The position numbers were made by a program, and so were the translations under genes. DNA of 64,000 bases, taken from contig NZ_JAAQPI010000010.1 of NCBI RefSeq assembly GCF_011683955.1, positions 186,001 through 250,000 on the forward strand, in the 5' to 3' direction. Source of the stretch: Pseudomaricurvus alkylphenolicus. GTDB lineage: Bacteria > Pseudomonadota > Gammaproteobacteria > Pseudomonadales > Cellvibrionaceae. This document shows positions 1 to 64,000 of this stretch, piece after piece. The stretch's first letter is position 1. The number at the start of each line of letters is the position of its first letter. The notes under the pieces are model-generated. The model made no database searches and was not told the DNA's origin. It worked only from the letters and a program-made list of their open reading frames with translations.

Positions 1-954
1 ATTGCCGGTGCCGTCTCCACCTCGGTGCATGGTACCGGCATTAAGTTCGGTTCCATGTCGGATTATGTGGTGGGGCTGAAACTGGCAACACCCAACGGCG
101 ATCTGGTGGAGTGTTCGGCCGGGCGCAATCCGCAACTGTTTAAAGCAGCTCGCACTTCGCTGGGTGCGCTGGGGGTGATTGCCAGTGTGACTCTGCAGAA
201 TGTATCAGCGTTTGAGCTGACCGAGACAACCAGGGTTGAAGCCACAGAAGACCTGCTGGATGACCTCGATAACCGTTTTTCCGGGCATCGCCACTTTGAA
301 TTTTTCCCCATTCCCTATACCGACCTGTCATTGGCGGTGTACACCGATCCGGCGCGACCGGGAGACAATAATCAGGGTGAGGAAGATCCCGGTGCCGTCA
401 ATCAGCTGAAAAAGGCGTTTGACGCGCTGGATTGGATGCCGGTCGTTGGTCCGGCGATTTACGAGCGGGCAATCAGCAATATTCTGGCGGGAGAGTCGGA
501 CACGGTTCGCACCGGTCCTTCTTATCAGGTATTTGCCCATCACCGCATCTTCCGCTTTCGCGAAATGGAATACACCGTACCTGTGGAGTTCGGGCCGGAT
601 TGTCTGCGGGAAATATTATCTGTGGTGCGCAAGAAAAATCTGCCGTTATCCTTTCCCATCGAGTACCGCCATGTAAAATCCGATGATATTTGGCTGTCGA
701 TGTTCGAGGGTAAGGACGGAGCTTCCATTTCGATTCACCAATATGGTGATCGCGGCTACAAAGCCTTGTTCGCAGAAATCGAACCCATCTTCTGGAAGTA
801 CCAAGGCCGACCACATTGGGGTAAAATTCATACCCTGGGATCGGAGCAACTTGCCGGTTTATATCCTCACTGGCGGGAGTTTACTGAGATGCGCCGTGAA
901 CTCGATCCCAGCGGAAAAATGCTTAATGAGCATTTGACGAGGGTGTTCGGTTAG
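1..954 (+). CDS. FAD-dependent D-arabinono-1,4-lactone oxidase family protein, 5' truncated by window
   Basis: The reading frame is open from base 1, so the N-terminus, including most of the FAD-binding domain, lies outside the window. What is left starts near the GTxHGTG flavin motif (STSVHGTG) and runs through the C-terminal ALO domain to a TAG at 952-954. The C-terminal signature RPHWGKIH and the ending DPSGKMLNEHL match the paralogue at 6034-7416, which is complete. Family members oxidise aldonolactones or related polyols with covalently bound FAD and pass electrons to O2 or a cytochrome. The substrate here is unknown. The stop overlaps the convergent TetR gene by a few bases. Having two paralogues on either side of the TetR/TonB receptor block suggests a duplicated cassette. 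Confidence 0.85.
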   Translation: MAGAVSTSVHGTGIKFGSMSDYVVGLKLATPNGDLVECSAGRNPQLFKAARTSLGALGVIASVTLQNVSAFELTETTRVEATEDLLDDLDNRFSGHRHFEFFPIPYTDLSLAVYTDPARPGDNNQGEEDPGAVNQLKKAFDALDWMPVVGPAIYERAISNILAGESDTVRTGPSYQVFAHHRIFRFREMEYTVPVEFGPDCLREILSVVRKKNLPLSFPIEYRHVKSDDIWLSMFEGKDGASISIHQYGDRGYKALFAEIEPIFWKYQGRPHWGKIHTLGSEQLAGLYPHWREFTEMRRELDPSGKMLNEHLTRVFG

Positions 955-1589
955 GATTGCCCGGCAATATGACGCGGCAAATACAGCTCCAGGTAGGTCG
1001 TTGCCGCCCGTATGCTCTCCCTAAAATAGAAGTCTGTAATCCCTCCCTGTGAGAAGTAAGATTGACTCCATATCGCGTCGACAATATCAATTGAAATTTC
1101 GAGCTGTTCAATAGGAATGGCCATGCCACCGCTACGTTCCTGCAAATTCTGAATGGCATTTTCAGCCAGTCGCGTGACGTTTGCCCTATCGGCAATGCGC
1201 ACATCCTTGGAAACGGATGAGCCAAGAATCAATTCCATCGCCAATGGGTAGTCTTGATAAAACTCCCGGGTAAGGGTGAGACCGTATTCAAGGTTTCCCT
1301 GCCAGGTTGAGTTTTGGCTGTAATCCGCCGCCATCAGTTTCTCTGTCATCCGGTCCAGGTAGCGTTGCGCCAGCGCGTAGACGATGGCGGCAGCGGAAGG
1401 AAACAGACGATAGACGGATTGCGCCTGCAGCTCGGCTTTATCCGCCACTTCATAGATGGCGATTTCTTCGATTTCCCCTTGTTCCAGTATTGTCTCGGCA
1501 CAATCCAGAATGTGCTCAAATCGCTCCCGGCTACGTTGCTGGGTGGGTACTTTGGGGATTCGCTTGTTGGTGGAGACCGCTTCCGGCAT
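951..1589 (-). CDS. TetR family transcriptional regulator
   Basis: 212-residue protein with an N-terminal TetR helix-turn-helix (about residues 20-65; RFEHILDCAETILEQ and then the recognition region QAQSVYRLFPS) and a helical C-terminal ligand domain. It is clearly related in sequence and length to the second TetR at 53719-54336 (shared pattern RFE.ILD.AE, AEL.A.SVY..FPS, LA.R). It is transcribed away from the TonB receptor at 1832, and the 240-base space between them holds several repeated operator-like sites, so autorepression and control of the receptor operon are likely. The ligand is unknown. The start at 1589 is an ATG that sits 24 bases from a large palindrome. Confidence 0.88.
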   Translation of the reverse strand: MPEAVSTNKRIPKVPTQQRSRERFEHILDCAETILEQGEIEEIAIYEVADKAELQAQSVYRLFPSAAAIVYALAQRYLDRMTEKLMAADYSQNSTWQGNLEYGLTLTREFYQDYPLAMELILGSSVSKDVRIADRANVTRLAENAIQNLQERSGGMAIPIEQLEISIDIVDAIWSQSYFSQGGITDFYFRESIRAATTYLELYLPRHIAGQS

Positions 1590-1612
1590 GTGTTACCTCG
1601 CCAAGTGAATAT

Positions 1613-1642
1613 TGTGACAAATATAACACATATATTTTCACA
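1613..1642. promoter_or_regulatory. Imperfect palindrome upstream of TetR, probable operator
   Basis: TGTGACAAATAT at the left is mirrored by ATATTTTCACA at the right, with one base missing in the right arm. The site lies 24 bases upstream of the TetR start codon, where a self-repressing TetR would bind. The left arm contains TGACAAATATAAC, which resembles the boxes at 1675-1690, 1737-1752 and 1802-1815. Binding is inferred, not shown. Confidence 0.55.
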
Positions 1643-1674
1643 AAAGCGCATTTCTGTTTTTCATTACCCAAAAT

Positions 1675-1752
1675 CGTTATAAATATGACAATAATGGCTT
1701 GACCAGGACTCTCTGCAAGAGTAGTCTTGCTATTAATGTCATAAATATAACG
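1675..1752. promoter_or_regulatory. Pair of 16-base inverted boxes in the TetR/TonB receptor intergenic region
   Basis: CGTTATAAATATGACA (1675-1690) and TGTCATAAATATAACG (1737-1752) are inverted copies, differing only in the A/T centre, 46 bases apart. Each box is itself a near-palindrome of the form TGTCAT-N4-ATAACG. The spacing could allow looping or two-dimer binding. They lie on the promoter side of the TonB receptor gene. Confidence 0.55.
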
Positions 1753-1801
1753 ATATTTGGTATTGTTTGTGGCATCAAGCTCTAAGATTAGGAGCTTTTC
1801 A

Positions 1802-1815
1802 ACACAAATATAACG
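1802..1815. promoter_or_regulatory. Half-site-like box next to the TonB receptor ribosome binding site
   Basis: ACACAAATATAACG repeats the AAATATAACG core of the two upstream boxes and lies about 17 bases before the start codon, just ahead of the GGAGAG ribosome binding site. It is consistent with an extra repressor half-site. Confidence 0.4.
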
Positions 1816-1831
1816 ATTCAGGAGAGTTGAA

Positions 1832-4066
1832 ATGAGCTGCAACGTGTTTAAAAAAGCAACGTTGGCTTCGGCAATGATTTTAGTCCTTACTGGCCAGACG
1901 ATGGCTGAGGAGTCCTTCGCCCTGGAAGAGATAGTGGTTACCGCACAAAAACGGGCGCAGAGTGTCCAGGACGTACCGATTTCCATTAGTGCCATGTCGG
2001 CTGACTTTGTAGGTAAGGTGGGGGCTCAGACCATCGACGATCTGGGGATTCACACGCCGGGTCTTGAAACCCGTGTGACCCAGGCGACCCAACCCCGTAT
2101 TTATGTTCGCGGTATCACCACCAACGATTTTGGCATCGGCTCCGATCCGGCGGTGGCGGTGTATGTGGACGGAGTATATTCCGGTCGCTCGGGCGCCTCC
2201 ATGACCGCCTTTCAGGACATCGAAAGGGTTGAAGTATTGAAAGGGCCGCAGGGTACATTATTTGGCAAGAACGCGGCCGCCGGCGCGATTCACTTGATCT
2301 CCAATAAGCCCCATCACGATTTCGAGGGAAGTGTGAGCGCCACTATAGGCAATTACGGCAAGCGTAAAATTGAGGGGATGGTGAATGTGCCCCTGAGTGA
2401 GACTATGGCACTGCGCGTAAACGTGATGGATAACCACACAGATGGCTATCTGGACAATACCGTCACGGGCGCGGAGTTGGCAGATGAAAATAATGGTGGC
2501 GCGCGCGCGATGCTGTCCTGGCAGGCAACTGCCGATACTGATGTGCTGTTCCAAATTGACTATGCCAATGTCGGCCAGAGCGCAGCGGTTGACGTATCGA
2601 CACTGACGCACAGTGATATTTATGACGAAAATGTCGCCTTGGATACCGATCCACAGGAGACGTTGGAGTTGTGGGGAGGCAGTATCACCGTCGAATCCAA
2701 CTGGAATCCCCTGACCTTTACTTCAATTACTGCAATCAAGCGTTTTGAAAGTAACAATCTGCGTGACGAGGATGGTACTGATCAATTCTTCCCTGGTTTG
2801 GGGGGCGTTGTCTTTAATACGGAGAACGTTGAGGAAAATACCTTTTTTAGCCAGGAGTTGCGCTTAAGCTCCCATGACGCTGACAACTTGCGCTGGACCT
2901 TGGGAGCCATGTATTCCAGAGAGCACGGAAAGCAGGACTCCATTGTGAACTTTTCCACGGATATTGTGAATGAGTTTCTCGGCGGATCGGTTTTTGACCC
3001 CGGCTTGGTTTACCGCGAAATAGCCAGTGGCGATTTGGTGAGCACCAGTGCAGCGGCCTATGGTGATATGACTTATTCCCTGACGGAAGACCTGAGTGTG
3101 ACGGCGGGTATTCGATACACTCGTGATCAAAAGGATTATGAGTTGACGGTACCTTCACCGACGGCTGGCAGCCTCCCATCACCTCTGCCTCTCGGGTTGG
3201 TGTTCAGCGACATCGTCGCCGGGCACGAGGAAGACGAAAGCTGGAGTAATGTCAGCTATCGATTGGTGTTTGATTATGCTTTTGCCGAAGATGCAATGGT
3301 GTATCTGAGCTATGCAACAGGCTATAAGTCGGGTGGCTTTAACTCCACGCGCATTGGCGAGCCAGTTGATGAAGAAACTGTCACCAACCTGGAGCTGGGC
3401 CTGAAAAGTACCTGGCTGGATTCGCGCTTGCGTTTCAACGCCGCCGTTTACTCCTATGAGTACGATGATCTTCAGGAGTACGATACCTATACCGGGCCAG
3501 TAGGTTTACCGGTGCTGGCGATTCGTAACCAGGACGCCGAAGGCAGCGGTTTTGAGATGGATATCACCTGGGCAGTGACGGAAAATCTGGTCCTGAGTGC
3601 CAACTACAACTATCTGGATACAGACATTACCAAATACCCGCTTCTGCCAGGCGAAGATCCTGAGGATGACCGTACCGGTATGTCCCTGCCCAGTACCGCC
3701 GATCATTCCTACGGCATTGGCGCGGAGTATAGCGTGACGATCGCCAATGTGGGCGAGTTGGTGTTGCGGACAGACTATAACTACGTCGGCGAACGTGATG
3801 GCGCTACGGATTCCGTTGATCCGGCGGACCCTGTCGCCATGGCTGTGACGGGCAGGTATCTCGGTGACTTGGAAGATGCCTACACCAATTTGGCTGCGCG
3901 AGTAACATTGGAAAGTGCAGAAGGCGACTGGCGGGTGTCTTTGTGGGGTCAAAATATTACGGATGAAGAATACCTGATTGACTTCAACACCGGCGGTGTC
4001 GGAACTTTCTCCAGTATTCGCAATACGCCGAGAGCTTACGGCATCGACGTTGGCTTTCAGTTTTAG
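1832..4066 (+). CDS. TonB-dependent receptor (outer membrane)
   Basis: 744 residues. A signal peptide covers about residues 1-25 (hydrophobic LASAMILVLTGQTMA), followed by the TonB-box-like segment LEEIVVTAQKR, a plug domain (VEVLKGPQGTLFGKNAAAGAI around 130-150) and a 22-strand-type barrel ending in aromatic Phe (GFQF). It imports a large or scarce substrate across the outer membrane using TonB-ExbBD energy. A GGAGAG ribosome binding site precedes the ATG. The genes behind it encode exported oxidising and PLP enzymes, so the ligand is probably an organic substrate rather than iron, although the sequence alone cannot show this. Control by the divergent TetR is likely from the operator-like boxes upstream. 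Confidence 0.93.
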   Translation: MSCNVFKKATLASAMILVLTGQTMAEESFALEEIVVTAQKRAQSVQDVPISISAMSADFVGKVGAQTIDDLGIHTPGLETRVTQATQPRIYVRGITTNDFGIGSDPAVAVYVDGVYSGRSGASMTAFQDIERVEVLKGPQGTLFGKNAAAGAIHLISNKPHHDFEGSVSATIGNYGKRKIEGMVNVPLSETMALRVNVMDNHTDGYLDNTVTGAELADENNGGARAMLSWQATADTDVLFQIDYANVGQSAAVDVSTLTHSDIYDENVALDTDPQETLELWGGSITVESNWNPLTFTSITAIKRFESNNLRDEDGTDQFFPGLGGVVFNTENVEENTFFSQELRLSSHDADNLRWTLGAMYSREHGKQDSIVNFSTDIVNEFLGGSVFDPGLVYREIASGDLVSTSAAAYGDMTYSLTEDLSVTAGIRYTRDQKDYELTVPSPTAGSLPSPLPLGLVFSDIVAGHEEDESWSNVSYRLVFDYAFAEDAMVYLSYATGYKSGGFNSTRIGEPVDEETVTNLELGLKSTWLDSRLRFNAAVYSYEYDDLQEYDTYTGPVGLPVLAIRNQDAEGSGFEMDITWAVTENLVLSANYNYLDTDITKYPLLPGEDPEDDRTGMSLPSTADHSYGIGAEYSVTIANVGELVLRTDYNYVGERDGATDSVDPADPVAMAVTGRYLGDLEDAYTNLAARVTLESAEGDWRVSLWGQNITDEEYLIDFNTGGVGTFSSIRNTPRAYGIDVGFQF

Positions 4067-4162
4067 CAGGCCTCTCTTGGTGTGATTGCACACTCGGGTT
4101 ACTAGTGTAGTGGCCCGAGATTTTTCCTGTCTCTTTTGCCTATTAACGTTAGGGAAGTCAAT

Positions 4163-5518
4163 ATGAGTCACCCCGTCAACAGACGTGGCCTACTAAAATG
4201 GGGCACTGCCATCGGCGCAGCAGCGGTGCTGCCGCGGGTTACCCCGGTATCGGCAAATACCGGCAAGGTTTCCAGTAACGCCTTTGCCATTACCAACAGC
4301 ATCACGCCCATGAATGCGGCCAACCTGACGCCTCTGCTTTTGCCCATTGCGGAAAAGGTGACCGAGTACGCCCGCTTGCTGAATCAGGACGTCTCATTTA
4401 TTAATCGTCGCAATATGGTGTCAGACAAGGTTGCTCTTTCACGGGATAAAGTGGCTACCATGCTGGGTATCGACGACCCGCAAGATCTGGCATTTGTCCG
4501 TAATACCAGTGAGGCCAATTCCGTCATCAATAACGGACTGGATCTTGGCCGCGGCGATGAAGTCTTAATCTGGAACCAAAACCATCCGACCAACTACCAG
4601 AGCTGGAGGTATCGACAGCTGCGGCGGGGTTTTGCGATCCGAGAAGTGTTGTTGCCCGAAGAGGTGACTTCAAATCAACAGATTATCGACGCTTTTGTTT
4701 CCCGTTTGAACCCGAAGACTCGTGTTGTGACCTTTAGCGAGCTGTCCAATATCAGTGGTTTGAGAATGCCGGCCAAAGCTCTGTGCAGTGCCGTTCACGA
4801 TTACAATCCCGACATTTTGGTGCATGTGGATGGTGCCCAGAGTTGGGGGTGTCTGGATCTCAAATTGTCGGATATGGGCTGTGACAGCTTTTCATCCAGT
4901 GCTCACAAGTGGTTTATGGGCCCCAGAGGAACCGGGATTCTGTACGTTAATAAAAAGTGGGCTTCGCGTATCTGGCCCAATACTTTGGGGTACGACTTTT
5001 TAATGGATTATCCGCTTGAAGAACTTCCCGAGACAGCCCGGCGCTTTGAATGCATAGGGCAACGTGATGTGGCTCCCTATGCGGCGATTGGCCATTGCGT
5101 CGATTTGTACAATCAGTTGGGTGGCAGCAAGTTCGTTGAACAACGTATTCAGTCGCTGAGCCAATATGCACTAAACGCATTCGATACCGCCGGCATAAAA
5201 GTCAAAACGCCGCGAATGACCGATAAGGGGCATCCTTTGGGGCATGGTGTCATTATTGCGGATTTGGGGAGCAGTCTGTCCGTGTATGGCGCGTTTCTGG
5301 CGTTGCACAATCAGGGCATTGCCAGCGCTTTTGTGTCGGGCTCGAAGGTATGTTGTGAAACCCGGGCTCAACCTCCGTCAGATGATTTGCCGACCTACCT
5401 TCGCCTGAGTCCACACATCTATAACTCAGAGCGTGATATTGACCGTGCGGTGGCAACCTTAAGACGCATTCAGAACTCAAACTTTGAAATTGTCAAAGAA
5501 GTTGTTCGCTTTCTATAG
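4163..5518 (+). CDS. Class V aminotransferase-fold PLP enzyme with Tat signal
   Basis: 451 residues from the ATG at 4163, which has an AGGGAAG-like ribosome binding site; an in-frame ATG 27 bases earlier would push the signal inward. The N-terminus NRRGLLKWGTAIGAAA is a twin-arginine signal, so the folded cofactor-loaded enzyme should be exported to the periplasm. The fold is the class V (isopenicillin N epimerase/cysteine desulfurase-like) type: HVDGAQ at about 221-226 supplies the cofactor Asp and Gln, and SSAHKW places the PLP-binding lysine at about 249. The reaction is unknown (epimerase, lyase or desulfurase are all possible). Export of a PLP enzyme beside an exported flavin oxidase and a cytochrome is the striking part. 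Confidence 0.85.
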   Translation: MSHPVNRRGLLKWGTAIGAAAVLPRVTPVSANTGKVSSNAFAITNSITPMNAANLTPLLLPIAEKVTEYARLLNQDVSFINRRNMVSDKVALSRDKVATMLGIDDPQDLAFVRNTSEANSVINNGLDLGRGDEVLIWNQNHPTNYQSWRYRQLRRGFAIREVLLPEEVTSNQQIIDAFVSRLNPKTRVVTFSELSNISGLRMPAKALCSAVHDYNPDILVHVDGAQSWGCLDLKLSDMGCDSFSSSAHKWFMGPRGTGILYVNKKWASRIWPNTLGYDFLMDYPLEELPETARRFECIGQRDVAPYAAIGHCVDLYNQLGGSKFVEQRIQSLSQYALNAFDTAGIKVKTPRMTDKGHPLGHGVIIADLGSSLSVYGAFLALHNQGIASAFVSGSKVCCETRAQPPSDDLPTYLRLSPHIYNSERDIDRAVATLRRIQNSNFEIVKEVVRFL

Positions 5519-5547
5519 TCGTTCCGTATTTATCGGAGATCGTGTTT

Positions 5548-5886
5548 ATGAACATCAAGAACCAAGTGTCGAGCATAGCCCTTATATGGGGTATGGCCTT
5601 CGCAATTTCTGCCCAAGTACCGGAAGATGCGTATATTGCGGAACTCTACGAAGATTCCTGCATGGCCTGCCACGCCAGTGAGCATTCCGGTGCACCGCTG
5701 GCCGGCGATAAAGCCGCGTGGACACCGCGATTGAAACAGGGCATGGAGCAGTTGTTGAACAACACCATTGACGGTATTCGTGGCATGCCGGCGTTGGGGT
5801 CCTGCGCGGATTGTACTGCAGAAGATTTTGAAGCGCTGATTGCCTTTATGGCGGGTATTGGATCGCAAACCAATAAATCCCATTGA
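5548..5886 (+). CDS. Cytochrome c5-like monoheme c-type cytochrome
   Basis: 112 residues. An N-terminal signal peptide (VSSIALIWGMAFAISA) is followed by one heme motif, CMACH, at about residues 35-39, and by a distal methionine in GIRGMPALG. CADC near the C-terminus is the extra cysteine pair typical of the cytochrome c5 group. The ATG at 5548 is preferred over the GTG at 5542 because the GGAG at 5534-5537 then has normal spacing. Sitting between an exported PLP enzyme and an exported FAD oxidase, it is the likely periplasmic electron acceptor for the oxidase. Confidence 0.88.
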   Translation: MNIKNQVSSIALIWGMAFAISAQVPEDAYIAELYEDSCMACHASEHSGAPLAGDKAAWTPRLKQGMEQLLNNTIDGIRGMPALGSCADCTAEDFEALIAFMAGIGSQTNKSH

Positions 5887-5923
5887 GAGCTATGGCCTAT
5901 TAGCCCATTTGGCACTTTACTCC

Positions 5924-5973
5924 GTAGCAGCCCGCTCCGAGGGCGACCGGTCGCGCTCAGAACGCGCTGCTAC
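5924..5973. repeat. REP-like palindromic element
   Basis: GTAGCAGC (5924-5931) is mirrored by GCTGCTAC (5966-5973), and between them lies the perfect 12-base palindrome GCGACCGGTCGC (5943-5954). The composition and architecture are those of intergenic REP/BIME elements. It lies between the cytochrome and oxidase genes, where it could also act as a processing or attenuation hairpin. Confidence 0.55.
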
Positions 5974-6033
5974 AGAACATTCAAGCATTGAATTCACTCT
6001 TGACCAAGTACCCTTCCTATTGAGAGAAATATC

Positions 6034-7416
6034 ATGACTTTAACCAGACGCCACACACTGAAAGCGATATTGCTCGCCTCTGCCGCTGCGGCCGCCCCCG
6101 GAATAAGTTTGGCAAATACCAGTGCCTCCCGACGAGCGATTCCCTGGAAAAATTGGGCTGGAACCCAGAGTTGTACACCGGCCTTTAGATCGACCCCCAA
6201 AGGAATTAATGAACTGGCATCGGTAATTAAGTCCTCTACAGGATCGATTAGAGCGGTGGGATCCGGACACTCCTGGTCGCCGCTGGTACCGACTGACGGA
6301 ACTCTACTGTCCCTGCGTCGCTTTAAAGGCATGCTCGGATACGATAAAGAAAAGAACCTGGTGAAGTTCGGAGCAGGGACCAAGTTGAATAAAGTCGGAC
6401 CGGCGCTGGAAGAGCAGGGTATGGCCATGTGTAATCTGCCCGACATTGATGAACAGAGTCTTGCAGGGGCCTTCGCCACCGGCACACATGGTACCGGTTT
6501 GGAGCTGCCCGCTTTGCATGATTGCATTGAATCTCTGACGTTGGTGACGGCTGGGGGCGACGTTGTTGAGTGTAGCCGAACCCAAAACGCAGAATTGTTT
6601 GATGCGGCGAGAGTCTCCCTGGGTTCACTGGGCATTATTGCGGACTACACGCTCAAAACACCGGATCTTTTCCGCGTGGAAAGAAAGTATTGGCTGGAGG
6701 ATCTGGATTCCATTCTGGACCGGGGGGAGCAACTGGCACGAGATCATCGCCACTTTGAGTTCTTCTATATCCCTTTTTCGGATACGAGTTATTGTTTTAC
6801 TACCGATAAGACAAACAAGCCGATAACCGAAGTACAACCTGAAGACGACAGCGTGGTGGAAACCATGAAGAACTTGCGTGATACGCTTTCGTTCAGTACC
6901 ACGGCTCGTCGTGTGGCTTTGAAGGCGTTAATGAAAACGGTGGATCTGCCACCGGATTATGTCGAGGTTCCCTGGAAAACCCTGTCCACCGAGCGTACAA
7001 CACCAGTATACGAAATGGAGTATCAGTTACCCCTGGAGGCTGGGCCTCAGGCGATGCGCGAGGTGGTCGATTATATTGAAACAAATCATCCGGAGTTTTT
7101 TGTACCGCTTGAATACCGTTATGTCGATGGTGATGACGCCTGGATGAGTGAGTTCTATGGCCGCAAATCCGTTTCTATTTCAGTGCATCGATATCGTGAA
7201 GGGGACGATCCCTGGAATGTATTTACCAAGGTGCAGGAGATATTCCGCAAGTACGAAGGCCGGCCACATTGGGGCAAGGTTCACAATTATACCTATCAGG
7301 ATCTTAAATCGGTGTACCCAAAAATCGATGAGTTTAAAAAAATCCGGCAGGAGCTGGATCCGGAAGGAAAGTTTTTAAACGATCACGTTCGGGGATTGCT
7401 CGGATTGGAGGCTTAG
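6034..7416 (+). CDS. FAD-dependent D-arabinono-1,4-lactone oxidase family protein with Tat signal
   Basis: 460 residues. The N-terminus TRRHTLKAILLASAAAAAP is a twin-arginine signal. The FAD domain follows, with VGSGHSWSP at about 75-83; in the aldonolactone oxidase (VAO) family the histidine of this GHS motif (H79) carries the covalent FAD. GTHGTG lies at about 150-155 and the C-terminal ALO domain ends with RPHWGKVH and LDPEGKFLNDH. The start ATG at 6034 follows GAGAGAAA. The enzyme probably oxidises a lactone, sugar or hydroxylated substrate in the periplasm and delivers electrons to the adjacent cytochrome c. It is a paralogue of the truncated gene at 1-954. The substrate is not predictable from sequence. 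Confidence 0.88.
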   Translation: MTLTRRHTLKAILLASAAAAAPGISLANTSASRRAIPWKNWAGTQSCTPAFRSTPKGINELASVIKSSTGSIRAVGSGHSWSPLVPTDGTLLSLRRFKGMLGYDKEKNLVKFGAGTKLNKVGPALEEQGMAMCNLPDIDEQSLAGAFATGTHGTGLELPALHDCIESLTLVTAGGDVVECSRTQNAELFDAARVSLGSLGIIADYTLKTPDLFRVERKYWLEDLDSILDRGEQLARDHRHFEFFYIPFSDTSYCFTTDKTNKPITEVQPEDDSVVETMKNLRDTLSFSTTARRVALKALMKTVDLPPDYVEVPWKTLSTERTTPVYEMEYQLPLEAGPQAMREVVDYIETNHPEFFVPLEYRYVDGDDAWMSEFYGRKSVSISVHRYREGDDPWNVFTKVQEIFRKYEGRPHWGKVHNYTYQDLKSVYPKIDEFKKIRQELDPEGKFLNDHVRGLLGLEA

Positions 7417-7459
7417 TCTTGCCGACAGGGTGACTGGTAGGGTTAATGGTGTGTCGCTC

Positions 7460-7482
7460 AGTGCCCCTTTTTCGGGGGCACT
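7460..7482. terminator. Hairpin between the oxidase gene and the convergent solute-binding protein gene
   Basis: AGTGCCCC (7460-7467) pairs with GGGGCACT (7475-7482) around a short T-rich loop. No long T run follows on the plus strand. It overlaps the stop codon of the minus-strand gene, so it may serve both directions. Confidence 0.5.
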
Positions 7483-8278
7483 ACTGTGGCGGCTTCCAGT
7501 CCGCCATACCGTACCTGGACAGTATCTCCTTCAAGCCGCCAGTCTCCCGCAAATTCCTGATCCCCCTGGCGAGAAGCTCGGCAAGTTGAGCGCTGTCATT
7601 GCGAGTCGGTGAAACAACCAAATAAATATTCATCTGATTTTGCACCTTACCGGCGAAACGAAAGCCCTCCGAATGTCTCATTTTTCTTGCGGTATAGGTG
7701 ACAACCTCCGCCACATCCAGATAGGTATCGATACGGCCGGCATTGAGCATCATCAGACCGCGTTTACTGACATTCTCACCATCGATGATATAGACCAATC
7801 CGTTCTCTGGATGAGCCGCGAGATATCGGTTTAACAGCCCGATATCATACCCTTTTGGTACTCCCAATCTGCGGGACAGCAGGGACTCCACTCCTGAGTA
7901 GCGCCAGGGGTCGTCGGCTTTAACCACGAAGGAATCATAGACCAGGCCAACGGGCTCAGGAGGATACACACCGCCAGGGAATTCATCCCTGCTGGAGCCC
8001 AGAAGTATATCTGCCTGACCGTCTTTTACTTCGCGAATAGCACGAACCCAGGGCAGAGCGCGGTAGCTGGTCCGGTATCCTTGCGGCTCCAATATCTGTT
8101 TTGCCACTTCGGTGATGTAACCGGGGCGAGAGGACCTTGGTGAGCAGGTAAAGGGACACCAGACGTCTGAAACCATAGCGATAGGTTTTGAGGGCTCAGC
8201 CGCACCCCATGCCACTGTTGTCAGCGACCAGAAGAGTATGGCGACAATCTGTCCATTAACAGCCTTGATCATTTGCAA
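7481..8278 (-). CDS. Extracellular solute-binding protein, family 3 type
   Basis: 265 residues with a signal peptide (ILFWSLTTVAWGAA) and a periplasmic-binding-protein type II fold: CPFTC near residue 41, GYITEVAKQILEPQGY, then ADILLGSSR, and a C-terminal helix GLKEILSRYGM. Stand-alone proteins of this kind occur either as orphan binding proteins of amino-acid-like ligands or as sensory proteins. No permease or ATPase gene is beside it. The start could also be the ATG two codons downstream. It is convergent to the oxidase gene. Confidence 0.8.
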   Translation of the reverse strand: MQMIKAVNGQIVAILFWSLTTVAWGAAEPSKPIAMVSDVWCPFTCSPRSSRPGYITEVAKQILEPQGYRTSYRALPWVRAIREVKDGQADILLGSSRDEFPGGVYPPEPVGLVYDSFVVKADDPWRYSGVESLLSRRLGVPKGYDIGLLNRYLAAHPENGLVYIIDGENVSKRGLMMLNAGRIDTYLDVAEVVTYTARKMRHSEGFRFAGKVQNQMNIYLVVSPTRNDSAQLAELLARGIRNLRETGGLKEILSRYGMADWKPPQ

Positions 8279-8356
8279 CTTCTAGATCGCTTGGAGTGAG
8301 TCTAAGTATAGACGGAAGTCGCGAAAACCTTGATTAATGAATCCCGGCAATAGAGG

Positions 8357-8581
8357 CTACGAGGACTGACCAGCGCCAGTCAGGGCCGCCACCGACTGGT
8401 CCCAGTTACGTCCCTCAAACAGGTGCGGTTCAAGCCTGTCCACCTCAACACCCTCCAGGCAGCGAATATTCACCATCCATAATCCGGGGTCTGACCTTGG
8501 GTTGGTAAATGGATGAATACCACAGTGTTCGCAAAAATGATGTTTTGCGGTTCGCGTTCCGAATTGGTAGGTGCAAAGCGC
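8357..8581 (-). pseudogene. Remnant of a GFA/CENP-V family (glutathione-dependent formaldehyde-activating-like) gene
   Basis: On the minus strand this frame gives the typical GFA C-terminal half: YQFGTRTAKHHFCEHCG, then HPFTNPRSDPGLWMVN and a terminal stop at 8357-8359. The CxxC pair of the zinc site is present. The frame is closed upstream by a TAG at 8582-8584, and the N-terminal zinc cysteines (CxC) cannot be found in frame; upstream coding is broken and shifted. It is therefore a 5'-decayed gene. Confidence 0.7.
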
Positions 8582-8801
8582 CTACTTCCCTGTGGTGATT
8601 CTTAACAGGTTGGGGCCAGTCTGGCATCAAATCTCTGTGTAGGGGTATTGGTGATGCTAAAGGAATAATCCGATTTCTACCTATAATTAAGTTCGGCTCA
8701 AAAAATAATTTCCGACACTTTTAATTCATAAGATATTGATAATAAAGGCGTATTTAAGTTTCTGTGGTCGGGTGAGGTCAAATCAGTACTGTTCCAATTG
8801 G

Positions 8802-8834
8802 TTGACTCTCAATTTTATATTGAGTTAGACTCAA
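8802..8834. promoter_or_regulatory. Inverted-repeat operator-like site upstream of the carboxylase operon
   Basis: CTCAAT-N5-ATTGAG (8808-8824) overlaps TTGAGT-TAG-ACTCAA (8820-8834), both perfect inverted repeats, 32 bases before the first gene of the operon. No regulator gene lies in the operon, so the cognate factor must be elsewhere. The 220 bases upstream (8582-8801) are AT-rich and contain no gene that I can support. Confidence 0.45.
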
Positions 8835-8866
8835 AAGCATCAAAAGAGCCAACCACGAGAATCACC

Positions 8867-9649
8867 ATGTCAGAACTGATCCAGGAACTCTCACCCAATG
8901 GCGTACTGCGCCTGATGATGAACCGACCGGAAATTCACAATGCGTTTGACGCTGAACAGCAGCAACGTTTGATTGATGCCCTGGAGGGGGCCGCGGAAAA
9001 CCCGGAAGTGAAAGTGATTGTGATTGGCGGGGAGGGCAAGAGCTTTTCGGCCGGTGGTGATATTCATTACATGCGCAGCATGGGCTCCAATACCTATGAG
9101 CAAAACCTGGCAGATGCCGGACGGCTGGCAAAGCTGATGAAGACATTGAATTTTATGCCTAAACCCACCATTGCCCGGGTTCACGGTGCCGCTATGGGCG
9201 GCGGTGTAGGACTCGTCTGTTGTTGCGACATTGCCGTGGGTACTCCGAAAGCCAGACTGGCACTTAGTGAAATCAAAATCGGTATGGTTCCCGCCACCAT
9301 CGCGCCTTATGTGGTGCGCTCCATTGGTGAAAAGCCGGCACGACGTTTCTTTATGACCGGTGAAATGATCAACGCCGAACGCGCTCAGCAGGTGGGTTTC
9401 TTAAGTGAGGTGGTAGCAGAAGACGCACTGGACGACCACATTGAAGAGATTGCCGGCATGTTGACGAACAATGCCCCCGGCGGATTTGTCAAAGCCAAGT
9501 GGATCATCAACGAAGTCCATGACAAGGAGATCGACGACGAGGTGATCTCAACCACCGTGAAATTTATCGCCGACATTCGTGATTCCGATGAAGGTCGCGA
9601 AGGGTTGAGTGCGTTTCTGGAAAAACGCAAACCCAATTGGCAAGCGTAA
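8867..9649 (+). CDS. Enoyl-CoA hydratase/isomerase, LiuC/AtuE-like
   Basis: 260-residue crotonase. The oxyanion-hole motif SFSAGGDIHYMRSMG lies at about 56-70, followed by MGGGVGLVCCCDIAV and LALSEIKIGMVPATIAPYVV, a pattern seen in 3-methylglutaconyl-CoA and isohexenylglutaconyl-CoA hydratases. The ATG at 8867 is chosen; a TTG 69 bases earlier would add residues with no family match and overlap the operator-like site. As first gene of an operon with a biotin carboxylase it would hydrate the carboxylated unsaturated acyl-CoA. Assignment to LiuC versus AtuE is open. Confidence 0.85.
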   Translation: MSELIQELSPNGVLRLMMNRPEIHNAFDAEQQQRLIDALEGAAENPEVKVIVIGGEGKSFSAGGDIHYMRSMGSNTYEQNLADAGRLAKLMKTLNFMPKPTIARVHGAAMGGGVGLVCCCDIAVGTPKARLALSEIKIGMVPATIAPYVVRSIGEKPARRFFMTGEMINAERAQQVGFLSEVVAEDALDDHIEEIAGMLTNNAPGGFVKAKWIINEVHDKEIDDEVISTTVKFIADIRDSDEGREGLSAFLEKRKPNWQA

Positions 9650-9696
9650 AACGTGTGAATACAACTTTGAACAGAGATTTAAGTGAGGAGCGAGCA

Positions 9697-11067
9697 ATGA
9701 GCGATAACAAAATCGTGCGGGTTGCCAATGCCCAGGGCTTCTGGGGTGATACCCCACTGGGTCCCAGGCGCCTGGTGGAAGAAGGGCCGGTGGACTATTT
9801 GACGTTCGATTATCTGGCCGAGACCACCATGAGCATTATGCAGAAGCAACGGGCGCGAAACCCGGACGCGGGCTATGCCATGGATTTTCCCAAAATGGTG
9901 GGTTCCGTTATCAAAACCTGTCAGCAGAAGGGCATCAAAATTATTGCCAATGCCGGAGGGATCAATCCTTCGGCCTGTTTGGCGGCCACAAAAGCGGTGA
10001 TACAGGAGCAGGGCGTTACGGGCGTGAAAATTGCGACGGTCGAGGGTGATGATATTCTCGAACGCCTGGACGAAATCATCGACGGCGGGGAAAAACTCTC
10101 CAACCTTGATGATGGCTCAGATATTGCCACGATCCGCGACAAAATCAGCAGTGCCAACGTTTACATCGGTGCCCGATCCATTGTCGACGCCTTAAAAGAA
10201 GGCGCCGACATCGTTATTACCGGCCGTGCGACTGACCCGGCACTGGTAGTGGCTCCGCTGGTCTATGAGTTTGGCTGGTCCATGGAAGACTACGATAAAT
10301 TGGCGAGTGCCACTGTTATGGGTCACATCATGGAGTGTGGCGCCCAGTGTACCGGTGGTAACTTTGTGGGCTGGAAAGATGTGAAAGATTGGGCCCGCAT
10401 TGGTTTTCCGGTTATCGAGGCCTCACAAGACGGCAGTTTCGTTGTCACCAAGCACGACAATACCGGTGGTATGGTGACGGTCGACACCGTGACCTCCCAG
10501 CTGCTCTATGAATTGGGTGATCCACAGAATTATCTCGGCCCTGATTGCATCGCTGACTTTACGACCATTCAAATCAATCAGGCAGGCGAAAACCGCGTTG
10601 CTGTTTCCGGGGTCAAGGGACGCGCGCCGACGTCGACTTACAAGGTATCGGTAGCTTACGAAAACGGCTACAAAATTCTCGGCACTTTGTGTATTCCCGG
10701 TCCCGACGCTGTTGAAAAAGCCCATGTTGTCGCCGACATGATCTTCGACAGGGTGGGAATGCACGGCTACGACATTCCTGAAGAAAATCGTTTTGTTGAA
10801 CTGTTTGGTACCAATGTGTTGTACAAAGGTGTCGTGCCTGCCGATGAACAGCCGCACGAGGTGATGTTGAGAGTAGGTGCCATGGGTAAGGACAAGCGTG
10901 CGTTGAATACCCTGGGTATTGAGCTGGCACCTTCCATTACCTCCGGGCCTCCCGGGCTGACCGGGTTCGCTGGCGGTCGACCAAGAGCCACCGAGGTGGT
11001 GGGCTATTGGCCGGCATTGATTGACAAAGAGCTGATCAACACCCGCTTTTACATTGAGGAGGCCTGA
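9697..11067 (+). CDS. AtuA family protein (acyclic terpene utilisation A, DUF1446 domain)
   Basis: 456 residues starting at the ATG at 9697 after a GAGGAG ribosome binding site. The AtuA domain is recognisable: RVANAQGFWGDTPLG at the start, LTFDYLAETTMSIM, then IITGRATDPALVVAPL and GHIMECGAQCTGGNF. AtuA is required for growth on citronellol/geraniol in pseudomonads but its biochemical role is unknown. In pseudomonads the protein carries an extra C-terminal domain; here that part is a separate gene starting two bases after this one stops (11070-11405). Placement in an acyl-CoA carboxylase operon supports an Atu-like pathway. Confidence 0.85.
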   Translation: MSDNKIVRVANAQGFWGDTPLGPRRLVEEGPVDYLTFDYLAETTMSIMQKQRARNPDAGYAMDFPKMVGSVIKTCQQKGIKIIANAGGINPSACLAATKAVIQEQGVTGVKIATVEGDDILERLDEIIDGGEKLSNLDDGSDIATIRDKISSANVYIGARSIVDALKEGADIVITGRATDPALVVAPLVYEFGWSMEDYDKLASATVMGHIMECGAQCTGGNFVGWKDVKDWARIGFPVIEASQDGSFVVTKHDNTGGMVTVDTVTSQLLYELGDPQNYLGPDCIADFTTIQINQAGENRVAVSGVKGRAPTSTYKVSVAYENGYKILGTLCIPGPDAVEKAHVVADMIFDRVGMHGYDIPEENRFVELFGTNVLYKGVVPADEQPHEVMLRVGAMGKDKRALNTLGIELAPSITSGPPGLTGFAGGRPRATEVVGYWPALIDKELINTRFYIEEA

Positions 11068-11069
11068 TC

Positions 11070-11405
11070 ATGGTGAACGTAAGACTGTTGGACATCGCGT
11101 ACGGCCGTTCCGGTGACAAAGGTACAGGCAGTAATGTCGGTATCTTTGTAAAGAGCGAGGCATTGTACAACTATCTGGAGGCGAACCTGACTACTGCGGT
11201 TGTGAAGGAGCACTTCCGGGAAATCTGCAAAGGGGAGGTGACTCGCTACGAGTTGCCAAACCTCAAAGCCCTGAACTTCATCTTGGAAGACTCACTCAGT
11301 GGCGGTGGATCGGGAACCCTGATTACCGATGCTCAAGGCAAAACTCACGGCATGGGGTTGCTGCAGATGCGTATGGACGTACCCGACGAGCTGCTTGAGG
11401 CTTAA
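11070..11405 (+). CDS. AtuA C-terminal (ferredoxin-fold-like) domain protein
   Basis: 111 residues. The opening LLDIAYGRSGDKGTGSNVGIF is typical of the domain that forms the C-terminus of longer AtuA proteins; LEDSLSGGGSGT follows near the middle. It begins almost directly at the stop of the preceding AtuA gene with a GAGGAGG ribosome binding site inside the upstream gene. The two products presumably form one complex. Function unknown. Confidence 0.82.
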   Translation: MVNVRLLDIAYGRSGDKGTGSNVGIFVKSEALYNYLEANLTTAVVKEHFREICKGEVTRYELPNLKALNFILEDSLSGGGSGTLITDAQGKTHGMGLLQMRMDVPDELLEA

Positions 11406-11418
11406 TGAGTCCAGCTCT

Positions 11419-12390
11419 ATGAACGCAACTCAGTCGTTAATGGATGATCTCAAGCAAAAGGTCAGCACCTTGCCCAAGAGAGTCATCTTTCCGGAGCAAT
11501 CTGATCGTCGTGTCATCGAGGCGATTAAAACACTGCAGGCTCAATCGCTCTGTGAACCTGTTCTGTTGTCGCCAAGTGACGAGTTGGAGGTGGAGGTTCT
11601 CACTCATCGGGAAGATGCTGACTATTGGTACGAGCAGGCGCTGCGAAGTCTAACAGATCGGTCCGGCAAACATCGTCTGAAGGTTGACGAGGCCAGAGAG
11701 GCGCTCAAGGAGCCGCTGCTTTTGGCGTCTGTGTTATTGCGAGTGGGCTATGTAGACGCGGGTGTTGCCGGGTCTTTGGCCACCACCGCCGATGTATTGC
11801 GAGCGGCGATTAAAGGGGTAGGGTTGGCTGTGGGAACCCAACTGGTCTCCAGTACCTTTTTAATGGAGTGGCCGGACAAGGTGTTCACCTTCGGAGATTG
11901 TGCGGTCAATCCCCGTCCCAACGCACAACAGCTTGCACAGATTGCGATAGACAGCGCCGCCAGTCATTTCGCATTGACCGGTGAGAAACCCAAGGTGGGG
12001 TTGTTGTCGTTTTCCACCAATGGATCGGCGCAACACGAGGATGTCACCACCGTACGGCAGGCGCTGGCGTTGGTTCGAGAGCAGGCGCCGGATCTGGATG
12101 TGGATGGAGAACTGCAGTTTGACGCCGCTCTTTTGCCGACGGTGGCTGCGAAAAAAGCACCCGGCTCTCCGGTTGCCGGAGACTGCAACGTCTTTATTTT
12201 TCCGAACCTTGGTGCCGGTAATATCGCCTACAAGATTACCGAGCGACTGGCGGGCGCCAACGCCATTGGTCCGGTTCTTCAGGGCACTGCAAAACCCTGG
12301 CTGGATCTGTCGCGTGGTTGCAGCACTGAGGACATTGTCAATACTGCGGTCATTGGATCGCTGCTGGCACATCAACAAGTTGGAGTGTAG
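11419..12390 (+). CDS. Phosphate acetyl/butyryltransferase family protein
   Basis: 323 residues. It carries the Pta/Ptb catalytic domain: RVIFPEQSDRRVIEAI at the start, GVAGSLATTADVLRAAI at about 115-132, FGDCAVNPRPNAQQLA, and the C-terminal FIFPNLGAGNIAYKITERL. These enzymes move an acyl group between CoA and phosphate (acetyl-CoA to acetyl phosphate). It starts 11 bases after the preceding gene and ends two bases before the biotin carboxylase, so it belongs to the operon. Such an enzyme is not a usual member of Liu or Atu clusters. A role in recovering energy or CoA from the short acyl-CoA released by the pathway is inference. No acetate kinase gene is nearby. Confidence 0.85.
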   Translation: MNATQSLMDDLKQKVSTLPKRVIFPEQSDRRVIEAIKTLQAQSLCEPVLLSPSDELEVEVLTHREDADYWYEQALRSLTDRSGKHRLKVDEAREALKEPLLLASVLLRVGYVDAGVAGSLATTADVLRAAIKGVGLAVGTQLVSSTFLMEWPDKVFTFGDCAVNPRPNAQQLAQIAIDSAASHFALTGEKPKVGLLSFSTNGSAQHEDVTTVRQALALVREQAPDLDVDGELQFDAALLPTVAAKKAPGSPVAGDCNVFIFPNLGAGNIAYKITERLAGANAIGPVLQGTAKPWLDLSRGCSTEDIVNTAVIGSLLAHQQVGV

Positions 12391-12392
12391 CT

Positions 12393-13892
12393 ATGGCTAT
12401 ATTTAAAAAAGTTCTGATCGCAAATCGAGGAGAGATTGCGCTGCGGGTACTGCGCGCGTTGCAGCAGTTGGACATTCCGTCTGTGGCAATCTATCACGAC
12501 AGCGACAAACATTCGCCGGTCGTTCGCCAGGCGGACGAGACGGTGGAAATCGTTGGTGAAAGCCCGACGGCGGCGCATTTGGATGTGCAGCAGATTATCG
12601 ATATCTGCCAACGCCTGGGTGTTGACGGTGTGCATCCCGGTTACGGATTTCTGTCCGAAAACGCCGGTTTCGCCAAAGCGCTGGCAGCGGCCGGTATTAC
12701 CTTTATTGGGCCCTCAGCAGATGTTATTGAACTGATGGGCGACAAGATTACCTCGCGCAATTTTGTTCAGGAGAGTGGTTACCCGGTGCCTCCATCGCTA
12801 ACGGTGGACAGTACCCTGCTGGACAAGAGCCGTGACGAGATAGAGAGCCTGATCAACTCTGTGGAAGGCATGAAATTCCCATTGGTGGTGAAGGCCTCTG
12901 CCGGTGGTGGTGGCAAGGGGATGAGCATTGTCAACTCTATTGACGAGTTGGAAGGGACGCTGCGTGTTGCGTCTTCTGAGGCGCAAAAATATTTTGGGGA
13001 TGACCGCGTTTATCTGGAGAGATATTTCTCCAGCGCTCGTCATATTGAGGTGCAGATCCTGGGCGACGGCGTCGAAGCGATTCACATCGGCGAACGAGAA
13101 TGTTCGGTTCAACGACGCTTCCAGAAGATTGTTGAAGAGGCGCCCTCGCCAGCCTTTGGTGAAGAAAAACGCATGGAGATCTGTGAGGTGGCGGTGGGTA
13201 TCGCCAAGTCCGCCAACTACAGCAGCGCCGGAACCGTTGAGTTTCTGTACACACCGGAGGGCGAGTTTTTCTTCCTGGAAATGAATACTCGTATTCAGGT
13301 AGAGCATCCGGTAACGGAGCTGGTGTACGATGTGGATCTGGTTGCCGAGCAGATACGGATAGCCGCCGGCAATTCATTGTCTCTGCGTCAAAATGACATT
13401 CAAAAAGACGGCCACGCAATCGAATGCCGACTGTGCGCCGAGGATGCCTTTAATGACTTTATGCCGGAGACCGGAAAAGTCCTCTACCTTAAGGAACCGG
13501 TGGGAGAGGGCGTTCGGTTTGACAGCGGCTTATACGTAAACCAGGCGATTACCACTGCCTTTGACCCGATGCTGGCAAAGCTGGTCGTCCATGCTCCGAC
13601 TCGGGAACTGGCCATTGAACGCTGTATTGCTGCGCTTAAACAGCTGGTGCTGTTGGGTATCAAGGTCAATACCGAGTATCTGGTCAAGGTGCTTGAACAT
13701 CCTCAATTCCGTTGCGGCGATATTGACACCGCTTTTGTAAATACCCATGCGCAGGATTTGATCGCTGAGGAGCCCACTCGGGAGCAACAACAGGTGGTGC
13801 TTGCGGCGGCTTACCTGAGTGACAGGGCGACACAGTTGCTGTTGGAAGCAACACCAGAGCCCTACGCGGCCATCGGCCACTGGCGAAACTAA
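12393..13892 (+). CDS. Biotin carboxylase subunit of an acyl-CoA carboxylase
   Basis: 499 residues, ATP-grasp biotin carboxylase: FKKVLIANRGEIALRVLRA at the start, HPGYGFLSENAGFA, the glycine-rich ATP loop KASAGGGGKGM at about 166-176, and EMNTRIQVEHPVTE around 295-308. It carboxylates biotin using ATP and bicarbonate. In methylcrotonyl- and geranyl-CoA carboxylases this region is followed in one polypeptide by the BT and biotin-carrier domains. Here the protein ends at AIGHWRN, the normal junction, and the next gene supplies the rest. It is translated right after the Pta-like gene. Confidence 0.92.
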   Translation: MAIFKKVLIANRGEIALRVLRALQQLDIPSVAIYHDSDKHSPVVRQADETVEIVGESPTAAHLDVQQIIDICQRLGVDGVHPGYGFLSENAGFAKALAAAGITFIGPSADVIELMGDKITSRNFVQESGYPVPPSLTVDSTLLDKSRDEIESLINSVEGMKFPLVVKASAGGGGKGMSIVNSIDELEGTLRVASSEAQKYFGDDRVYLERYFSSARHIEVQILGDGVEAIHIGERECSVQRRFQKIVEEAPSPAFGEEKRMEICEVAVGIAKSANYSSAGTVEFLYTPEGEFFFLEMNTRIQVEHPVTELVYDVDLVAEQIRIAAGNSLSLRQNDIQKDGHAIECRLCAEDAFNDFMPETGKVLYLKEPVGEGVRFDSGLYVNQAITTAFDPMLAKLVVHAPTRELAIERCIAALKQLVLLGIKVNTEYLVKVLEHPQFRCGDIDTAFVNTHAQDLIAEEPTREQQQVVLAAAYLSDRATQLLLEATPEPYAAIGHWRN

Positions 13893-13910
13893 AACAGAGA
13901 GGGGAAAACA

Positions 13911-14414
13911 ATGCAGCCCATATATACGCTGAACGACAACGAGCACAAGGTTACCCCCCTTCGCCGTAACAGTCAGATAACTCTGGATGTGGACGGCCAC
14001 AGCTTTGATGCCCGTTTGCACTGGCATGATGCCCATCATGGGGAAATCACCATCAACGGTGCTCCGCATGAATTTTACGCGGCGCAGGATGACAATAAGC
14101 TGTTTATTCACTTTGACGGCAAGGTCTGGAATCTGACGTCGGTGGATGAATTTTCAAGTGCCAGTGAGGGGGCGGACAGCGCCGGTGCTGTGACCGCGCC
14201 CATGCCCGGTGTCGTGGTCGAGGTTTATGCACCGGTTGGCAGTCGTGTTGAGGAGGGGGATGCGGTGCTGATTATCGAAAGCATGAAGTTGCAGACCGAA
14301 ATCAAGGCCGCTGTTTCCGGGGTGGTGAAAACCATTGGAGCGCAAGCGGGTGCCAGTTTTGATAAAGGCGCGGTGCTGATCGATATCGACGCCGACGAAG
14401 CCACTGAATCTTGA
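13911..14414 (+). CDS. Biotin carboxyl carrier subunit (BT plus biotinyl domain)
   Basis: 167 residues. Residues 1-80 look like the BT linker domain of an acyl-CoA carboxylase alpha subunit, and residues 93-165 are a biotinyl domain: APMPGVVVEV, then IIESMKLQTEI with the biotinylated lysine at about 126. The gene begins 18 bases after the biotin carboxylase with an AGAGGGGA ribosome binding site. The arrangement is best explained by gene fission of a single alpha subunit at the carboxylase/BT junction. Confidence 0.9.
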   Translation: MQPIYTLNDNEHKVTPLRRNSQITLDVDGHSFDARLHWHDAHHGEITINGAPHEFYAAQDDNKLFIHFDGKVWNLTSVDEFSSASEGADSAGAVTAPMPGVVVEVYAPVGSRVEEGDAVLIIESMKLQTEIKAAVSGVVKTIGAQAGASFDKGAVLIDIDADEATES

Positions 14415-14426
14415 GGAATCTGTACC

Positions 14427-16034
14427 GTGCGTAGAATCAAATCCAATATCAATACCAACTCCTCTGAGTTCAAGGAGTTCAAGCAACACAACCAGAGCCT
14501 GTTGGCCGAGTTTCATCGTCGCCAGGAAAAAGCCAGACACGAGCGCCCCCAGCGCGACCTTGATCGGCTGGCAAAGCAGAACAAGATGCTGCCCAGGGAG
14601 CGTCTGGAGTTACTGCTTGACCCGGGCACGCCGTTTCTGGAGTTCTCCTCGCTGGGTGCTTGCGAAGCCTACGACGGCGCCGCGCCAAGTGCCAACTGCA
14701 TCACCGGTATCGGTATTGTCGGTGGGCGTGAGGTGGTGATTAATGCCTCCGACAGTTCCAACAAAGGCGGCGCCTGGTTTCCACTGACGGCGAAGAAAAT
14801 TGTTCGTGCGCTGGATATCGCCATTGAGAACCGTCTGCCGGTGATTCATATGTGTGACAGCGCCGGTGGTTATCTGCCTTTGCAGTCCGACCTGTTCGGT
14901 GACAAGTACATGTCCGGTCGGATTTTTCGTAACCAGACTCAACTGTCCAAACTGGGCTGCAAGCAGCTGGCTCTGGTTTTCGGCCATTGTACAGCGGGCG
15001 GTGCCTATACCCCGGGTTTGTCTGACTACTCGGTGATCGTTAATGGCACTGGGGCGGTTTTTCTCGGCGGACCGCCTCTGGTGAAGGCGGCCACAGGCGA
15101 AGATGTCACCGTTGACGAATTGGGCGGAGCCCGCATGCACACCAGCGTTTCGGGAACCTGTGACTACTATGCGGATAATGAACGCGAAGCGATTGCCATC
15201 GGTCGGGAAGTGGTTTCCCAATGGGAGCAGCCGCAGAAATTTGCGCTGCAGCGGGAAGCGCCGGAAGATCCCTATTACGACCCCAGTGAACTCTACGGTA
15301 TTATTCCCAACGATATCAAAAAACAGTTTGATATTCGCGAGGTGATCGCACGTATTGTCGACGGCAGTCGTTTCGCTGAATATCAACCTGACTATGGCAC
15401 CACCATGGTGTGTGGCTTTGCCAATATCTGGGGCTACAAGGTGGGCATTCTGGGAAACAACGGCGTTCTGTTTAATGACAGTACACTCAAGGCCACGCAC
15501 TTTATGGCGCTGTGTAACCAGAACAATGTGCCACTGGTGTTTTTGCAAAATATCACCGGCTATATGATCGGTAAAGAATACGAACAGCGAGGCATCACCA
15601 AAGACGGTGCCAAGATGCTGATGGTGCAGGGGGGCGTGGACGTACCCAAGTTTACGGTAATGACCAACGGCTCCTTTGGTGCGGGTAACTACGGCATGTG
15701 CGGACGCTCCTGGGACGCACGCACCCTGTTCGCCTGGCCACAGAGTCAGATTGCGGTGATGGGATCGGATCAGGCGGCCAATACCCTGGTCACCATCAAG
15801 GTCAACCAGATGAAGCGCGAAGGCATTGAACCGACGCCTCAGGAGCTGGAAGAGATCCGGGCAGAGGTATTGCGTAACTACGAAAACTCCACCAGCGCCT
15901 ATGCCACCAGTTCCGAGATCTGGGATGACGGCATTATCGATCCGGTGGATACACGCAATGCGCTGGGTATGTCTATTTCGGCATCCCTTAACGCGCCCTT
16001 CGGCGGCACCCAATACGGCGTTATGCGCTACTGA
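14427..16034 (+). CDS. Acyl-CoA carboxylase carboxyltransferase (beta) subunit
   Basis: 535 residues, GTG start at 14427 with GAGG ten bases upstream. The two crotonase-like halves are present: DSAGGYLPLQ and HCTAGGAYTPGLSDY in the N half, VFLQNITGYMIGKEYE and GAGNYGMCGRSWDARTLFAWP in the C half. This is the methylcrotonyl/geranyl-CoA carboxylase type of beta subunit. It transfers CO2 from biotin to the gamma carbon of an unsaturated acyl-CoA. Whether the pocket fits methylcrotonyl-CoA or a longer isoprenoid acyl-CoA cannot be decided by eye; the AtuA neighbours favour the latter or a related branched substrate. Confidence 0.92.
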   Translation: MRRIKSNINTNSSEFKEFKQHNQSLLAEFHRRQEKARHERPQRDLDRLAKQNKMLPRERLELLLDPGTPFLEFSSLGACEAYDGAAPSANCITGIGIVGGREVVINASDSSNKGGAWFPLTAKKIVRALDIAIENRLPVIHMCDSAGGYLPLQSDLFGDKYMSGRIFRNQTQLSKLGCKQLALVFGHCTAGGAYTPGLSDYSVIVNGTGAVFLGGPPLVKAATGEDVTVDELGGARMHTSVSGTCDYYADNEREAIAIGREVVSQWEQPQKFALQREAPEDPYYDPSELYGIIPNDIKKQFDIREVIARIVDGSRFAEYQPDYGTTMVCGFANIWGYKVGILGNNGVLFNDSTLKATHFMALCNQNNVPLVFLQNITGYMIGKEYEQRGITKDGAKMLMVQGGVDVPKFTVMTNGSFGAGNYGMCGRSWDARTLFAWPQSQIAVMGSDQAANTLVTIKVNQMKREGIEPTPQELEEIRAEVLRNYENSTSAYATSSEIWDDGIIDPVDTRNALGMSISASLNAPFGGTQYGVMRY

Positions 16035-16052
16035 TTAACAGAGGACATCATC

Positions 16053-17219
16053 ATGACAGCGTTTACTCTAACATCCGAACAACAACAACTGATGGACCAC
16101 GCCGATCGGTTTGCCCGTGAGCAGCTGTTACCGCTGGCGGAGAAAATGGACAACGAAGAGTGGTGGCCCGAGGACGTTATGCCCCAGCTGGGCGAACTGG
16201 GCCTGCTGGGCATCACGATTCCCGAGCAATACGGCGGTACCGGTATGAGCATGATGGATGCGGGACTTATCCTGCAGGCCTTTTCCCGCTATAACCACGC
16301 CTTCGCCTTGTCCTGGGTGGCTCACGATAATCTCTGCGCCAACAATATTTACAACAACGGTAACGAAGCCATTCGGGAGAAGTACCTGCCGCGCCTCTGT
16401 TCCGGCGAATGGATTGGTTGTCTGGGTCTGACGGAACCCGGAGCTGGCTCCGATGCCCTGGGTTCCATGCGAACCCGTGCAGTTAAAGACGGCGACGAAT
16501 ACGTCATCAATGGTTCCAAAATTTATATTACCAATGGCCCCGTCGCTGACGTTTGTCTGTTGTACGCCAAAACCGAAATGGACAAGGGCTCAAAGGGTAT
16601 TACGGCGTTTGTGGTGGAAACCAATACACCTGGCTTTAAGGTGGCTCAAAAATTGGAGAAGATGGGTTTCCGAGGCAGCCAGACGGCGGAGTTGGTGTTT
16701 GAGGATATGCGAGTGCCGGCGGAAAATATCGTCGGTGTGTTGAATGAAGGTCACCAAGTCGTGATGAGTGGTTTGGATTTCGAACGCTCCATGATTTCAC
16801 CCATCAATTTGGGTATCGTAGAGCGCGCATTGGAATTGTCTGTGGAATTCGCCAAAACACGTCAGCAGTTTGGACAGCCCATTGCCAGTTTCCAGATGGT
16901 GCAGTCACGGCTTGCGGATATGTACGTCTGGAAGGAAACCATGCAAACCTATTGTTGGTCAGTTTTGTCCGAGGTGTCGGGGGTTGACGAAACCCAGGCG
17001 GGGCGTGGTGAAATTCATGCGAAAACGGCGGCTTCCGTGATGTATTGCGCCAACATGTGCAATCAGGTGTTGGATAACGCGGTGCAGGTGTTTGGCGGTA
17101 ACGGCTATATCTGGGAGTCGGAAATCAACCGCCTGTTCCGCTCAACCAAACTGTTGGAAATTGGTGCGGGTACCACTGAGGTTCGCAAGATGATTATCGC
17201 GGGTGAATTGCTCAAATAG
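16053..17219 (+). CDS. Acyl-CoA dehydrogenase, isovaleryl/citronellyl-CoA type
   Basis: 388 residues. LTEPGAGSDALGSM at about 126-139 and KIYITNG are the flavin signatures. The residue equivalent to the usual catalytic Glu of medium-chain enzymes is Ala372 (EIGAGTTEVR), while DFERS provides Glu244 in the position used as base by isovaleryl-CoA dehydrogenase. This points to branched-chain acyl-CoA oxidation, producing the 2,3-unsaturated substrate for the carboxylase encoded upstream. Translation starts 18 bases after the carboxyltransferase with AGAGGA ahead. Confidence 0.9.
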   Translation: MTAFTLTSEQQQLMDHADRFAREQLLPLAEKMDNEEWWPEDVMPQLGELGLLGITIPEQYGGTGMSMMDAGLILQAFSRYNHAFALSWVAHDNLCANNIYNNGNEAIREKYLPRLCSGEWIGCLGLTEPGAGSDALGSMRTRAVKDGDEYVINGSKIYITNGPVADVCLLYAKTEMDKGSKGITAFVVETNTPGFKVAQKLEKMGFRGSQTAELVFEDMRVPAENIVGVLNEGHQVVMSGLDFERSMISPINLGIVERALELSVEFAKTRQQFGQPIASFQMVQSRLADMYVWKETMQTYCWSVLSEVSGVDETQAGRGEIHAKTAASVMYCANMCNQVLDNAVQVFGGNGYIWESEINRLFRSTKLLEIGAGTTEVRKMIIAGELLK

Positions 17220-17231
17220 GAGTCACACTCT

Positions 17232-18089
17232 ATGAGCGAGATTCAGTTTACATATGGCATGAGTGATGCTGAGCTGGCTGAGGCCAAGACCATTTACGCT
17301 CAGGATTTGTTGAAAGGGCAGAGAGCGTTGATTACCGGGGGTGGCAGTGGCATCGGCTACGCCACCGCCTGGCTTTTTGCCCGCTTGGGTGCCACGGTTA
17401 TTCTGACCGGACGCAACGAGGACAAACTGCAAACCGCTGCGGCGACACTTCACGAGCATGGTCTCAGGGCGGAATATCAAACACTGGATATCCGCGAGCC
17501 TGAGACAATCGCCACGGTGATGGATCAAGTGTTTGCCGGTGGCGGTCTGGATATTCTTGTCAACAACGCGGGCGGCCAGTTTCCGAAATTGTCTATCGAC
17601 CTCAGCCCCAATGGTTGGGCATCGGTGATCAACAACAACCTCAATGGCACCTGGTTTATGATGCAGGCGGCAGCACAGCGCTGGCGAGATTCCGGTACAC
17701 CCGGCAATATCATCAATATGGTGGTGGTTACGGATGACAGTATGCACGGTATCGTCCATACCTGTGCGGCTCGAGCCGGTGTTATCAAGGCTTCTCAAAA
17801 AGCTTGCGTGGAATGGGCACCCTACGATATCCGCATCAATTGCGTAGCACCCGGAGTGACGGATTCTTCAGGCATGAAGGCCTATAGCGAAGAGGCGCGT
17901 AAGAAATTTCACTTGGCCAATCCCATGCAACGCGCGTGCAGCATTTGGGATATTGCCCAGGCGTGTGCGTACCTGGGGAGCGAGGCATCCAATTTCATTA
18001 CCGGAGAAGTGCTTCACCTCGATGGTGGTTCACGCCACTGGGGTGATCTCTGGACTTACCCGAAACCGGAATATTTCTCAAACCAATAG
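17232..18089 (+). CDS. Short-chain dehydrogenase/reductase, PECR/AtuG-like, atypical active site
   Basis: 285 residues. The Rossmann motif TGGGSGIG (35-42) and NNAG (111-114) are intact. The region HTCAARAGV followed by RINCVAPGV resembles peroxisomal trans-2-enoyl-CoA reductases and AtuG-like proteins. In those proteins the catalytic Tyr and Lys follow AARAGV; here the aligned positions read Ile185 and Gln189, so the usual YxxxK is not present in that register. It may be a reductase with a displaced active site or a binding protein. It starts 12 bases after the dehydrogenase gene and probably acts on an acyl-CoA intermediate of the same pathway. Confidence 0.82.
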   Translation: MSEIQFTYGMSDAELAEAKTIYAQDLLKGQRALITGGGSGIGYATAWLFARLGATVILTGRNEDKLQTAAATLHEHGLRAEYQTLDIREPETIATVMDQVFAGGGLDILVNNAGGQFPKLSIDLSPNGWASVINNNLNGTWFMMQAAAQRWRDSGTPGNIINMVVVTDDSMHGIVHTCAARAGVIKASQKACVEWAPYDIRINCVAPGVTDSSGMKAYSEEARKKFHLANPMQRACSIWDIAQACAYLGSEASNFITGEVLHLDGGSRHWGDLWTYPKPEYFSNQ

Positions 18090-18105
18090 ATAATAGGTGC
18101 CAGCC

Positions 18106-18897
18106 ATGGAGAACTTTAAACACACCCGCTATCGAGTTGAAAACGGGGTGGCGGAAATCACGTTATGTTCCGCCGATGGTTTAAACACTCAGTCGGTGGA
18201 GTCCGTTAAGGAATGGGTGGCAGCAGTAACCCGTGCCAACGAAGATGACGCTGTCGGAGCCATTCTATTCGCGGCCGAAGGCAAGGGCTTCAGTGCCGGT
18301 GGCAATATGGAGGAGCTCTTCCTGCCACGCAGCTCGGGGAAAATACCCTACGACAAGAACGACCCCTATACCGGTGGTATTAATCTAATGTCCACCGACT
18401 GGGTACAGATGCTGCGTCAGTCCAAGCCTATCGTAGTGGCGTTTAACGGCTTCGCCGTAGGTGGGGGCGTTACCCTGTTTTTACCGGCAGACGTTTTGGT
18501 GGCTTCACCTCGGGCCAGCTTTCACTTTTCGTTTGTAAAAGTGGGAATTGTTGCCGAAATCTGTTCGACCAAATACTTGCCAGCACGGGTGGGGTTCGGA
18601 CGTGCATCGGAGTTGTTACTGAGCGGGCGTCCGGTGGGCGGGCAGGAAGCGCACGACATTGGACTGGTGGACTATCTCTATCCCGAGGAATCACTGCTGG
18701 ATGAGGCCAGAAAGATCGCCGTGAATATCGCCGGCAATCCCGCTCCCATGTTGCGAATGACCAAAGCGTTGTTGGATCAAAACAGCCTTGAGACGCAGCT
18801 GGACAAGGTATGGGAACGAGAGTCCAACGCGTTGTGGCGTTGCTTTCATATGGAAGAACACAAGGCCGCAATCAAGTCATTTCTATCAGAAGACTAG
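18106..18897 (+). CDS. Enoyl-CoA hydratase/isomerase family protein, second in operon
   Basis: 263-residue crotonase: GFSAGGNMEEL near residue 65, FAVGGGVTLFLPADVLVAS, and SFVKVGIVAEICSTKYLP. It is distinct from the hydratase at 8867 and may act as an isomerase or a later hydratase of the pathway. The ATG at 18106 is preferred over the GTG at 18097 because an AATAGG stretch then has normal spacing. Last gene of the operon, followed by a strong inverted repeat. Confidence 0.83.
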   Translation: MENFKHTRYRVENGVAEITLCSADGLNTQSVESVKEWVAAVTRANEDDAVGAILFAAEGKGFSAGGNMEELFLPRSSGKIPYDKNDPYTGGINLMSTDWVQMLRQSKPIVVAFNGFAVGGGVTLFLPADVLVASPRASFHFSFVKVGIVAEICSTKYLPARVGFGRASELLLSGRPVGGQEAHDIGLVDYLYPEESLLDEARKIAVNIAGNPAPMLRMTKALLDQNSLETQLDKVWERESNALWRCFHMEEHKAAIKSFLSED

Positions 18898-18907
18898 CGG
18901 ATGTGCT

Positions 18908-18944
18908 TACCCGGTTTAAGCCATCATGGGGTATAAACCGGGTA
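18908..18944. terminator. Perfect 11-base hairpin at the end of the carboxylase operon
   Basis: TACCCGGTTTA (18908-18918) pairs perfectly with TAAACCGGGTA (18934-18944). There is no T tract right after it, but it lies between two convergent genes, where a bidirectional terminator is expected. Confidence 0.6.
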
Positions 18945-18966
18945 GGACTATAAATAGGCAGAACGA

Positions 18967-19638
18967 TTAACGCATGCGGGTAATGACCACCTTGGCAATT
19001 GCACCATCCCACTGGTACTGGGAGCGGCTCAAATCCGCCTCGCCGTGAATGCCGGGGTGGGAATAGATATACCCTTCACCCAAATCTTCAGGAGAAAAGG
19101 GAACACCGCCACACTGAGGGCCGGGGATGTTGATACACAGCTCGTCATTGGTTTCAGTGCCGGCATCATAGGCGTACATAAAGTAGGTGACTGAGCTCGC
19201 TTGTCCACGTGGCAGTTTGGCACCACGTAACGCTACGATGCCGTCGTTGGTTGGTAGCAGCATGGAAATAATACTGACCAGGCTGGCGTTGCCCACACCG
19301 GTCAATTCCAGATTGACGGATTCGCCAGGCTGCAAGAGGCCTTCAGTCGTCATAGTTTCGAAGACGTTCTCGTGCTCGTCCAACTCAAGTTTAAGGGGGG
19401 CAATATCGCCACCTTCGGCGACCCGGCCGACGCTCTCCGAGGCCTCCTCACCGACTTCAAACAAGCTGACACGACGGGTATGAGTGGCGGCGAGGAAGGG
19501 CGTGTAGACAATGCCTTTGGTGATGTTGGTGATTTCAATATCAAAGTGTCGCCCAAGGGGGTTAGCCATCGCGGTGGATACGAAACCCGTCGCGGTGATG
19601 CAGCAGGCTACCAGAGCGGCTTTTAGCTTGTTTTTCAT
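18967..19638 (-). CDS. Secreted spondin N-domain protein
   Basis: 223 residues with a signal peptide (LVACCITATGFVSTAMA). The mature part follows the spondin-N pattern: FDIEITNITKG at the start, YTPFLAATH, LLPTNDGIVALRG, YMYAYDAGTETNDE, and a Cys pair in the C-terminal half (CINIPGPQC). Bacterial members are predicted extracellular or periplasmic beta-sandwich proteins of unknown role. No obvious operon partner; the upstream neighbour is divergent. Confidence 0.82.
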   Translation of the reverse strand: MKNKLKAALVACCITATGFVSTAMANPLGRHFDIEITNITKGIVYTPFLAATHTRRVSLFEVGEEASESVGRVAEGGDIAPLKLELDEHENVFETMTTEGLLQPGESVNLELTGVGNASLVSIISMLLPTNDGIVALRGAKLPRGQASSVTYFMYAYDAGTETNDELCINIPGPQCGGVPFSPEDLGEGYIYSHPGIHGEADLSRSQYQWDGAIAKVVITRMR

Positions 19639-19846
19639 AATATCGGCCTCGATTCTAGATACTGGGTTTTAGGTTCTGGATCTTGTAAACAACCTGCCAG
19701 AGCACGGATACCAAGGCTACGGGACCGATGTCCCGCGGGCGTCACGGATTTATCACAAAACTCTCACAATGTAGTTGCCTTTTTGTCACCCTGGGGTAAG
19801 CCATGTAGAATGCGTTGCGAACGGTCGCAGCGGCACTCACTTTTTT

Positions 19847-20554
19847 ATGCAAATACTCTTTGTCCTGGTCGAACCCGCGGTTCCGGAAAATATCGGCGCC
19901 AGTGCCCGGGCCCTTAAAACCATGGGCTTTGACCAGCTGCGTCTGGTCAATACCGAACAACATCAGCACAAACAGGCCCGTATCCTTGCCCATGGTTCTG
20001 GCGAGGTGTTGGAAAAGGCCGATTGTTTTGATTCCTTGCCAGAGGCATTGGCGGATGTGGATCTCTCTATCGCCACCACAGCCAAACCCCGTCATGGTTG
20101 GCGCGATCTGTTGTCGCCAGCTGAGGTCCGTGATGTGATTGCCAACAAGACCTCAGAAAAAGAGGGGGATGCACTCTCCAGGGTAGCTATCGTTTTTGGT
20201 TGTGAGGAGTCCGGGCTGAGCAATGAGCAATTGGAAGCCTGTGACCTCCTTACCGGTATTCCTATGGCGGTGGCTTATCCTTCCCTGAACCTGTCTCAGG
20301 CGGTGATGCTCTACGCCTATGAGCTGAGCCGGCTCAACCCCATCCTGAAGCCGTCCGGGGCCGTCCATGTTCAGGCCCAGGACGCTCAGTGGTTGGCGTT
20401 AAAGACCAAGCTGGAGCAGTTGCTGCCGGCTCTAACCTTCGAACCGGATTCGGCACTGTATCGATGGGCTACAGAGAAGCTGGGGCAGTTGAGTACTAAA
20501 GATATAGGCTTTTTGCACAGCCTTTGCGACAAGGTGTCAGAAAAGATCAAGTAG
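19847..20554 (+). CDS. lasT: RNA 2'-O-methyltransferase of the LasT/TrmJ (SpoU) family
   Basis: 235 residues. MQILFVLVEPAVPENIGA, ARALKTMGF and AHGSGEVLEKAD match E. coli LasT (YjtD) closely, and the knotted SPOUT cofactor site is visible as VFGCEESGLSNEQL and VAYPSLNLSQAVMLYAYEL. The likely action is S-adenosylmethionine-dependent 2'-O-methylation of tRNA or rRNA. The ATG at 19847 is used because longer versions add unrelated sequence. It precedes a small TPR gene and a predicted RNA kinase/nuclease fusion, which gives the neighbourhood an RNA-processing flavour. Confidence 0.85.
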   Translation: MQILFVLVEPAVPENIGASARALKTMGFDQLRLVNTEQHQHKQARILAHGSGEVLEKADCFDSLPEALADVDLSIATTAKPRHGWRDLLSPAEVRDVIANKTSEKEGDALSRVAIVFGCEESGLSNEQLEACDLLTGIPMAVAYPSLNLSQAVMLYAYELSRLNPILKPSGAVHVQAQDAQWLALKTKLEQLLPALTFEPDSALYRWATEKLGQLSTKDIGFLHSLCDKVSEKIK

Positions 20555-20573
20555 TACTCTCTGAAAGAGTACT
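20553..20573. terminator. Hairpin overlapping the lasT stop codon
   Basis: AGTACTCT (20553-20560) pairs with AGAGTACT (20566-20573) with a five-base loop. It overlaps the stop codon and lacks a T run, so it may act as an RNA end-processing or attenuation hairpin rather than a full terminator. Confidence 0.4.
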
Positions 20574-20723
20574 AGCAGGCCATAGTAACGAAAAATTTCG
20601 TGCTTTGCATCGGGTTGATTTTCACGTCGTGCTGGTATTACAGTAAAACTCATTACCATTAATGCAGAGAGTGAGTTACAAACTTTCCCGAGTAACACTG
20701 ATGGACTGAGTGGCTGGAGTGGT

Positions 20724-21026
20724 ATGGTTAGGTGGATATCCTATCTGAGGGTTTTGGAGACACAGGCCAAGACCGGGGAGATTGCCATGCAACTGGGTGT
20801 ATGGCATTTTCAGAAAGATGAATGGGGGCAGGCGATCAAGTTCTTGAGGATCGCACTCGACAAAGGGCGACTCGAACACCCTGAGGCGGCCTACCAGGTG
20901 CTGGGTGATTGTTACCAGTGCATGGGCAATGAACGCATGGCGCAGGAGGCGTTTCTGCGGGCCGAAGGCGAGGGGCATGCCCCGGAGTTATCTCCAGGGC
21001 TTTCCCCCGGATTGGGCCTGATATAA
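20724..21026 (+). CDS. Small TPR-repeat protein
   Basis: 100 residues. One to two tetratricopeptide/Sel1-like helical pairs are visible (GVWHFQKDEWGQAIKFLRIALDKG, then AAYQVLGDCYQCMGNERMAQEAFLRA). The tail GHAPELSPGLSPGLGLI is low-complexity. A GGAG lies five bases ahead of the ATG; an internal ATG at 20787 would leave only the repeats. It ends 56 bases before the kinase/nuclease fusion gene and could be cotranscribed as a protein-interaction partner. Function unknown. Confidence 0.6.
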   Translation: MVRWISYLRVLETQAKTGEIAMQLGVWHFQKDEWGQAIKFLRIALDKGRLEHPEAAYQVLGDCYQCMGNERMAQEAFLRAEGEGHAPELSPGLSPGLGLI

Positions 21027-21082
21027 GCCGGAGTTTCCTTATTTCTCAAAGGTTTTAGGCTTTCGTCCGTGGCTGACGCATT

Positions 21083-23068
21083 ATGAGAGCCATGGATATT
21101 GAAGGGTCTTTTCAAGACTATTGCCCCGAAACGCTGCTGACCTGGCTCAGTGGTCACACAACCGCAACCTTGTTGCTGTATGGGGAGTCAGGCGCAGGCA
21201 AATCGACTCTGGCCGAGACCCTGGGGCAAAGGCTGTGGCAACAGGGGCAGAGCAGCTACTGCCTCAGTGGTGACCCCGGCTCGCCGGCGTTCGGGCCTCC
21301 GGGAGTGGTCAGCCTGGGGCTTCGCCAGTCACAGGGCTGGCGTCTGCAGGCATTTGAGCCGCTTTGCAGCCTCGATGCTGTTCGTTACCGTTTGCCTCTG
21401 CTCAGTGCCATTACCCGACTATTGCGGCATCATCGGCGACACGCCATTCCCCTGATTATTGATGCACCCGGTGTGGTCGCCGGTGCGGCCGGTGAAGAGC
21501 TGCTTGGCGCTCTGTTGGACTGCGCGACCGTGGATCGTGTCTGCTATCTCAGTGCCAAACCCGAAGCGCGAATTCTCGCCACCTTGAAAGCCAATGCCCA
21601 TAACGTAATTGTGGATTCCATGACATCTGCCGTGACCGCGGTACGCGTCAATAAGCCAGAGAGAGCCCGATGCCGGAGTTTAAGCTGGCAGAACTATATG
21701 GAGGGTGCGCAGGAGCAGCAACTGGTGTTGCCCAACCCTACGCTCCTGGGGATGGCCGCTGGTCTGCCGGACGACGATTGGAGTGGTCGGCAATGCGCGC
21801 TCTATGCCGGTAAAACGCTATTGTCCATGGGCACGGTGCACCGACGACGACAAGAGCGTTGGACAGTGATGGTGAAGCATAGCGAAAACCTGGAGCAGGT
21901 CGACGCAATACTGGTACGTGACGCGGTTGTCTCCCCCCAGGGTAAGTTGCACACCCGGCATGTGGACAATAGGGTACTTCCATTAACCAGGCCGCGGATA
22001 CACTCTGTGGCGCGAGCATACAACCCAGCCAATCCCCGCGCAGGGGAGCCTCTCTGTGCCCATTTATCCACGGTGACCGCGACCATGGTCAACGGTGTAT
22101 TCGGGGATCCGCTGTTGCATTTGCAGCTGCATAATCGCAAACGACATTTACTGTTTGATCTCGGCGAAACGGGGCGATTGCCGACTCGGGTGATTCACCA
22201 GACCACCGATATCTGCATCAGTCATGCTCACGCTGATCATATTGGAGGCTTCCTGTGGTTGTTGCGGTCGAGAATCGGCTATTACCCCTGTTGTCGGATA
22301 TTTGGTCCCAGGGGGATTGCCCGCAAAATCCTGGGGTTGGTGAATGCCTTTCTATGGGATCGGGTGGAGGACCGGGGGCCTCAGTTTGAGATAAACGAAT
22401 TCCATGGCGACCATTTGCAGCGTTGTCTGGTTAGAGCCGGTGTTGAAACCATGGAAGCGCTGCCCGAAAAACCAGTGAAGGGGCAGATCATTTTGCGTCA
22501 ACGGGATTTTGTCATCAAAGCCGTACAGCTTGATCACGGGGTTGCAGTGGGGGCGACGGAGCCGACACCGGTACTGGCCTACGCAGTGGAAATGGCACCG
22601 CGGTTTCATATTTGCAAGGATAAACTGGCTCGCTACCACGAGGCTCCAGGCCCCTGGCTACAGGCCCTAAAGGCCGGACTGGAGCAAGGTGATAAAGAGG
22701 CACTGATATCGCTGCCTGGCGGGCGCCCCGAAACGGTGGAAACATTGTCGAAGAATCTGTTGGTGGCGGGGCCGGGTGAAAAAATTGTGTATGCCACGGA
22801 TCTGGCGGACCATGGGGGCAACCGCGCCGCACTGATTGATCTCGCCCGTTCAGCCGACTTACTGTTTTGCGAGGCCCCTTACCGGTTGAAGGACATTGAA
22901 TTGGCCAAGGCCAATGGACACCTGAGTACGGTGGCCTGTGCGCAAATTGCCCGCGAGGCACAGGTAAAACAGCTGATGCCGTTCCACTTTTCCAAGCGCT
23001 ATGAAAATAGACCGGAATCCGTGTATCGGGAAATCGAGTCCCCACCTATCAACCGCATTGCTGAATAA
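21083..23068 (+). CDS. Fusion of a Clp1/Grc3-type polynucleotide kinase domain to an RNase Z-type metallo-beta-lactamase
   Basis: 661 residues in one uninterrupted frame. Residues about 25-200 form a P-loop kinase domain: Walker A GESGAGKST at 34-42 and LIIDAPGVVAG at 124-134, the latter resembling the DTPGW.G segment of Clp1/Grc3/NOL9 RNA 5'-hydroxyl kinases. Residues about 325-655 form an RNase Z-like metallo-beta-lactamase: FDLGETGRLP (358-367), the zinc motif HAHADH (381-386), ATD (571-573), GHLS (612-615), and the tRNase Z hallmark PFHFSKRY (633-640). Prediction: cleaves an RNA and phosphorylates a 5'-OH end, or repairs RNA ends. Either ATG (21083 or 21092) could start it; neither has a clear ribosome binding site. 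Its 3' end overlaps the convergent HD-GYP-like gene by 20 bases. Confidence 0.85.
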   Translation: MRAMDIEGSFQDYCPETLLTWLSGHTTATLLLYGESGAGKSTLAETLGQRLWQQGQSSYCLSGDPGSPAFGPPGVVSLGLRQSQGWRLQAFEPLCSLDAVRYRLPLLSAITRLLRHHRRHAIPLIIDAPGVVAGAAGEELLGALLDCATVDRVCYLSAKPEARILATLKANAHNVIVDSMTSAVTAVRVNKPERARCRSLSWQNYMEGAQEQQLVLPNPTLLGMAAGLPDDDWSGRQCALYAGKTLLSMGTVHRRRQERWTVMVKHSENLEQVDAILVRDAVVSPQGKLHTRHVDNRVLPLTRPRIHSVARAYNPANPRAGEPLCAHLSTVTATMVNGVFGDPLLHLQLHNRKRHLLFDLGETGRLPTRVIHQTTDICISHAHADHIGGFLWLLRSRIGYYPCCRIFGPRGIARKILGLVNAFLWDRVEDRGPQFEINEFHGDHLQRCLVRAGVETMEALPEKPVKGQIILRQRDFVIKAVQLDHGVAVGATEPTPVLAYAVEMAPRFHICKDKLARYHEAPGPWLQALKAGLEQGDKEALISLPGGRPETVETLSKNLLVAGPGEKIVYATDLADHGGNRAALIDLARSADLLFCEAPYRLKDIELAKANGHLSTVACAQIAREAQVKQLMPFHFSKRYENRPESVYREIESPPINRIAE

Positions 23069-24356
23069 CATCTTCCATCAACTGCAAAAGACTACCGATT
23101 TCCTTTTTGGTTTCGAGGTCCATCTGCGGCTTTTGCAACAGCCATTTGGCGCCCAGGCGGTAGCAGTGTTCTGCAATATGCAGGAATTCCAGTTCAATAA
23201 TTTCCGTATCTTCCAGTTCGCCCGAATCTTCCTCAGACTTCATTTCATCCAATAATTCCAGCAGATCGATGGTCGCCAGCCCGGTGGTGCGCAGCAGACT
23301 GATGGCCACGTCCACCCGGCGAGAGAATCGCTGGCCGCGACTATCCAGGGGTTGCTTTGACAGTTGGTGCTGCAGCGAAATCATATAGGCGAACACGGCA
23401 CCGATGGACACCAACCGTTCGATCGCCTGCTCCGAGCGCTGTTGCACATTGCCGTGAGGTGTTTCCTGATGGGGAAAGGTAGTTGTGGCGAACAATTGGT
23501 AGCAGGTACGAAAGATGGGAACCTGGTAAATACTGACCGCGGCCTTTAGATAATGCCCGGTATCCACCAGGGTTTGCTGCGGGCTACTCAACAGTTTCAC
23601 ACTGAGGAAGTCGGCCAGTGACAGCACCAGGCCCAGATCACTGGAGCTGTCGACGGATTTGCCGGCGGGATAGCCAACTCCGGCGGGGTGTTCATGGTGC
23701 TCCGCGACAGCGATGGCTATCGCCTCGGCGTAGTCGCTGCCGTTGCTGATGATTTTTTCGGAAATCCGGGGATGAGCCCGCTCCGCCCGCTGTTCCTCGG
23801 GGGTTAATTTATTTTCTGTGTTGAGGATTTCCGGCTTAATATGCAGCACGCCCAGATCGCGAAACAGGGCCGCGCAAAATGCCTGGTGCACACTGCCCAT
23901 GGTCATACGCGCCGCTTGGGCGAGATACACAGAGAGCAGAGTACCGGTGAGCGTATGACGAAATAGTTGCGGTAGCTGCAACTGCATCACGGTCAACTTC
24001 TGGATCAGTACCGGGGGAAAGGGCTGGTAACCGCACAGCTCCTCTAAAAGGTTGTTGGCCTGAAGCTGGGATTCAATGGCGGCCAAATCCTGAAATTCTT
24101 CAGTCAGTGATCTGAGTGCCAGCAGCAGGGTGTCGGCCGCTAACACCTCGTCGAGGCCGATGGCATTGTCGATGGCCTGATCCAATCGGTGGGAACTCAG
24201 TGTTTCAATAATGTTGGAGGTCAGGGTTGTACCCTGCTTGACCAGCAGAACACCCTCATCGTTGCATATGTCTTGCTGGGCCCGGCAGGATTGCTGCTCA
24301 CTGACGTTCCCCAAGTGTACGCTGTAGGCATCGGGCTGGTTGGGGTCGTAGCTCAT
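23049..24356 (-). CDS. HD-GYP-related domain protein with degenerate metal site
   Basis: 435 residues. The N-terminal 90 residues resemble the linker found before HD-GYP domains. The HD-GYP core is seen in FRHTLTGTLLSVYLA, ALFRDLGVLHIKPEIL and AEHHEHPAGVGYPAG. In the second motif the expected His-Asp is Arg-Asp (FRDLG), so a metal ligand is missing and cyclic-di-GMP phosphodiesterase activity is doubtful, although the HHE and GYP elements persist. It may be a binding or sensory protein. Downstream of the rhomboid gene in the same direction. Confidence 0.75.
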   Translation of the reverse strand: MSYDPNQPDAYSVHLGNVSEQQSCRAQQDICNDEGVLLVKQGTTLTSNIIETLSSHRLDQAIDNAIGLDEVLAADTLLLALRSLTEEFQDLAAIESQLQANNLLEELCGYQPFPPVLIQKLTVMQLQLPQLFRHTLTGTLLSVYLAQAARMTMGSVHQAFCAALFRDLGVLHIKPEILNTENKLTPEEQRAERAHPRISEKIISNGSDYAEAIAIAVAEHHEHPAGVGYPAGKSVDSSSDLGLVLSLADFLSVKLLSSPQQTLVDTGHYLKAAVSIYQVPIFRTCYQLFATTTFPHQETPHGNVQQRSEQAIERLVSIGAVFAYMISLQHQLSKQPLDSRGQRFSRRVDVAISLLRTTGLATIDLLELLDEMKSEEDSGELEDTEIIELEFLHIAEHCYRLGAKWLLQKPQMDLETKKEIGSLLQLMEDVIQQCG

Positions 24357-24403
24357 TATTTCCCTGTGGGCTGTCTGGATGTTCCTGTAAGTGTAGTAGA
24401 AGA

Positions 24404-25030
24404 TTAGTGTGGTTGAGAATCGTCGTCATCGCTCTCCTCCCAAGAGTATCGTTTGCGCTTGGGAGGAGGGTCATGCCGACGCAGCACAATGGCCGCCAAC
24501 AGACCACCAAGTGCACCGAATAAGTGGTATTCGAAGGAGACGCCCGGCTCGCCGGGAAAGATCGTTAACAGCATGCCGCCGTACATAAAGAAGGCGATCA
24601 TCAACAGGGCCACTGAGCGCCGGTCTCGTCGCAGCATTCCGCTGACGAACAGATAGAAAAACATGCCGTGGGTGAGACCACTGGCGCCGAAGTGGTAGCT
24701 GGTGCGCCCGAACAGCCAGACTCCGGCGCCTGAAATAAGCCAGATGGCCATAAGCGCGGGTACCCTGGAGCGGGGGTAGCCATAGATCAGTATGCTGCCG
24801 AGCAACAGCAGGGGCAGGGTGTTGCTGACGATGTGTTCCCAGGAGCCGTGGATCATGGGTGCCAGCAGTATGCCGGTCAGGCCCTGTTCGGTTCTGGGCA
24901 GTACACCGTACACCGCCAGCCCCAGATCCAAACCGAAATCCGCTAATTCAATCAGCCACAATACGAGGACAAAGCCACTTGTCACAATAATAGCCTGGCG
25001 CAGACTACTGGCATGTTTGGAGACATTCAT
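24404..25030 (-). CDS. Rhomboid family intramembrane serine protease
   Basis: 208 residues, about six membrane helices. The catalytic serine lies in FGASGLTHGMFFYL and the catalytic histidine in FEYHLFGALGGLLAA; HGSWEHIVSNTLPLLLLG is the early rhomboid signature (WxHxxxN pattern). The C-terminal tail is polar and acidic (WEESDDDDSQ). It cleaves membrane protein substrates within the bilayer; the target is unknown. It starts 6 bases downstream of the LysR gene stop. Confidence 0.88.
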   Translation of the reverse strand: MNVSKHASSLRQAIIVTSGFVLVLWLIELADFGLDLGLAVYGVLPRTEQGLTGILLAPMIHGSWEHIVSNTLPLLLLGSILIYGYPRSRVPALMAIWLISGAGVWLFGRTSYHFGASGLTHGMFFYLFVSGMLRRDRRSVALLMIAFFMYGGMLLTIFPGEPGVSFEYHLFGALGGLLAAIVLRRHDPPPKRKRYSWEESDDDDSQPH

Positions 25031-25036
25031 GGGGGG

Positions 25037-25915
25037 TTAGACCACAGAATTGATAAAAGCTTCCATACTGGCCTTGAGATTGTCCTGCCGCCAGATAATC
25101 GCGGTGGTGCTCTTGCGCCACTTGGCAGGCAGTGGATGGGCACGGAGATCATCCCTAAAGGGATAATGCTCCAACAGGGCTCTGGGTACAATGCCAACAC
25201 CCATTCCAGCCGCGACACAGCTCAGCAGCGTGTGGTAAGAATTGATTTCAAGGATTTTCGCCTGGCTGTCGCCCTGGCGCAGCCAGTCGCTCAGGCGCGT
25301 ACGATAGGCGCAGCGGTGGCCAAACCCCAACATGGTGGGTGAGGGGCCGAGATCCTGCGGTTTGCGGATGGAACGGTGTCCCAGGCTGGAAACCATCACC
25401 AGCTCTTCTCTAAACACCGGTTGACAGTCCAGCCGCGGATCGGGAGGCGGATCGGCTACAAAGGCCAGATCCACGTCACCATCGAGCACCTTTTCGATCA
25501 GATCTCCGGTGGGCGCTGTTGTCACATTCAGTTCCACATTCGGATAATCGCGATGAAACTGCACCATGGGGGCGACCAGACGGGTGGCGGCCACGGCTTC
25601 CATGGCGCCCACCGCAAGAACGCCTGTCGGGCGAGTGTCCTGGAACTCCTCCACCGCGTAGCGCGCCAGCTCCAGAATCTCTCGGGCACGTCCCAGAAAT
25701 TGTTCGCCCGCTGCGGAGATGCGCAAACGGTTGCGGTCCCGCAGAAACAGCGGTTTGCCCAATTCGTCTTCCAGTTTTTGGATGCGGGCGGTTACGTTCG
25801 AGGGCACTCGATTGAGTTTCTCAGCCGCCCGGGTAATGCCACCGCAGTCCACCACCTGGGTGAATACCGCCAGATCAGAGAGTTCCATAGCTTTCATTAC
25901 TTGAGAATGACTCAT
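25037..25915 (-). CDS. LysR family transcriptional regulator
   Basis: 292 residues. The N-terminal winged helix-turn-helix is clear (FTQVVDCGGITRAAEKLNRVPSNVTARIQKLE, about residues 18-49), followed by the periplasmic-binding-protein-like effector domain. Alternative starts are ATG at 25897 and 25888; the latter gives MELSDLAVF, a common LysR opening. It diverges from the EamA transporter gene, with a T-N11-A type inverted repeat in the 70-base gap, so it very likely controls that transporter. Confidence 0.9.
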   Translation of the reverse strand: MSHSQVMKAMELSDLAVFTQVVDCGGITRAAEKLNRVPSNVTARIQKLEDELGKPLFLRDRNRLRISAAGEQFLGRAREILELARYAVEEFQDTRPTGVLAVGAMEAVAATRLVAPMVQFHRDYPNVELNVTTAPTGDLIEKVLDGDVDLAFVADPPPDPRLDCQPVFREELVMVSSLGHRSIRKPQDLGPSPTMLGFGHRCAYRTRLSDWLRQGDSQAKILEINSYHTLLSCVAAGMGVGIVPRALLEHYPFRDDLRAHPLPAKWRKSTTAIIWRQDNLKASMEAFINSVV

Positions 25916-25923
25916 TCAGTATT

Positions 25924-25940
25924 ATTCATTATTTATGAAT
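25924..25940. promoter_or_regulatory. LysR-type operator
   Basis: ATTCAT-N5-ATGAAT, a perfect inverted repeat with the T-N11-A architecture of LysR binding sites, lies between the divergent lysR and eamA genes. Confidence 0.6.
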
Positions 25941-25986
25941 GATCAAATCCGATATTCTGACGGGGATTTCCGCTGAGGGTATTTCG

Positions 25987-26922
25987 ATGACGATTTCAAA
26001 CTCCAAAACCTCTGGTTACCTGTTTGCCTCTACCGCAGTATTGATCTGGACCGGGTTTATCCTGGTATCCCGTCACGGAGGGCTGAGCGGGCTGAACCAC
26101 TTTGATGTGATCGCGATTCGATATCTGACCTGCGCTGCCGTTTTGTTGCCACTGTGGTGGTTCTGGTTTCGCTTCCAACTGCTGGATCTTCGATTATTGG
26201 TTGCCAGTCTGGTGGGCGGGCTGGCTTATGCAGTCACGACGTTCAAGGGGTTTGAGCTGGCACCCGCCAGCCATGCCGCGCTGCTGCTACCCGGGTTAAT
26301 GCCGGTTACCATCGCGCTGATATCGGCCGCGAGCGGCGATGACAGGCCCTCGCCAAACATGTGGTTCGGGATGGGGGTGATCACTTTCGGAATTGCGCTG
26401 TTGTTGGCGTTGCAGCTCTGGTCTGCGGGCGGTATCGCAGCGGGAGACCCCTGGCTGATGGGCGGTGCCCTCTGCTGGTCGCTGTTTTCCGTGCTGGTGC
26501 GGCGCTGGAAGATTACGCCGTGGCAGGCTACGGTGTCACTGGCAGTGTATACCGCCGCATTGTATTTGCCCGTGTATTTACTGTGTCTGCCTAAGACTGT
26601 CTCTCCACAGCTGTGGCAGGAGGTAGCCCTGCAGGCGGTGTATCAAGGTGTACTGGCCACCATTGTGCAGATGTTCTGTTATGTAAAGGCGGTTCAATTA
26701 CTGGGACCCGCACGGGTGGGAACCTGGATGGCATTGGTGCCGGTATTGTCCGGCATTGCCGCTCTGGTGATTTTTAATGAACCGGCAAATTCGATTTTGT
26801 TGCTGGGTTTTGTACTGGTCAGTGGTGGAGCCTGGTATGCCAGCCGCAGTCAGGTAGTTGTTACAGATCATACGGAGAAAGGAGAGCATCATGCCTTACG
26901 TCAATATCAAGATCACCAATGA
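25987..26922 (+). CDS. EamA/DMT family transporter
   Basis: 311 residues with about ten membrane helices arranged as two EamA repeats (first GYLFASTAVLIWTGFILVSRHGG, second PWLMGGALCWSLFSVLVRRW). Members export metabolites or amino acids. The ATG at 25987 has GAGGG upstream and is preferred over the longer frame. The last 32 bases overlap the tautomerase gene, implying translational coupling. Likely regulated by the divergent LysR. Confidence 0.88.
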   Translation: MTISNSKTSGYLFASTAVLIWTGFILVSRHGGLSGLNHFDVIAIRYLTCAAVLLPLWWFWFRFQLLDLRLLVASLVGGLAYAVTTFKGFELAPASHAALLLPGLMPVTIALISAASGDDRPSPNMWFGMGVITFGIALLLALQLWSAGGIAAGDPWLMGGALCWSLFSVLVRRWKITPWQATVSLAVYTAALYLPVYLLCLPKTVSPQLWQEVALQAVYQGVLATIVQMFCYVKAVQLLGPARVGTWMALVPVLSGIAALVIFNEPANSILLLGFVLVSGGAWYASRSQVVVTDHTEKGEHHALRQYQDHQ

Positions 26923-27103
26923 GCAGGTGACCTCTGAACAAAAAGCGCGCCTGATTGAAGGCGCTACGCAATTGCTGGTGGAGGTGTTGGACAAGAATCC
27001 CAGCACAACGTTAGTCGTTATCGATGAAGTCAACACCGATAATTGGGGCATTGGCGGGCGTGTCGTTACAGAATTGAGAGCGGAAGCAAAAACACCGCCC
27101 TGA
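26891..27103 (+). CDS. 4-oxalocrotonate tautomerase family protein
   Basis: 70 residues beginning MPYVNIKI, so Pro1 becomes the N-terminal catalytic base after Met removal. LIEGATQLLVEVLDKNPSTTLVVIDEV is typical of the family. The ATG at 26891 has a GGAGAG ribosome binding site inside the transporter gene. It tautomerises or dehalogenates small enol/keto acids; the substrate is unknown. Confidence 0.88.
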   Translation: MPYVNIKITNEQVTSEQKARLIEGATQLLVEVLDKNPSTTLVVIDEVNTDNWGIGGRVVTELRAEAKTPP

Positions 27104-27105
27104 GT

Positions 27106-27146
27106 AATCACTCCGGTTTCCTGTCAAACAGGAGACCGGAGTGATT
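27106..27146. terminator. Strong bidirectional hairpin terminator
   Basis: An 18-base arm starting AATCACTCCGGT (27106-27123) pairs with the arm ending ACCGGAGTGATT (27129-27146), with one internal mismatch (T27118 against G27134) and a five-base loop. It separates the tautomerase gene from the convergent TonB receptor. Confidence 0.75.
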
Positions 27147-27173
27147 TCGTAAACGTTCTTCGAAAACCTGGTA

Positions 27174-29711
27174 TCAGAACGCTTTGTTCAGAGTCAGACC
27201 AAAGGTGCGAGGCACACTGGGGTAAGCCATCAACTTGCCGGACTGGACGGGAACATCAAAGGTGGTGCGCTTGTAGTTCTCATCCAGTGCGTTGCGAACC
27301 CACAAGGTCACATCCAAATCCAGTTCGGTAAAGCTCAGACCGGCGCGCAGGTTAACCAGACCGTAGTCGTCCTGAACTTTGAACGGATCATTGTTGGCAT
27401 CGAGCACCATATCAGACAGGAAGCTGTATTCACCGTAGATATAGCCTTCCAGGCTGTCAGACAGCACAAAGTCCTGCTGGATACCCAGGGTACCATTGTG
27501 TTCCGGGTTCATGGAGACGCGATCACCGGAGCGGTCGCAGAAGGCTTCACCGGGAGTTGCACCGGGGTCAGCTACACCGTTGTGCCATGAGTAGGCGTTC
27601 CAGCAGTTGCCCTTTTCAAACGACTTGAAGTCCGCCACGGTATAAGCGTAGGCAAAGGTTATTGTGGTGTTGTCCGCCGGCTTCCAGAAGACATCCAGCT
27701 CCGCGCCATAGGTTTCCAGCTCACCGGCGTTTTGCAGAATAAAGCCGTTACCCGCAAACGTGTTTTCCTGAAAATCGTCCACTGTGGTGTAGTGGGCCGC
27801 GGTGTTTATACGCAGGGCCTGATCCGGAAATTCCAGCTTGGCACCCACTTCAAACGACTCGGAGGTTTCCGCATCAAAAACCGGATTGAAACCCAGTGGG
27901 ATACGGTCGGTGTTGGTACCGCCGGATTTGTAGCCCGTACCGTAAGAGGCGTAGATCATTGAGTTGTCGTTCACTTGCCAGGCCAGCTTCAGGGTACCGG
28001 TGATTTGTTCATCGGTTAGCTCGGCGATCACGTCATCGCGAGGTGTCAGACCCGGGAACAGCCAACCTCCCCAACCGGCAACCGTGTAGGGCGCAAACTG
28101 GCCCACAAAAGTCGGATCAAACAGTTTGCTGGGATCACCCACCGCCAGGTCGGCACCCAGCTGACCCAGCGCGACACCGGCCGCACCGACTTGCGCCAGG
28201 CTGGTCTGTGGTCCCGCGTTCCAGACTTCGCCACCGATGGATTCGTTAAAGACGGTGCGCAGGTCCTTTTCTTCTTCGGTATAACGCAGACCCATGGTAA
28301 GGATAATGTCGTCGGTTACGCTGTAATCGAATTGACCGAAGATGGCCCAGCTCTCATGTTCCTGGCTGGCCGTGTGAAAGGCCTCAAAGTCATTGGGATA
28401 AGCGCTGGCGGCTTGAGGGAAGAGTCCGCCCGTAGCGGCGCTGATCGCATTCATGCCCTGTACAAAGGCATCCAGACCAAAGGCCAATCCGGCATAGGGG
28501 TCGAGTGCATCACCACCAGTGAGGGTGTAATTCAGGTCCAGATCCTGCTGGAAGTAATACAGTCCCACCACGGCGTTGAGTTTATCGCCGGTGTAATCCA
28601 GTCGCAGCTCCTGAGAAAAAGACTCCTGGTGCGCATCATTGGCAGTGCGGATGATATCCACATCGCTGAAGTCACTGTCGATAGAATCGAAGGAATTGTA
28701 TTTGCGCCAGGCACTGATCGAAACGAACGTTGCATCGTCGTTCAGATCCCACTTCACTTCGGCGGACAGTCCACGGTCGCGTGCGGTGGATACCGGCAAC
28801 TGGTTCAGGGTGGTTTCGTAGTTATCCGTTTGGTCTCCGGTTGCGACGGTACCGCCCAGTAACGCCAGCACGGAATCGGTACCAGGTATGGGATTGCCCT
28901 GGGCGTCGGTGCGGCCTTTGGCAACCACACTGTCAACATAAGTCAGTGCCGTGCAACACACCTCATCGATCTCTGAGTAATCGGCAATAACGCGAACACT
29001 GACATCATCGTTGGGTGTAAACAACGCCTGCAAGCGCGCACCTTCGCGGTCGCGATCATTGATTACGTCACTGCCAAAGCCCTCGACGTCGGTGTAACCG
29101 TCGCGCTGGCTGGAGTAGACGGTGCCGCGCACCGCCAATACGTCTTCTATCAGCGACAGATTGGCGCCGGCGGAGAGATTAACCGCGTTGTAATTGCCAC
29201 CGGTAATTCTGGCGAAACCGTCGGTCTCGTGGTCCGGGGCTTTGGTGCGGAATAACACGGCACCGGAAGGGGTGTTTTTACCAAACAGCGTACCCTGCGG
29301 TCCCCGCAGCACCTCCACCGCCTCCATATCCACCATGTCGTTAACCATGGTGCTCTGGCGTGAACGATAGACGCCATCCACGTACAGGCCGACCGAGGAT
29401 TCCAGGCCGAAGTTCTGTGACGAGGTGCCGACTCCTCGAATGCTGTAGTTGGCGGAGGTTGCATTCTGGTTCTGGTTGGCGCGCAGGCCTGGGGTGTTGG
29501 TTTGCAGATCAAAAATATCCTGGATCACTGCTTCTTCCAGCTGTTCGCCGGTGAACGCACTGACGGAAATAGGGACATCCTGAAGACTTTGTTCCCGCTT
29601 CTGCGCAGTGACCACAATTTCTTCGAGTACCCGCTCAGCAAGGGCACCGGAACTGGCCAGGCAGATGGAAGCCGCCAACAGCGACAACGGGGAGGCAAGG
29701 GGCTTTATCAT
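27174..29711 (-). CDS. TonB-dependent receptor (second)
   Basis: 845 residues. Signal peptide SLLAASICLASSGALA, TonB-box-like LEEIVVTAQKREQSLQDVP, plug motif VEVLRGPQGTLFGKNTPSGA at about 133-152, and a barrel ending in Phe (NKAF). Longer than the receptor at 1832 and closer in N-terminal sequence to the fourth receptor at 62550. No substrate-specific enzymes are next to it apart from the divergent secreted hydrolase at 30178. Ligand unknown. Confidence 0.92.
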   Translation of the reverse strand: MIKPLASPLSLLAASICLASSGALAERVLEEIVVTAQKREQSLQDVPISVSAFTGEQLEEAVIQDIFDLQTNTPGLRANQNQNATSANYSIRGVGTSSQNFGLESSVGLYVDGVYRSRQSTMVNDMVDMEAVEVLRGPQGTLFGKNTPSGAVLFRTKAPDHETDGFARITGGNYNAVNLSAGANLSLIEDVLAVRGTVYSSQRDGYTDVEGFGSDVINDRDREGARLQALFTPNDDVSVRVIADYSEIDEVCCTALTYVDSVVAKGRTDAQGNPIPGTDSVLALLGGTVATGDQTDNYETTLNQLPVSTARDRGLSAEVKWDLNDDATFVSISAWRKYNSFDSIDSDFSDVDIIRTANDAHQESFSQELRLDYTGDKLNAVVGLYYFQQDLDLNYTLTGGDALDPYAGLAFGLDAFVQGMNAISAATGGLFPQAASAYPNDFEAFHTASQEHESWAIFGQFDYSVTDDIILTMGLRYTEEEKDLRTVFNESIGGEVWNAGPQTSLAQVGAAGVALGQLGADLAVGDPSKLFDPTFVGQFAPYTVAGWGGWLFPGLTPRDDVIAELTDEQITGTLKLAWQVNDNSMIYASYGTGYKSGGTNTDRIPLGFNPVFDAETSESFEVGAKLEFPDQALRINTAAHYTTVDDFQENTFAGNGFILQNAGELETYGAELDVFWKPADNTTITFAYAYTVADFKSFEKGNCWNAYSWHNGVADPGATPGEAFCDRSGDRVSMNPEHNGTLGIQQDFVLSDSLEGYIYGEYSFLSDMVLDANNDPFKVQDDYGLVNLRAGLSFTELDLDVTLWVRNALDENYKRTTFDVPVQSGKLMAYPSVPRTFGLTLNKAF

Positions 29712-30177
29712 TAGAATTTCCTCTCGATGTGCACGACATTATTTTTTATATGCGGGTCTGTTTACTCCTCACCGGCTCTCACCCCGGCGGGCTGGATGCA
29801 GCTCACAAAAACATCTACGTCACAGAAAAACAGCCAGCCGCAAGCTTAATGCACACAGGACAATTCTGACTACCGGGGCGGAATCGGTCATTTTCTTGGT
29901 CATTTCTGATGCTTGACATTCATGAACTTTACAACTTTCCACGAATAATGCGGTCTGTGGCGACATCGGCTTAGGGGTAAACCGGCATAAACAGTGGAAA
30001 AAAACCGGTTTTTATGATCATAAGTAATTCTTGAGTCTTATATATAATCCAAAATAGTCTAATGACTATTGGGTCGCAGAAAGATTTTTTTAACCGTTTA
30101 AGTTGAACGCTCTGGACGCTTGTCCCAGATACTCGATTCGGGGTATAACAACGCAAATTTTTTATCGGGAGCGCTGT
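29712..30177. promoter_or_regulatory. Divergent promoter region between TonB receptor 2 and the secreted hydrolase
   Basis: 466 bases with no gene that I can support. It contains two perfect palindromes: AAAAACCGGTTTTT (30000-30013) and AATAGTC-TAAT-GACTATT (30053-30070). The second is 108 bases upstream of the hydrolase start and looks like an operator. No regulator gene is adjacent. Confidence 0.4.
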
Positions 30178-31077
30178 ATGAATTTCCTTCCACGGTTTCA
30201 GATTTTGCTTTCTACCCTGGCGGCGTTTGCGGCGTTGCTCACCTTCAGCACAGCCAGCCTGGCGGGCATTCGGGACTTGTCACCTGAGGTGATCGAGGCC
30301 AATGGCGTAAAGCTGGCGATGGTTGAGATTGGCGATCCCCAGGGGGAGCCGGTATTGATGATTATGGGGCTTGGCAGTTCCTACCGCTTATGGGGGGAGA
30401 AATTACCCCAGGGATTGGCGGACGCGGGTTACCGGGTGATTCTATTTGATAACCGCGATGTAGGTGCTTCTCAGCGTATGGATCATTTGGGTGACCCGGT
30501 ACTCTGGTGGCAATTGCTAAAGAATAATCTCGGCTTTGGGGTAAATGCGGTATACAGCTTGAGCGACATGGCCGAGGATGCGGCGGCGCTGTTGGATCAT
30601 CTTGAGATTGAGCGGGCGCATGTAGTGGGTGCCTCTATGGGCGGAATGATTGCTCAGGTGCTGGCAGTGGAGCAACCTCAACGGGTGAAGAGTCTGGTGT
30701 CGATTATGTCCACCAGTGGTGCGGAGCATTTGCCCGAACCCACGCCTGAGGCTCAAAAGAGTCTCGAAAATGCCACCTTTACCAGTGAAGAGGAACTGAC
30801 GGCGGTTAATGAGCGGGGGTTTTATCCGCAGGGGGTTCCGCGGCAGATTCTTGCAGTATTGGACGCCGGTGATCGCTCGGCTGCTATCAAGGCAATTCGT
30901 GCACCGACTTTAGTGATTCACGGTCGCGATGATGGCCTTCTGCCGCTGGCTCATGGTGAGCATACGGCCAGGTTGATTCCCAACGCGCGTATGGAGGTGA
31001 TTGAGGGGATGGCTCATAACCTGCCTCTGGAGGTTGTACCGCAGTTGGTCGGGCATATGGTTGGGCATTGGCAGTAG
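30178..31077 (+). CDS. Secreted alpha/beta hydrolase
   Basis: 299 residues. Signal peptide at about 1-30 (ILLSTLAAFAALLTFSTASLA). The catalytic triad can be placed: nucleophile Ser in GASMGG, acid in HGRDDGLLP, and His in GMAHNLP. The oxyanion-hole region reads MIMGLGSS. The ATG at 30178 with GGGAG upstream is preferred over a 75-base-longer frame that lacks a signal peptide. Probable esterase, lactonase or similar acting in the periplasm; divergent from a TonB receptor, it might process that receptor's cargo. Confidence 0.85.
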   Translation: MNFLPRFQILLSTLAAFAALLTFSTASLAGIRDLSPEVIEANGVKLAMVEIGDPQGEPVLMIMGLGSSYRLWGEKLPQGLADAGYRVILFDNRDVGASQRMDHLGDPVLWWQLLKNNLGFGVNAVYSLSDMAEDAAALLDHLEIERAHVVGASMGGMIAQVLAVEQPQRVKSLVSIMSTSGAEHLPEPTPEAQKSLENATFTSEEELTAVNERGFYPQGVPRQILAVLDAGDRSAAIKAIRAPTLVIHGRDDGLLPLAHGEHTARLIPNARMEVIEGMAHNLPLEVVPQLVGHMVGHWQ

Positions 31078-31139
31078 CTCAGGTACGCTGAGTTGGGACC
31101 GCACGGCTGCCGGCAGTGAATCCATAGGAGGAAACCTTC

Positions 31140-32873
31140 CTAACCTTCTCTCAACATATGTGTCATTAAGGCGCGCAGCTTTCCTGGTTTAAGGGGTTTG
31201 TTCAATACAGGAAACCCCAATTGTTTGAATAATCCCAGGCTGTGGCTGCTGCGATCTGCGGTGATGATGGCGGCCGGGATTTGTTGGCCGAAATTGAGCC
31301 GCAGTCCGTTGATGGCTGCGATACCGAGCTTGTCGTCGTCGAGGTGGTAGTCGGCCAAAATGATCTCGGGCATTTGCGTTTGGCAGCGTTGTTTGGCGTC
31401 GTCCTCGCCGGCGGCGGTGATAACGTTGCAACCCCAACGGCTGAGCAGCGCGTCCATACTGACGCGAATATTTTCGTCGTTGTCGATAACGAGTATGCGC
31501 CGGCCTTCAAGTTGGTTGGAGGTGAAGGCGGGGGTGGGCTCAGCAGTTTCGTTCTGGGGGGCTTGTTCCGCTACGGGGACTTCGATGGCGAACATGGAGC
31601 CGCGGCCTTGTTTTGAGCGCAGTTCGAGTTGGTGGTCGAGTACCTTGGCCATGCGTTCCACAATGGCGAGGCCCAGACCCACGCCGTGTCGGTTTTTGCC
31701 TTTGTGTTGGTCGAGTTGGTGAAATTCCCGAAAGATGTCTTGTTGTTGATTTTCGGGAATGCCATCGCCGGTGTCCCAGACTTGGATGCTGAGGTTATCG
31801 CCCCGCTGCCGGCAGCCGACCAGTACGCGGCCGTCATGGGTGTAGCGGATGGCATTGCTGATAAAGTTGCGCAGGATTCTGAGTAGCAAGCGGGAGTCGC
31901 TGCGCACGGCCAGTCGCGTGGGCACGGCTCGAAGGTCGAGGCCTTTGTTGTCGGCCACCGGCTGGAATTCGCTGATCATGGCGTGCAGTGGCTGGCTGAG
32001 GTCGAATTCGGTGATTACCGGTGTGACGGCATTTTGGTCGAGTCGGGATATGTCCAGCAGGTCGGCCAACAGGTCTTCTGCGTTTTCCATCGCCATGTGT
32101 ATGCGCTCGACCAGGTGGGATTCCTGATCGGCGAGCTGTCGTTCGCGCAAGGTAGAGATCAGCAGGCGTGCGGCGTTCATGGGTTGCAGCAGGTCGTGAC
32201 TGGCGGCGGCCAGGTATTTGTCTTTGCTGTTGTTGGCGTCTTCGGCGGCTTCTTTGGCGATTTTGAGCTGTTGCTGGATCTGTTCCCGCTCGGTGATTTC
32301 CTGGCGTAATTGGGTGTTGAGGTTTTCCAGTTCTTTGGTGCGCAGGGCGACCCGCTCTTCGAGTTCTTCGTTAAGCCGTTGCAGTTTTTCCTGAGCCAGT
32401 ACTCGTTCGGTAATGTCCTGTACAAATATTTCTATCACCCTTTGTCCGTTTTCTTCTTTGAGCAGGGCGTTCATGGAGACATAGATGTTGTTGCCGTCAC
32501 GGCGGCGAAAGCGGGTGATGTAACCAAATACATGGCCCTGGTCGAGCAGCGTAGTGCGGAATTCTGCGTAGCTTTCGGGGTTTACAAACAGGTGTTCGCC
32601 GATGTCGGTGACTTCCAGATAAAGCTGTGAGGCGCTAAGGTAGCCGCAGATGTGCACTATGGCGGGGTTTGCCACGAGTATGCCGCCATCGAGCTGTGCC
32701 TGGAAGATGCCGTGCAGGGCATTTTCGAACAACCATTTGTAGCGATTGCGTTCTTGTTCGAGTTCGTCGAGTTTGGCGCTAAGTTCGGGGTAGTAGTTTT
32801 TTCGGGCCGAGTGGTTGCCCAGGCCGATCAGGCTTTCTACGGTGAGGTCGGCTTTGTTAGAGGGCTTCTTCAT
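31140..32873 (-). CDS. PAS-containing hybrid histidine kinase, NahK/ErcS'-like
   Basis: 577 residues. PAS domain about 45-155 (YKWLFENALHGIFQAQ to IFVQDITERV), a long coiled coil 158-215, then the phosphoacceptor helix SHDLLQPMNAARLL with His226, an ATPase domain (NFISNAIRYT, DTGDGIPENQQQ, GVGLGLAIV) and a C-terminal receiver domain with VIDNDE and phospho-acceptor Asp at about 508 (LADYHLD). The HDLLQPMNA H-box is the type found in NahK and ErcS'. The gene overlaps the ErcA-like alcohol dehydrogenase gene by 17 bases in the same direction, as in loci that control ethanol oxidation, so a related regulatory role is likely. Confidence 0.85.
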   Translation of the reverse strand: MKKPSNKADLTVESLIGLGNHSARKNYYPELSAKLDELEQERNRYKWLFENALHGIFQAQLDGGILVANPAIVHICGYLSASQLYLEVTDIGEHLFVNPESYAEFRTTLLDQGHVFGYITRFRRRDGNNIYVSMNALLKEENGQRVIEIFVQDITERVLAQEKLQRLNEELEERVALRTKELENLNTQLRQEITEREQIQQQLKIAKEAAEDANNSKDKYLAAASHDLLQPMNAARLLISTLRERQLADQESHLVERIHMAMENAEDLLADLLDISRLDQNAVTPVITEFDLSQPLHAMISEFQPVADNKGLDLRAVPTRLAVRSDSRLLLRILRNFISNAIRYTHDGRVLVGCRQRGDNLSIQVWDTGDGIPENQQQDIFREFHQLDQHKGKNRHGVGLGLAIVERMAKVLDHQLELRSKQGRGSMFAIEVPVAEQAPQNETAEPTPAFTSNQLEGRRILVIDNDENIRVSMDALLSRWGCNVITAAGEDDAKQRCQTQMPEIILADYHLDDDKLGIAAINGLRLNFGQQIPAAIITADRSSHSLGLFKQLGFPVLNKPLKPGKLRALMTHMLREG

Positions 32874-34020
32874 ACACGGTTTCTACGTCGCGTTTGTTGG
32901 ACTGGCGCGGGTTGGTAAGGATACAGGGGTCTTGCAGGGCGTGGTGGGAGAGCATGGGAATGTCGCTCACACTGACGCCGTTTTCACCCAGTTTTTGCGT
33001 GAGGCTGACTTGTTGTTTCAGTCCAATCACTTGCTCGATCAGTCGTTTTTGTATGTCTTTGGGTGTCATGCCGCGGGTGTCGATGTCCAGTGCTTCGGCC
33101 ACGGCACGAAAGCGTTCGGGCGCTTCCGGGTAGTTGTAGGCGATGACGTGTTCGAGCAGGATGGCGTTGCAGAGACCGTGGGGCAAGTCCAGGTAGCCGC
33201 CCAGACTGTGGGCCATGGCGTGCACAGCGCCGAGGATGGCGTTGGAGAAGGCCAGTCCGGCTTTCATGGAGCCGAGCATGATTTTTTCGCGCAGTTGTAT
33301 GTTTCCGGGGTCGGCCACCAGGTCGGCAATGTTGGTGTTGATGAGGCGCATAGCATCGAGGGCGTGCATGTCGGTCAGTGGTCCGGCGCCGGTGGAGACG
33401 AAAGCCTCAATGGCGTGGACCATGGCGTCTATGCCGGTGCAGGCGCTCAGGAACGGGTCCATGGTCATCGTCGTTTCGGGGTCGATGAGTGCGACGTCGG
33501 GCACCACGGCTTTGCTGATGATGGAGAATTTGACCCGTTCTTCGGGGTTGGAGACGATGACGAACTGTGAGACGTCTGCGGAGGTTCCCGCGGTTGTGGG
33601 TATGAAGATGAGCGGCGGGATGGGGATGTGTATGGTGTCGACGCCTTCATAGTCGAGGATGCTGCCACCGTTGGCGTGGATGATGCCGATGCCTTTGGCG
33701 CAGTCCATGGGGCTGCCGCCGCCCACGGCGACGATGACGTTGCAGCCTTGTTCGCGGTAGAGGTCTGCCCCTTGCATGATTTCGCTGGCTCTGGGGTTGG
33801 GGGAGACGTTGGTGTAGGTGACGTAGTCGATGTCTTCTTCGGCGAGGTGGTTTTCGATGTCGCTGAGCCAGCCTGCCTTGGCGACGCCAGGGTCGGAGAC
33901 GAGCAGGACTTTGCGGGCACCGAAGGTGTGGGCGTAGTTGGCGACGGTTTTGCGGGCGCCGGCGCCGAAGATGATTTCGGGGGAGACAAATTTTCTTAGG
34001 TTTGAGATGTCAGTGCTCAT
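32857..34020 (-). CDS. ercA: Iron-containing alcohol dehydrogenase, ErcA-like
   Basis: 387 residues. Group III iron-dependent alcohol dehydrogenase: NAD-binding GGGSPMDCAKG at about 96-106, PTTAGTSADVS, and the metal-binding HAMAHSLGG and LPHGLCNAILL. It opens with ISNLRKFVSPEIIFGAGAR, typical of ErcA. It oxidises alcohols or reduces aldehydes; in pseudomonads ErcA has a regulatory role in ethanol oxidation together with an ErcS-type kinase. Its stop overlaps the start of the hybrid kinase downstream, supporting a two-gene unit. Confidence 0.88.
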   Translation of the reverse strand: MSTDISNLRKFVSPEIIFGAGARKTVANYAHTFGARKVLLVSDPGVAKAGWLSDIENHLAEEDIDYVTYTNVSPNPRASEIMQGADLYREQGCNVIVAVGGGSPMDCAKGIGIIHANGGSILDYEGVDTIHIPIPPLIFIPTTAGTSADVSQFVIVSNPEERVKFSIISKAVVPDVALIDPETTMTMDPFLSACTGIDAMVHAIEAFVSTGAGPLTDMHALDAMRLINTNIADLVADPGNIQLREKIMLGSMKAGLAFSNAILGAVHAMAHSLGGYLDLPHGLCNAILLEHVIAYNYPEAPERFRAVAEALDIDTRGMTPKDIQKRLIEQVIGLKQQVSLTQKLGENGVSVSDIPMLSHHALQDPCILTNPRQSNKRDVETVYEEAL

Positions 34021-34141
34021 GGTTGTCTCTTGCGTTGTTATTTTGTGCTGTAGGGAAGTTTAACCCAGGGTGGGGTGGGGCCCAAATCAGACCAAAGGAG
34101 GAGGTGTGCTGGCAAGGTGCCAGGGTCGGATTTCCCGGATT

Positions 34142-34293
34142 TTGAGTTGGGTTTCCTGAGACGTATCGGCTGGTTCTTTGTTTTCTTAGCTTGGAGTTGG
34201 GTACCTCAATCTGCGGCGGCCTGGCCCCTTTGTTTTCTGGGCTTGGAGTTGGGTGCCCCAAGTCGCGTCGGCTGGGGGTTCCGTTTTCAGAGC
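34142..34293. repeat. Three imperfect ~50-base tandem repeats
   Basis: The core TTGGAGTTGGGT (first copy TTGAGTTGGGT) recurs at 34142, 34191 and 34243, each followed by a CGGC/TGG and TTTTC segment, giving a period of about 50 bases. The 566-base gap 34021-34586 between ercA and the phosphatase gene holds this block, the inverted repeat 34269-34407 and the REP-like element at 34490. Reading frames across it translate to repetitive Trp/Phe-rich sequence and look spurious. Confidence 0.65.
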
Positions 34294-34407
34294 GGTCGGG
34301 CGGCCCTCCGGCCTTCCCTCAGTCGCCAAAAAGCCCGGCAAAACACGCCGGTCTTTTTGGCTCTTTCGGCGCCCTCTTTGATGCTCTGAAAACGAAACCC
34401 CCAGCCG
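34269..34407. repeat. Large nested inverted repeat (cruciform-like)
   Basis: The 25-base arm at 34269-34293 (starts CGGCTGGGGGTT, ends TTTTCAGAGC) is repeated inverted at 34383-34407 with one mismatch. Inside, GCCAAAAAG (34325-34333) pairs with CTTTTTGGC (34353-34361) and the adjoining CCGGC/GCCGG extends that stem. Transcribed, it would make a long two-tier hairpin. It could be a mobile repeat element or the end of a miniature element; no transposase or clear target duplication was found. Confidence 0.65.
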
Positions 34408-34489
34408 CCGCTCACACCGAGGTTTGCTGAGTTGTCTGCCTCAAGGAATGAAACGACTGACCTCTGTTTATGGATTTGTAGATTCGTAG

Positions 34490-34521
34490 GGCGGAATAGC
34501 CGCAAAGCGGCGTAATCCGCC
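34490..34521. repeat. REP-like palindrome
   Basis: GGCGGA (34490-34495) mirrors TCCGCC (34516-34521), with inner GCCGC-AAA-GCGGC. The motif GTAGGGCGGAATAGCCGC is a common intergenic REP-type sequence in gammaproteobacteria. Confidence 0.65.
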
Positions 34522-34586
34522 GGTTCCTCCGATTCTGTAGGCCCCCTCCTATCGATTCTGGCCACTTATGACTTTTTAGAGGGTGG

Positions 34587-36527
34587 TTATTTGCCTCTCG
34601 GCGGAAATACGGTCTCTGTCCCATCACCATGTAACAGGCTGATCTGTGCAGGTTCGCCAATATCGTTGAGCTTTAAAACCCCCAATCCGGAGCGATTCAC
34701 CAGTCTCAACGGCGCATAGTTGCTGGGTTTGCGCGAGCGGATGGAGAGACGACGACGTTTGGTAAACCAATTCAGTGGCGATCTGCGGCTATAGAGAAAG
34801 CGGTCAAATCGGTCAAACCAGCGGATCAGCGTTGCCGGAAACTCGTTTTTGATGCCGCTGGCGGTGATTTGCCAAATTTCCCGATCGCGCAGTATCTGCG
34901 CGCTTTTGTTGCTCTGTGGCAGGCGTTTTTTGCGGCGGATGCTGACGTCGTAGACGAAGGAGTAGTGGACGTCTCCGGAGAGGATGATGAGGTTTTGGGG
35001 GGCTTTGATGTGCATAAACATGTTAAGCAGCACGTTGGCGGCGCCCGGGTGGGCCATCCAGTTTTCGGCGTCCACCATGAGCGGGCGGCCGAAGAAGGTG
35101 AAGATGCGCTGGATGACTTCGATCAGTTTGACGCCGAATACGGGCGCTGCGGAAACCAGAATGACCGATTCCTGATGAATAATATGTTGCTGTAGGTCGC
35201 TGAGGGATTCCCAGTCCATCAGTCCCGAGGGTTTGTCCGGATTGCTTTCTGAGCGCCAGCGGTGGGTGCGGGTGTCCATGACGACGATGGGTGGGGTTGT
35301 GGGCAGGCTGTAGTGCCATTGGTTGTGGTGCAGGAGTTCGTCGATCAGTTGGCTGTGGGCATCGTCGGTCCAGTCTTGGTCGCAGGGACGGAACAGGTCA
35401 AACCAGGGTTCCGGGGTGGCTTCTGGTCGGTTGCCCCAGCCCTGGCAGAGCCAGTAGCCTAGCAGGGCGTTGCCGAGGATGCGGCGGGAGAAGGGGTGCT
35501 GGTAGGCGGCTTCTTCCCAGCCTCGGGTCAGGTTCCAGTCGTCGGTGATGTCGTGGTCGTCGAAGATCATACAGACGGGGATGTTGGCCAGTGCTCGCTG
35601 TACTTGGGGGAGTCCGTCACGAAAGCGTTCGATTTCGGTTTGTTCTTTCTGGTAGCGCTGGCGGAAGTCTTCGTCGACCCGCTGGTTGTCGAAGCTAATA
35701 AAGGCCCAGAGCTGAGGTGACCAGACCAGCAGGTACATGGCAAATACTTCTGCGGCACTGACCAGGTGGTTGTGGGCGGCAATGCTGGTGAAGATGGGTT
35801 TGCGCGCACCTTTGAACAGTTGGTTGAACGGTGAGGGTGTGTCGCTGCACAGGGGCAGCAGTTGTTCGCGGTGATAGAAGGTGTAGGCGTGTTGGTAGAG
35901 TGCCTCGGTATCGTCGACGATGGCGCCCTGCAGTTTTTCAGGGAAGAGTCCCAGTAGTTTGATCACTTGGAAGATAGCGTCCAGCATGGGCCCGGCGACG
36001 TCGTCGCAGTAGATCTGGTCGCCGCTCATCAGTAGCAGTGAGGGGCGTTGGTTCGGGTCGCCGGCGGTTTCTCGCAGCAGGCTTTCGGCCCGGGTCAGGG
36101 CATCAGGGCCGGCATAGTGGGGTTTGCGGCAGGAGCCGTGCAGGATCTGGCGGCTGCGGCTCGGGATAAAGAAACTGGGGCGCGGCCCGTCATCGAGCCC
36201 CAGTGGTATCAGTGACGATAGCGCTCTTTCTTGCGAGTCACCTTCGGTTTTCAGCCATAGCTCATAGTGGATCGACTGGTCTTCGGGGATGTCGGCCGAT
36301 ACGCTGATCAGCTGTATATAGCCTCTTTCTCCAATAGCAATCTGTCTTTGTTGATCCGGGCAGGTTAGTGATTGCTCAAAAATGGGCGTTTGCCCCGCTT
36401 GCAGCTGTAATCGACAGTTGACTGCTTGGGTGGTTGCCAGCCAGAGCGTAAATCGCTCTTTGTCGCAACGACGCAGGATGGGGCCGGCAATGATCAGAGG
36501 TAGCTCGTTCACCTGGGAAGCTGACAC
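34587..36527 (-). CDS. PhoD-like metallophosphatase/phosphodiesterase family protein
   Basis: 646 residues without a signal peptide, so probably cytoplasmic. The PhoD-type metal motifs are spaced as expected: LLMSGDQIYCDD at about 163-174, FDDHDITDDWN at about 318-328, and LSGDVHYSF at about 537-545. The N-terminal 130 residues form a beta-rich domain and the basic C-terminal tail (FTKRRRLSIRSRKPS) is unusual. Family members hydrolyse phosphomono- or diesters with metal cofactors. Divergent from the class III aminotransferase gene. Confidence 0.85.
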   Translation of the reverse strand: MSASQVNELPLIIAGPILRRCDKERFTLWLATTQAVNCRLQLQAGQTPIFEQSLTCPDQQRQIAIGERGYIQLISVSADIPEDQSIHYELWLKTEGDSQERALSSLIPLGLDDGPRPSFFIPSRSRQILHGSCRKPHYAGPDALTRAESLLRETAGDPNQRPSLLLMSGDQIYCDDVAGPMLDAIFQVIKLLGLFPEKLQGAIVDDTEALYQHAYTFYHREQLLPLCSDTPSPFNQLFKGARKPIFTSIAAHNHLVSAAEVFAMYLLVWSPQLWAFISFDNQRVDEDFRQRYQKEQTEIERFRDGLPQVQRALANIPVCMIFDDHDITDDWNLTRGWEEAAYQHPFSRRILGNALLGYWLCQGWGNRPEATPEPWFDLFRPCDQDWTDDAHSQLIDELLHHNQWHYSLPTTPPIVVMDTRTHRWRSESNPDKPSGLMDWESLSDLQQHIIHQESVILVSAAPVFGVKLIEVIQRIFTFFGRPLMVDAENWMAHPGAANVLLNMFMHIKAPQNLIILSGDVHYSFVYDVSIRRKKRLPQSNKSAQILRDREIWQITASGIKNEFPATLIRWFDRFDRFLYSRRSPLNWFTKRRRLSIRSRKPSNYAPLRLVNRSGLGVLKLNDIGEPAQISLLHGDGTETVFPPRGK

Positions 36528-36693
36528 CTTTACACGATTCCTTTGAGGCCTGATTGGACTTGGCTAAGTCTAGAGGAGTTGGCCTGATTTCTCACCTCAT
36601 CCCTTTGGCTGATAGGCGACCATCACCGCAATTCCTACACTGATGGTCATTCGGTACACAATTTTTAAGGATTGCACGAGTGAGGAAGGTTTC

Positions 36694-37995
36694 ATGAGCA
36701 CAAGTCAAACTCTGTTAGAGCGACGCCGTCGGGTGTTGGGGCAGCATTCCCCGCTGTTTTACGATAATCCGCTGCACCTGGTCCGGGGGGAGGGCGTCTG
36801 GCTGTATGACGCCGACGGCAGGCGTTATCTTGATGTTTATAACAATGTTCCTCATGTGGGCCATTGTCATCCTCATGTGGTGGAGGCCCTGAGCCGGCAG
36901 GCATCGACGCTGAATGTCCATACGCGCTATCTGCACGAAAATGTGGTGCGCTATGGAGAGCGGTTAACCGCAACGTTTGACGATTCCTTGCAGATGGCGA
37001 TGTTTACTTGCAGTGGCAGTGAGGCCAATGAGCTGGCTCTTCGCATGGCCCGGTATTGTAGCGGCGGCAGCGGCATTCTGGTCACGGACTTTGCCTATCA
37101 CGGCAATACCGAGGCGGTGGCAGAGTTGGGTACCGCGTTTATGGCGGAGGCCAAAGCCAGCGCCCGGGTGCGTTCCATTCCCATCCCGGATTCCTACCGT
37201 GGCATGGACGGCCTCGAAGGCGAGGCTCTGGCTCAGGCATACGCCGATAAGGTCGCTGAGGCGATCGCGGCGTTCGAGGCGGATGGCATTAAGCTGGCTG
37301 GGATGTTGGTGTGCCCGGATTTTGCCAATGAGGGTTTACTTAAGGTTCCCCCGGGTTTTTTGGAAAAGGCGGTTGCATTGGTGCGTGATGCCGGTGGATT
37401 GTTTATCGCCGATGAGGTTCAGGCGGGGTTCGGTCGCAGTGGTCATCATATGTGGGCGCATCAGGCGTATGACGTGGTGCCGGATATCGTGACTCTGGGT
37501 AAACCCATGGGCAACGGCCATCCGCTGGCCGGGGTGGTGGCGCGCGGCGAGTTGGTTGATTGTTTTGCCGCTTCTTCCATGTACTTCAATACCTTTGGTG
37601 GCAACCCCGTCTCCACCGCGGTGGGCATGGCGGTGCTTGATGTACTGGAGCAGGAGGAGTTGCTGGATAACGCCGTCTCTACCGGCGCCTATGTGACTGA
37701 AGGACTGAAAAAACTGCAGCAGAGATACTCGCTGATTGGCGATGTTCGCAGCCTGGGCATGTTCTTCGCCGTAGAGCTGGTTAAGGACCGCGACAACAAA
37801 ACGCCGGCACCGGAGGCCACTCACCTGTTAGTGAACCGCATGCGCGAAGAAGGTGTATTGATCAGCAAGATTGGTCGTGACGACAGCATTCTCAAGCTGC
37901 GCCCGCCGATGCCATTCCAGCCGGAGCACGCTGATCTGTTGCTGCAAAAGCTGGATGAAACCCTGGCATGGGTAGAAACGGAGGTGGTCCGATGA
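36694..37995 (+). CDS. Class III aminotransferase family PLP enzyme, phospholyase-like
   Basis: 433 residues; the ATG at 36694 has GAGGAAGG upstream. Class III fold: DVYNNVPHVGHCHP at the substrate end, TCSGSEANELA, IADEVQAGFGRSG and the PLP lysine in TLGKPMGNGHP. The NNVPHVGHCHPHV segment and the neighbour, a small-molecule kinase overlapping by ATGA, match pairs formed by ethanolamine-phosphate or 5-phosphohydroxylysine phospholyases with their kinases. The predicted reaction is elimination of phosphate and ammonia from an O-phosphorylated amino alcohol. Plain omega-transaminase activity cannot be excluded. Confidence 0.83.
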   Translation: MSTSQTLLERRRRVLGQHSPLFYDNPLHLVRGEGVWLYDADGRRYLDVYNNVPHVGHCHPHVVEALSRQASTLNVHTRYLHENVVRYGERLTATFDDSLQMAMFTCSGSEANELALRMARYCSGGSGILVTDFAYHGNTEAVAELGTAFMAEAKASARVRSIPIPDSYRGMDGLEGEALAQAYADKVAEAIAAFEADGIKLAGMLVCPDFANEGLLKVPPGFLEKAVALVRDAGGLFIADEVQAGFGRSGHHMWAHQAYDVVPDIVTLGKPMGNGHPLAGVVARGELVDCFAASSMYFNTFGGNPVSTAVGMAVLDVLEQEELLDNAVSTGAYVTEGLKKLQQRYSLIGDVRSLGMFFAVELVKDRDNKTPAPEATHLLVNRMREEGVLISKIGRDDSILKLRPPMPFQPEHADLLLQKLDETLAWVETEVVR

Positions 37996-39005
37996 GCGTT
38001 TTTGAAGATTTGAGTACCTCGGATCAATTGCAGCATCTGCAAGAGATTGCCAGCAATGCCTTACAGGCCTGGGATCTTGAGCCGGTAGAATTATCGTTGC
38101 TGAAGTTTCGTGAAAATGCGGTTTATCGGGTGGCCACGTCTGAGGGCAACCAATATGCCTTGAGAATTCACCGGCCGGGATATCACAGTGATGCCGCATT
38201 GGACGCGGAGCTGCAATGGATTCGGGCGTTGGCGGAAGCCGGTATCGAGGTGCCGGATGTGATTCCGACGCCGGAGGGTGAGCTGTTTGTGCTCGCCAGC
38301 GGAAATGTTCTGGCGGAGAAGCGCCAGGTGGATCTTTTTGCCTGGGTCAGCGGCCAACCGCTGGGGGCCATTGATCTGAGCAGTGAACCGGGGCAGGTGG
38401 TTTCCGTGTTTACCACCATAGGCCGCGAGGCGGCGCTGTTACACAATCAGGCATGCAGTTGGAATTTACCCCAGGGATTTCAGCGTCATGCCTGGGACGC
38501 GGAAGGGCTGGTCGGGGATTTGCCGTTCTGGGGACGCTTCTGGGAGCTGCCCGAATTGTCGGAGCAGCAGCGGGGTTTGATCAATCGCGCCCGAAAAGCG
38601 GTAGCGGAGGGTCTGCAACGCTATGGTCAGTCCGCCGACAACTACAGCATGATTCATGCGGATCTGGTACCCGAAAACCTGATGGTAGACGGCGACCATG
38701 TTCGAGTGATTGACTTTGATGATGCCGGTTTTGGCTGGCATCTTTTTGAATTGGCGACGGCCTTGTACTTTGTTCAGGGCGAAGATTACTTCGATGCCGC
38801 CAGAGAGGCGTTGATAGCCGGTTATCGCCAACTGCGTCCGTTAAGCGATTCGGATGTGGCACTGCTGCCTCTGTTTTTGACGGCTCGCGGCCTCACATAT
38901 CTCGGTTGGGTGCAATCGCGACGCGAGACCGAAACCGCCCGCGAAATGACGGGCGAGTTGATTGAGATGGCTTGCCAAACGGCGCGGACATTCATGGATG
39001 AGTGA
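37992..39005 (+). CDS. APH-family small-molecule kinase (hydroxylysine/ethanolamine kinase-like)
   Basis: 337 residues. Aminoglycoside/choline kinase fold: FRENAVYRVATSEGNQYALRIHRPGYHS near the N-terminus, catalytic HADLVPENLM, then the metal-binding VIDFDDAGFGW. Start and upstream stop overlap as ATGA, so it is translationally coupled to the phospholyase-like gene. The pair would phosphorylate and then break down a hydroxylated amine. Drug resistance is unlikely given this context. Confidence 0.82.
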   Translation: MSVFEDLSTSDQLQHLQEIASNALQAWDLEPVELSLLKFRENAVYRVATSEGNQYALRIHRPGYHSDAALDAELQWIRALAEAGIEVPDVIPTPEGELFVLASGNVLAEKRQVDLFAWVSGQPLGAIDLSSEPGQVVSVFTTIGREAALLHNQACSWNLPQGFQRHAWDAEGLVGDLPFWGRFWELPELSEQQRGLINRARKAVAEGLQRYGQSADNYSMIHADLVPENLMVDGDHVRVIDFDDAGFGWHLFELATALYFVQGEDYFDAAREALIAGYRQLRPLSDSDVALLPLFLTARGLTYLGWVQSRRETETAREMTGELIEMACQTARTFMDE

Positions 39006-39035
39006 CCGCAAATGTCTATGGCCGGCAAAGCAATT

Positions 39036-40187
39036 TCATAGCTGACAAAGTAATTTCGCCGCCTCAACCAAGGTCGCTTCCGATTTGGCAAAACAAAAAC
39101 GCACGTAGCGCATGTCCGGCGCTTGCTGGTAGAACACAGAGATGGGAATGGCGGCCACGCCCTGTTCGCGGGTCAGCCATTGCACCATTTCCCGATCCGT
39201 TTTGTCGCTGATTGCACTGTATTCAGCCAACTGAAAATAGGTACCTGGAGTGGGAATCATGTCAAAGCGGGAGCTCGCCATAGCATCCAGAAAAATATCG
39301 CGTTTTTTCTGGTAGAACGCCGGCAGCTCATCGCAGTGCTGCGGGCAGGCTTCCATAAAGTCTGCCAGCGCCCACTGAATGGGAGTAATACCCACAAAGG
39401 TCACGTACTGATGCACCTTGCGCAGTTCGGTTGTCAGGAGGGACGGTGCTACACAGTACCCGGTTTTCCAACCGGTCACATGATAGGTTTTTCCAAATGA
39501 TGACACCACAAACGCCCGCTGCATCAGATCGGGATATCGCAGCAGACTCTCGTGTTGTTGCCCATCGTATACCAGGTGTTCGTATACCTCGTCTGATAAC
39601 AGCAGGATATTGGTGTCTTTAACCACTTCCCGCAGCGTTTGCATATCCTCTGCCGACAAGAGCGCACCGGTAGGATTGTGAGGAGAGTTCAGGATGATCA
39701 TGCGGGTACGGGGTGAGACGGCGTCCTTGACCCGTTGCCAGTCAATGCCGAACTTTGGTGGTTGCAGGGGAATGTGAATGGTTTTGCCGCCGCACAGGGC
39801 CACTGTGGGTTCGTAGCAATCGTAGGCCGGATCGAAAACGATCACCTCATCGCCGCTACCCACACAGGCTGTAATTGCACAATAAATGGCCTCAGTGGCA
39901 CCCGGTACCACAGTTACTTCGGTATCCGGGCAGGCGTTGTATCCGTACAGGCGTTTGACCTTGGATGCGATTTGCTCACGTAACTTCGGAATCCCGGCCA
40001 GCGGCGCGTATTGGTTAAAGCCCTGTTGCACGTAGTGGCAGAGGCGCTCACGCAGTAGATCCGGGCCGTCGAAATCCGGGAAGCCCTGCCCCAGGTTTAT
40101 CGCCTGGCAGTCCAGCGCCAGCTGCGAGATTTCGGTAAAGATGGTGGTGCCAACGTGGGGTAATTTCGAGCGCAGTTCGGGTTGCAT
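39036..40187 (-). CDS. Methionine aminotransferase, YbdL-like class I
   Basis: 383 residues, PLP aminotransferase fold I. INLGQGFPDFDGP at the start, SPHNPTGA, LSDEVYEHLVYDG, the PLP lysine in SSFGKTYHVTGWKTGYC, and MRYVRFCFAKSEATL at the C-terminus. These features, in particular GKTYHVTGWKTGY, match YbdL-type aminotransferases acting on methionine and other hydrophobic amino acids. It is convergent with the kinase gene and divergent from selO. Confidence 0.85.
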   Translation of the reverse strand: MQPELRSKLPHVGTTIFTEISQLALDCQAINLGQGFPDFDGPDLLRERLCHYVQQGFNQYAPLAGIPKLREQIASKVKRLYGYNACPDTEVTVVPGATEAIYCAITACVGSGDEVIVFDPAYDCYEPTVALCGGKTIHIPLQPPKFGIDWQRVKDAVSPRTRMIILNSPHNPTGALLSAEDMQTLREVVKDTNILLLSDEVYEHLVYDGQQHESLLRYPDLMQRAFVVSSFGKTYHVTGWKTGYCVAPSLLTTELRKVHQYVTFVGITPIQWALADFMEACPQHCDELPAFYQKKRDIFLDAMASSRFDMIPTPGTYFQLAEYSAISDKTDREMVQWLTREQGVAAIPISVFYQQAPDMRYVRFCFAKSEATLVEAAKLLCQL

Positions 40188-40319
40188 AGGTATTCTGCCA
40201 CTTTAGGGTGCGTTGATATGTCTGCGGGGATCATAAACCACCGTAAAACTGCGTGCCAGCCTGAGCGCACGGCGCTATCATACGTCTCCACTAGCGATGG
40301 TTTTGGCGGTTGGGACTTT

Positions 40320-41768
40320 ATGAAGTTTGACAATTCTTACGTGACCTTGGGTGAGCGTTTTTTCCACAGAAATGACCCGACCGAGGTGGACGATCCACAG
40401 TTGTTTCTGTGGAACCATGCGCTGGCCGAACATATCGGCATAACAGATGACCTTATAAACGATAAGGACACTTTGGCCAGGATCTTTGCCGGCAATCAAA
40501 CGCCTGAGGGTGCGGAACCCATTTCCACCGCCTACGCCGGCCATCAGTTTGGCAGTTTTAATCCACAGTTGGGGGATGGCCGGGCGCATTTATTGGGCGA
40601 GGTGCTCACGGTCGAAGGTGAGCGTTGGGACTTGCAGCTTAAGGGCTCCGGTACCAGTGCGTTTTCACGGGGTGGGGACGGTCGCTGTGCCATTGGGCCT
40701 GCGGTTCGCGAATTTATTATGAGCGAAGCCATGCACGCCCTGGGGGTGCCCACCACCCGTTGTCTGGCGGTGGTGACTACTGGAGAAAAGGTGTTTCGTC
40801 AGGGGGCTCACCCCGGCGCGGTGGTAACTCGCCTCGCCACCAGTCATTTGCGGGTTGGCACTTTTCAGTTTTTCGCTGCACGGAAAGATGCGGATTCACT
40901 GTCAGCTCTGTGTGATTTTGCCATCGAGCGCCATTATCCCGAGGTAAAGAATTCAGAAAAGCATCGCTGCGTAGCGCTGCTCGATCGTGTTATCGAAAAC
41001 CAGATTAGACTGATCGTGGAATGGATGCGTGTTGGTTTTATTCACGGAGTTATGAATACTGACAATACCGCTATCTCCGGAGAAACCATTGATTTTGGCC
41101 CCTGTGCCATGATGGGGGTCTATGATCTGGCAACGGTATACAGTTCCATTGATCATCAGGGGCGCTATGCGTTTGGGAATCAGCCCCATATTGCCCACTG
41201 GAACATGGCTCGGTTCGCGGAGAGTCTGCTGCCGTTGCTGGATACGGAAGATGAATCTTTGATGCAGGAGCTGACCGGTCTGATTAACAATTTCCCGGAG
41301 CGTTTTCAGCAGGCACATCGAAGTATGGTCGCAGCGAAATGTGGCCTGCTTGAAGTAGAAGACAGCGACGACGAATTAATGGATCTGCTGCTGCAGGGCA
41401 TTGCCGATGCCAAATTGGATTACACCATCAGTTTTGATTTGTTGACTCGCTCTGTGAAGTGCGAGCAGGCTCGCGGCGAAATTGCCACGCAATTGGGTGA
41501 AGTCATTGAACGCTGGCACCAACGAATCAGTACCCAAGACGCTGAACAAACACACGCATGTTTGCGCCGCAGCAATCCAGTGGTTATTCCTCGTAATCAT
41601 CATGTAGAGGCGGTGCTTCAGGAATGCGAAGAGAGTGGTGATCCTGCTTCGGCGCTGAAAATGCTGGATGTGTTACGCCAACCCTATACGCAAACCGAAC
41701 AGACTCAGGCTTATCAAACACCACCCGAAGACGGCGACCGTTTTTATGAAACCTTTTGTGGTACCTGA
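40320..41768 (+). CDS. selO: SelO/YdiU protein adenylyltransferase
   Basis: 482 residues from ATG 40320. SelO pseudokinase-fold motifs: YAGHQFGSFNPQLGDGRA, KGSGTSAFSRGGDGRCA, VREFIMSEAMHALGVP, and HGVMNTDN with IDFGPCAMM. The family transfers AMP to Ser/Thr/Tyr of other proteins and responds to oxidative stress. The C-terminus ends FYETFCGT; a conserved C-terminal Cys remains but no selenocysteine is encoded. The longer upstream frame is not used because the family begins near FDNSY. Followed after 23 bases by a HAD phosphatase gene. Confidence 0.92.
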   Translation: MKFDNSYVTLGERFFHRNDPTEVDDPQLFLWNHALAEHIGITDDLINDKDTLARIFAGNQTPEGAEPISTAYAGHQFGSFNPQLGDGRAHLLGEVLTVEGERWDLQLKGSGTSAFSRGGDGRCAIGPAVREFIMSEAMHALGVPTTRCLAVVTTGEKVFRQGAHPGAVVTRLATSHLRVGTFQFFAARKDADSLSALCDFAIERHYPEVKNSEKHRCVALLDRVIENQIRLIVEWMRVGFIHGVMNTDNTAISGETIDFGPCAMMGVYDLATVYSSIDHQGRYAFGNQPHIAHWNMARFAESLLPLLDTEDESLMQELTGLINNFPERFQQAHRSMVAAKCGLLEVEDSDDELMDLLLQGIADAKLDYTISFDLLTRSVKCEQARGEIATQLGEVIERWHQRISTQDAEQTHACLRRSNPVVIPRNHHVEAVLQECEESGDPASALKMLDVLRQPYTQTEQTQAYQTPPEDGDRFYETFCGT

Positions 41769-41791
41769 GATACATTACACTGGGACTCAAC

Positions 41792-42451
41792 ATGATCAAA
41801 GGCATTATTTACGATCACGATGGAACACTGATCAACTCCGAGCAAATGCACTATGAAAGCTGGCGCGATATTCTGGTGGACTACGATGTTGATTTTACGT
41901 TGCAGGAATATATTCGCGAGCACAACGGTGTGCCTACTATTCGCAATGCGGAGATTATCGTTGAAACCTACGGGTTAGCGGTTGAACCGACCGATTTGAC
42001 TCACAAGAAATTGTCACTGGCGCGCGATCGCTTTGCAGCGCAACCCAGCCCGTTGATGCCTTTTGCCAAGGAGACCCTGCAAAACAGCTTTGATGCCGGT
42101 TATGCGCTCGCCATAGCGACTGGAGCAGGTAGCCGTGAGATTGATTTGACGATGGAAGCTTATGGATTGCGTCACTTTTTCAAAACCATCGCCACACGGG
42201 ACGATGTGCAAAACAGTAAACCGGCTCCTGATGTGTATTTGCTGGCGCAGGAGCGGCTTGGATTAAAGCCCGGTGAGTGTGTAGCGGTGGAGGATACAGA
42301 GACTGGAATCAAATCTGCCAAGAACGCTGGATTATACTGCATAGCTGTTGAGAATGATTTTTCCGCAGGACAAGATTTGGGCGAAGCAGATAAGCTGGAA
42401 AAGAATCTCGCCGAGGCTTTTGTGCACATCCGGAACTTGACGATGGGTTAA
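41792..42451 (+). CDS. HAD superfamily hydrolase (subfamily IA phosphatase)
   Basis: 219 residues; ATG at 41792. Motif I DHDGTLINSE (a DxDGT pattern), motif II ATGAGSREID, motif III KPAPDVYLLA, motif IV VEDTETGIKSAKNAG. Beta-phosphoglucomutase/phosphoglycolate phosphatase type, acting on a small phosphometabolite. It follows selO closely and is probably cotranscribed. Confidence 0.85.
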   Translation: MIKGIIYDHDGTLINSEQMHYESWRDILVDYDVDFTLQEYIREHNGVPTIRNAEIIVETYGLAVEPTDLTHKKLSLARDRFAAQPSPLMPFAKETLQNSFDAGYALAIATGAGSREIDLTMEAYGLRHFFKTIATRDDVQNSKPAPDVYLLAQERLGLKPGECVAVEDTETGIKSAKNAGLYCIAVENDFSAGQDLGEADKLEKNLAEAFVHIRNLTMG

Positions 42452-42471
42452 GTTTTTGGGGCGAATTGGCC

Positions 42472-42477
42472 TATAAT
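42472..42477 (+). promoter_or_regulatory. Possible sigma-70 -10 element for the transglycosylase gene
   Basis: TATAAT lies 14 bases before the ATG of the next gene, a perfect -10 hexamer. No good -35 is at the right distance (TTGACG is about 29 bases upstream), so it is weak evidence; a start here would give a very short leader. Confidence 0.3.
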
Positions 42478-42490
42478 GGCGCAGTGTTAA

Positions 42491-43756
42491 ATGCAGTCGG
42501 GTGTCAAAACGGTGTCATACGGATCAGGGCGAATAACAGGAAAGTTAGTAGGGAAATGGTTGGCAGCCTGCGGGCTGGTGTTGTCAGGCGCGGTCTCCAG
42601 CGCAGAGACACCCAGCGACGAGACCATCACGCCAGAGCAATGGGATGGGTGCGTCGTTCGCCTGCAACAAGAGGCGCTCGATAAGGGGATTCCCAGTGAT
42701 ATCGTTCAGGGTCCCCTGGCTGGGATTCAATACGTCCCCAAGGTGATTGAGCTCGACCGCCGTCAACCGGAATTTACGACTACCTTTAGCAGTTACATCA
42801 CCCGTCGGGTTGACCACCGGCGGGTAGCCCGTGGCCGAAAAATGCTGCGCGAACACCGTGAATTACTTAATCAGCTGGTTAAAGAATACGGTATTCCTGC
42901 TCAGTATCTGGTTGCCTTCTGGGGGCTGGAAACCAACTATGGCAGTTATCTTGGCAAGATGCCGACTCTGGACTCCCTTGCCACGTTGGCTTGTGACCAA
43001 CGTCGCAGTCGCTTTTTTACCGCCCAATTGATGGAGGCCCTGAAACTGTTACAAGTGCCTGGAGTCGAGCATCCCATGCGGGGCTCCTGGGCCGGTGCTG
43101 TTGGGCACACACAATTTATGCCCACCGCTTATCTTAAGTACGCTATAGATGGCGACGGCGACGGCAAAAAGGATTTGTGGGGAAGTATCCCCGATGCACT
43201 CACCTCTGCGGCTAACTTTCTCAATAACCTGGGCTGGCAAAGGGACTTACGTTGGGGCAGGGAAGTGCAACTGCCGGATGGTTTTGATTTCACGTTGTTG
43301 GGCTTTAAGCAAAAACGCTCTCTGAAGCAGTGGCGGGCCATGGGTTTGCGCACTGCAACAGGCGCCGAGCTCGCTGATCTGGATTTGCCGGCTTCGGTGC
43401 TGCTGCCCGCCGGGTATCGCGGTCCCGCGTTCTTGGTGTACCACAACTTCGATGTCATCATGGGTTGGAACCGATCCGTTTACTATGCACTTTCCGTCGG
43501 GCACCTGGCTGACCGCATAAATGGTGCCGGCAAACTGCAACGCTCGCCTCCTAAAGATCTTAAGCGTCTGAGTATCGCCCAGGTCAAAGAGCTACAAACC
43601 CGTCTCAATGCTATGGGGTACGACACTGGCAATCCTGACGGTATTCTGGGACCGGCGACCCGTACGGCCATCAGCGCTTTTCAACAAAGTCGCGAGATGG
43701 TGGCGGACGGTTACCCTCGCAGTAGTGTGTTTGAGGCTCTGGAGATAGAGCTCTAG
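42491..43756 (+). CDS. MltB-family lytic murein transglycosylase with peptidoglycan-binding domain
   Basis: 421 residues. Signal peptide LAACGLVLSGAVSSA with no lipobox; the transglycosylase domain has the catalytic Glu in FWGLETNYGSYLG and the supporting GSWAGAVGHTQFMPTAY and LWGSIPDALTSAANFL. A C-terminal peptidoglycan-binding domain (about 360-420; VKELQTRLNAMGYDTGNPDGILGP) follows. It cleaves glycan strands in the periplasm to anhydro-muropeptides. Convergent with the MocR-type gene, with 11 bases between. Confidence 0.9.
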   Translation: MQSGVKTVSYGSGRITGKLVGKWLAACGLVLSGAVSSAETPSDETITPEQWDGCVVRLQQEALDKGIPSDIVQGPLAGIQYVPKVIELDRRQPEFTTTFSSYITRRVDHRRVARGRKMLREHRELLNQLVKEYGIPAQYLVAFWGLETNYGSYLGKMPTLDSLATLACDQRRSRFFTAQLMEALKLLQVPGVEHPMRGSWAGAVGHTQFMPTAYLKYAIDGDGDGKKDLWGSIPDALTSAANFLNNLGWQRDLRWGREVQLPDGFDFTLLGFKQKRSLKQWRAMGLRTATGAELADLDLPASVLLPAGYRGPAFLVYHNFDVIMGWNRSVYYALSVGHLADRINGAGKLQRSPPKDLKRLSIAQVKELQTRLNAMGYDTGNPDGILGPATRTAISAFQQSREMVADGYPRSSVFEALEIEL

Positions 43757-43767
43757 AGTTTCCCGCG

Positions 43768-45192
43768 CTAAACCAGACCTTCTGTGCCTCCAGGCATTTC
43801 GCCGAGGATTTCCACCAGTCGTACCAGCCCGGACTTTAATCTTTCCCGGCTTAATTCTCCACCCACACAAAACCGCACAGCCTGCGGTGCCGGGTATTGG
43901 CCGGCGGCAAACAGCTCTGCCGGTTTCAGTAAAATATCGACTTCTGCCGCACGTCTTGCAAACTCAGCGGCCCGCCATTGTTCCGGCAGATGCAACCAGA
44001 CATTAAAGGCACTGGATACGGATTCATAGCGGTAGTCTTGGAGGTGCTCTGCCACAATCTGGTGCCGGATCTCCAGCTCGTTGCGTTGAGCCTCAATGAT
44101 TTGCCCGGCACGTTCAGAGGTGATCCAGCGGCTCGCCACTTCTGTAGGCAGCGGCGCTATCATCCAGCAGCTGGACTTAAGGGCATTAGCGATGGGCTCG
44201 AATGTTTGCTCTGTGGGGTGGATATAACCGACCCGGAGCCCGCCCACCAGGGCTTTTGAGCAACTGCTCACCAAAATGGAGATATCCGGCGCGACGTTGG
44301 TAAACGTGGTGTGCTCGGTGTCTGTCAGGCATCCCTGCACATCATCTTCGATAATATGCAACCGGTGTTTGCGGCAAATGGTGGCAAGCGCCTCCACCCT
44401 TTCGCGAGACATCTGCCGACTGGTGGGATTGTTTAGACGCGGCATCAGGTAAATGGCGCGGGGCTGGTGGCGTTGGCACGCCAGCTCCAGAGCCTCCGGC
44501 GTGGAACCCTGCTCATCCATATCCAGACCAATTAATCGCAGACCCAGCTGCCGGGCGGTGTTGATCAAACCGGGATAGGTCAGGCCATCGCTGAGAATGG
44601 TGTCTCCGCGCTGGCATAGCGCGAGCAGAGCCGTAAAGAAACCGTGTTGACCTCCGTTGGAGATCAGTACGCGATCTTCGTCGATATGTTTTGCACCTGT
44701 GTATTCGAGCCAATGTTTGCCTGCCTGGCGATGATGGCGCATGCCGCACTCCGGTTGGTACTGCAGCAGGCGGTGCATGAGCGCAGGGTCCGCGGCGATG
44801 TTTGCGAGTTCTTCCGCCAGGTGTTGTTCCTGGCCCAGGGTCAGCGCAAAGCTATAGCTCAGATCAATTTGACCCTCAAGTTCATTAGGCAAGGGGGTAA
44901 TACCGAACATGGGGCAGTTTGCCTCCGGCTCCCGAATGTAAGTTCCGCTGCCAACTCTGGCCTGCACCAGATTTTGTCGTTCGGCCTCAGCATAACCCCG
45001 GGTAATCGTGCCCGTTGTGACACCCAATTGATCCGCCAGTGCCCGGTGGGTGGGCAGTTTATCGCCGGGCTTAAGTACACCGGATGAAATCCCTTCGCCA
45101 ATGGCTGCGGCGATGGATTTATAGGCGGGGCCCTGAAAGGCGGAGAGATCGGGAGACCACATATCTGGATTCCTGGTTTTCGGAATTGTCAT
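43768..45192 (-). CDS. MocR-type regulator (GntR wHTH plus class I aminotransferase domain)
   Basis: 474 residues. N-terminal GntR winged helix (GDKLPTHRALADQLGVTTGTITRGYAEAERQNLV, about 40-75) fused to an aminotransferase-like domain with LISNGGQHGFFTALLALC, LMPRLNNPTSRQM and the PLP lysine in SCSKALVGGLRVGYI. These proteins use PLP adducts to regulate neighbouring genes. It diverges from a LysE exporter across 150 bases that contain a 16-base palindrome. Confidence 0.9.
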   Translation of the reverse strand: MTIPKTRNPDMWSPDLSAFQGPAYKSIAAAIGEGISSGVLKPGDKLPTHRALADQLGVTTGTITRGYAEAERQNLVQARVGSGTYIREPEANCPMFGITPLPNELEGQIDLSYSFALTLGQEQHLAEELANIAADPALMHRLLQYQPECGMRHHRQAGKHWLEYTGAKHIDEDRVLISNGGQHGFFTALLALCQRGDTILSDGLTYPGLINTARQLGLRLIGLDMDEQGSTPEALELACQRHQPRAIYLMPRLNNPTSRQMSRERVEALATICRKHRLHIIEDDVQGCLTDTEHTTFTNVAPDISILVSSCSKALVGGLRVGYIHPTEQTFEPIANALKSSCWMIAPLPTEVASRWITSERAGQIIEAQRNELEIRHQIVAEHLQDYRYESVSSAFNVWLHLPEQWRAAEFARRAAEVDILLKPAELFAAGQYPAPQAVRFCVGGELSRERLKSGLVRLVEILGEMPGGTEGLV

Positions 45193-45291
45193 GGTGACAA
45201 AAATATGATTGACCTTATTTTTTGACCCAATATGATGACAATTGTCCTATGCTTGTTCTGAAATAACGAGCATTGATAAGAAGTTGGCTAG

Positions 45292-45307
45292 ATTGTATCG
45301 ATACAAT
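45292..45307. promoter_or_regulatory. Perfect 16-base palindrome, probable MocR operator
   Basis: ATTGTATCGATACAAT lies 35 bases before the lysE start in the divergent region. A second smaller palindrome GACAATTGTC (45237-45246) sits on the MocR side and shares the ATTGT core. Together they suggest control of both genes by the MocR protein. Confidence 0.6.
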
Positions 45308-45342
45308 TTGTGAGCCGTCAACTCATTCACGGGAAAGATGTT

Positions 45343-45939
45343 ATGGATACCCATTATTTTGCCTCACTCATGTTATTTGTGTTTTCCGTCTCCGTCACAC
45401 CCGGCCCCAACAACCTGATGGTTACGGCGTCTGGAAGCAATTTCGGTTATTTGCGTACCTTGCCTCATATCGTCGGTATTACTACTGGCTTTACGTTGTT
45501 GATTATTTCTGTGGCGGCCGGTTTGGGGACGGTGTTTATCAACCTGCCCAGTCTGCAGATGGCATTGAAAGTATGCGGAGCCGCTTATTTGTTGTGGTTG
45601 GCATGGAAGATCACCACCGCGCCGGTGGGAGGTAAGGATCGATTCGATGCCAAACCGCTGAGTTTTACTCAGGCATTTATGTTCCAGTGGGTAAATCCCA
45701 AAGCCTGGACGATGGGCATAACGGGAATCTCTGCATTTGCCGTTGAAGGGCAGGAGATGACGCTCTCCCTGATATTGATCACTGCCGCTTTTGCCGTGGT
45801 TGTGTTTCCGGTGTGCTCTTTTTGGGCGCTATTGGGGGAGCAGGTCAGTCGGTGGTTGACCTCTGAGCGGGCGCATCGCTGGTTTAATCGAAGCTTGGGG
45901 TTATTAACCGCCTTTTCCGTCGTACTGATTGTCAACTAG
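45343..45939 (+). CDS. LysE family amino acid exporter
   Basis: 198 residues with about six membrane helices. The opening SVTPGPNNLMVTASGSNFGY and later MFQWVNPKAWTMG are LysE/RhtB signatures. The ATG at 45343 is preferred over the upstream frame. The family exports amino acids or derivatives; the divergent MocR protein probably senses the substrate or a related amine. Confidence 0.88.
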   Translation: MDTHYFASLMLFVFSVSVTPGPNNLMVTASGSNFGYLRTLPHIVGITTGFTLLIISVAAGLGTVFINLPSLQMALKVCGAAYLLWLAWKITTAPVGGKDRFDAKPLSFTQAFMFQWVNPKAWTMGITGISAFAVEGQEMTLSLILITAAFAVVVFPVCSFWALLGEQVSRWLTSERAHRWFNRSLGLLTAFSVVLIVN

Positions 45940-46048
45940 AAATTCCCCCCGTCTCTCGTCAGTTCATACAAAGTCGACAGATTACAACTGTCGACTTTGA
46001 CGATGCATCTCTAGTGTCGTGACAGGTTATTTGGTCAAATCTCAAAAT

Positions 46049-46062
46049 TTGATCCAGATCAA
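46049..46062. promoter_or_regulatory. Exact ANR/FNR box
   Basis: TTGATCCAGATCAA fits the TTGAT-N4-ATCAA consensus perfectly. A TATACT -10-like hexamer lies at 46102-46107, placing the box about 58-61 bases upstream of the expected start, a class I activator position. The next gene (46210) encodes a diiron protein, so low oxygen would be the signal. Confidence 0.7.
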
Positions 46063-46209
46063 CTACCTCTTAAGTGACACAAAAATAACAAAAATAGTGT
46101 GTATACTGTATCACGTTGCTTAGGGGGTTGGATGTTCACTTCTAAGTACCAAACATACCAATAATTCACCGGCAGTAATGCCACTTAAGTACAGCAACCG
46201 AGATTAGAG

Positions 46210-47232
46210 ATGAACAAAGAAAAACTTGCCAAAACCATGGAATGGCCGCCGGAGACTCCGCAGCCTAACGTTTACCCTCTGTCCTGGGAGACAGTGACTG
46301 AAAAGGCCGAGGAGGTCTGGCAGGCTTCCCGTCGCGAAGTCTGGGATCCTGCCGCTCTGCCCTGGGATACCCTGGATGTGGAGAGCTATACCTGGGAACA
46401 GCGGGAAGCGATTGCCTATTGGTGGTCTTTGCTGTCAGTGTTCGATGCGTCCGCACCGCCGGTATTCGCCGAAGCCTTTATCAAAACTTACGAGATGCAC
46501 GAAGAAGACGCCATCCGCCGCTGCTTCTTTTCTGTAACCCAGGATGAGCAGAACCACGAGCAGATGTGTGGTCTGGCAATTACCAAATTGCTGGGTGCCA
46601 GCAGCTACTTGAACTACGAACCGAAAACGGAATTGGGGCAGTGCCTCAAGAAGAATGTAGCCTGGTTGTATCACAATGGTGGTCGTTATTGGACGGGTTA
46701 CAAGCAGGCGGTACCGAAGTACAGCCTGGCCGTATTGTTCAGCTCTTTCCTCATGGGTGAAATTGCTGCAGCGACCATTTTCCATCAAATGGCTGCGGGC
46801 TGTAAGGAGCCTGTATTCCAGGAGGCGTTTAAGAATATCGGTCGTGATGAAGGTCGCCATATGGCAATCTGCCTGACGCTGATGGAGCGGGATTATCCGA
46901 ACTTGTCGGAGGAAGAGAAGCCCATTATTACCAAGCAGATTCGCGCGGGTTATTTGTTCCTGTCTGCGGTGCTGTTTGAGCCACCCGAGGACTTCTGGGA
47001 CCTGCCGGATGACTTTATTCCGACCCAGCGTCAGGCTGAAGAGATTTGTCGCGAAGCCGGTTTTGGTGTGCCTACCTATGAGGGTAAAAAAGAGAACTGG
47101 AAGAACGCCATGCTCAATCTGAAGGGCGTGTTGGACAAGTACGACACCGAGTTCCCCGCTATTCCCGAAGTTGGAATTACCGGTAAGGAAATCAACGATA
47201 TCGATATGGAAGACATCATCCCGGTTTTCTAG
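46210..47232 (+). CDS. Ferritin-like diiron protein, probable oxygenase component
   Basis: 340 residues. A four-helix diiron site is visible: Glu in TYEMHEEDAIRR, then EQNHEQM (ExxH), Glu in FLMGEIAAATIF, and DEGRHMA (ExxH), the ribonucleotide-reductase-R2-like pattern. The radical-tyrosine and R1-contact features of true R2 were not recognised. The gene behind it encodes a 2Fe-2S/FAD/NAD reductase, so a two-component diiron monooxygenase or desaturase is likely. Substrate unknown. The promoter carries an exact ANR/FNR box. Confidence 0.75.
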   Translation: MNKEKLAKTMEWPPETPQPNVYPLSWETVTEKAEEVWQASRREVWDPAALPWDTLDVESYTWEQREAIAYWWSLLSVFDASAPPVFAEAFIKTYEMHEEDAIRRCFFSVTQDEQNHEQMCGLAITKLLGASSYLNYEPKTELGQCLKKNVAWLYHNGGRYWTGYKQAVPKYSLAVLFSSFLMGEIAAATIFHQMAAGCKEPVFQEAFKNIGRDEGRHMAICLTLMERDYPNLSEEEKPIITKQIRAGYLFLSAVLFEPPEDFWDLPDDFIPTQRQAEEICREAGFGVPTYEGKKENWKNAMLNLKGVLDKYDTEFPAIPEVGITGKEINDIDMEDIIPVF

Positions 47233-47261
47233 ATCATTGTAGGTTGAATGAGTGTTTCGGG

Positions 47262-47285
47262 CGGCACTGCGCTGGCGTGGTGCCG
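47262..47285 (+). terminator. Weak hairpin with following T-rich run (attenuator-like)
   Basis: CGGCAC (47262-47267) pairs with GTGCCG (47280-47285), followed by TCTTTGTTTTT. It lies between the diiron gene and its reductase and may lower expression of the latter rather than end transcription. Confidence 0.4.
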
Positions 47286-47321
47286 TCTTTGTTTTTGTCT
47301 GCAAGGTTTCAGGGTGGTGTT

Positions 47322-48365
47322 ATGAGTAATATTCGTCTTTATCCGTCGGGTCAGGAGGTGACCTGTGAATCCGGTGATACAGTGCTGAGTGCACTGGAGA
47401 AAGCCGGTTATGCCATTCCCAATAACTGCCGTGCGGGTGCCTGCGGCGAGTGCAAGATCAAAGTGCTCAAGGGTGAGTACGACCAGGGTTTTATTATGGA
47501 CATGGCCCTGTCTCAGGAGGAGAGAGCCGAAGGCTATGGTTTGATGTGCATGGCCAAACCCACCGGCGAGGAGCTGGAGATTGAATGGGGCACGGACGAT
47601 GCACAGCCCAAGTTGTTTCCGCCCAAAGAGAATATTTACTTTCAGGTGGTGGATCGGGTTCAACGCACGCCGCGTATTATCGAATTACGCCTGCGCCCCC
47701 TGGGCGCCCCCATGCGTTTCTGGCCAGGCCAGTTTGTGATGGTGGGTGATGAACGCAACGGCATTCCGATGCGCTCTTATTCTATTGCCAACATACCCAA
47801 CGCCGATGGAGAGATCTGTCTGATGATTACCAAGGTGGATGAGGGCATGACCAGCGGTTGGATTCACGAGAATTTGCAACCGGGTACACGAGTTATGATC
47901 AATGGGCCTTACGGTACCTTTATTGGTGATCCGAGCGTGGATAAGCCGGTTATGTGCATGGCGGCGGGATCCGGTCTGGCGCCTATTCTGTCACTCACCG
48001 GCGCGGCATTGGCCCGGGGTTACAAAGCGCCAGTCACGTTGATATTTTCGGCGCAACATCAGGAAGACATGATGTACCGGGGATTGTTAGAGTTTTGGGC
48101 CAGCAAGTACCGTAACTTTAAATGGTATTGTACCTATACCCAGGACGACAGCGCTGAATTGCGCGGTCGAATACCGACGATTCTGAAAGATATTTCTCAA
48201 GATCTCTCCGAGCATGGTGTGTACATCGCCGGGGGGCCGGGATTTGTGGAGGACTGTTCGGCCAAAGCGATGGCGTTGGGTGCCGATAAAGATCAGATCC
48301 ACACCGAGGGATTTTTTGATCAGTTTGTGCCGGAGCGCCCGCCGAAGGAGCGCTTGATGGGGTAA
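47322..48365 (+). CDS. 2Fe-2S ferredoxin/FAD/NAD reductase, oxygenase electron-transfer component
   Basis: 347 residues. N-terminal plant-type ferredoxin with cysteines in NNCRAGACGECK and a fourth in GLMCMAKP; then an FAD domain (MRSYSIAN) and an NAD domain (GSGLAPILSLTGAAL, and GGPGFVEDC near the end). This is the phenol hydroxylase/methane monooxygenase reductase layout. It moves electrons from NAD(P)H to the diiron protein encoded upstream. The ATG at 47322 is chosen; the longer frame includes the hairpin region. Confidence 0.9.
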   Translation: MSNIRLYPSGQEVTCESGDTVLSALEKAGYAIPNNCRAGACGECKIKVLKGEYDQGFIMDMALSQEERAEGYGLMCMAKPTGEELEIEWGTDDAQPKLFPPKENIYFQVVDRVQRTPRIIELRLRPLGAPMRFWPGQFVMVGDERNGIPMRSYSIANIPNADGEICLMITKVDEGMTSGWIHENLQPGTRVMINGPYGTFIGDPSVDKPVMCMAAGSGLAPILSLTGAALARGYKAPVTLIFSAQHQEDMMYRGLLEFWASKYRNFKWYCTYTQDDSAELRGRIPTILKDISQDLSEHGVYIAGGPGFVEDCSAKAMALGADKDQIHTEGFFDQFVPERPPKERLMG

Positions 48366-48414
48366 CAGACTGCCGACCTGCTCACGGGACTCTGTGGGCG
48401 GGCCGTTCAGCCGC

Positions 48415-49584
48415 TTACTCAGCTTTGTCCGCTCTCTGCTGTGATAGTATCGGAATGTAGTAAATCAAGAACACCCCAAAGGCCAAAGCCCATAGCAGGC
48501 CACTGAGATTCCAGCCGGTAACCACCCACCCTGACATTGGCAGAATGGATCTTGCCAGGGCGGCTATAGCCAGAAAAACAAAGGCAAGGTTTACCCAGGC
48601 ACTGACCACCAGTGGTCGTCCGGTATGACCCAGCGAAACCCGGCTGATCATGGCGAGAATCATCAAACCGATACCCCCTACAGCGACGAGATGTAAAGCC
48701 TGTGAGAATCCAATGGGTTGATACCAGTAGCTCAAGCCTACCGCCAATAGTCCCAATGACATGTACAAATAGGATAGATGCAAAGACCAAAGCAGCGGTA
48801 CCTTTAGCGTTTGCAGACCACGCCAGCGACTCCAGCGAAGCAGGTGCAGGCTTCCGGTGACGATAAGGGCCAGCGCCGGTGAGAAGGGTAAATAAACCTC
48901 CAGAACAAAGCAGACAACCGCCAGCAAGTTAATGACGGGCAGCATTTTTTCCAGCCAGGGTAGAGGGTCGGACATCTCTAAATCAATGCCTTCGCGCTTT
49001 AATCCGGAACGGGTAAATAACGGCACAATCCGCCCGCCAATAATACTCATCAACAAGGTAAACAGCAGCACCGCGGTTTTGGTCAGGTGCAGGGCCAAAG
49101 CGGGCTTTCCGGTGACCGCCAGTACCAACACAGAGATGTTGAGCAGTCCGAGCACGGCCAGCAATGGGGGCAGGGCATAGTTACGTTTACTCTGCGAAAG
49201 CAGCAACAGGCGCGCAAAAGCTGCGGTTACCCAAAGCCACCAAATACTGAGTAAGGCAATGGCGGGCAGCGTGAAGGATTGTGGAGCGAACAAAAGACCG
49301 AGCCTCGCCATCAGCCATATCAATACCAGCGCGCCAAGCTGTGCTCCGGAAATGCTGGGTAATCCTGTCCAGGTTTGCACAGCGGTGAGTAAAAAACCGA
49401 CGGCGACCGTGGCGGCAAAACCGAAAATCATCTGCTCCGCGTGCCAGACCACCGGATAAAAAGCATGAGATTGCACAATGCTATTCATCTGTGCGAGCCA
49501 CAGAGTCAATGCGACAATGGACAGCGCACTGGCGCCCAGGAAAAAAGGGCGAAACGCCAGTTCCAGTAACGCGGTTTGCTTCAT
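48415..49584 (-). CDS. nnrS: NnrS family heme/copper membrane protein
   Basis: 389 residues, about twelve membrane helices. LAFRPFFLGASALS at the start, WHAEQMIFGFAATVAVGFLLTA and VGGIGLMILAMISRVSLGHTGR are NnrS hallmarks, with conserved histidines in WHAEQM and SLGHTGR. The family is linked to nitric oxide stress and metabolism. ATG 49584 is one base after the stop of the small gene upstream (TGATATG), implying coupling. With the ANR-controlled oxygenase genes nearby this forms a low-oxygen/NO neighbourhood. Confidence 0.9.
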   Translation of the reverse strand: MKQTALLELAFRPFFLGASALSIVALTLWLAQMNSIVQSHAFYPVVWHAEQMIFGFAATVAVGFLLTAVQTWTGLPSISGAQLGALVLIWLMARLGLLFAPQSFTLPAIALLSIWWLWVTAAFARLLLLSQSKRNYALPPLLAVLGLLNISVLVLAVTGKPALALHLTKTAVLLFTLLMSIIGGRIVPLFTRSGLKREGIDLEMSDPLPWLEKMLPVINLLAVVCFVLEVYLPFSPALALIVTGSLHLLRWSRWRGLQTLKVPLLWSLHLSYLYMSLGLLAVGLSYWYQPIGFSQALHLVAVGGIGLMILAMISRVSLGHTGRPLVVSAWVNLAFVFLAIAALARSILPMSGWVVTGWNLSGLLWALAFGVFLIYYIPILSQQRADKAE

Positions 49585-49585
49585 A

Positions 49586-49831
49586 TCAAAAGTCCATTCG
49601 ACCAAACGCTTTCAGTGCAATGCAGCGCATAACATACCCTATTTTCAGGCTGCCGGCGGCAATAATCATGGCAATGTGCGCAGTGACCAACACAGGTATG
49701 GTGAATAGATGTTCCATGCCATAGGCGATAATCGCGGTCATCAAAATAATGGTCAGTGATGCCATCATTAAACCGTTGCCCAGGGCTAAACAGCGCGAAT
49801 AGTTTATGTCAGTGGCCATATTGACTTGCAT
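49586..49831 (-). CDS. Small membrane protein cotranscribed with nnrS
   Basis: 81 residues with two hydrophobic helices (LMMASLTIILMTAIIAYGM and PVLVTAHIAMIIAAGSLKIGYVM). It is a conserved-looking partner directly upstream of nnrS, with an AAGG ribosome binding site 11 bases ahead of the ATG. Function unknown; an accessory role in NnrS assembly or heme handling is only a guess. Confidence 0.75.
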   Translation of the reverse strand: MQVNMATDINYSRCLALGNGLMMASLTIILMTAIIAYGMEHLFTIPVLVTAHIAMIIAAGSLKIGYVMRCIALKAFGRMDF

Positions 49832-49982
49832 TGGACTATACCTTCGTTTTGTTGGTATTCGTCATGCGATCTGCAAGCCTTGGGCCAGATTGTGCAAAGG
49901 GCTGAAACCCCGATTCCACCAGTGTTTCGTATGATGTGGCAGCGGTGGTTGTCATAAAGACACAGAGGTTTCTGTATCAATA

Positions 49983-49998
49983 TGACAACTTGTTGTCA
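49983..49998. promoter_or_regulatory. Inverted repeat upstream of the nnrS operon
   Basis: TGACAAC-TT-GTTGTCA is a near-perfect palindrome about 150 bases upstream of the small membrane gene; it overlaps the stop codon of the M20 hydrolase gene. It may be an operator for the nnrS unit; the two-base loop argues against a terminator. Confidence 0.35.
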
Positions 49999-51495
49999 AT
50001 TTAACTCTTGTTGCCTGTAAACTTCAGAGGGCTTTAGCGGTAGGGGCGATGCCATCGCCCGCCAGGGTTGGTAGCGGAAGTTTTTACCTTGCCGACGCCT
50101 CAGCTCATTGAGCGCTTTTTTACGCAGCTCAGGCTTTTCAAACAATTCTACGGCGGTTAATGCCATCACTTTGGCGGCCACCTGGGCTCCTTTGAATCCG
50201 ATGGAGTGACCACTGGCCGCCGTTGACTGCCAACTGTGCGGAGTCGTGCCTGGTACCCAGGTGGCAACATAAAGTCCAACGGTGGGAACCACCCAGCTGA
50301 CGTCGCCCACATCGGTTGAACCGGGTCTGGGCTCGATTTGCAGATTCAGCGGTTGAATGTCGGTGGCGCTGGTGAGGGTGTGGGATTGATCCTGAAAGGT
50401 TTTGCTGATGGTCTTCGCAAATTTGGTTTCTTCACGATTGTAATGAACGCCACCGACCTCACGCAGATGTCTGTCGACCACATTGGCGAGAACATCATTG
50501 CGCAAAACATTGTAAACACCACCGTCCACCTTGATATCGACCTCTGTGCCGGTGCCCATGGCAGCGCCCTTTGCGGCGTGTTGCACGCGCTCCCAGATCT
50601 CCAGCAATGCCCTCGAATCGGGGTTGCGTAAGAAGTAATGCACCTCGGCCTTGTCCGGAACCACGTTGGGGGCTTCTCCTCCCTGAGTAATGACGTAGTG
50701 CATGCGCGTATCTGCGGGGACATGTTCGCGCATCAGGTTGACCATATAGTTGAGCGACTCGACGCCATCAAGGGCGGAGCGGCCATGATGTGGGGTGGCC
50801 GCCGCGTGCGCCGAATAACCGCTAAAGGCAAACTTGGCGGAGATAATGGCATAGCTGGAGGGGTTGGAGGCATCATTGGTGGCCGCCGGGTGCCAGTGCA
50901 ATGCGGCATCGACATCGTTCAACAATCCGCTGTTGACGAAAAACGTTTTGCCACCGCCACCTTCTTCCGCGGGGGTGCCGTAGACACGGATCGTGCCGCG
51001 GGTACCCGAATCTTTTAGCCACTGTTTTACCGCCAATGCGGCGCCAATAGAACCGGCCGCGAAGAGGTTGTGGCCGCAGGCGTGTCCCGCGTGTTTACCG
51101 GCGATTTCGCTGCGGGTCGGGGTGGCGGCCTGGCTGATGCCCGGCAGCGCATCGAACTCAGCCAGTATGCCGATAACGGGACCACCGCGACCGTAACTGG
51201 CGATAAATGCCGTGGGCATTCCCGCAACTCCCTGTTGGATCTTAAAACCTTCAGCTTCAAGTTCCCTCTGCAATCGAAGACTGCTGCGCTCTTCTTCGAA
51301 GCTGGTTTCCGCCAGATCCCAAAGCTCTTTGGCAATGGCGGCATTTTGGGTGCTGCGCGCGTCGACGTTGCGGATGATTTGATCGTTGTCCGCGCTCACA
51401 GCGAGCCCTGGAGTGAGCATCAAGGCACCCAGTACCTGCAATATCTTGCAAGACTTGAGAGCGAACTTCGGGTAGAGGGCATTTATCATAAACAA
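49996..51495 (-). CDS. Secreted M20-family amidohydrolase (AbgB-like)
   Basis: 499 residues. A signal peptide at about 1-35 (ILQVLGALMLTPGLAVSA) indicates export. Metal ligands are visible in GHACGHNLFAAG, in GTPAEEGGGGK and in ALHWHPAA, and the dimerisation domain has SGYSAHAAATPHHGRSALDG. Closest in layout to aminobenzoyl-glutamate hydrolase and other N-acyl amino acid amidohydrolases. It would release an amino acid or amine from an amide outside the cytoplasm. Third gene of a putative minus-strand unit with the MFS and amidotransferase genes. Confidence 0.87.
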   Translation of the reverse strand: MFMINALYPKFALKSCKILQVLGALMLTPGLAVSADNDQIIRNVDARSTQNAAIAKELWDLAETSFEEERSSLRLQRELEAEGFKIQQGVAGMPTAFIASYGRGGPVIGILAEFDALPGISQAATPTRSEIAGKHAGHACGHNLFAAGSIGAALAVKQWLKDSGTRGTIRVYGTPAEEGGGGKTFFVNSGLLNDVDAALHWHPAATNDASNPSSYAIISAKFAFSGYSAHAAATPHHGRSALDGVESLNYMVNLMREHVPADTRMHYVITQGGEAPNVVPDKAEVHYFLRNPDSRALLEIWERVQHAAKGAAMGTGTEVDIKVDGGVYNVLRNDVLANVVDRHLREVGGVHYNREETKFAKTISKTFQDQSHTLTSATDIQPLNLQIEPRPGSTDVGDVSWVVPTVGLYVATWVPGTTPHSWQSTAASGHSIGFKGAQVAAKVMALTAVELFEKPELRKKALNELRRRQGKNFRYQPWRAMASPLPLKPSEVYRQQELN

Positions 51496-51523
51496 TACTC
51501 GGGTATCAGTTATCGTTATTGGA

Positions 51524-52702
51524 TCATTTGGATTGAAGCTTCATGACCGCCAGCATCAACAGATAACTCAGCAGGCAGCAAGCGGCGGACAGCATCAATA
51601 CGGCGCGGTAGTTGTCCCCCTCTACGGTCAGGGCTGCGAGGGCGGCACCGGCGGACAATCCCATGCCGGTGACAAAAGAGCTGATTACCGCCGCCCGGCC
51701 GCTGTGATCTATTTCCGCAAGCAGACCGAGCTGGAACGGGATCAGAAAATTCCAGGTGAATTTAAGCGCGCAGATCAAGCCGATAAACAAGACCAACGGG
51801 TTTTGGTATTGCAGGCCGTACAGAGCGATAAACTTTATGATCACCATGAGGGTGATGGGAGCCAGTCGCCCATAGCGATTGGTAATCCAGGTTGCGCAAC
51901 CGGCGCCGGCGAATCCTGCGGCGGCACCCGCAGCCAGTGCAAAACCAACGTCTGGCAAGGTAAAACCGGCAAACACCCCCATACGCTCTGCATAGGTCCA
52001 GATACTGCTCTGTGCCGCCAGAAAAACAAAGATTGCTGCCAACATCAGTCCTGCAGGAACCCAAGCGGTTTGATCAGTGGCCTTTTTCTCCAGGTTGTCT
52101 GATTGCGAATGGCCGGGTACCCAGGGAAACAGCAACAGGGCACCCAGCGACAATAGCGACAGGGTTACAAAAATGCCGTTGACCCCGAATTCCGCCAGGA
52201 CCCGTGGCAGCGTCCAGAGGGACAGTGCGGCATAACCCAGTTGCCCCATTGAAAACAGGCCGAAGTTGCGGTCGGGCCCTGCGCTCTTGGCCAGTGCTCC
52301 ATACGTCAGGGCGATAAAACTGCCTGCACCGAAACCGGCAATACAGCGGTTAAGGGCGATCATGGCCACGCTCTCAGAGGCGATGCTGCCAAGATTACCC
52401 AGCAGCAGGAGCAGAGCGGCGGCTTTGGTGACCTGTTGCCAGTGAATACGATTGATCCAAACGGCCCCCAGCAGAGCGGCCAGTGATATGAAGGCGGTTT
52501 CGAGCGATACCATCAAGCCCGCTTGTTGCTGTGTCAGACCTCTGGAGCCAATCAACCCGCCGACCAACAGCGGGGCAATAAAGATCACGGAGGCGGAAAC
52601 AACGCCAGTGTATATAAAGGCAAAAATAGCGCGTGGGCTGTTAATGTCCACCATTGAAGATGTGTAACTCCCGGTTTGAATGCAACTGCTGGCCGAGTTC
52701 AT
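51524..52702 (-). CDS. MFS transporter
   Basis: 392 residues, twelve predicted membrane helices. The N-terminal half includes IGSRGLTQQQAGLMVSLETAF and RCIAGFGAGSFIALTYGALA; the C-terminal half LAAGAAAGFAGAGCATWI. The ATG for MVDINSPRA, 16 codons in, is an alternative start. It lies between the M20 hydrolase and amidotransferase genes and probably moves the product or substrate of those enzymes. Confidence 0.85.
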   Translation of the reverse strand: MNSASSCIQTGSYTSSMVDINSPRAIFAFIYTGVVSASVIFIAPLLVGGLIGSRGLTQQQAGLMVSLETAFISLAALLGAVWINRIHWQQVTKAAALLLLLGNLGSIASESVAMIALNRCIAGFGAGSFIALTYGALAKSAGPDRNFGLFSMGQLGYAALSLWTLPRVLAEFGVNGIFVTLSLLSLGALLLFPWVPGHSQSDNLEKKATDQTAWVPAGLMLAAIFVFLAAQSSIWTYAERMGVFAGFTLPDVGFALAAGAAAGFAGAGCATWITNRYGRLAPITLMVIIKFIALYGLQYQNPLVLFIGLICALKFTWNFLIPFQLGLLAEIDHSGRAAVISSFVTGMGLSAGAALAALTVEGDNYRAVLMLSAACCLLSYLLMLAVMKLQSK

Positions 52703-52749
52703 AAATCTTCCTCACTTAATCATTATTGTTGACGCTGTTGGCCGAATTC

Positions 52750-53502
52750 TCAATGTGAGCTGGCGACATCACAACGGTGATTCTGCTCCTGTACTGCTCG
52801 TACTAGTTCATGCCAGCGTCGCGTCATTTGGCGCGTAAACCGCCGCTGTTGTTCATAGGCCTGCTCATTTGAATTCAACAGACATTCCATCGGTATGCTG
52901 TTTTGCAACACACCCTCTTCAGCCAGAACTTGGGCCCAGCCGCGGGTAATTTCGGTGGTGACTTCGGGATGGAATTGAAATCCGTAACTGTGTCGCCCCA
53001 GTCGGTAACCCTGGTTCATACAGGCCTCGCCGCTGATCAATAACTCGGCCTCCGGGGGTAGAAAAAAGCTGTCTTGATGAAACTCGAACAAGGGAGGCAG
53101 CTCGGTAAGATCACCAAACAATGGATCCTGCTGAGCCGCGGGCGTCAGTGTCAGTTGGGTAAAACCGGTCTCCCAGCCATTGTTTGATCGATAAGGCATG
53201 CCAACGGCGCGAGCCAGCAGTTGTGAACCCAGGCAAATTCCCAAAACCGGCCGCCCCAACGTGTGAAACTCCAGCATTAACTGGGTGATGATCTTAAGCG
53301 AGGGTTCAAACCGAGTCTCATAGGCGCTCATGGGACCACCCAGCACCACCAAGCCGTCGCTGTTAACATCGATAGAATTGAGTGAGTCGCCAGCCAGCAG
53401 ATTCTTGATGCGAAGTCGTGCTCCAAGTGCCTGAAGTTCTTCGCCGAGGGTGCCGGGAGGGGCCTTGTCGCTGTTTTGCAGCACCAGTATTTGGCAGGTC
53501 AT
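52750..53502 (-). CDS. Class I glutamine amidotransferase-like protein
   Basis: 250 residues from the ATG at 53502. Nucleophile elbow GICLGSQLLARA supplies the catalytic Cys and FQFHPEV the His, with Glu in the expected place; LGGPMSAYE gives the oxyanion region. Stand-alone members of this group hydrolyse gamma-glutamyl amides or act as glutaminase partners. The longer frame runs through two operator-like boxes and is rejected. Head of the minus-strand unit with the MFS and M20 genes. Confidence 0.85.
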   Translation of the reverse strand: MTCQILVLQNSDKAPPGTLGEELQALGARLRIKNLLAGDSLNSIDVNSDGLVVLGGPMSAYETRFEPSLKIITQLMLEFHTLGRPVLGICLGSQLLARAVGMPYRSNNGWETGFTQLTLTPAAQQDPLFGDLTELPPLFEFHQDSFFLPPEAELLISGEACMNQGYRLGRHSYGFQFHPEVTTEITRGWAQVLAEEGVLQNSIPMECLLNSNEQAYEQQRRFTRQMTRRWHELVRAVQEQNHRCDVASSH

Positions 53503-53519
53503 AGTGTACATCTCAAACG

Positions 53520-53557
53520 TGACAAAAGTTATATATACCATATATGACAAATGTTAT
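53520..53557. promoter_or_regulatory. Two TGAC...GTTAT boxes, probable TetR operators
   Basis: TGACAAAAGTTAT (53520-53532) and TGACAAATGTTAT (53545-53557) are direct repeats with 25-base spacing just upstream of the amidotransferase start. The same 13-base pattern occurs at 54458-54499 between the TetR and TonB receptor genes, so one regulator probably controls both sides. Confidence 0.6.
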
Positions 53558-53718
53558 GTTTGGCAATGGTTAATTGCCAAAGCCTGAATCTTTAAGTACT
53601 TTCAGAGGCAATGAAGATAAACAGAGGGGGGTGGTAAGGAGAGAGCTCGGGCAAAAATCTGCCGATTTTTACCCGATAGAGACAAAGTTTTAAGGAGGTG
53701 GTTGACGGTGACGAGCGA

Positions 53719-54336
53719 TTAAAGGAGGTAAGTGCCTAAATAACCTCGAACTGCACGACGTGCTTCTTCGAGATAATCCGGCGTAATTTCGTCATGCAGA
53801 GACAGGCTGCGAACAAAGGCGGCGTCCATCAGGTTGACGCAGATGGCCAGTTTTTCCTGCAGGTCCTCCACCTGTGGATAGGGTTCAAGTTGATCAAACA
53901 GCGTCAAGAACCATTGCGCAAATTCAGAAAGACGACTGGCGGCACCGCGGCGTACATTGGTGGCAGCATGGACACCAAGAAACAGCTGCTCAGCTATGGG
54001 GTCGGTGGTGTAGTACTCATAGCCGGCGTTCACCATTAAATTTGCCAGATCTTCCCAGCTTTCGATGGTCGCCTCTTCAGCCCGGTTCTGAAACAGCTCC
54101 AGAACATTTTTAAAATGGCGCTCTGCCAATGCCTGAAAGATCAGTTCCGGTGACGGAAAGTATTGATAGACCGACGCAGCGGGCAGTTCGGCTTTTTCCG
54201 CAATCTTGTGGTGAGAGGTGGCATCAATACCACTTTCCAGAATTAAGTACTCGGCTGCATCGAGAATTTTTTCAAATCGAGCAATGCTGCGCGCCTGTAC
54301 CGGGCGTTTGACCTGCGGGAGGGGTTTATCTGCCAC
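53719..54336 (-). CDS. TetR family transcriptional regulator (second)
   Basis: 205 residues. HTH region about 18-62 (ARFEKILDAAEYLILESG, then IAEKAELPAASVYQYFPS). Related to the TetR at 951-1589 through the whole N-terminal domain and the pattern of the ligand domain. It diverges from the third TonB receptor and lies next to the amidotransferase/MFS/M20 unit. The operator-like boxes on both sides suggest it represses all of them and itself. Ligand unknown. Confidence 0.88.
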   Translation of the reverse strand: MADKPLPQVKRPVQARSIARFEKILDAAEYLILESGIDATSHHKIAEKAELPAASVYQYFPSPELIFQALAERHFKNVLELFQNRAEEATIESWEDLANLMVNAGYEYYTTDPIAEQLFLGVHAATNVRRGAASRLSEFAQWFLTLFDQLEPYPQVEDLQEKLAICVNLMDAAFVRSLSLHDEITPDYLEEARRAVRGYLGTYLL

Positions 54337-54457
54337 TCATGAACTCCTTGGTTTGAAGGCTCCTTTATACCGTTCTCGACTCAAAAATAGAAGTGACATC
54401 TGTCATTTTTGGAATTCCCTTTGGCTATATAGCGGTAATTTTTAATTTTTCAAAAAT

Positions 54458-54499
54458 ATAACAAAAGTCATCTTTGGTGTTGAATGTGACAATTGTTAT
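54458..54499. promoter_or_regulatory. Inverted pair of TGAC...GTTAT boxes upstream of the third TonB receptor
   Basis: ATAACAAAAGTCA (54458-54470, inverse of TGACTTTTGTTAT) and TGACAATTGTTAT (54487-54499) face each other. A related TGACATCTGTCA inverted repeat is at 54394-54405. They sit between the divergent TetR and the receptor, about 55 bases before the receptor start. Confidence 0.6.
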
Positions 54500-54553
54500 G
54501 TTTTATAGTGGGTTCACGTCACAGCAATAACAAACCATGAGAGCGATAATTCG

Positions 54554-56815
54554 ATGCAAGACAAGAACACACCACTGGCTATGGCCATTGCAGCAGCTAC
54601 GGGAATCTACTCTGGAGTCTTACAGGCTGAAGTAGATGACAATGTCGCCTTCGCGCTTGAGGAGGTGGTCGTTACGGCCCAAAAACGTACTCAGAGTATT
54701 AACGATGTGGGCATTACCATGAATGCCTTTACTGGCGAGCAGCTGCGGGATCAAGGTGTCTACACTGCCGAAGATCTGGCGGTTCACACTCCGGGTTTGT
54801 CGGCCACCACCAATTCCACAACCGGAGTGCCGGTCTACACCATTCGAGGTGTGGGCTTTCAAGATTACTCCACCAGTGCTTCTTCAACGGTGGGGTTGTA
54901 TCTGGATGAGATCAGTATTCCTTATACCGTGATGAGTCGGGGCGCCTTGTTTGATGTCGCTCGGGTAGAGGTACTGAAAGGGCCCCAGGGTGATCTTTAC
55001 GGCCGCAACACGACAGCGGGTCAGATCAATTTTGTCAGCAATCGTCCCACCGAGGAGTTTGAAGCCGGTTTTACAGCAAGCTATGGTCGCTTCGATGTTG
55101 TTGACGTAGAGGGCTATGTCAGCGGCAGTCTGACCGATGCCGTACAGGGACGCCTGGCTTTTAAGACGACCCAGTCCGGTGAGGGCTGGCAAGAGAGTGT
55201 CAGCCGTGACGATGAACTCGGCGAAAAGGATTTAATGGCGTTGCGGGCCATGCTCAACGTCGATCTGGATGACAGCAAATCCCTGTTGTTAAGAGCTCAC
55301 TGGGTCAATGACGAATCCGACAATCAGGCACCGATGGTGTACGACGGTACGGAATTACATGGGAGTCCGGGATTTGGCAGAACAGGTAATGACCTGGATG
55401 GTAATCCTATTACCCCGATCTACAGTGACAACGACAGCCGTGCGGCCGACTGGAACCCCGGGCTGTGGAAGCCGCGCCGGGACAACACGCTCAAGGGTAT
55501 TGGTCTCAATTTTAACTGGGATATTAATGACGACCTGAGCTTCACGGCCATCGCCGGCATAGACAGCTTCGATCGCAATGAGTGGAGTGACTGGGACGGA
55601 ATGGCCTACCTGGACTCCAACATCAATAATATTACCGAAGTGGATACGCAATCGTTGGAATTGCGTCTGGCTTCAAACGGCAATCTCGATTTTACCTGGG
55701 TTGCAGGAATCTATGTATCCAACGACGAAGTCAATGAAGATTACCGCTATAACATGCAGGAATCGCGTTTTGCTGTGTTTGGGCGAGCCGACACGGTGTA
55801 CGAGCAAGAGACAGAGTCCTCTGCGGTCTTCGGCCATGCCGAGTGGCAACTGGCCGATCAATGGCGGCTGACCGTCGGTGCACGATACACCGAGGAAGAG
55901 CGCACCTGGCAGGGGTGCACCATTATTTTTGATACCTGTTTCTTCCTGGATGCTGAAAACCGAGGTGAAGTCTTTAAAGACACCCTCGAAGTGGCAAAGT
56001 GGATGGGCAAAATAACGCTGGACTATGAGCTCAACGAAGACATTTTGGTCTACGGTACGCTCTCCAACGGATTCAAGTCCGGTGGTTTTAACGGCGCTGC
56101 CGCACTGACCCACGCACAGTTGGCCCCCTACACCGAAGAAGAGCTGGTCAATACCGAGTTGGGTATCAAGGCCACCTTGCTGGATGGGCGCATGCAGTTA
56201 AATGCCGCTGCCTTCTGGTACGACTATACGGATAAACAGGAACGTGAACGCAAACCCACTCAACTCGGGGCCTTGGGCGGACAGAGCAATGTACCGGAAT
56301 CCAGAATCAACGGTGCGGAGTTGGAGCTGAAGTGGCTGATTGCTGAAGGCCTGAACGTCAATCTTGGTGTGGCCTACCTGGATACCAAGGTCGAGAAGTG
56401 GGCTGCAATAGATGCCGAAAACAGCGCGCCGCCACCAGCGGAACCGGTCACTTTTGACGCTTCCGGTCTGGAGCTGGCTCAATCGCCCGAATGGCAATAT
56501 AACGGCAGCATCAACTATGAGTGGAGCGTTGGCGATAATCTGGTGATGGGCGTAGCGACGGACTTCAGTTATACCTCTGAGGTCACTGGCGTATCAGGAA
56601 TTCGCGCGGATGTTACTCGGGTAGAAGACTATTGGCTGTGGGGTGCTCGCGCCAGCCTCGGCTCTGTGGAAGGCGATTGGAAAACAACACTTTGGGTACG
56701 TAACCTGACGGACGAGTACTACTATCCGGCGGCCATTGGTGGCGGTAACGCCACCTACGTGCGGATCAACGGCATGCCAAGAACCTTTGGTGTCACGCTG
56801 GATTACAGTTTCTGA
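54554..56815 (+). CDS. TonB-dependent receptor (third)
   Basis: 753 residues. A short signal region (PLAMAIAAATGIYSGVLQA), TonB-box-like LEEVVVTAQKRTQSIND, plug motif VEVLKGPQGDLYGRNTTAGQI at about 138-158, barrel ending in Phe (DYSF). It probably imports the organic compound handled by the surrounding amidase, sulfatase and gamma-glutamyl enzymes. Operator-like boxes link it to the divergent TetR. A strong terminator follows, so the next two genes may have their own promoter. Confidence 0.92.
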   Translation: MQDKNTPLAMAIAAATGIYSGVLQAEVDDNVAFALEEVVVTAQKRTQSINDVGITMNAFTGEQLRDQGVYTAEDLAVHTPGLSATTNSTTGVPVYTIRGVGFQDYSTSASSTVGLYLDEISIPYTVMSRGALFDVARVEVLKGPQGDLYGRNTTAGQINFVSNRPTEEFEAGFTASYGRFDVVDVEGYVSGSLTDAVQGRLAFKTTQSGEGWQESVSRDDELGEKDLMALRAMLNVDLDDSKSLLLRAHWVNDESDNQAPMVYDGTELHGSPGFGRTGNDLDGNPITPIYSDNDSRAADWNPGLWKPRRDNTLKGIGLNFNWDINDDLSFTAIAGIDSFDRNEWSDWDGMAYLDSNINNITEVDTQSLELRLASNGNLDFTWVAGIYVSNDEVNEDYRYNMQESRFAVFGRADTVYEQETESSAVFGHAEWQLADQWRLTVGARYTEEERTWQGCTIIFDTCFFLDAENRGEVFKDTLEVAKWMGKITLDYELNEDILVYGTLSNGFKSGGFNGAAALTHAQLAPYTEEELVNTELGIKATLLDGRMQLNAAAFWYDYTDKQERERKPTQLGALGGQSNVPESRINGAELELKWLIAEGLNVNLGVAYLDTKVEKWAAIDAENSAPPPAEPVTFDASGLELAQSPEWQYNGSINYEWSVGDNLVMGVATDFSYTSEVTGVSGIRADVTRVEDYWLWGARASLGSVEGDWKTTLWVRNLTDEYYYPAAIGGGNATYVRINGMPRTFGVTLDYSF

Positions 56816-56891
56816 TCGCCATCGAAGAATTCTTTAGCAAGAGTCTCTGACGGCCACTGCTTCTCCTCTCCTCGGCAGTGGACGGTACTTC

Positions 56892-56934
56892 GCCCTTCAA
56901 TTCAACGCTGGTGTATGAATTGAAGGGCTTTTTT
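56892..56934 (+). terminator. Intrinsic terminator after the third TonB receptor
   Basis: GCCCTTCAATTCA (56892-56904) pairs perfectly with TGAATTGAAGGGC (56916-56928), followed by TTTTTT. Classic rho-independent form. Confidence 0.85.
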
Positions 56935-56972
56935 ATGCATTCTGATACAAACCAATACAAGATGGAAAGACT

Positions 56973-57482
56973 ATGTTGGTAGCCGTTTATGGTTCGCTCA
57001 AAAAACACTACTTTAATCACGACATTTTGCAGGAGGCGGAATTTATCGGTAACTGGCTGACTGAACCGGATTACACCATGATTGATTTGGGCGGTTTTCC
57101 CGGTGTTATCCAAGGGGGAAGCTGTGCCATAGACACCGAAATATACCGGGTCTCCACGAGAATATTGCGGACGCTCGACGACCTGGAGGGGCATCCAAAC
57201 GTTTATCGGCGGGTAGCACTCGACTCCCCTTATGGTGAAGTGGAGATGTATCTTTATCAGAATAAGAACGAGGCCAGCTTTGAACGGCTGAGGGCAAAAA
57301 CCATCAGCAGCGGTAAATGGGTCGAAGAAGAGTTTGCACCCTGGGCATCCGGTCGTAAGTTTCTGTTTGCGTGCCAGGATTGCGGCTCTACAGCACACGT
57401 ACAACTGGAGTCCATCAACGATCTGGTAACCTGCCAGTGTGGCAGTGAGATGATCAGACGCGGGCGCCCTCATTGCGCTTGA
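56973..57482 (+). CDS. Gamma-glutamylcyclotransferase domain protein with C-terminal zinc ribbon
   Basis: 169 residues. Residues 1-115 are a GGCT/AIG2-like fold: VAVYGSLKKHYFNH with the YGSL substrate loop and LDDLEGHPNVYRR with the catalytic Glu at about 72. Residues 130-169 form a compact cysteine-rich tail, C134-x2-C137 and C154-x-C156, likely a zinc ribbon. GGCT enzymes release 5-oxoproline from gamma-glutamyl amines. The zinc tail is unusual. The neighbouring amidotransferase-like and amidohydrolase genes also point to glutamyl or amide chemistry. Confidence 0.82.
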   Translation: MLVAVYGSLKKHYFNHDILQEAEFIGNWLTEPDYTMIDLGGFPGVIQGGSCAIDTEIYRVSTRILRTLDDLEGHPNVYRRVALDSPYGEVEMYLYQNKNEASFERLRAKTISSGKWVEEEFAPWASGRKFLFACQDCGSTAHVQLESINDLVTCQCGSEMIRRGRPHCA

Positions 57483-57522
57483 GCAGGTCAGCCACTTTAT
57501 CAATTCATACGAGGAACATACA

Positions 57523-58974
57523 GTGAACTACATGGTCTGTCGCCTGTACGTTTTTATTGCAGCGATTGTGTTTACCGGTTCGGCATGGTCTGCGTCCGCG
57601 CCCAATATTATTATGATCGTGGTGGATGATATGCGGATTGATGAATACGGTGCCGGAGGGCACCCATACCTGTCGACGCCCAATATCGATAGAATTGCCC
57701 GCGAAGGGGCTACCTTTTCGCGGGCCTATCACGCAACACCGCTCTGTTCACCGAATCGGGCCAGTATCCTGACGGGCCAGTATTCATCCCGGCACGGTAT
57801 TTTGGACAACACCTCTCGAAGCTATGCCAGCCACAAGCTGGAACTCTTTCCTCAGCAGTTACAGAAATCGGGCTATAAAACCGCCCACGTTGGCAAGTGG
57901 CATATGGGCAACGATGCCTCACCGAGACCGGGTTATGACTACTGGGTGAGTTTTCAGGGGCAGGGCAGAAGCAAGAATCCCATCCTTTATGAAAACGGCA
58001 AGTTGGGGGAGGTAAAAGGCTATATCACAGACATTTTTACAGATCGGGCAGTGTCTTTTATCAGGCGTGAGTCCCAGTCGCCCTTCTTCTTATACATTGG
58101 CCATAAGGCGGTGCATCCCGATTCTCGTCAGCTTGATGACGGCAATGTCGATATTAACTACGGCAGCCGTTTTATTCCTGCCGACAGGCACAAGGGCAGC
58201 TATGACAAAAAGTTCGTTGAGCGGCGCCCCAATCACGGCTTTTCCAGGGAGGATAGTAAAGGCAAGCCGGTTCTGAGCAGGGCCCTGGAGTTTAAGAACT
58301 CTGCCGAAATCCAGCGGCGTTTTGGAAAGTTGATTGGAGACGACGTCTCTGAGTCAAGCATCCGTCGCCGAGCTGAAATGATCCGATCAGTTGACGAGGG
58401 GCTGGGACGGATATTCGAAACTCTGGAACAGCGCAATATTCTGGAAAACACGCTGGTTGTTCTGACCACGGACAACGGCTACTTCTACGGCGAGCACGGT
58501 TTGACGGTTGAGCGGAGACTGCCTTACGAAGAAGCCATTCGCGCGCCTTTATTGATGCGTTACCCGAAACTGATTCCATCAGGCGTGACGATCGACGGAT
58601 TTGCCAGCTCTGTGGATCTGGCGCCGACGGTGCTCGATATAGCCGGTGTGGAAATTCCCCGCTCCGTCCAGGGAGTCTCTTTAAAACCACAGCTGAAACC
58701 CGGAGGCAATTCTGTCCGAGACCGTGTGCTGGTCGAATACCATGGGCACGAAAACCCCATGCCCTGGACAGCAAAGCTCGATTACCGAGCCGTTCTCAAA
58801 GGTAACTACAAATACATCAAGTGGCTCAGATACGACGGTGAGGCGGAACTATACGACTTGTCTGCGGATCCCTATGAGCAACACAACCTGATCGCAGATA
58901 AACCTTCGCAGGCAGTGCTGGCTGACCTCAAGCATGAGCTTGACCAACTGGTACTCAAGTCGATGGGGATGTAG
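57523..58974 (+). CDS. Secreted sulfatase
   Basis: 483 residues; GTG start at 57523 with GAGGA at good spacing and a signal peptide (LYVFIAAIVFTGSAWSASA). Type I sulfatase: metal-binding IIMIVVDDMRIDEYG at about 26-40, and LCSPNRASILTGQYSSRHG holds the C-x-P-x-R site whose Cys is converted to formylglycine. HVGKWHMG and VLTTDNGYFYGEHG complete the active site. It removes sulfate esters from an imported or extracellular compound. The maturase for formylglycine is not in the window. Confidence 0.92.
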   Translation: MNYMVCRLYVFIAAIVFTGSAWSASAPNIIMIVVDDMRIDEYGAGGHPYLSTPNIDRIAREGATFSRAYHATPLCSPNRASILTGQYSSRHGILDNTSRSYASHKLELFPQQLQKSGYKTAHVGKWHMGNDASPRPGYDYWVSFQGQGRSKNPILYENGKLGEVKGYITDIFTDRAVSFIRRESQSPFFLYIGHKAVHPDSRQLDDGNVDINYGSRFIPADRHKGSYDKKFVERRPNHGFSREDSKGKPVLSRALEFKNSAEIQRRFGKLIGDDVSESSIRRRAEMIRSVDEGLGRIFETLEQRNILENTLVVLTTDNGYFYGEHGLTVERRLPYEEAIRAPLLMRYPKLIPSGVTIDGFASSVDLAPTVLDIAGVEIPRSVQGVSLKPQLKPGGNSVRDRVLVEYHGHENPMPWTAKLDYRAVLKGNYKYIKWLRYDGEAELYDLSADPYEQHNLIADKPSQAVLADLKHELDQLVLKSMGM

Positions 58975-59003
58975 AGAAAAGGGAGGTTTGGAGAGGGGAT
59001 GAA

Positions 59004-59033
59004 CGGCCAAGAGAAAGGGTTTTCTCTTGGCCG
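59004..59033. terminator. Perfect 13-base hairpin between convergent sulfatase and phaB genes
   Basis: CGGCCAAGAGAAA (59004-59016) pairs with TTTCTCTTGGCCG (59021-59033), with a four-base loop. Bidirectional terminator for both genes. Confidence 0.8.
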
Positions 59034-59051
59034 AATCTGACTGCAGAGCAA

Positions 59052-59774
59052 TCAGTACATGTGTTGGCCACCGTTAACGGAAATGGTGGAGCCGGTAATA
59101 AAGTCAGCGTTATCGCTCACCAGGAACTCAACGGTGCGAGCGATATCTTCCGGGCGACCGAGACGGCCGACAGGAATGGTGCCAATAATCTTTTCCAGAA
59201 CGTCGGCGGGAACCGCACGTACCATATCGGTATCCACATAACCCGGGGCCACGGCGTTAACGGTAATGCCTTTGGCCGCGCCTTCCTGGGCCAGTGCCTT
59301 GGTAAAGCCGTGAATACCGGATTTGGCAGCGGCGTAGTTCACCTGACCGTACTGGCCGGCCTGGCCGTTTACGGAGCCAACGTTAACAATGCGGCCGAAG
59401 CTGCGCTCGCGCATACCTTCGATAACGGCGCGGCTGGTGTTAAAGCAGGATGCCAGGTTGGTCTGAATAACCGCATCCCAATTTTCAAAATTCATCCGGT
59501 GCAGGGTGCCATCACGGGTGATGCCGGCGTTGTTGACCAGAATTTCCACGGCGCCAAAATCCTGCTCGATCTGTTCAACAGCAGTCTTGACGGCGTCAAA
59601 ATCGGAAACGTCAAATTTAAGGGCGGGAATGCCGGTGCGCTCGGTAAACGCCTCGGCGGCTTGATCGTTACCTCCATAGTTGGCAACAACAGTATAGCCT
59701 TTCAGCTTGAGCTTTACGCAAATGGCTTCGCCAATACCACGAGTTCCGCCAGTTACTAATGCTACTCTTCCCAT
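59052..59774 (-). CDS. phaB: Acetoacetyl-CoA reductase
   Basis: 240-residue SDR. TGGTRGIG at about 8-15, NNAG, catalytic Ser in NVGSVNGQ and YxxxK in YAAAKSGIHG. RMNFENWDAVIQTNL and GYVDTDMV follow the PhaB pattern. It reduces acetoacetyl-CoA to (R)-3-hydroxybutyryl-CoA with NADPH for polyhydroxyalkanoate synthesis. The synthase is not in the window. Confidence 0.9.
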   Translation of the reverse strand: MGRVALVTGGTRGIGEAICVKLKLKGYTVVANYGGNDQAAEAFTERTGIPALKFDVSDFDAVKTAVEQIEQDFGAVEILVNNAGITRDGTLHRMNFENWDAVIQTNLASCFNTSRAVIEGMRERSFGRIVNVGSVNGQAGQYGQVNYAAAKSGIHGFTKALAQEGAAKGITVNAVAPGYVDTDMVRAVPADVLEKIIGTIPVGRLGRPEDIARTVEFLVSDNADFITGSTISVNGGQHMY

Positions 59775-60245
59775 GTGTCTAATCCTCTAGTGTGTTTCTG
59801 TGACTAAAAAAATATTGCTGCAAAAAAAATTGAGTGCTGCTTTTGTGGTTACAGCTTTTTGTACAACTTCGTCTTCACTACTAATGGTCGCTTGCCCATG
59901 TCCCTGGGCTCATTGTTTTTTATGGGTCCTCGTGTAGAGGGCGCGCATAATAGACCAAGCGGTCACGAATTGGAATACAACTTTGGTGCCAGCTTTGAAT
60001 TTTTTTCGCATATTTGTGTTTAATCAAAAAATTTGCGAATTAGCAGGCGCGTTTACCGTTTTTTTTGAGTGAAAGATGACGTAAAACGGTGCAGTTGCTA
60101 TTGAAACGCACCAGAATGAAAATTAGATGACAGGGAATTAATGTGGTCAAAAAAGGACAAAGTGCGTTGCTGTCACGACCTTGTCATTGCACTTCTTTAG
60201 AAGGTTTCGGTGTGCACAGGTTTTTATTTTTCAATTTGAAAAATA
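59775..60245. other. Intergenic region upstream of phaB
   Basis: About 470 AT-rich bases between the phaB start and the paaK terminator. It must hold the phaB promoter. I see no protein-coding gene, tRNA or convincing operator in it. Confidence 0.5.
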
Positions 60246-60274
60246 ATTAAGGCCGCTTGTCAGGCGGCCTTAAT
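60246..60274 (-). terminator. Intrinsic terminator for the ligase/globin gene
   Basis: ATTAAGGCCGC (60246-60256) pairs with GCGGCCTTAAT (60264-60274) with a seven-base loop. On the minus strand it is followed by TATTTTTC, giving a normal rho-independent terminator 35 bases after the ligase gene. Confidence 0.8.
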
Positions 60275-60308
60275 GGGTTTGAAGTTTTAGGGCTTTCCGG
60301 ATGCGACG

Positions 60309-62003
60309 TCAGTAAGCGGACTTCATCAGATTAATTCCGAACGCCAGGGTTTGTTTCCAGGCGTTTTCAACTGCCGGCTCATATTGCTCGTCAAACTCCT
60401 TAACCGTTTCCAGCAGGCAACTTAACCAGGTGTCATAGAGCTCGGGTTTTACTCCATAACCTTTGCGACTGTGAGTCTTGGCTATGTGTTCAATGTGAGC
60501 ACTGGCCTTTTCAACGCCGCTCGGGGCTGACATCAACATATAGAGTGACGTCTCCAGCATCTTTTTCTGAGCTTTCATGTCGGTGTTGGCAAACAGTGTG
60601 CGAGCTTCTTCGCTGTGATTGATAAAGCGCTGATAAAACGCGTCAATAAAGTCACCTTTGGCCAGACAGCGCTCAAAGCTCTTATTGAACACGGGAGTCA
60701 GGCGGTTATCGATGACGCGCTTTGCTTTGCCCTCTGAGCGAGGCATGGTTTCGGGTGGAAAGATCTTAATGCCGGTCGATACCCCGATCATGGTCTTGAT
60801 TTTGTGTTGTAGCTCTTTTGAGACCGCAGCCACCTCACGTTCGTTCAGAAGCGTGTGTGATTCGACATCCACCTGCATTTTGTCGAGATTGCCGTCACGA
60901 CTGATTTCAATCTGGTAATGAGGGGAGAGCGCCTCAATGGTGAGAATCTGTTCCTCGATCTGGGTGGGGAACACATTTACACCGCGGATGATCATCATGT
61001 CATCGCTGCGCCCGGTGATCTTGTCCATGCGACGCATGGTTCGAGCGGTACCAGGCAATAAACGAGTCAGATCGCGAGTGCGGTATCGAATAATAGGCAG
61101 GGCTTCTTTGGTCAGGCTGGTAAACACCAGTTCGCCTTCCTCACCGTCGGGCAAGACTTCGCCTGTTTCGGGGTCGATAATTTCAGGATAAAAGTGATCT
61201 TCCCAAATGGTGGGACCATCTTTGGTCTCCAGGCATTCCATCGCTACGCCGGGCCCCATTACCTCAGACAGACCATAGATATCAATGGCATCAATGCCTA
61301 AACGCTCTTCCAGCTCCTTGCGCATAGAGCCGGTCCAGGGCTCAGCACCAAAAATGCCGCAGCGCAACTTTAATGAATGAGGGTCGATGCCTTTGCGCTC
61401 CAGTTCATCGGCAATGTTCAACATATAAGAAGGCGTCACCATGATGATGTCCGGATTGAAGTCCTGAATCAGCTGAACCTGCTTTTCCGTCTGGCCGCCC
61501 GACATGGGAATAACGGTACAGCCCAGGCGTTCGGCGCCATAGTGAGCCCCCAAGCCACCCGTGAACAGGCCATAGCCGTAGGCAACGTGCACTAAATCCC
61601 TGCTGCTGCCACCCGCTGCACGAATGGAGCGCGCCACCACATCAGCCCAAGTGTTGATGTCGTTTTGAGTGTATCCCACGACAGTTGGTTTACCCGTTGT
61701 TCCACTCGAAGCATGGATTCTGACAATTTGCTCCATAGGCGTGGCGAACATCCCAAATGGATAGTTGTCACGCAAATCCTTCTTGGTGGTGAATGGGAAC
61801 TTGGCCAGGTCGCTCAATTGCTCCAGATCGGAAGGGTGCACCCCGGCTTCGTCGAACTTCGCCTTATAGTAGGGCGAGTTGTTGTAGGCATGCTCCAGGG
61901 TGTTGCGCATGCGTTTTAGCTGGAGTGCCCGGAGTTCGTCGATGCTCGCCTTCTCGATGGATTCGAGTTCGTTATAGTCGCGAATAGTGCTGTCGTGGCT
62001 CAT
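60309..62003 (-). CDS. paaK: Phenylacetate-CoA ligase fused to a C-terminal globin domain
   Basis: 564 residues from the ATG at 62003, which has GAGAG eight bases upstream; an ATG at 62018 is also possible. Residues about 1-436 are a standard PaaK: ASSGTTGKPTVVGYT (AMP-binding, about 98-112), YGYGLFTGGLGAHYGAE, DIYGLSEVMGPGV and TGRSDDMMIIRGVNVFPTQIE. Residues about 438-564 match a bacterial globin: FYQRFINHSEEARTLF places the CD1 Phe at 471, Gln479 fits E7, and IAKTHSRKGYGVKPELY puts the proximal His at 511. PaaK activates phenylacetate with ATP and CoA for the oxygenase route. A heme domain could sense O2 or NO, or protect the enzyme. No other paa genes lie in the window. Confidence 0.87.
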   Translation of the reverse strand: MSHDSTIRDYNELESIEKASIDELRALQLKRMRNTLEHAYNNSPYYKAKFDEAGVHPSDLEQLSDLAKFPFTTKKDLRDNYPFGMFATPMEQIVRIHASSGTTGKPTVVGYTQNDINTWADVVARSIRAAGGSSRDLVHVAYGYGLFTGGLGAHYGAERLGCTVIPMSGGQTEKQVQLIQDFNPDIIMVTPSYMLNIADELERKGIDPHSLKLRCGIFGAEPWTGSMRKELEERLGIDAIDIYGLSEVMGPGVAMECLETKDGPTIWEDHFYPEIIDPETGEVLPDGEEGELVFTSLTKEALPIIRYRTRDLTRLLPGTARTMRRMDKITGRSDDMMIIRGVNVFPTQIEEQILTIEALSPHYQIEISRDGNLDKMQVDVESHTLLNEREVAAVSKELQHKIKTMIGVSTGIKIFPPETMPRSEGKAKRVIDNRLTPVFNKSFERCLAKGDFIDAFYQRFINHSEEARTLFANTDMKAQKKMLETSLYMLMSAPSGVEKASAHIEHIAKTHSRKGYGVKPELYDTWLSCLLETVKEFDEQYEPAVENAWKQTLAFGINLMKSAY

Positions 62004-62549
62004 AAGATGATCTCTCATATAGATGCTTCGGCTGATATTCGTTGTCGGGCAGTGGTTCTGCAGGGTTGTTATGTGCGCTTGTGGAATGCAGATGCCCTGA
62101 TGTTATGCAAGAAAATATAACACATAAAAATCTGATGTAAACAATATTATGTATCACAAAGGCCAGAAGTGTACCTCCATCGGAATAGCCCAATGCCGAC
62201 TAGAGGTGGTATTTTCTGCTGAGTTTAACGATTAAGCTGCAATGGGGTATCTTATTCCGCAGCCTGGGTTCAGTTATGTCCCAATGTGGAAACCCAGATG
62301 CGCAAGCCAGTGCGGGCAGTAGTTGTGAGAGCCCTAAAGGATAATCCGTAGCCTCAAATCGACTCTCCGTGAAATTACCCCGGTTCGCTCTCAGTCCATT
62401 TTACTTTTCCCTCTCGTGCAAGAACGTCAGGCTCGGTTTTGGTCTACTGAATAAGCTCGAGCAAAACCATAACAAACGAAATATCTCCGGCCACCGACCA
62501 CGGTTACACCAGAAAACCTTGGGGGATGCCATACGACGAGGAGAAACTC
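62004..62549. promoter_or_regulatory. Divergent region between the ligase/globin gene and the fourth TonB receptor
   Basis: About 545 bases without a supported gene. Near the ligase side, TGTTAT-N10-ATAACA (62101-62122) is an inverted repeat, and AAATATAACACATA (62113-62126) is identical to 14 bases (1619-1632) of the palindrome upstream of the first TetR. The rest shows nothing definite. Confidence 0.4.
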
Positions 62550-64000
62550 ATGTCTATTGTCAAGAATACGAACAACAAGAATAACGGCTTTCTGTTAAGT
62601 TCCGCCGGGTTATTAGCGGCGGCCATCAGTTTGCCCATTCACGCCAACGTGCTGGAAGAAATTGTAGTGACCGCACAGAAACGTGAGCAGAGCCTGCAAG
62701 ATGTAGGCATCTCGGTTTCCGCATTCAGCGGCGACCAACTGAAGGATCTGGGTGCAACCAACAGCACTGATATCACACAACAGATTCCCGGTATGCAGCT
62801 GCAGACCTTTACACCCGCTTTTACCATCATCAACCTGCGTGGTATTTCCCAAAACAGCTTTCAGGATAACCTCGAAGCGCCCGTTGCGGTTTATGTGGAC
62901 GGTGCCTATGTACCCAGCATGAACGCTATTAACGGCCAGCTGTTTGACGTTGAGCGGGTGGAGGTGCTGCGTGGGCCGCAAGGTACGCTGTTTGGCCGTA
63001 ATACCACAGGCGGCCTGGTTCACTATATTACCCGTGGTGCCACCGATGAAGAGTTGAACGGCTACATCGATGCTTCCGTCGGCGACTTTAACATGCGCTC
63101 ACTGGAAGGTGCGGTTGGTGGCTCTTTAAGCGATTCTGTACGAGCCCGTATCGCCGGTCGCTGGTTGGAAAACGACGGTTATGTGGAATCCCAGACTCCT
63201 GGTGTGCGTGATGCCCATGGTGCCGACGGTTACACCGTCCGTGGATCACTGCAGATTGACCTGAGCGAGAATCTGACGGCTGACCTTCGGATTGCCCGCG
63301 CTGAAGATGAAGACGTTCCCTCCGGTACCTATTCCATTAACTTTGCGGGCTTTGATCCCAATACAGGATTGGGTACGCAAGCCCCCGGTCGTTTGACCGA
63401 TGGCCTGGAGCACGCGTCCTCCCTGGAAGGTGCGTTCAGCCGCGAGTCCACCAATACCACCCTGACCCTGACCTGGGATCTGGATAACGGTACTGAGCTG
63501 GTGTCCATCACCAACTTCCTGGATATGGATAAAGAGTACCTGGAAGACGCCGGTGGCGGTCTGTTTTTCTTCCCTTACGAGGTGAACACCGAGTTCGAAA
63601 GCTTCTCGCAGGAAATTCGACTGTCCGGTGAGGGTGAAGGCGTACGCTGGCAGACTGGTGCTTACTACCTGGATATGACTACTGATAATTACCAGCGTGT
63701 TCAAGGTGCCGCGATTTTGGAAGGCGCCGGTGCCTCAACCGATACCGCGATTCAGGATACCTTTGCCGAGGTCGACTCTACCAACTGGTCCGTATTTGCT
63801 CAGGTGGAATTTGATATCTCCGAGCAGTTGACCCTGATTGCCGGCGCGCGTTACTCAGAAGACGACAAGTCCATCGACTTTACCCAATTCTATGAGGAAT
63901 CCGGCGCGGGTATCGCTCGCAGCCAGGTCTTTGATATCAGTACTGTGGATCTCAACGATATCGATGATATTGACTACAGCGACTACGCTGCTCGCCTGCA
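62550..64000 (+). CDS. TonB-dependent receptor (fourth), 3' truncated by window
   Basis: At least 483 codons, open to the window end. ATG at 62550 follows GAGGAGAAA. Signal peptide LLSSAGLLAAAISLPIHA, TonB-box-like LEEIVVTAQKREQSLQDVG, plug motif VEVLRGPQGTLFGRNTTGGLV at about 138-158, then barrel strands. N-terminal sequence is closest to the receptor at 27174-29711. It diverges from the ligase/globin gene; uptake of an aromatic compound is possible but only suggested by that neighbour. Confidence 0.92.
   Translation, partial: MSIVKNTNNKNNGFLLSSAGLLAAAISLPIHANVLEEIVVTAQKREQSLQDVGISVSAFSGDQLKDLGATNSTDITQQIPGMQLQTFTPAFTIINLRGISQNSFQDNLEAPVAVYVDGAYVPSMNAINGQLFDVERVEVLRGPQGTLFGRNTTGGLVHYITRGATDEELNGYIDASVGDFNMRSLEGAVGGSLSDSVRARIAGRWLENDGYVESQTPGVRDAHGADGYTVRGSLQIDLSENLTADLRIARAEDEDVPSGTYSINFAGFDPNTGLGTQAPGRLTDGLEHASSLEGAFSRESTNTTLTLTWDLDNGTELVSITNFLDMDKEYLEDAGGGLFFFPYEVNTEFESFSQEIRLSGEGEGVRWQTGAYYLDMTTDNYQRVQGAAILEGAGASTDTAIQDTFAEVDSTNWSVFAQVEFDISEQLTLIAGARYSEDDKSIDFTQFYEESGAGIARSQVFDISTVDLNDIDDIDYSDYAARL

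Follow-up and report, generated by a model that had tools for sequence, protein, structure and literature searches.

A Clp1-like kinase-type domain fused to an RNase Z-type nuclease domain in Pseudomaricurvus alkylphenolicus and its relatives

What would a bacterial protein do that carries, on one chain, a P-loop domain resembling the RNA kinases Clp1 and Grc3 and a nuclease domain resembling RNase Z? The question is raised by a single open frame of 661 codons in a window of the genome of Pseudomaricurvus alkylphenolicus (the window being the whole stretch of DNA analysed, 64 kb), with ATG codons at 21083 and 21092 as candidate starts. A first-pass annotation had read this frame as a polynucleotide kinase fused to an RNase Z-type nuclease and had proposed that it couples cleavage with 5'-OH phosphorylation in RNA processing or repair.

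Domain architecture, predicted fold and active-site residues

Investigation of the frame with Pfam, NCBIfam, an AlphaFold2 model and Foldseek gave concordant evidence for a Clp1-type P-loop followed by an RNase Z-type nuclease, and the motifs GESGAGKST, IIDAPGVVAG, HAHADH, ATD and HFSKRY, on which the first reading was built, are all present in it (Table 1). The N-terminal half matches the Pfam family CLP1_P (E 2.6e-16, 60.5 bits against a cut-off of 26.6), and the C-terminal half matches Lactamase_B_2 with 37 bits against a cut-off of 27; with both Pfam scores above cut-off, neither half is, judged by its profiles, a chance match. Regarding the nuclease half, the relationship to RNase Z that had been proposed holds, with an E value of 6e-70 for the NCBIfam ribonuclease Z subfamily PRK02126 (235.9 bits) and of 1e-25 for the RNase_Z equivalog (90.3 bits); as these scores are below the model cut-offs of 315 and 292.95, respectively, it lies near, but outside, the curated RNase Z families.

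Table 1. Coordinates of the fusion gene, its domains and motifs, and the two genes upstream (positions of the window).
Feature	Position	Strand	Evidence
Fusion gene, 661 aa, Clp1-like kinase-type and RNase Z-like nuclease domains	21083..23068	+	ORF, Pfam, NCBIfam, alignment, model, Foldseek
CLP1_P P-loop domain, aa 34-208	21182..21706	+	Pfam PF16575; Foldseek to human and worm Clp1
Walker A GESGAGKS, aa 34-41	21182..21205	+	G34, G37, G39, K40 invariant (79/79)
Walker B-like DPGSP, aa 64-68	21272..21286	+	D64 retained, consensus Gln substituted
Clasp-like region LIIDAPGV, aa 124-131	21452..21475	+	D127, P129, G130 invariant; consensus Trp substituted
Lid-like R194-x3-R198	21662..21676	+	R198 in 79/79, R194 in 78/79
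Beta-rich middle region, aa 209-294	21707..21964	+	Secondary structure and confidence of the model
Low-confidence linker, aa 295-315	21965..22027	+	Model
RNase Z-type metallo-beta-lactamase domain, aa 330-655	22070..23047	+	PRK02126 (below cut-off); Foldseek 2fk6, 4gcw
Metal motif HAHADH (H381, H383, D385, H386)	22223..22240	+	All four residues invariant (79/79)
Flexible-arm region, about aa 507-560, GP-type motif PGPWLxxLK	22601..22762	+	Alignment to matching region of RNase Z 1y44
Motif V HFSKRY, aa 635-640	22985..23002	+	H635, F636, S637, R639 invariant (79/79)
TPR-like protein, 100 aa, upstream	20724..21026	+	Best Pfam score 25.6, below cut-off 30.1
LasT, TrmJ-family RNA methyltransferase, upstream	19775..20554	+	PRK10433 equivalog, 268.4 bits, cut-off 212

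The AlphaFold2 model, computed from an alignment of 79 rows, has a pLDDT of 90.1 and a pTM of 0.70; confidence falls below 50 at residues 295-304 and 309-315 in the linker, and the relative placement of the two halves is therefore unsure. The best PDB match of the model in Foldseek is RNase Z in complex with tRNA(Thr) (2fk6, E 1.3e-17, TM 0.71 normalised by target), with 4gcw as a further match of the nuclease half. The kinase half is matched to human Clp1 in the TSEN/pre-tRNA complex (8hmy, E 3.7e-13, target-normalised TM 0.62), to worm Clp1 with RNA (4oi0, E 1.2e-12, target-normalised TM 0.59) and then to Grc3, and is thus predicted to have the Clp1 fold. A sequence profile searched against the PDB likewise retrieved RNase Z (1y44, E 2.7e-24) as well as Grc3 and worm Clp1 (about 2e-7), together with many generic P-loop matches, some of which (repetitive chains such as midasin) outscored Clp1. 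A profile of the kinase half alone, searched against PDB sequences, was set aside, since repetitive proteins with generic P-loops filled its upper ranks and Clp1 and Grc3 came lower.

Residues were counted in an alignment of 79 fusions, the window protein and 78 relatives. Residues invariant in the kinase half include G37, G39, K40, D64, G66, P68, D127, P129, G130, R198 and W202, and those invariant in the nuclease half include D359, H381, H383, D385, H386, H485, D573, E597, H613, H635, F636, S637 and R639. The published consensus for Clp1 comprises a Walker A GxxxxGK[S/T], a Walker B [D/E]hhQ, a clasp [T/S/L]xGW and a lid RxxxxR (PMC6777427, excerpt). The Walker A consensus is present in all 79 fusions, with S at position 41 in 56 and T in 23. 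The Walker B consensus is not: D64 is retained throughout, but the Gln position is occupied by S in 51, L in 15 and M in four fusions. The clasp consensus is likewise absent, V (65 of 79) or L (eight) standing in place of Trp, and the lid-like arginines are separated by three residues against four in the consensus. Three standalone Clp1-type copies found in the genome survey below keep DVGQ or DIGQ, have Leu at the clasp Trp and have Asn at the position of D127. The fusions thus share with the Clp1/Nol9/Grc3 5'-OH kinases, including Ts-Clp1 of Thermus scotoductus, the CLP1_P domain, the predicted fold, Walker A, the Walker B Asp and lid-like arginines. They differ in having mostly Ser or Leu for the Walker B Gln and mostly Val for the clasp Trp, and in the attached nuclease. 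The resemblance to Clp1 is strong overall, but two consensus residues of the family, the Gln of Walker B and the Trp of the clasp, are missing, so that 5'-OH kinase activity of the domain is plausible rather than assured.

For tRNase Z, motifs I-V, the HEAT and HST loops, a PxKxRN loop and a flexible arm with a GP motif have been described (PMC2942849, excerpt). Every catalytic residue contributed by motifs I-V or by the HEAT and HST loops (D359, H381/H383/D385/H386, H485, D573, H635, E597 and H613) is present in all the fusions, and between motifs III and IV the GP motif of the flexible arm is found, with G523 in 79 and P524 in 77 of the 79. The arm of human ELAC2 recognises the elbow of tRNA, and when it is deleted one tRNA is no longer processed (PMC11996679, excerpt). 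The nuclease half accordingly has in common with tRNase Z/RNase BN (ElaC) and PRK02126 the motif I-V residues, both loops, a GP-type flexible arm and the predicted fold, and is set apart by its scores under the RNase_Z and PRK02126 cut-offs and by the kinase-type domain attached to it.

Distribution and evolution of the fusion

Among 274 genomes sampled across the class, 46 contain a match to the fusion protein at E 1e-3. Both halves are matched in nine of them, including the genome of P. alkylphenolicus itself, which has one copy of the fusion; the other eight show 41-44% identity. A clear match to the nuclease half, as an unfused PRK02126-like gene, was detected in 14 genomes, of which G172 also has a separate match to the kinase half and three (G062, G021 and G138) are represented by fragments at contig ends. 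The remaining matches are short and concern general P-loop or MBL proteins. In the samples, unfused PRK02126-like genes are no rarer than the fusion (14 against nine of 274), so that the nuclease can do without the kinase.

A scan of named genomes returned 147 relatives, of which the best 80 were kept. These match about residues 30-653 (L130 only to 576), and 78 of the best 80 of 147 have both motifs in one frame, the exceptions being L112 and L130, which were left out of the alignment. The kept loci come from Methylobacter, Nitrosomonas, Marinobacter, Halomonas/Billgrantia, Nitrococcus and Thiodiazotropha, and also include MAGs labelled Zetaproteobacteria, Deltaproteobacteria, Desulfobacteraceae and Nitrospinota. 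The fusion is a conserved protein and not an accident of one genome.

A tree of nuclease halves was built from 16 of the 79 aligned fusions, 12 other fusions, 14 unfused relatives, two unfused relatives with a remote Clp1, one nuclease of a split pair and four canonical RNase Z (L050 was dropped). The 28 fusions lie on one side of a branch with support 98/92, to be read with a long-branch warning, and the 17 unfused relatives and the four canonical RNase Z on the other; the fusion nucleases are thus separate from canonical RNase Z, over long branches. Of 15 close pairs of fusions one is identical, and in all 14 others dN is below dS in both halves, with dN/dS ranging over about 0.19-0.51 for the kinase part and 0.11-0.26 for the nuclease part. 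By these substitution rates both halves, the kinase half included, are under purifying selection.

The two domains are linked a second time, as an independent split gene pair, in G172, where a separate Clp1-type gene (L047, 8153-9091) is immediately followed by a separate nuclease gene (L047, 9171-10226); the product of the latter groups with the unfused nucleases in the tree. Regarding the kinase-type domain, CLP1_P scored above cut-off in 17 of the 274 class genomes, comprising the nine fusions, some of them matched by the model only in part, three standalone copies and five matches to the P-loop only. The standalone copies (in G172, G121 and G236, the last two of one genus) match the whole model, and all three genomes also carry an unfused PRK02126-like nuclease, directly adjacent in one. 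In a sample of 398 genomes of the phylum, CLP1_P was detected at E 1e-6 in four, all of them fusions and P. alkylphenolicus among them, and a PRK02126-like match at E 1e-15 in 15, four of them partial; in G349 of this sample the end of a kinase domain is present in a PRK02126-like frame cut by the contig end. The Clp1-type domain was therefore always accompanied by the nuclease (12 of 12 in the class sample, four of four in the phylum sample), and the reverse does not hold.

Several further candidates were discarded. A viral origin found no support, the patterns searched matching 49 stretches of viral contigs of which none is a relative, and a supposed kinase upstream of an unfused nuclease in L045 is an ORF without Pfam match that looks spurious. 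No RNase_Z match above the equivalog cut-off was detected in the genome of P. alkylphenolicus or in the eight other fusion genomes searched. The idea that the fusion substitutes for a missing canonical RNase Z is uninformative, since only seven of the 274 class genomes have an RNase_Z match at E 1e-40 and such absence is ordinary and needs no substitute. Two of the other, longer RNase_Z matches in P. alkylphenolicus (L162 and L163) were inspected as a possible second RNase Z and rejected, their N-termini being, by eye, signal- or lipoprotein-like.

Gene neighbourhood and co-occurrence with RtcA and RtcB

The first-pass annotation had pointed to a TPR protein and LasT upstream of the fusion. 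LasT is identified above its cut-off and the other gene is TPR-like below its own (Table 1), so that the identities stand; as a clue to function the pair does not, the TPR-like protein having no homologue among the ORFs of the other loci and LasT one weak match, and a conserved local operon with the two was not seen. No neighbour is conserved across the group, and outside the Halomonadaceae no cluster within 1.5 kb of the fusion occurs in more than four loci. Neighbour families were derived from the 227 nearest ORFs of 61 of the 80 loci, leaving out 12 Halomonadaceae loci and seven copies or near copies; ORFs of more than 650 aa were trimmed to the first 600, families were counted from the 25 commonest per batch, and ORF choice in high-GC genomes is error-prone. 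Among the families counted are Methyltransf_25 (five members, in two batches), Radical_SAM (four), and RtcA (the RNA 3'-phosphate cyclase), nitroreductase and PGA_cap (three each). RtcA stands out by specificity, not by count.

A gene encoding RtcA is present near the fusion, on the same strand, in four of the 80 loci. It lies 60 nt downstream in L051, about 40 nt upstream in L061, which is outside the 61-locus set and whose RtcA copy exceeds the equivalog cut-off, about 360 nt upstream in L062, and upstream in L075, where a gene for a THUMP protein (24.4 bits, Pfam cut-off 20.6) stands between the two. As L062 and L075 are close relatives with fusions 86% identical, the linkage represents about three events. 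RtcB-family genes, both below the NCBIfam cut-offs, were found upstream in two of the 80 loci, in L066 at about 0.9 kb, with a nitroreductase gene on the opposite strand in between, and in L087 at about 2 kb, with PolX in between and abutting the fusion. THUMP-like proteins are encoded upstream on the same strand in L075 and L093 and, outside the 80, in L035; those of L093 and L035 are relatives of the L075 protein without a Pfam THUMP match. In L035 a Prim-Pol gene stands between the THUMP-like gene and the fusion, and in L093 a metallophosphoesterase gene is directly downstream of the fusion. Neither RtcA nor RtcB was found in the flanks examined, some of which end at contig ends, of the other 74 of the 80 loci.

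A CapA-family (PGA_cap) protein is encoded within 2 kb of the fusion in six of the 80 loci (L065, L077, L078, L085, L090 and L095) and also next to the unfused nuclease of L173, L175 and L176, with varying orientation. This neighbour is as frequent as the Rtc genes (six of 80 each) and has no evident RNA role. A metabolic role is conceivable in view of the PEP-utiliser, GCS2-like and AstE-like genes next to some relatives. A defence system was also considered and rejected, PADLOC yielding only two weak P-loop matches for P0001.

Whole genomes were searched for RtcA and RtcB at E 1e-10. The 51 fusion genomes chosen represent 41 of the 80 kept loci and 10 of 13 further fusion genomes, and were compared with 117 other genomes of the class, from a 124-genome class sample in which seven are taken as fusion genomes, G067 being assumed among them. 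RtcA was detected in 22 of the 51 (two matches partial) against seven of the 117, and RtcB in 38 of the 51 against 34 of the 117 (Fisher p 3e-8 and 7e-8, respectively, with relatedness ignored and several Methylobacter and Nitrosomonas among the 51). Within the 124-genome sample RtcA is present in 10 genomes, three of them fusion genomes, and RtcB in 39, five of them fusion genomes (p 0.011 and 0.031, relatedness again ignored). RtcA, RtcB and THUMP-like neighbours in relatives thus point to RNA repair. P. alkylphenolicus itself has neither RtcA nor RtcB at this threshold, and the link is accordingly drawn from its relatives.

Possible functions and comparison with known systems

Regarding the coupling of cleavage with phosphorylation of the enzyme's own product, as first proposed, tRNase Z leaves a hydroxyl on the tRNA 3' end (PMC3714273, excerpt); by chemistry the other fragment should then carry a 5'-phosphate and need no kinase, so that this coupling is not supported and the kinase would need ends from another source. 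It is more likely that both halves process the ends of RNA already broken. The 5' fragments of broken tRNAs can end in 2',3'-cyclic phosphate, and such ends are not substrates of PNPase, requiring conversion to 3'-OH first (PMC7790460, excerpt).

From the architecture, predicted fold, residues, conservation, split pair and neighbours, we tentatively favour a single-chain RNA end-processing enzyme. The Clp1/Grc3-like domain would phosphorylate, at the expense of ATP, the 5'-OH ends of broken, probably tRNA-like RNA, serving ends produced by other nucleases, for example in broken tRNAs; the tRNase Z-type domain, to judge from its motifs and fold, would hold a tRNA-like substrate with its flexible arm and cut on the 3' side, leaving a 3'-OH. 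Fragments with 5'-OH and 2',3'-cyclic-phosphate ends would thereby be converted to fragments with 5'-phosphate and 3'-OH, which may withhold them from RtcB-type ligation and pass them on to decay, maturation or ligation of the classical kind. This reading draws on the matches of both predicted folds to tRNA-processing proteins (2fk6 and 8hmy) and is supported by the invariant catalytic residues, dN below dS, the association of the Clp1-type domain with the nuclease, the Rtc and THUMP-like neighbours and the Rtc frequencies. Against it stand the genome of P. alkylphenolicus without Rtc genes, the 74 loci without Rtc genes nearby, the absent Walker B Gln and clasp Trp, the CapA neighbours and the commonness of unfused nucleases.

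The favoured reading is also in line with animals, in which phosphorylation by CLP1 removes the substrate of RTCB (PMC13247085, excerpt). A more specific proposal, that the fusion is a one-polypeptide RNA-healing enzyme offering broken tRNA a second route in competition with RtcB (5'-OH to 5'-phosphate, 3' cyclic phosphate to 3'-OH), in parallel to the animal CLP1/RTCB balance, is doubtful.

The kinase-made 5'-phosphate could instead license the protein's own nuclease or another 5'-phosphate-dependent RNase to degrade the fragment, in a turnover of 5'-OH RNA. Grc3, itself one of the fold matches, prepares the ends of rRNA for a 5'-3' exonuclease, and the one-sided dependence of the Clp1-type domain on the nuclease in both genome samples is in keeping with such a role; we consider it unlikely in view of the nuclease, which is of the RNase Z type with a flexible arm and not of the beta-CASP/RNase J type, and to our knowledge no dependence of RNase Z on a 5'-phosphate has been described.

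Alternatively, the P-loop domain may bind ATP for regulation, or grip RNA, without acting as a kinase, and the protein may be a regulated tRNase Z that matures the 3' ends of tRNA or tRNA-like RNA. The loss of the Walker B Gln and clasp Trp, D127 in place of the Asn of standalone copies, the flexible arm and the lack of an RNase_Z match above the equivalog cut-off in the nine fusion genomes searched speak for such a protein, but the last of these is ordinary in the class, and the kinase half, under apparent purifying selection, keeps Walker A, D64 and both lid-like arginines with little or no variation, which makes this reading, too, improbable. A substrate other than tRNA or broken RNA, with an MBL phosphodiesterase that acts on a nucleotide, on an AMPylated protein or on some other metabolite and a kinase to match, would suit the CapA-family, PEP-utiliser, GCS2-like and AstE-like neighbours of fusions or unfused relatives, the scores below the RNase Z cut-offs and a report of RNase Z as a deAMPylase (PMC12663964), but is very unlikely given the invariant tRNase Z catalytic residues, the flexible arm and the Rtc and THUMP-like neighbours of some loci.

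Compared with known systems, the fusion resembles Grc3-Las1 and Clp1-TSEN in the pairing of a Clp1-family protein with an RNA endonuclease, and Grc3 and Clp1 from such complexes are among its fold matches. These complexes consist of separate subunits with other nuclease folds, whereas the fusion is one bacterial polypeptide with an MBL nuclease. To the RtcBA operon it is connected by the RtcA or RtcB-family gene near the fusion in six of the 80 loci; it differs in that neither gene is present in P. alkylphenolicus and that a Clp1-type kinase would remove, not make, the substrate of RtcB. T4 Pnkp and yeast Trl1 unite a 5' kinase with a 3'-end activity in one polypeptide, a likeness in logic only, as the domains differ. 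According to a survey of Clp1 proteins (PMC6777427, excerpt), the kinase of Trl1 is not significantly similar to Clp1, and the Clp1 searches made there did not bring up T4 PNK.

The same survey counts 14 genomes with Clp1 among 1,543 complete bacterial ones, and the terms 'lactamase' and 'RNase Z' are absent from its main text. As the first-pass annotation had supposed, no description of this protein type was found in the open-licence literature, among the matches listed; both families are known, and the conserved fusion with its repair neighbourhood is new as far as that literature goes. Clp1-family kinases are reportedly very rare in bacteria, and here a conserved bacterial group ties a kinase-type domain of this family to a tRNase Z-type nuclease. 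If the protein acts on broken tRNA, it would connect a eukaryote-like pairing of kinase and nuclease with RNA repair in bacteria and open the interplay of Clp1 and RtcB to tests in simple cells.

Recurrent neighbours of the fusion and of the unfused nuclease

Both the kinase–nuclease fusion and the PRK02126-like nuclease that lacks a fused kinase half repeatedly have a CapA-family (PGA_cap) protein as a neighbour, and, as judged by eye, an export signal is found at the start of some copies and is absent from others. DUF6763 proteins are likewise encoded directly upstream of either gene. The short PEP-utiliser, a PtsI-like C-terminal part of approximately 424 aa, adjoins the RNA 3'-phosphate cyclase RtcA and the fusion in one genome and the unfused nuclease in the other. 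The RtcB-family proteins near the fusion match the C-terminal part of the intein-containing RtcB model NF038162, with scores under the cut-off of that model.

Neighbouring genes in other genomes (loci, L) and a gene run in the window
Feature	Gene neighboured	Locus	Coordinates
CapA-family	fusion	L065, L077, L078, L085, L090, L095	
CapA-family	unfused nuclease	L173, L175, L176	
DUF6763	fusion	L034	9239-9547
DUF6763	fusion	L074	7584-7889
DUF6763	unfused nuclease	L046	6050-6577
Short PEP-utiliser		L031	5403-6674
Short PEP-utiliser		L043	2885-4162
RtcB-family	fusion	L066	5559-7076
RtcB-family	fusion	L087	4345-5967
Gene run		window	14427-18897

Other features of the window

The gene run, named by eye only as carboxyltransferase, acyl-CoA dehydrogenase, SDR and enoyl-CoA hydratase, reads as a cluster for branched-chain or fatty acid breakdown. 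Relative to most of the window, positions 30001-36000 have strong GC skew (0.17-0.21) and strong AT skew (-0.15 to -0.26).
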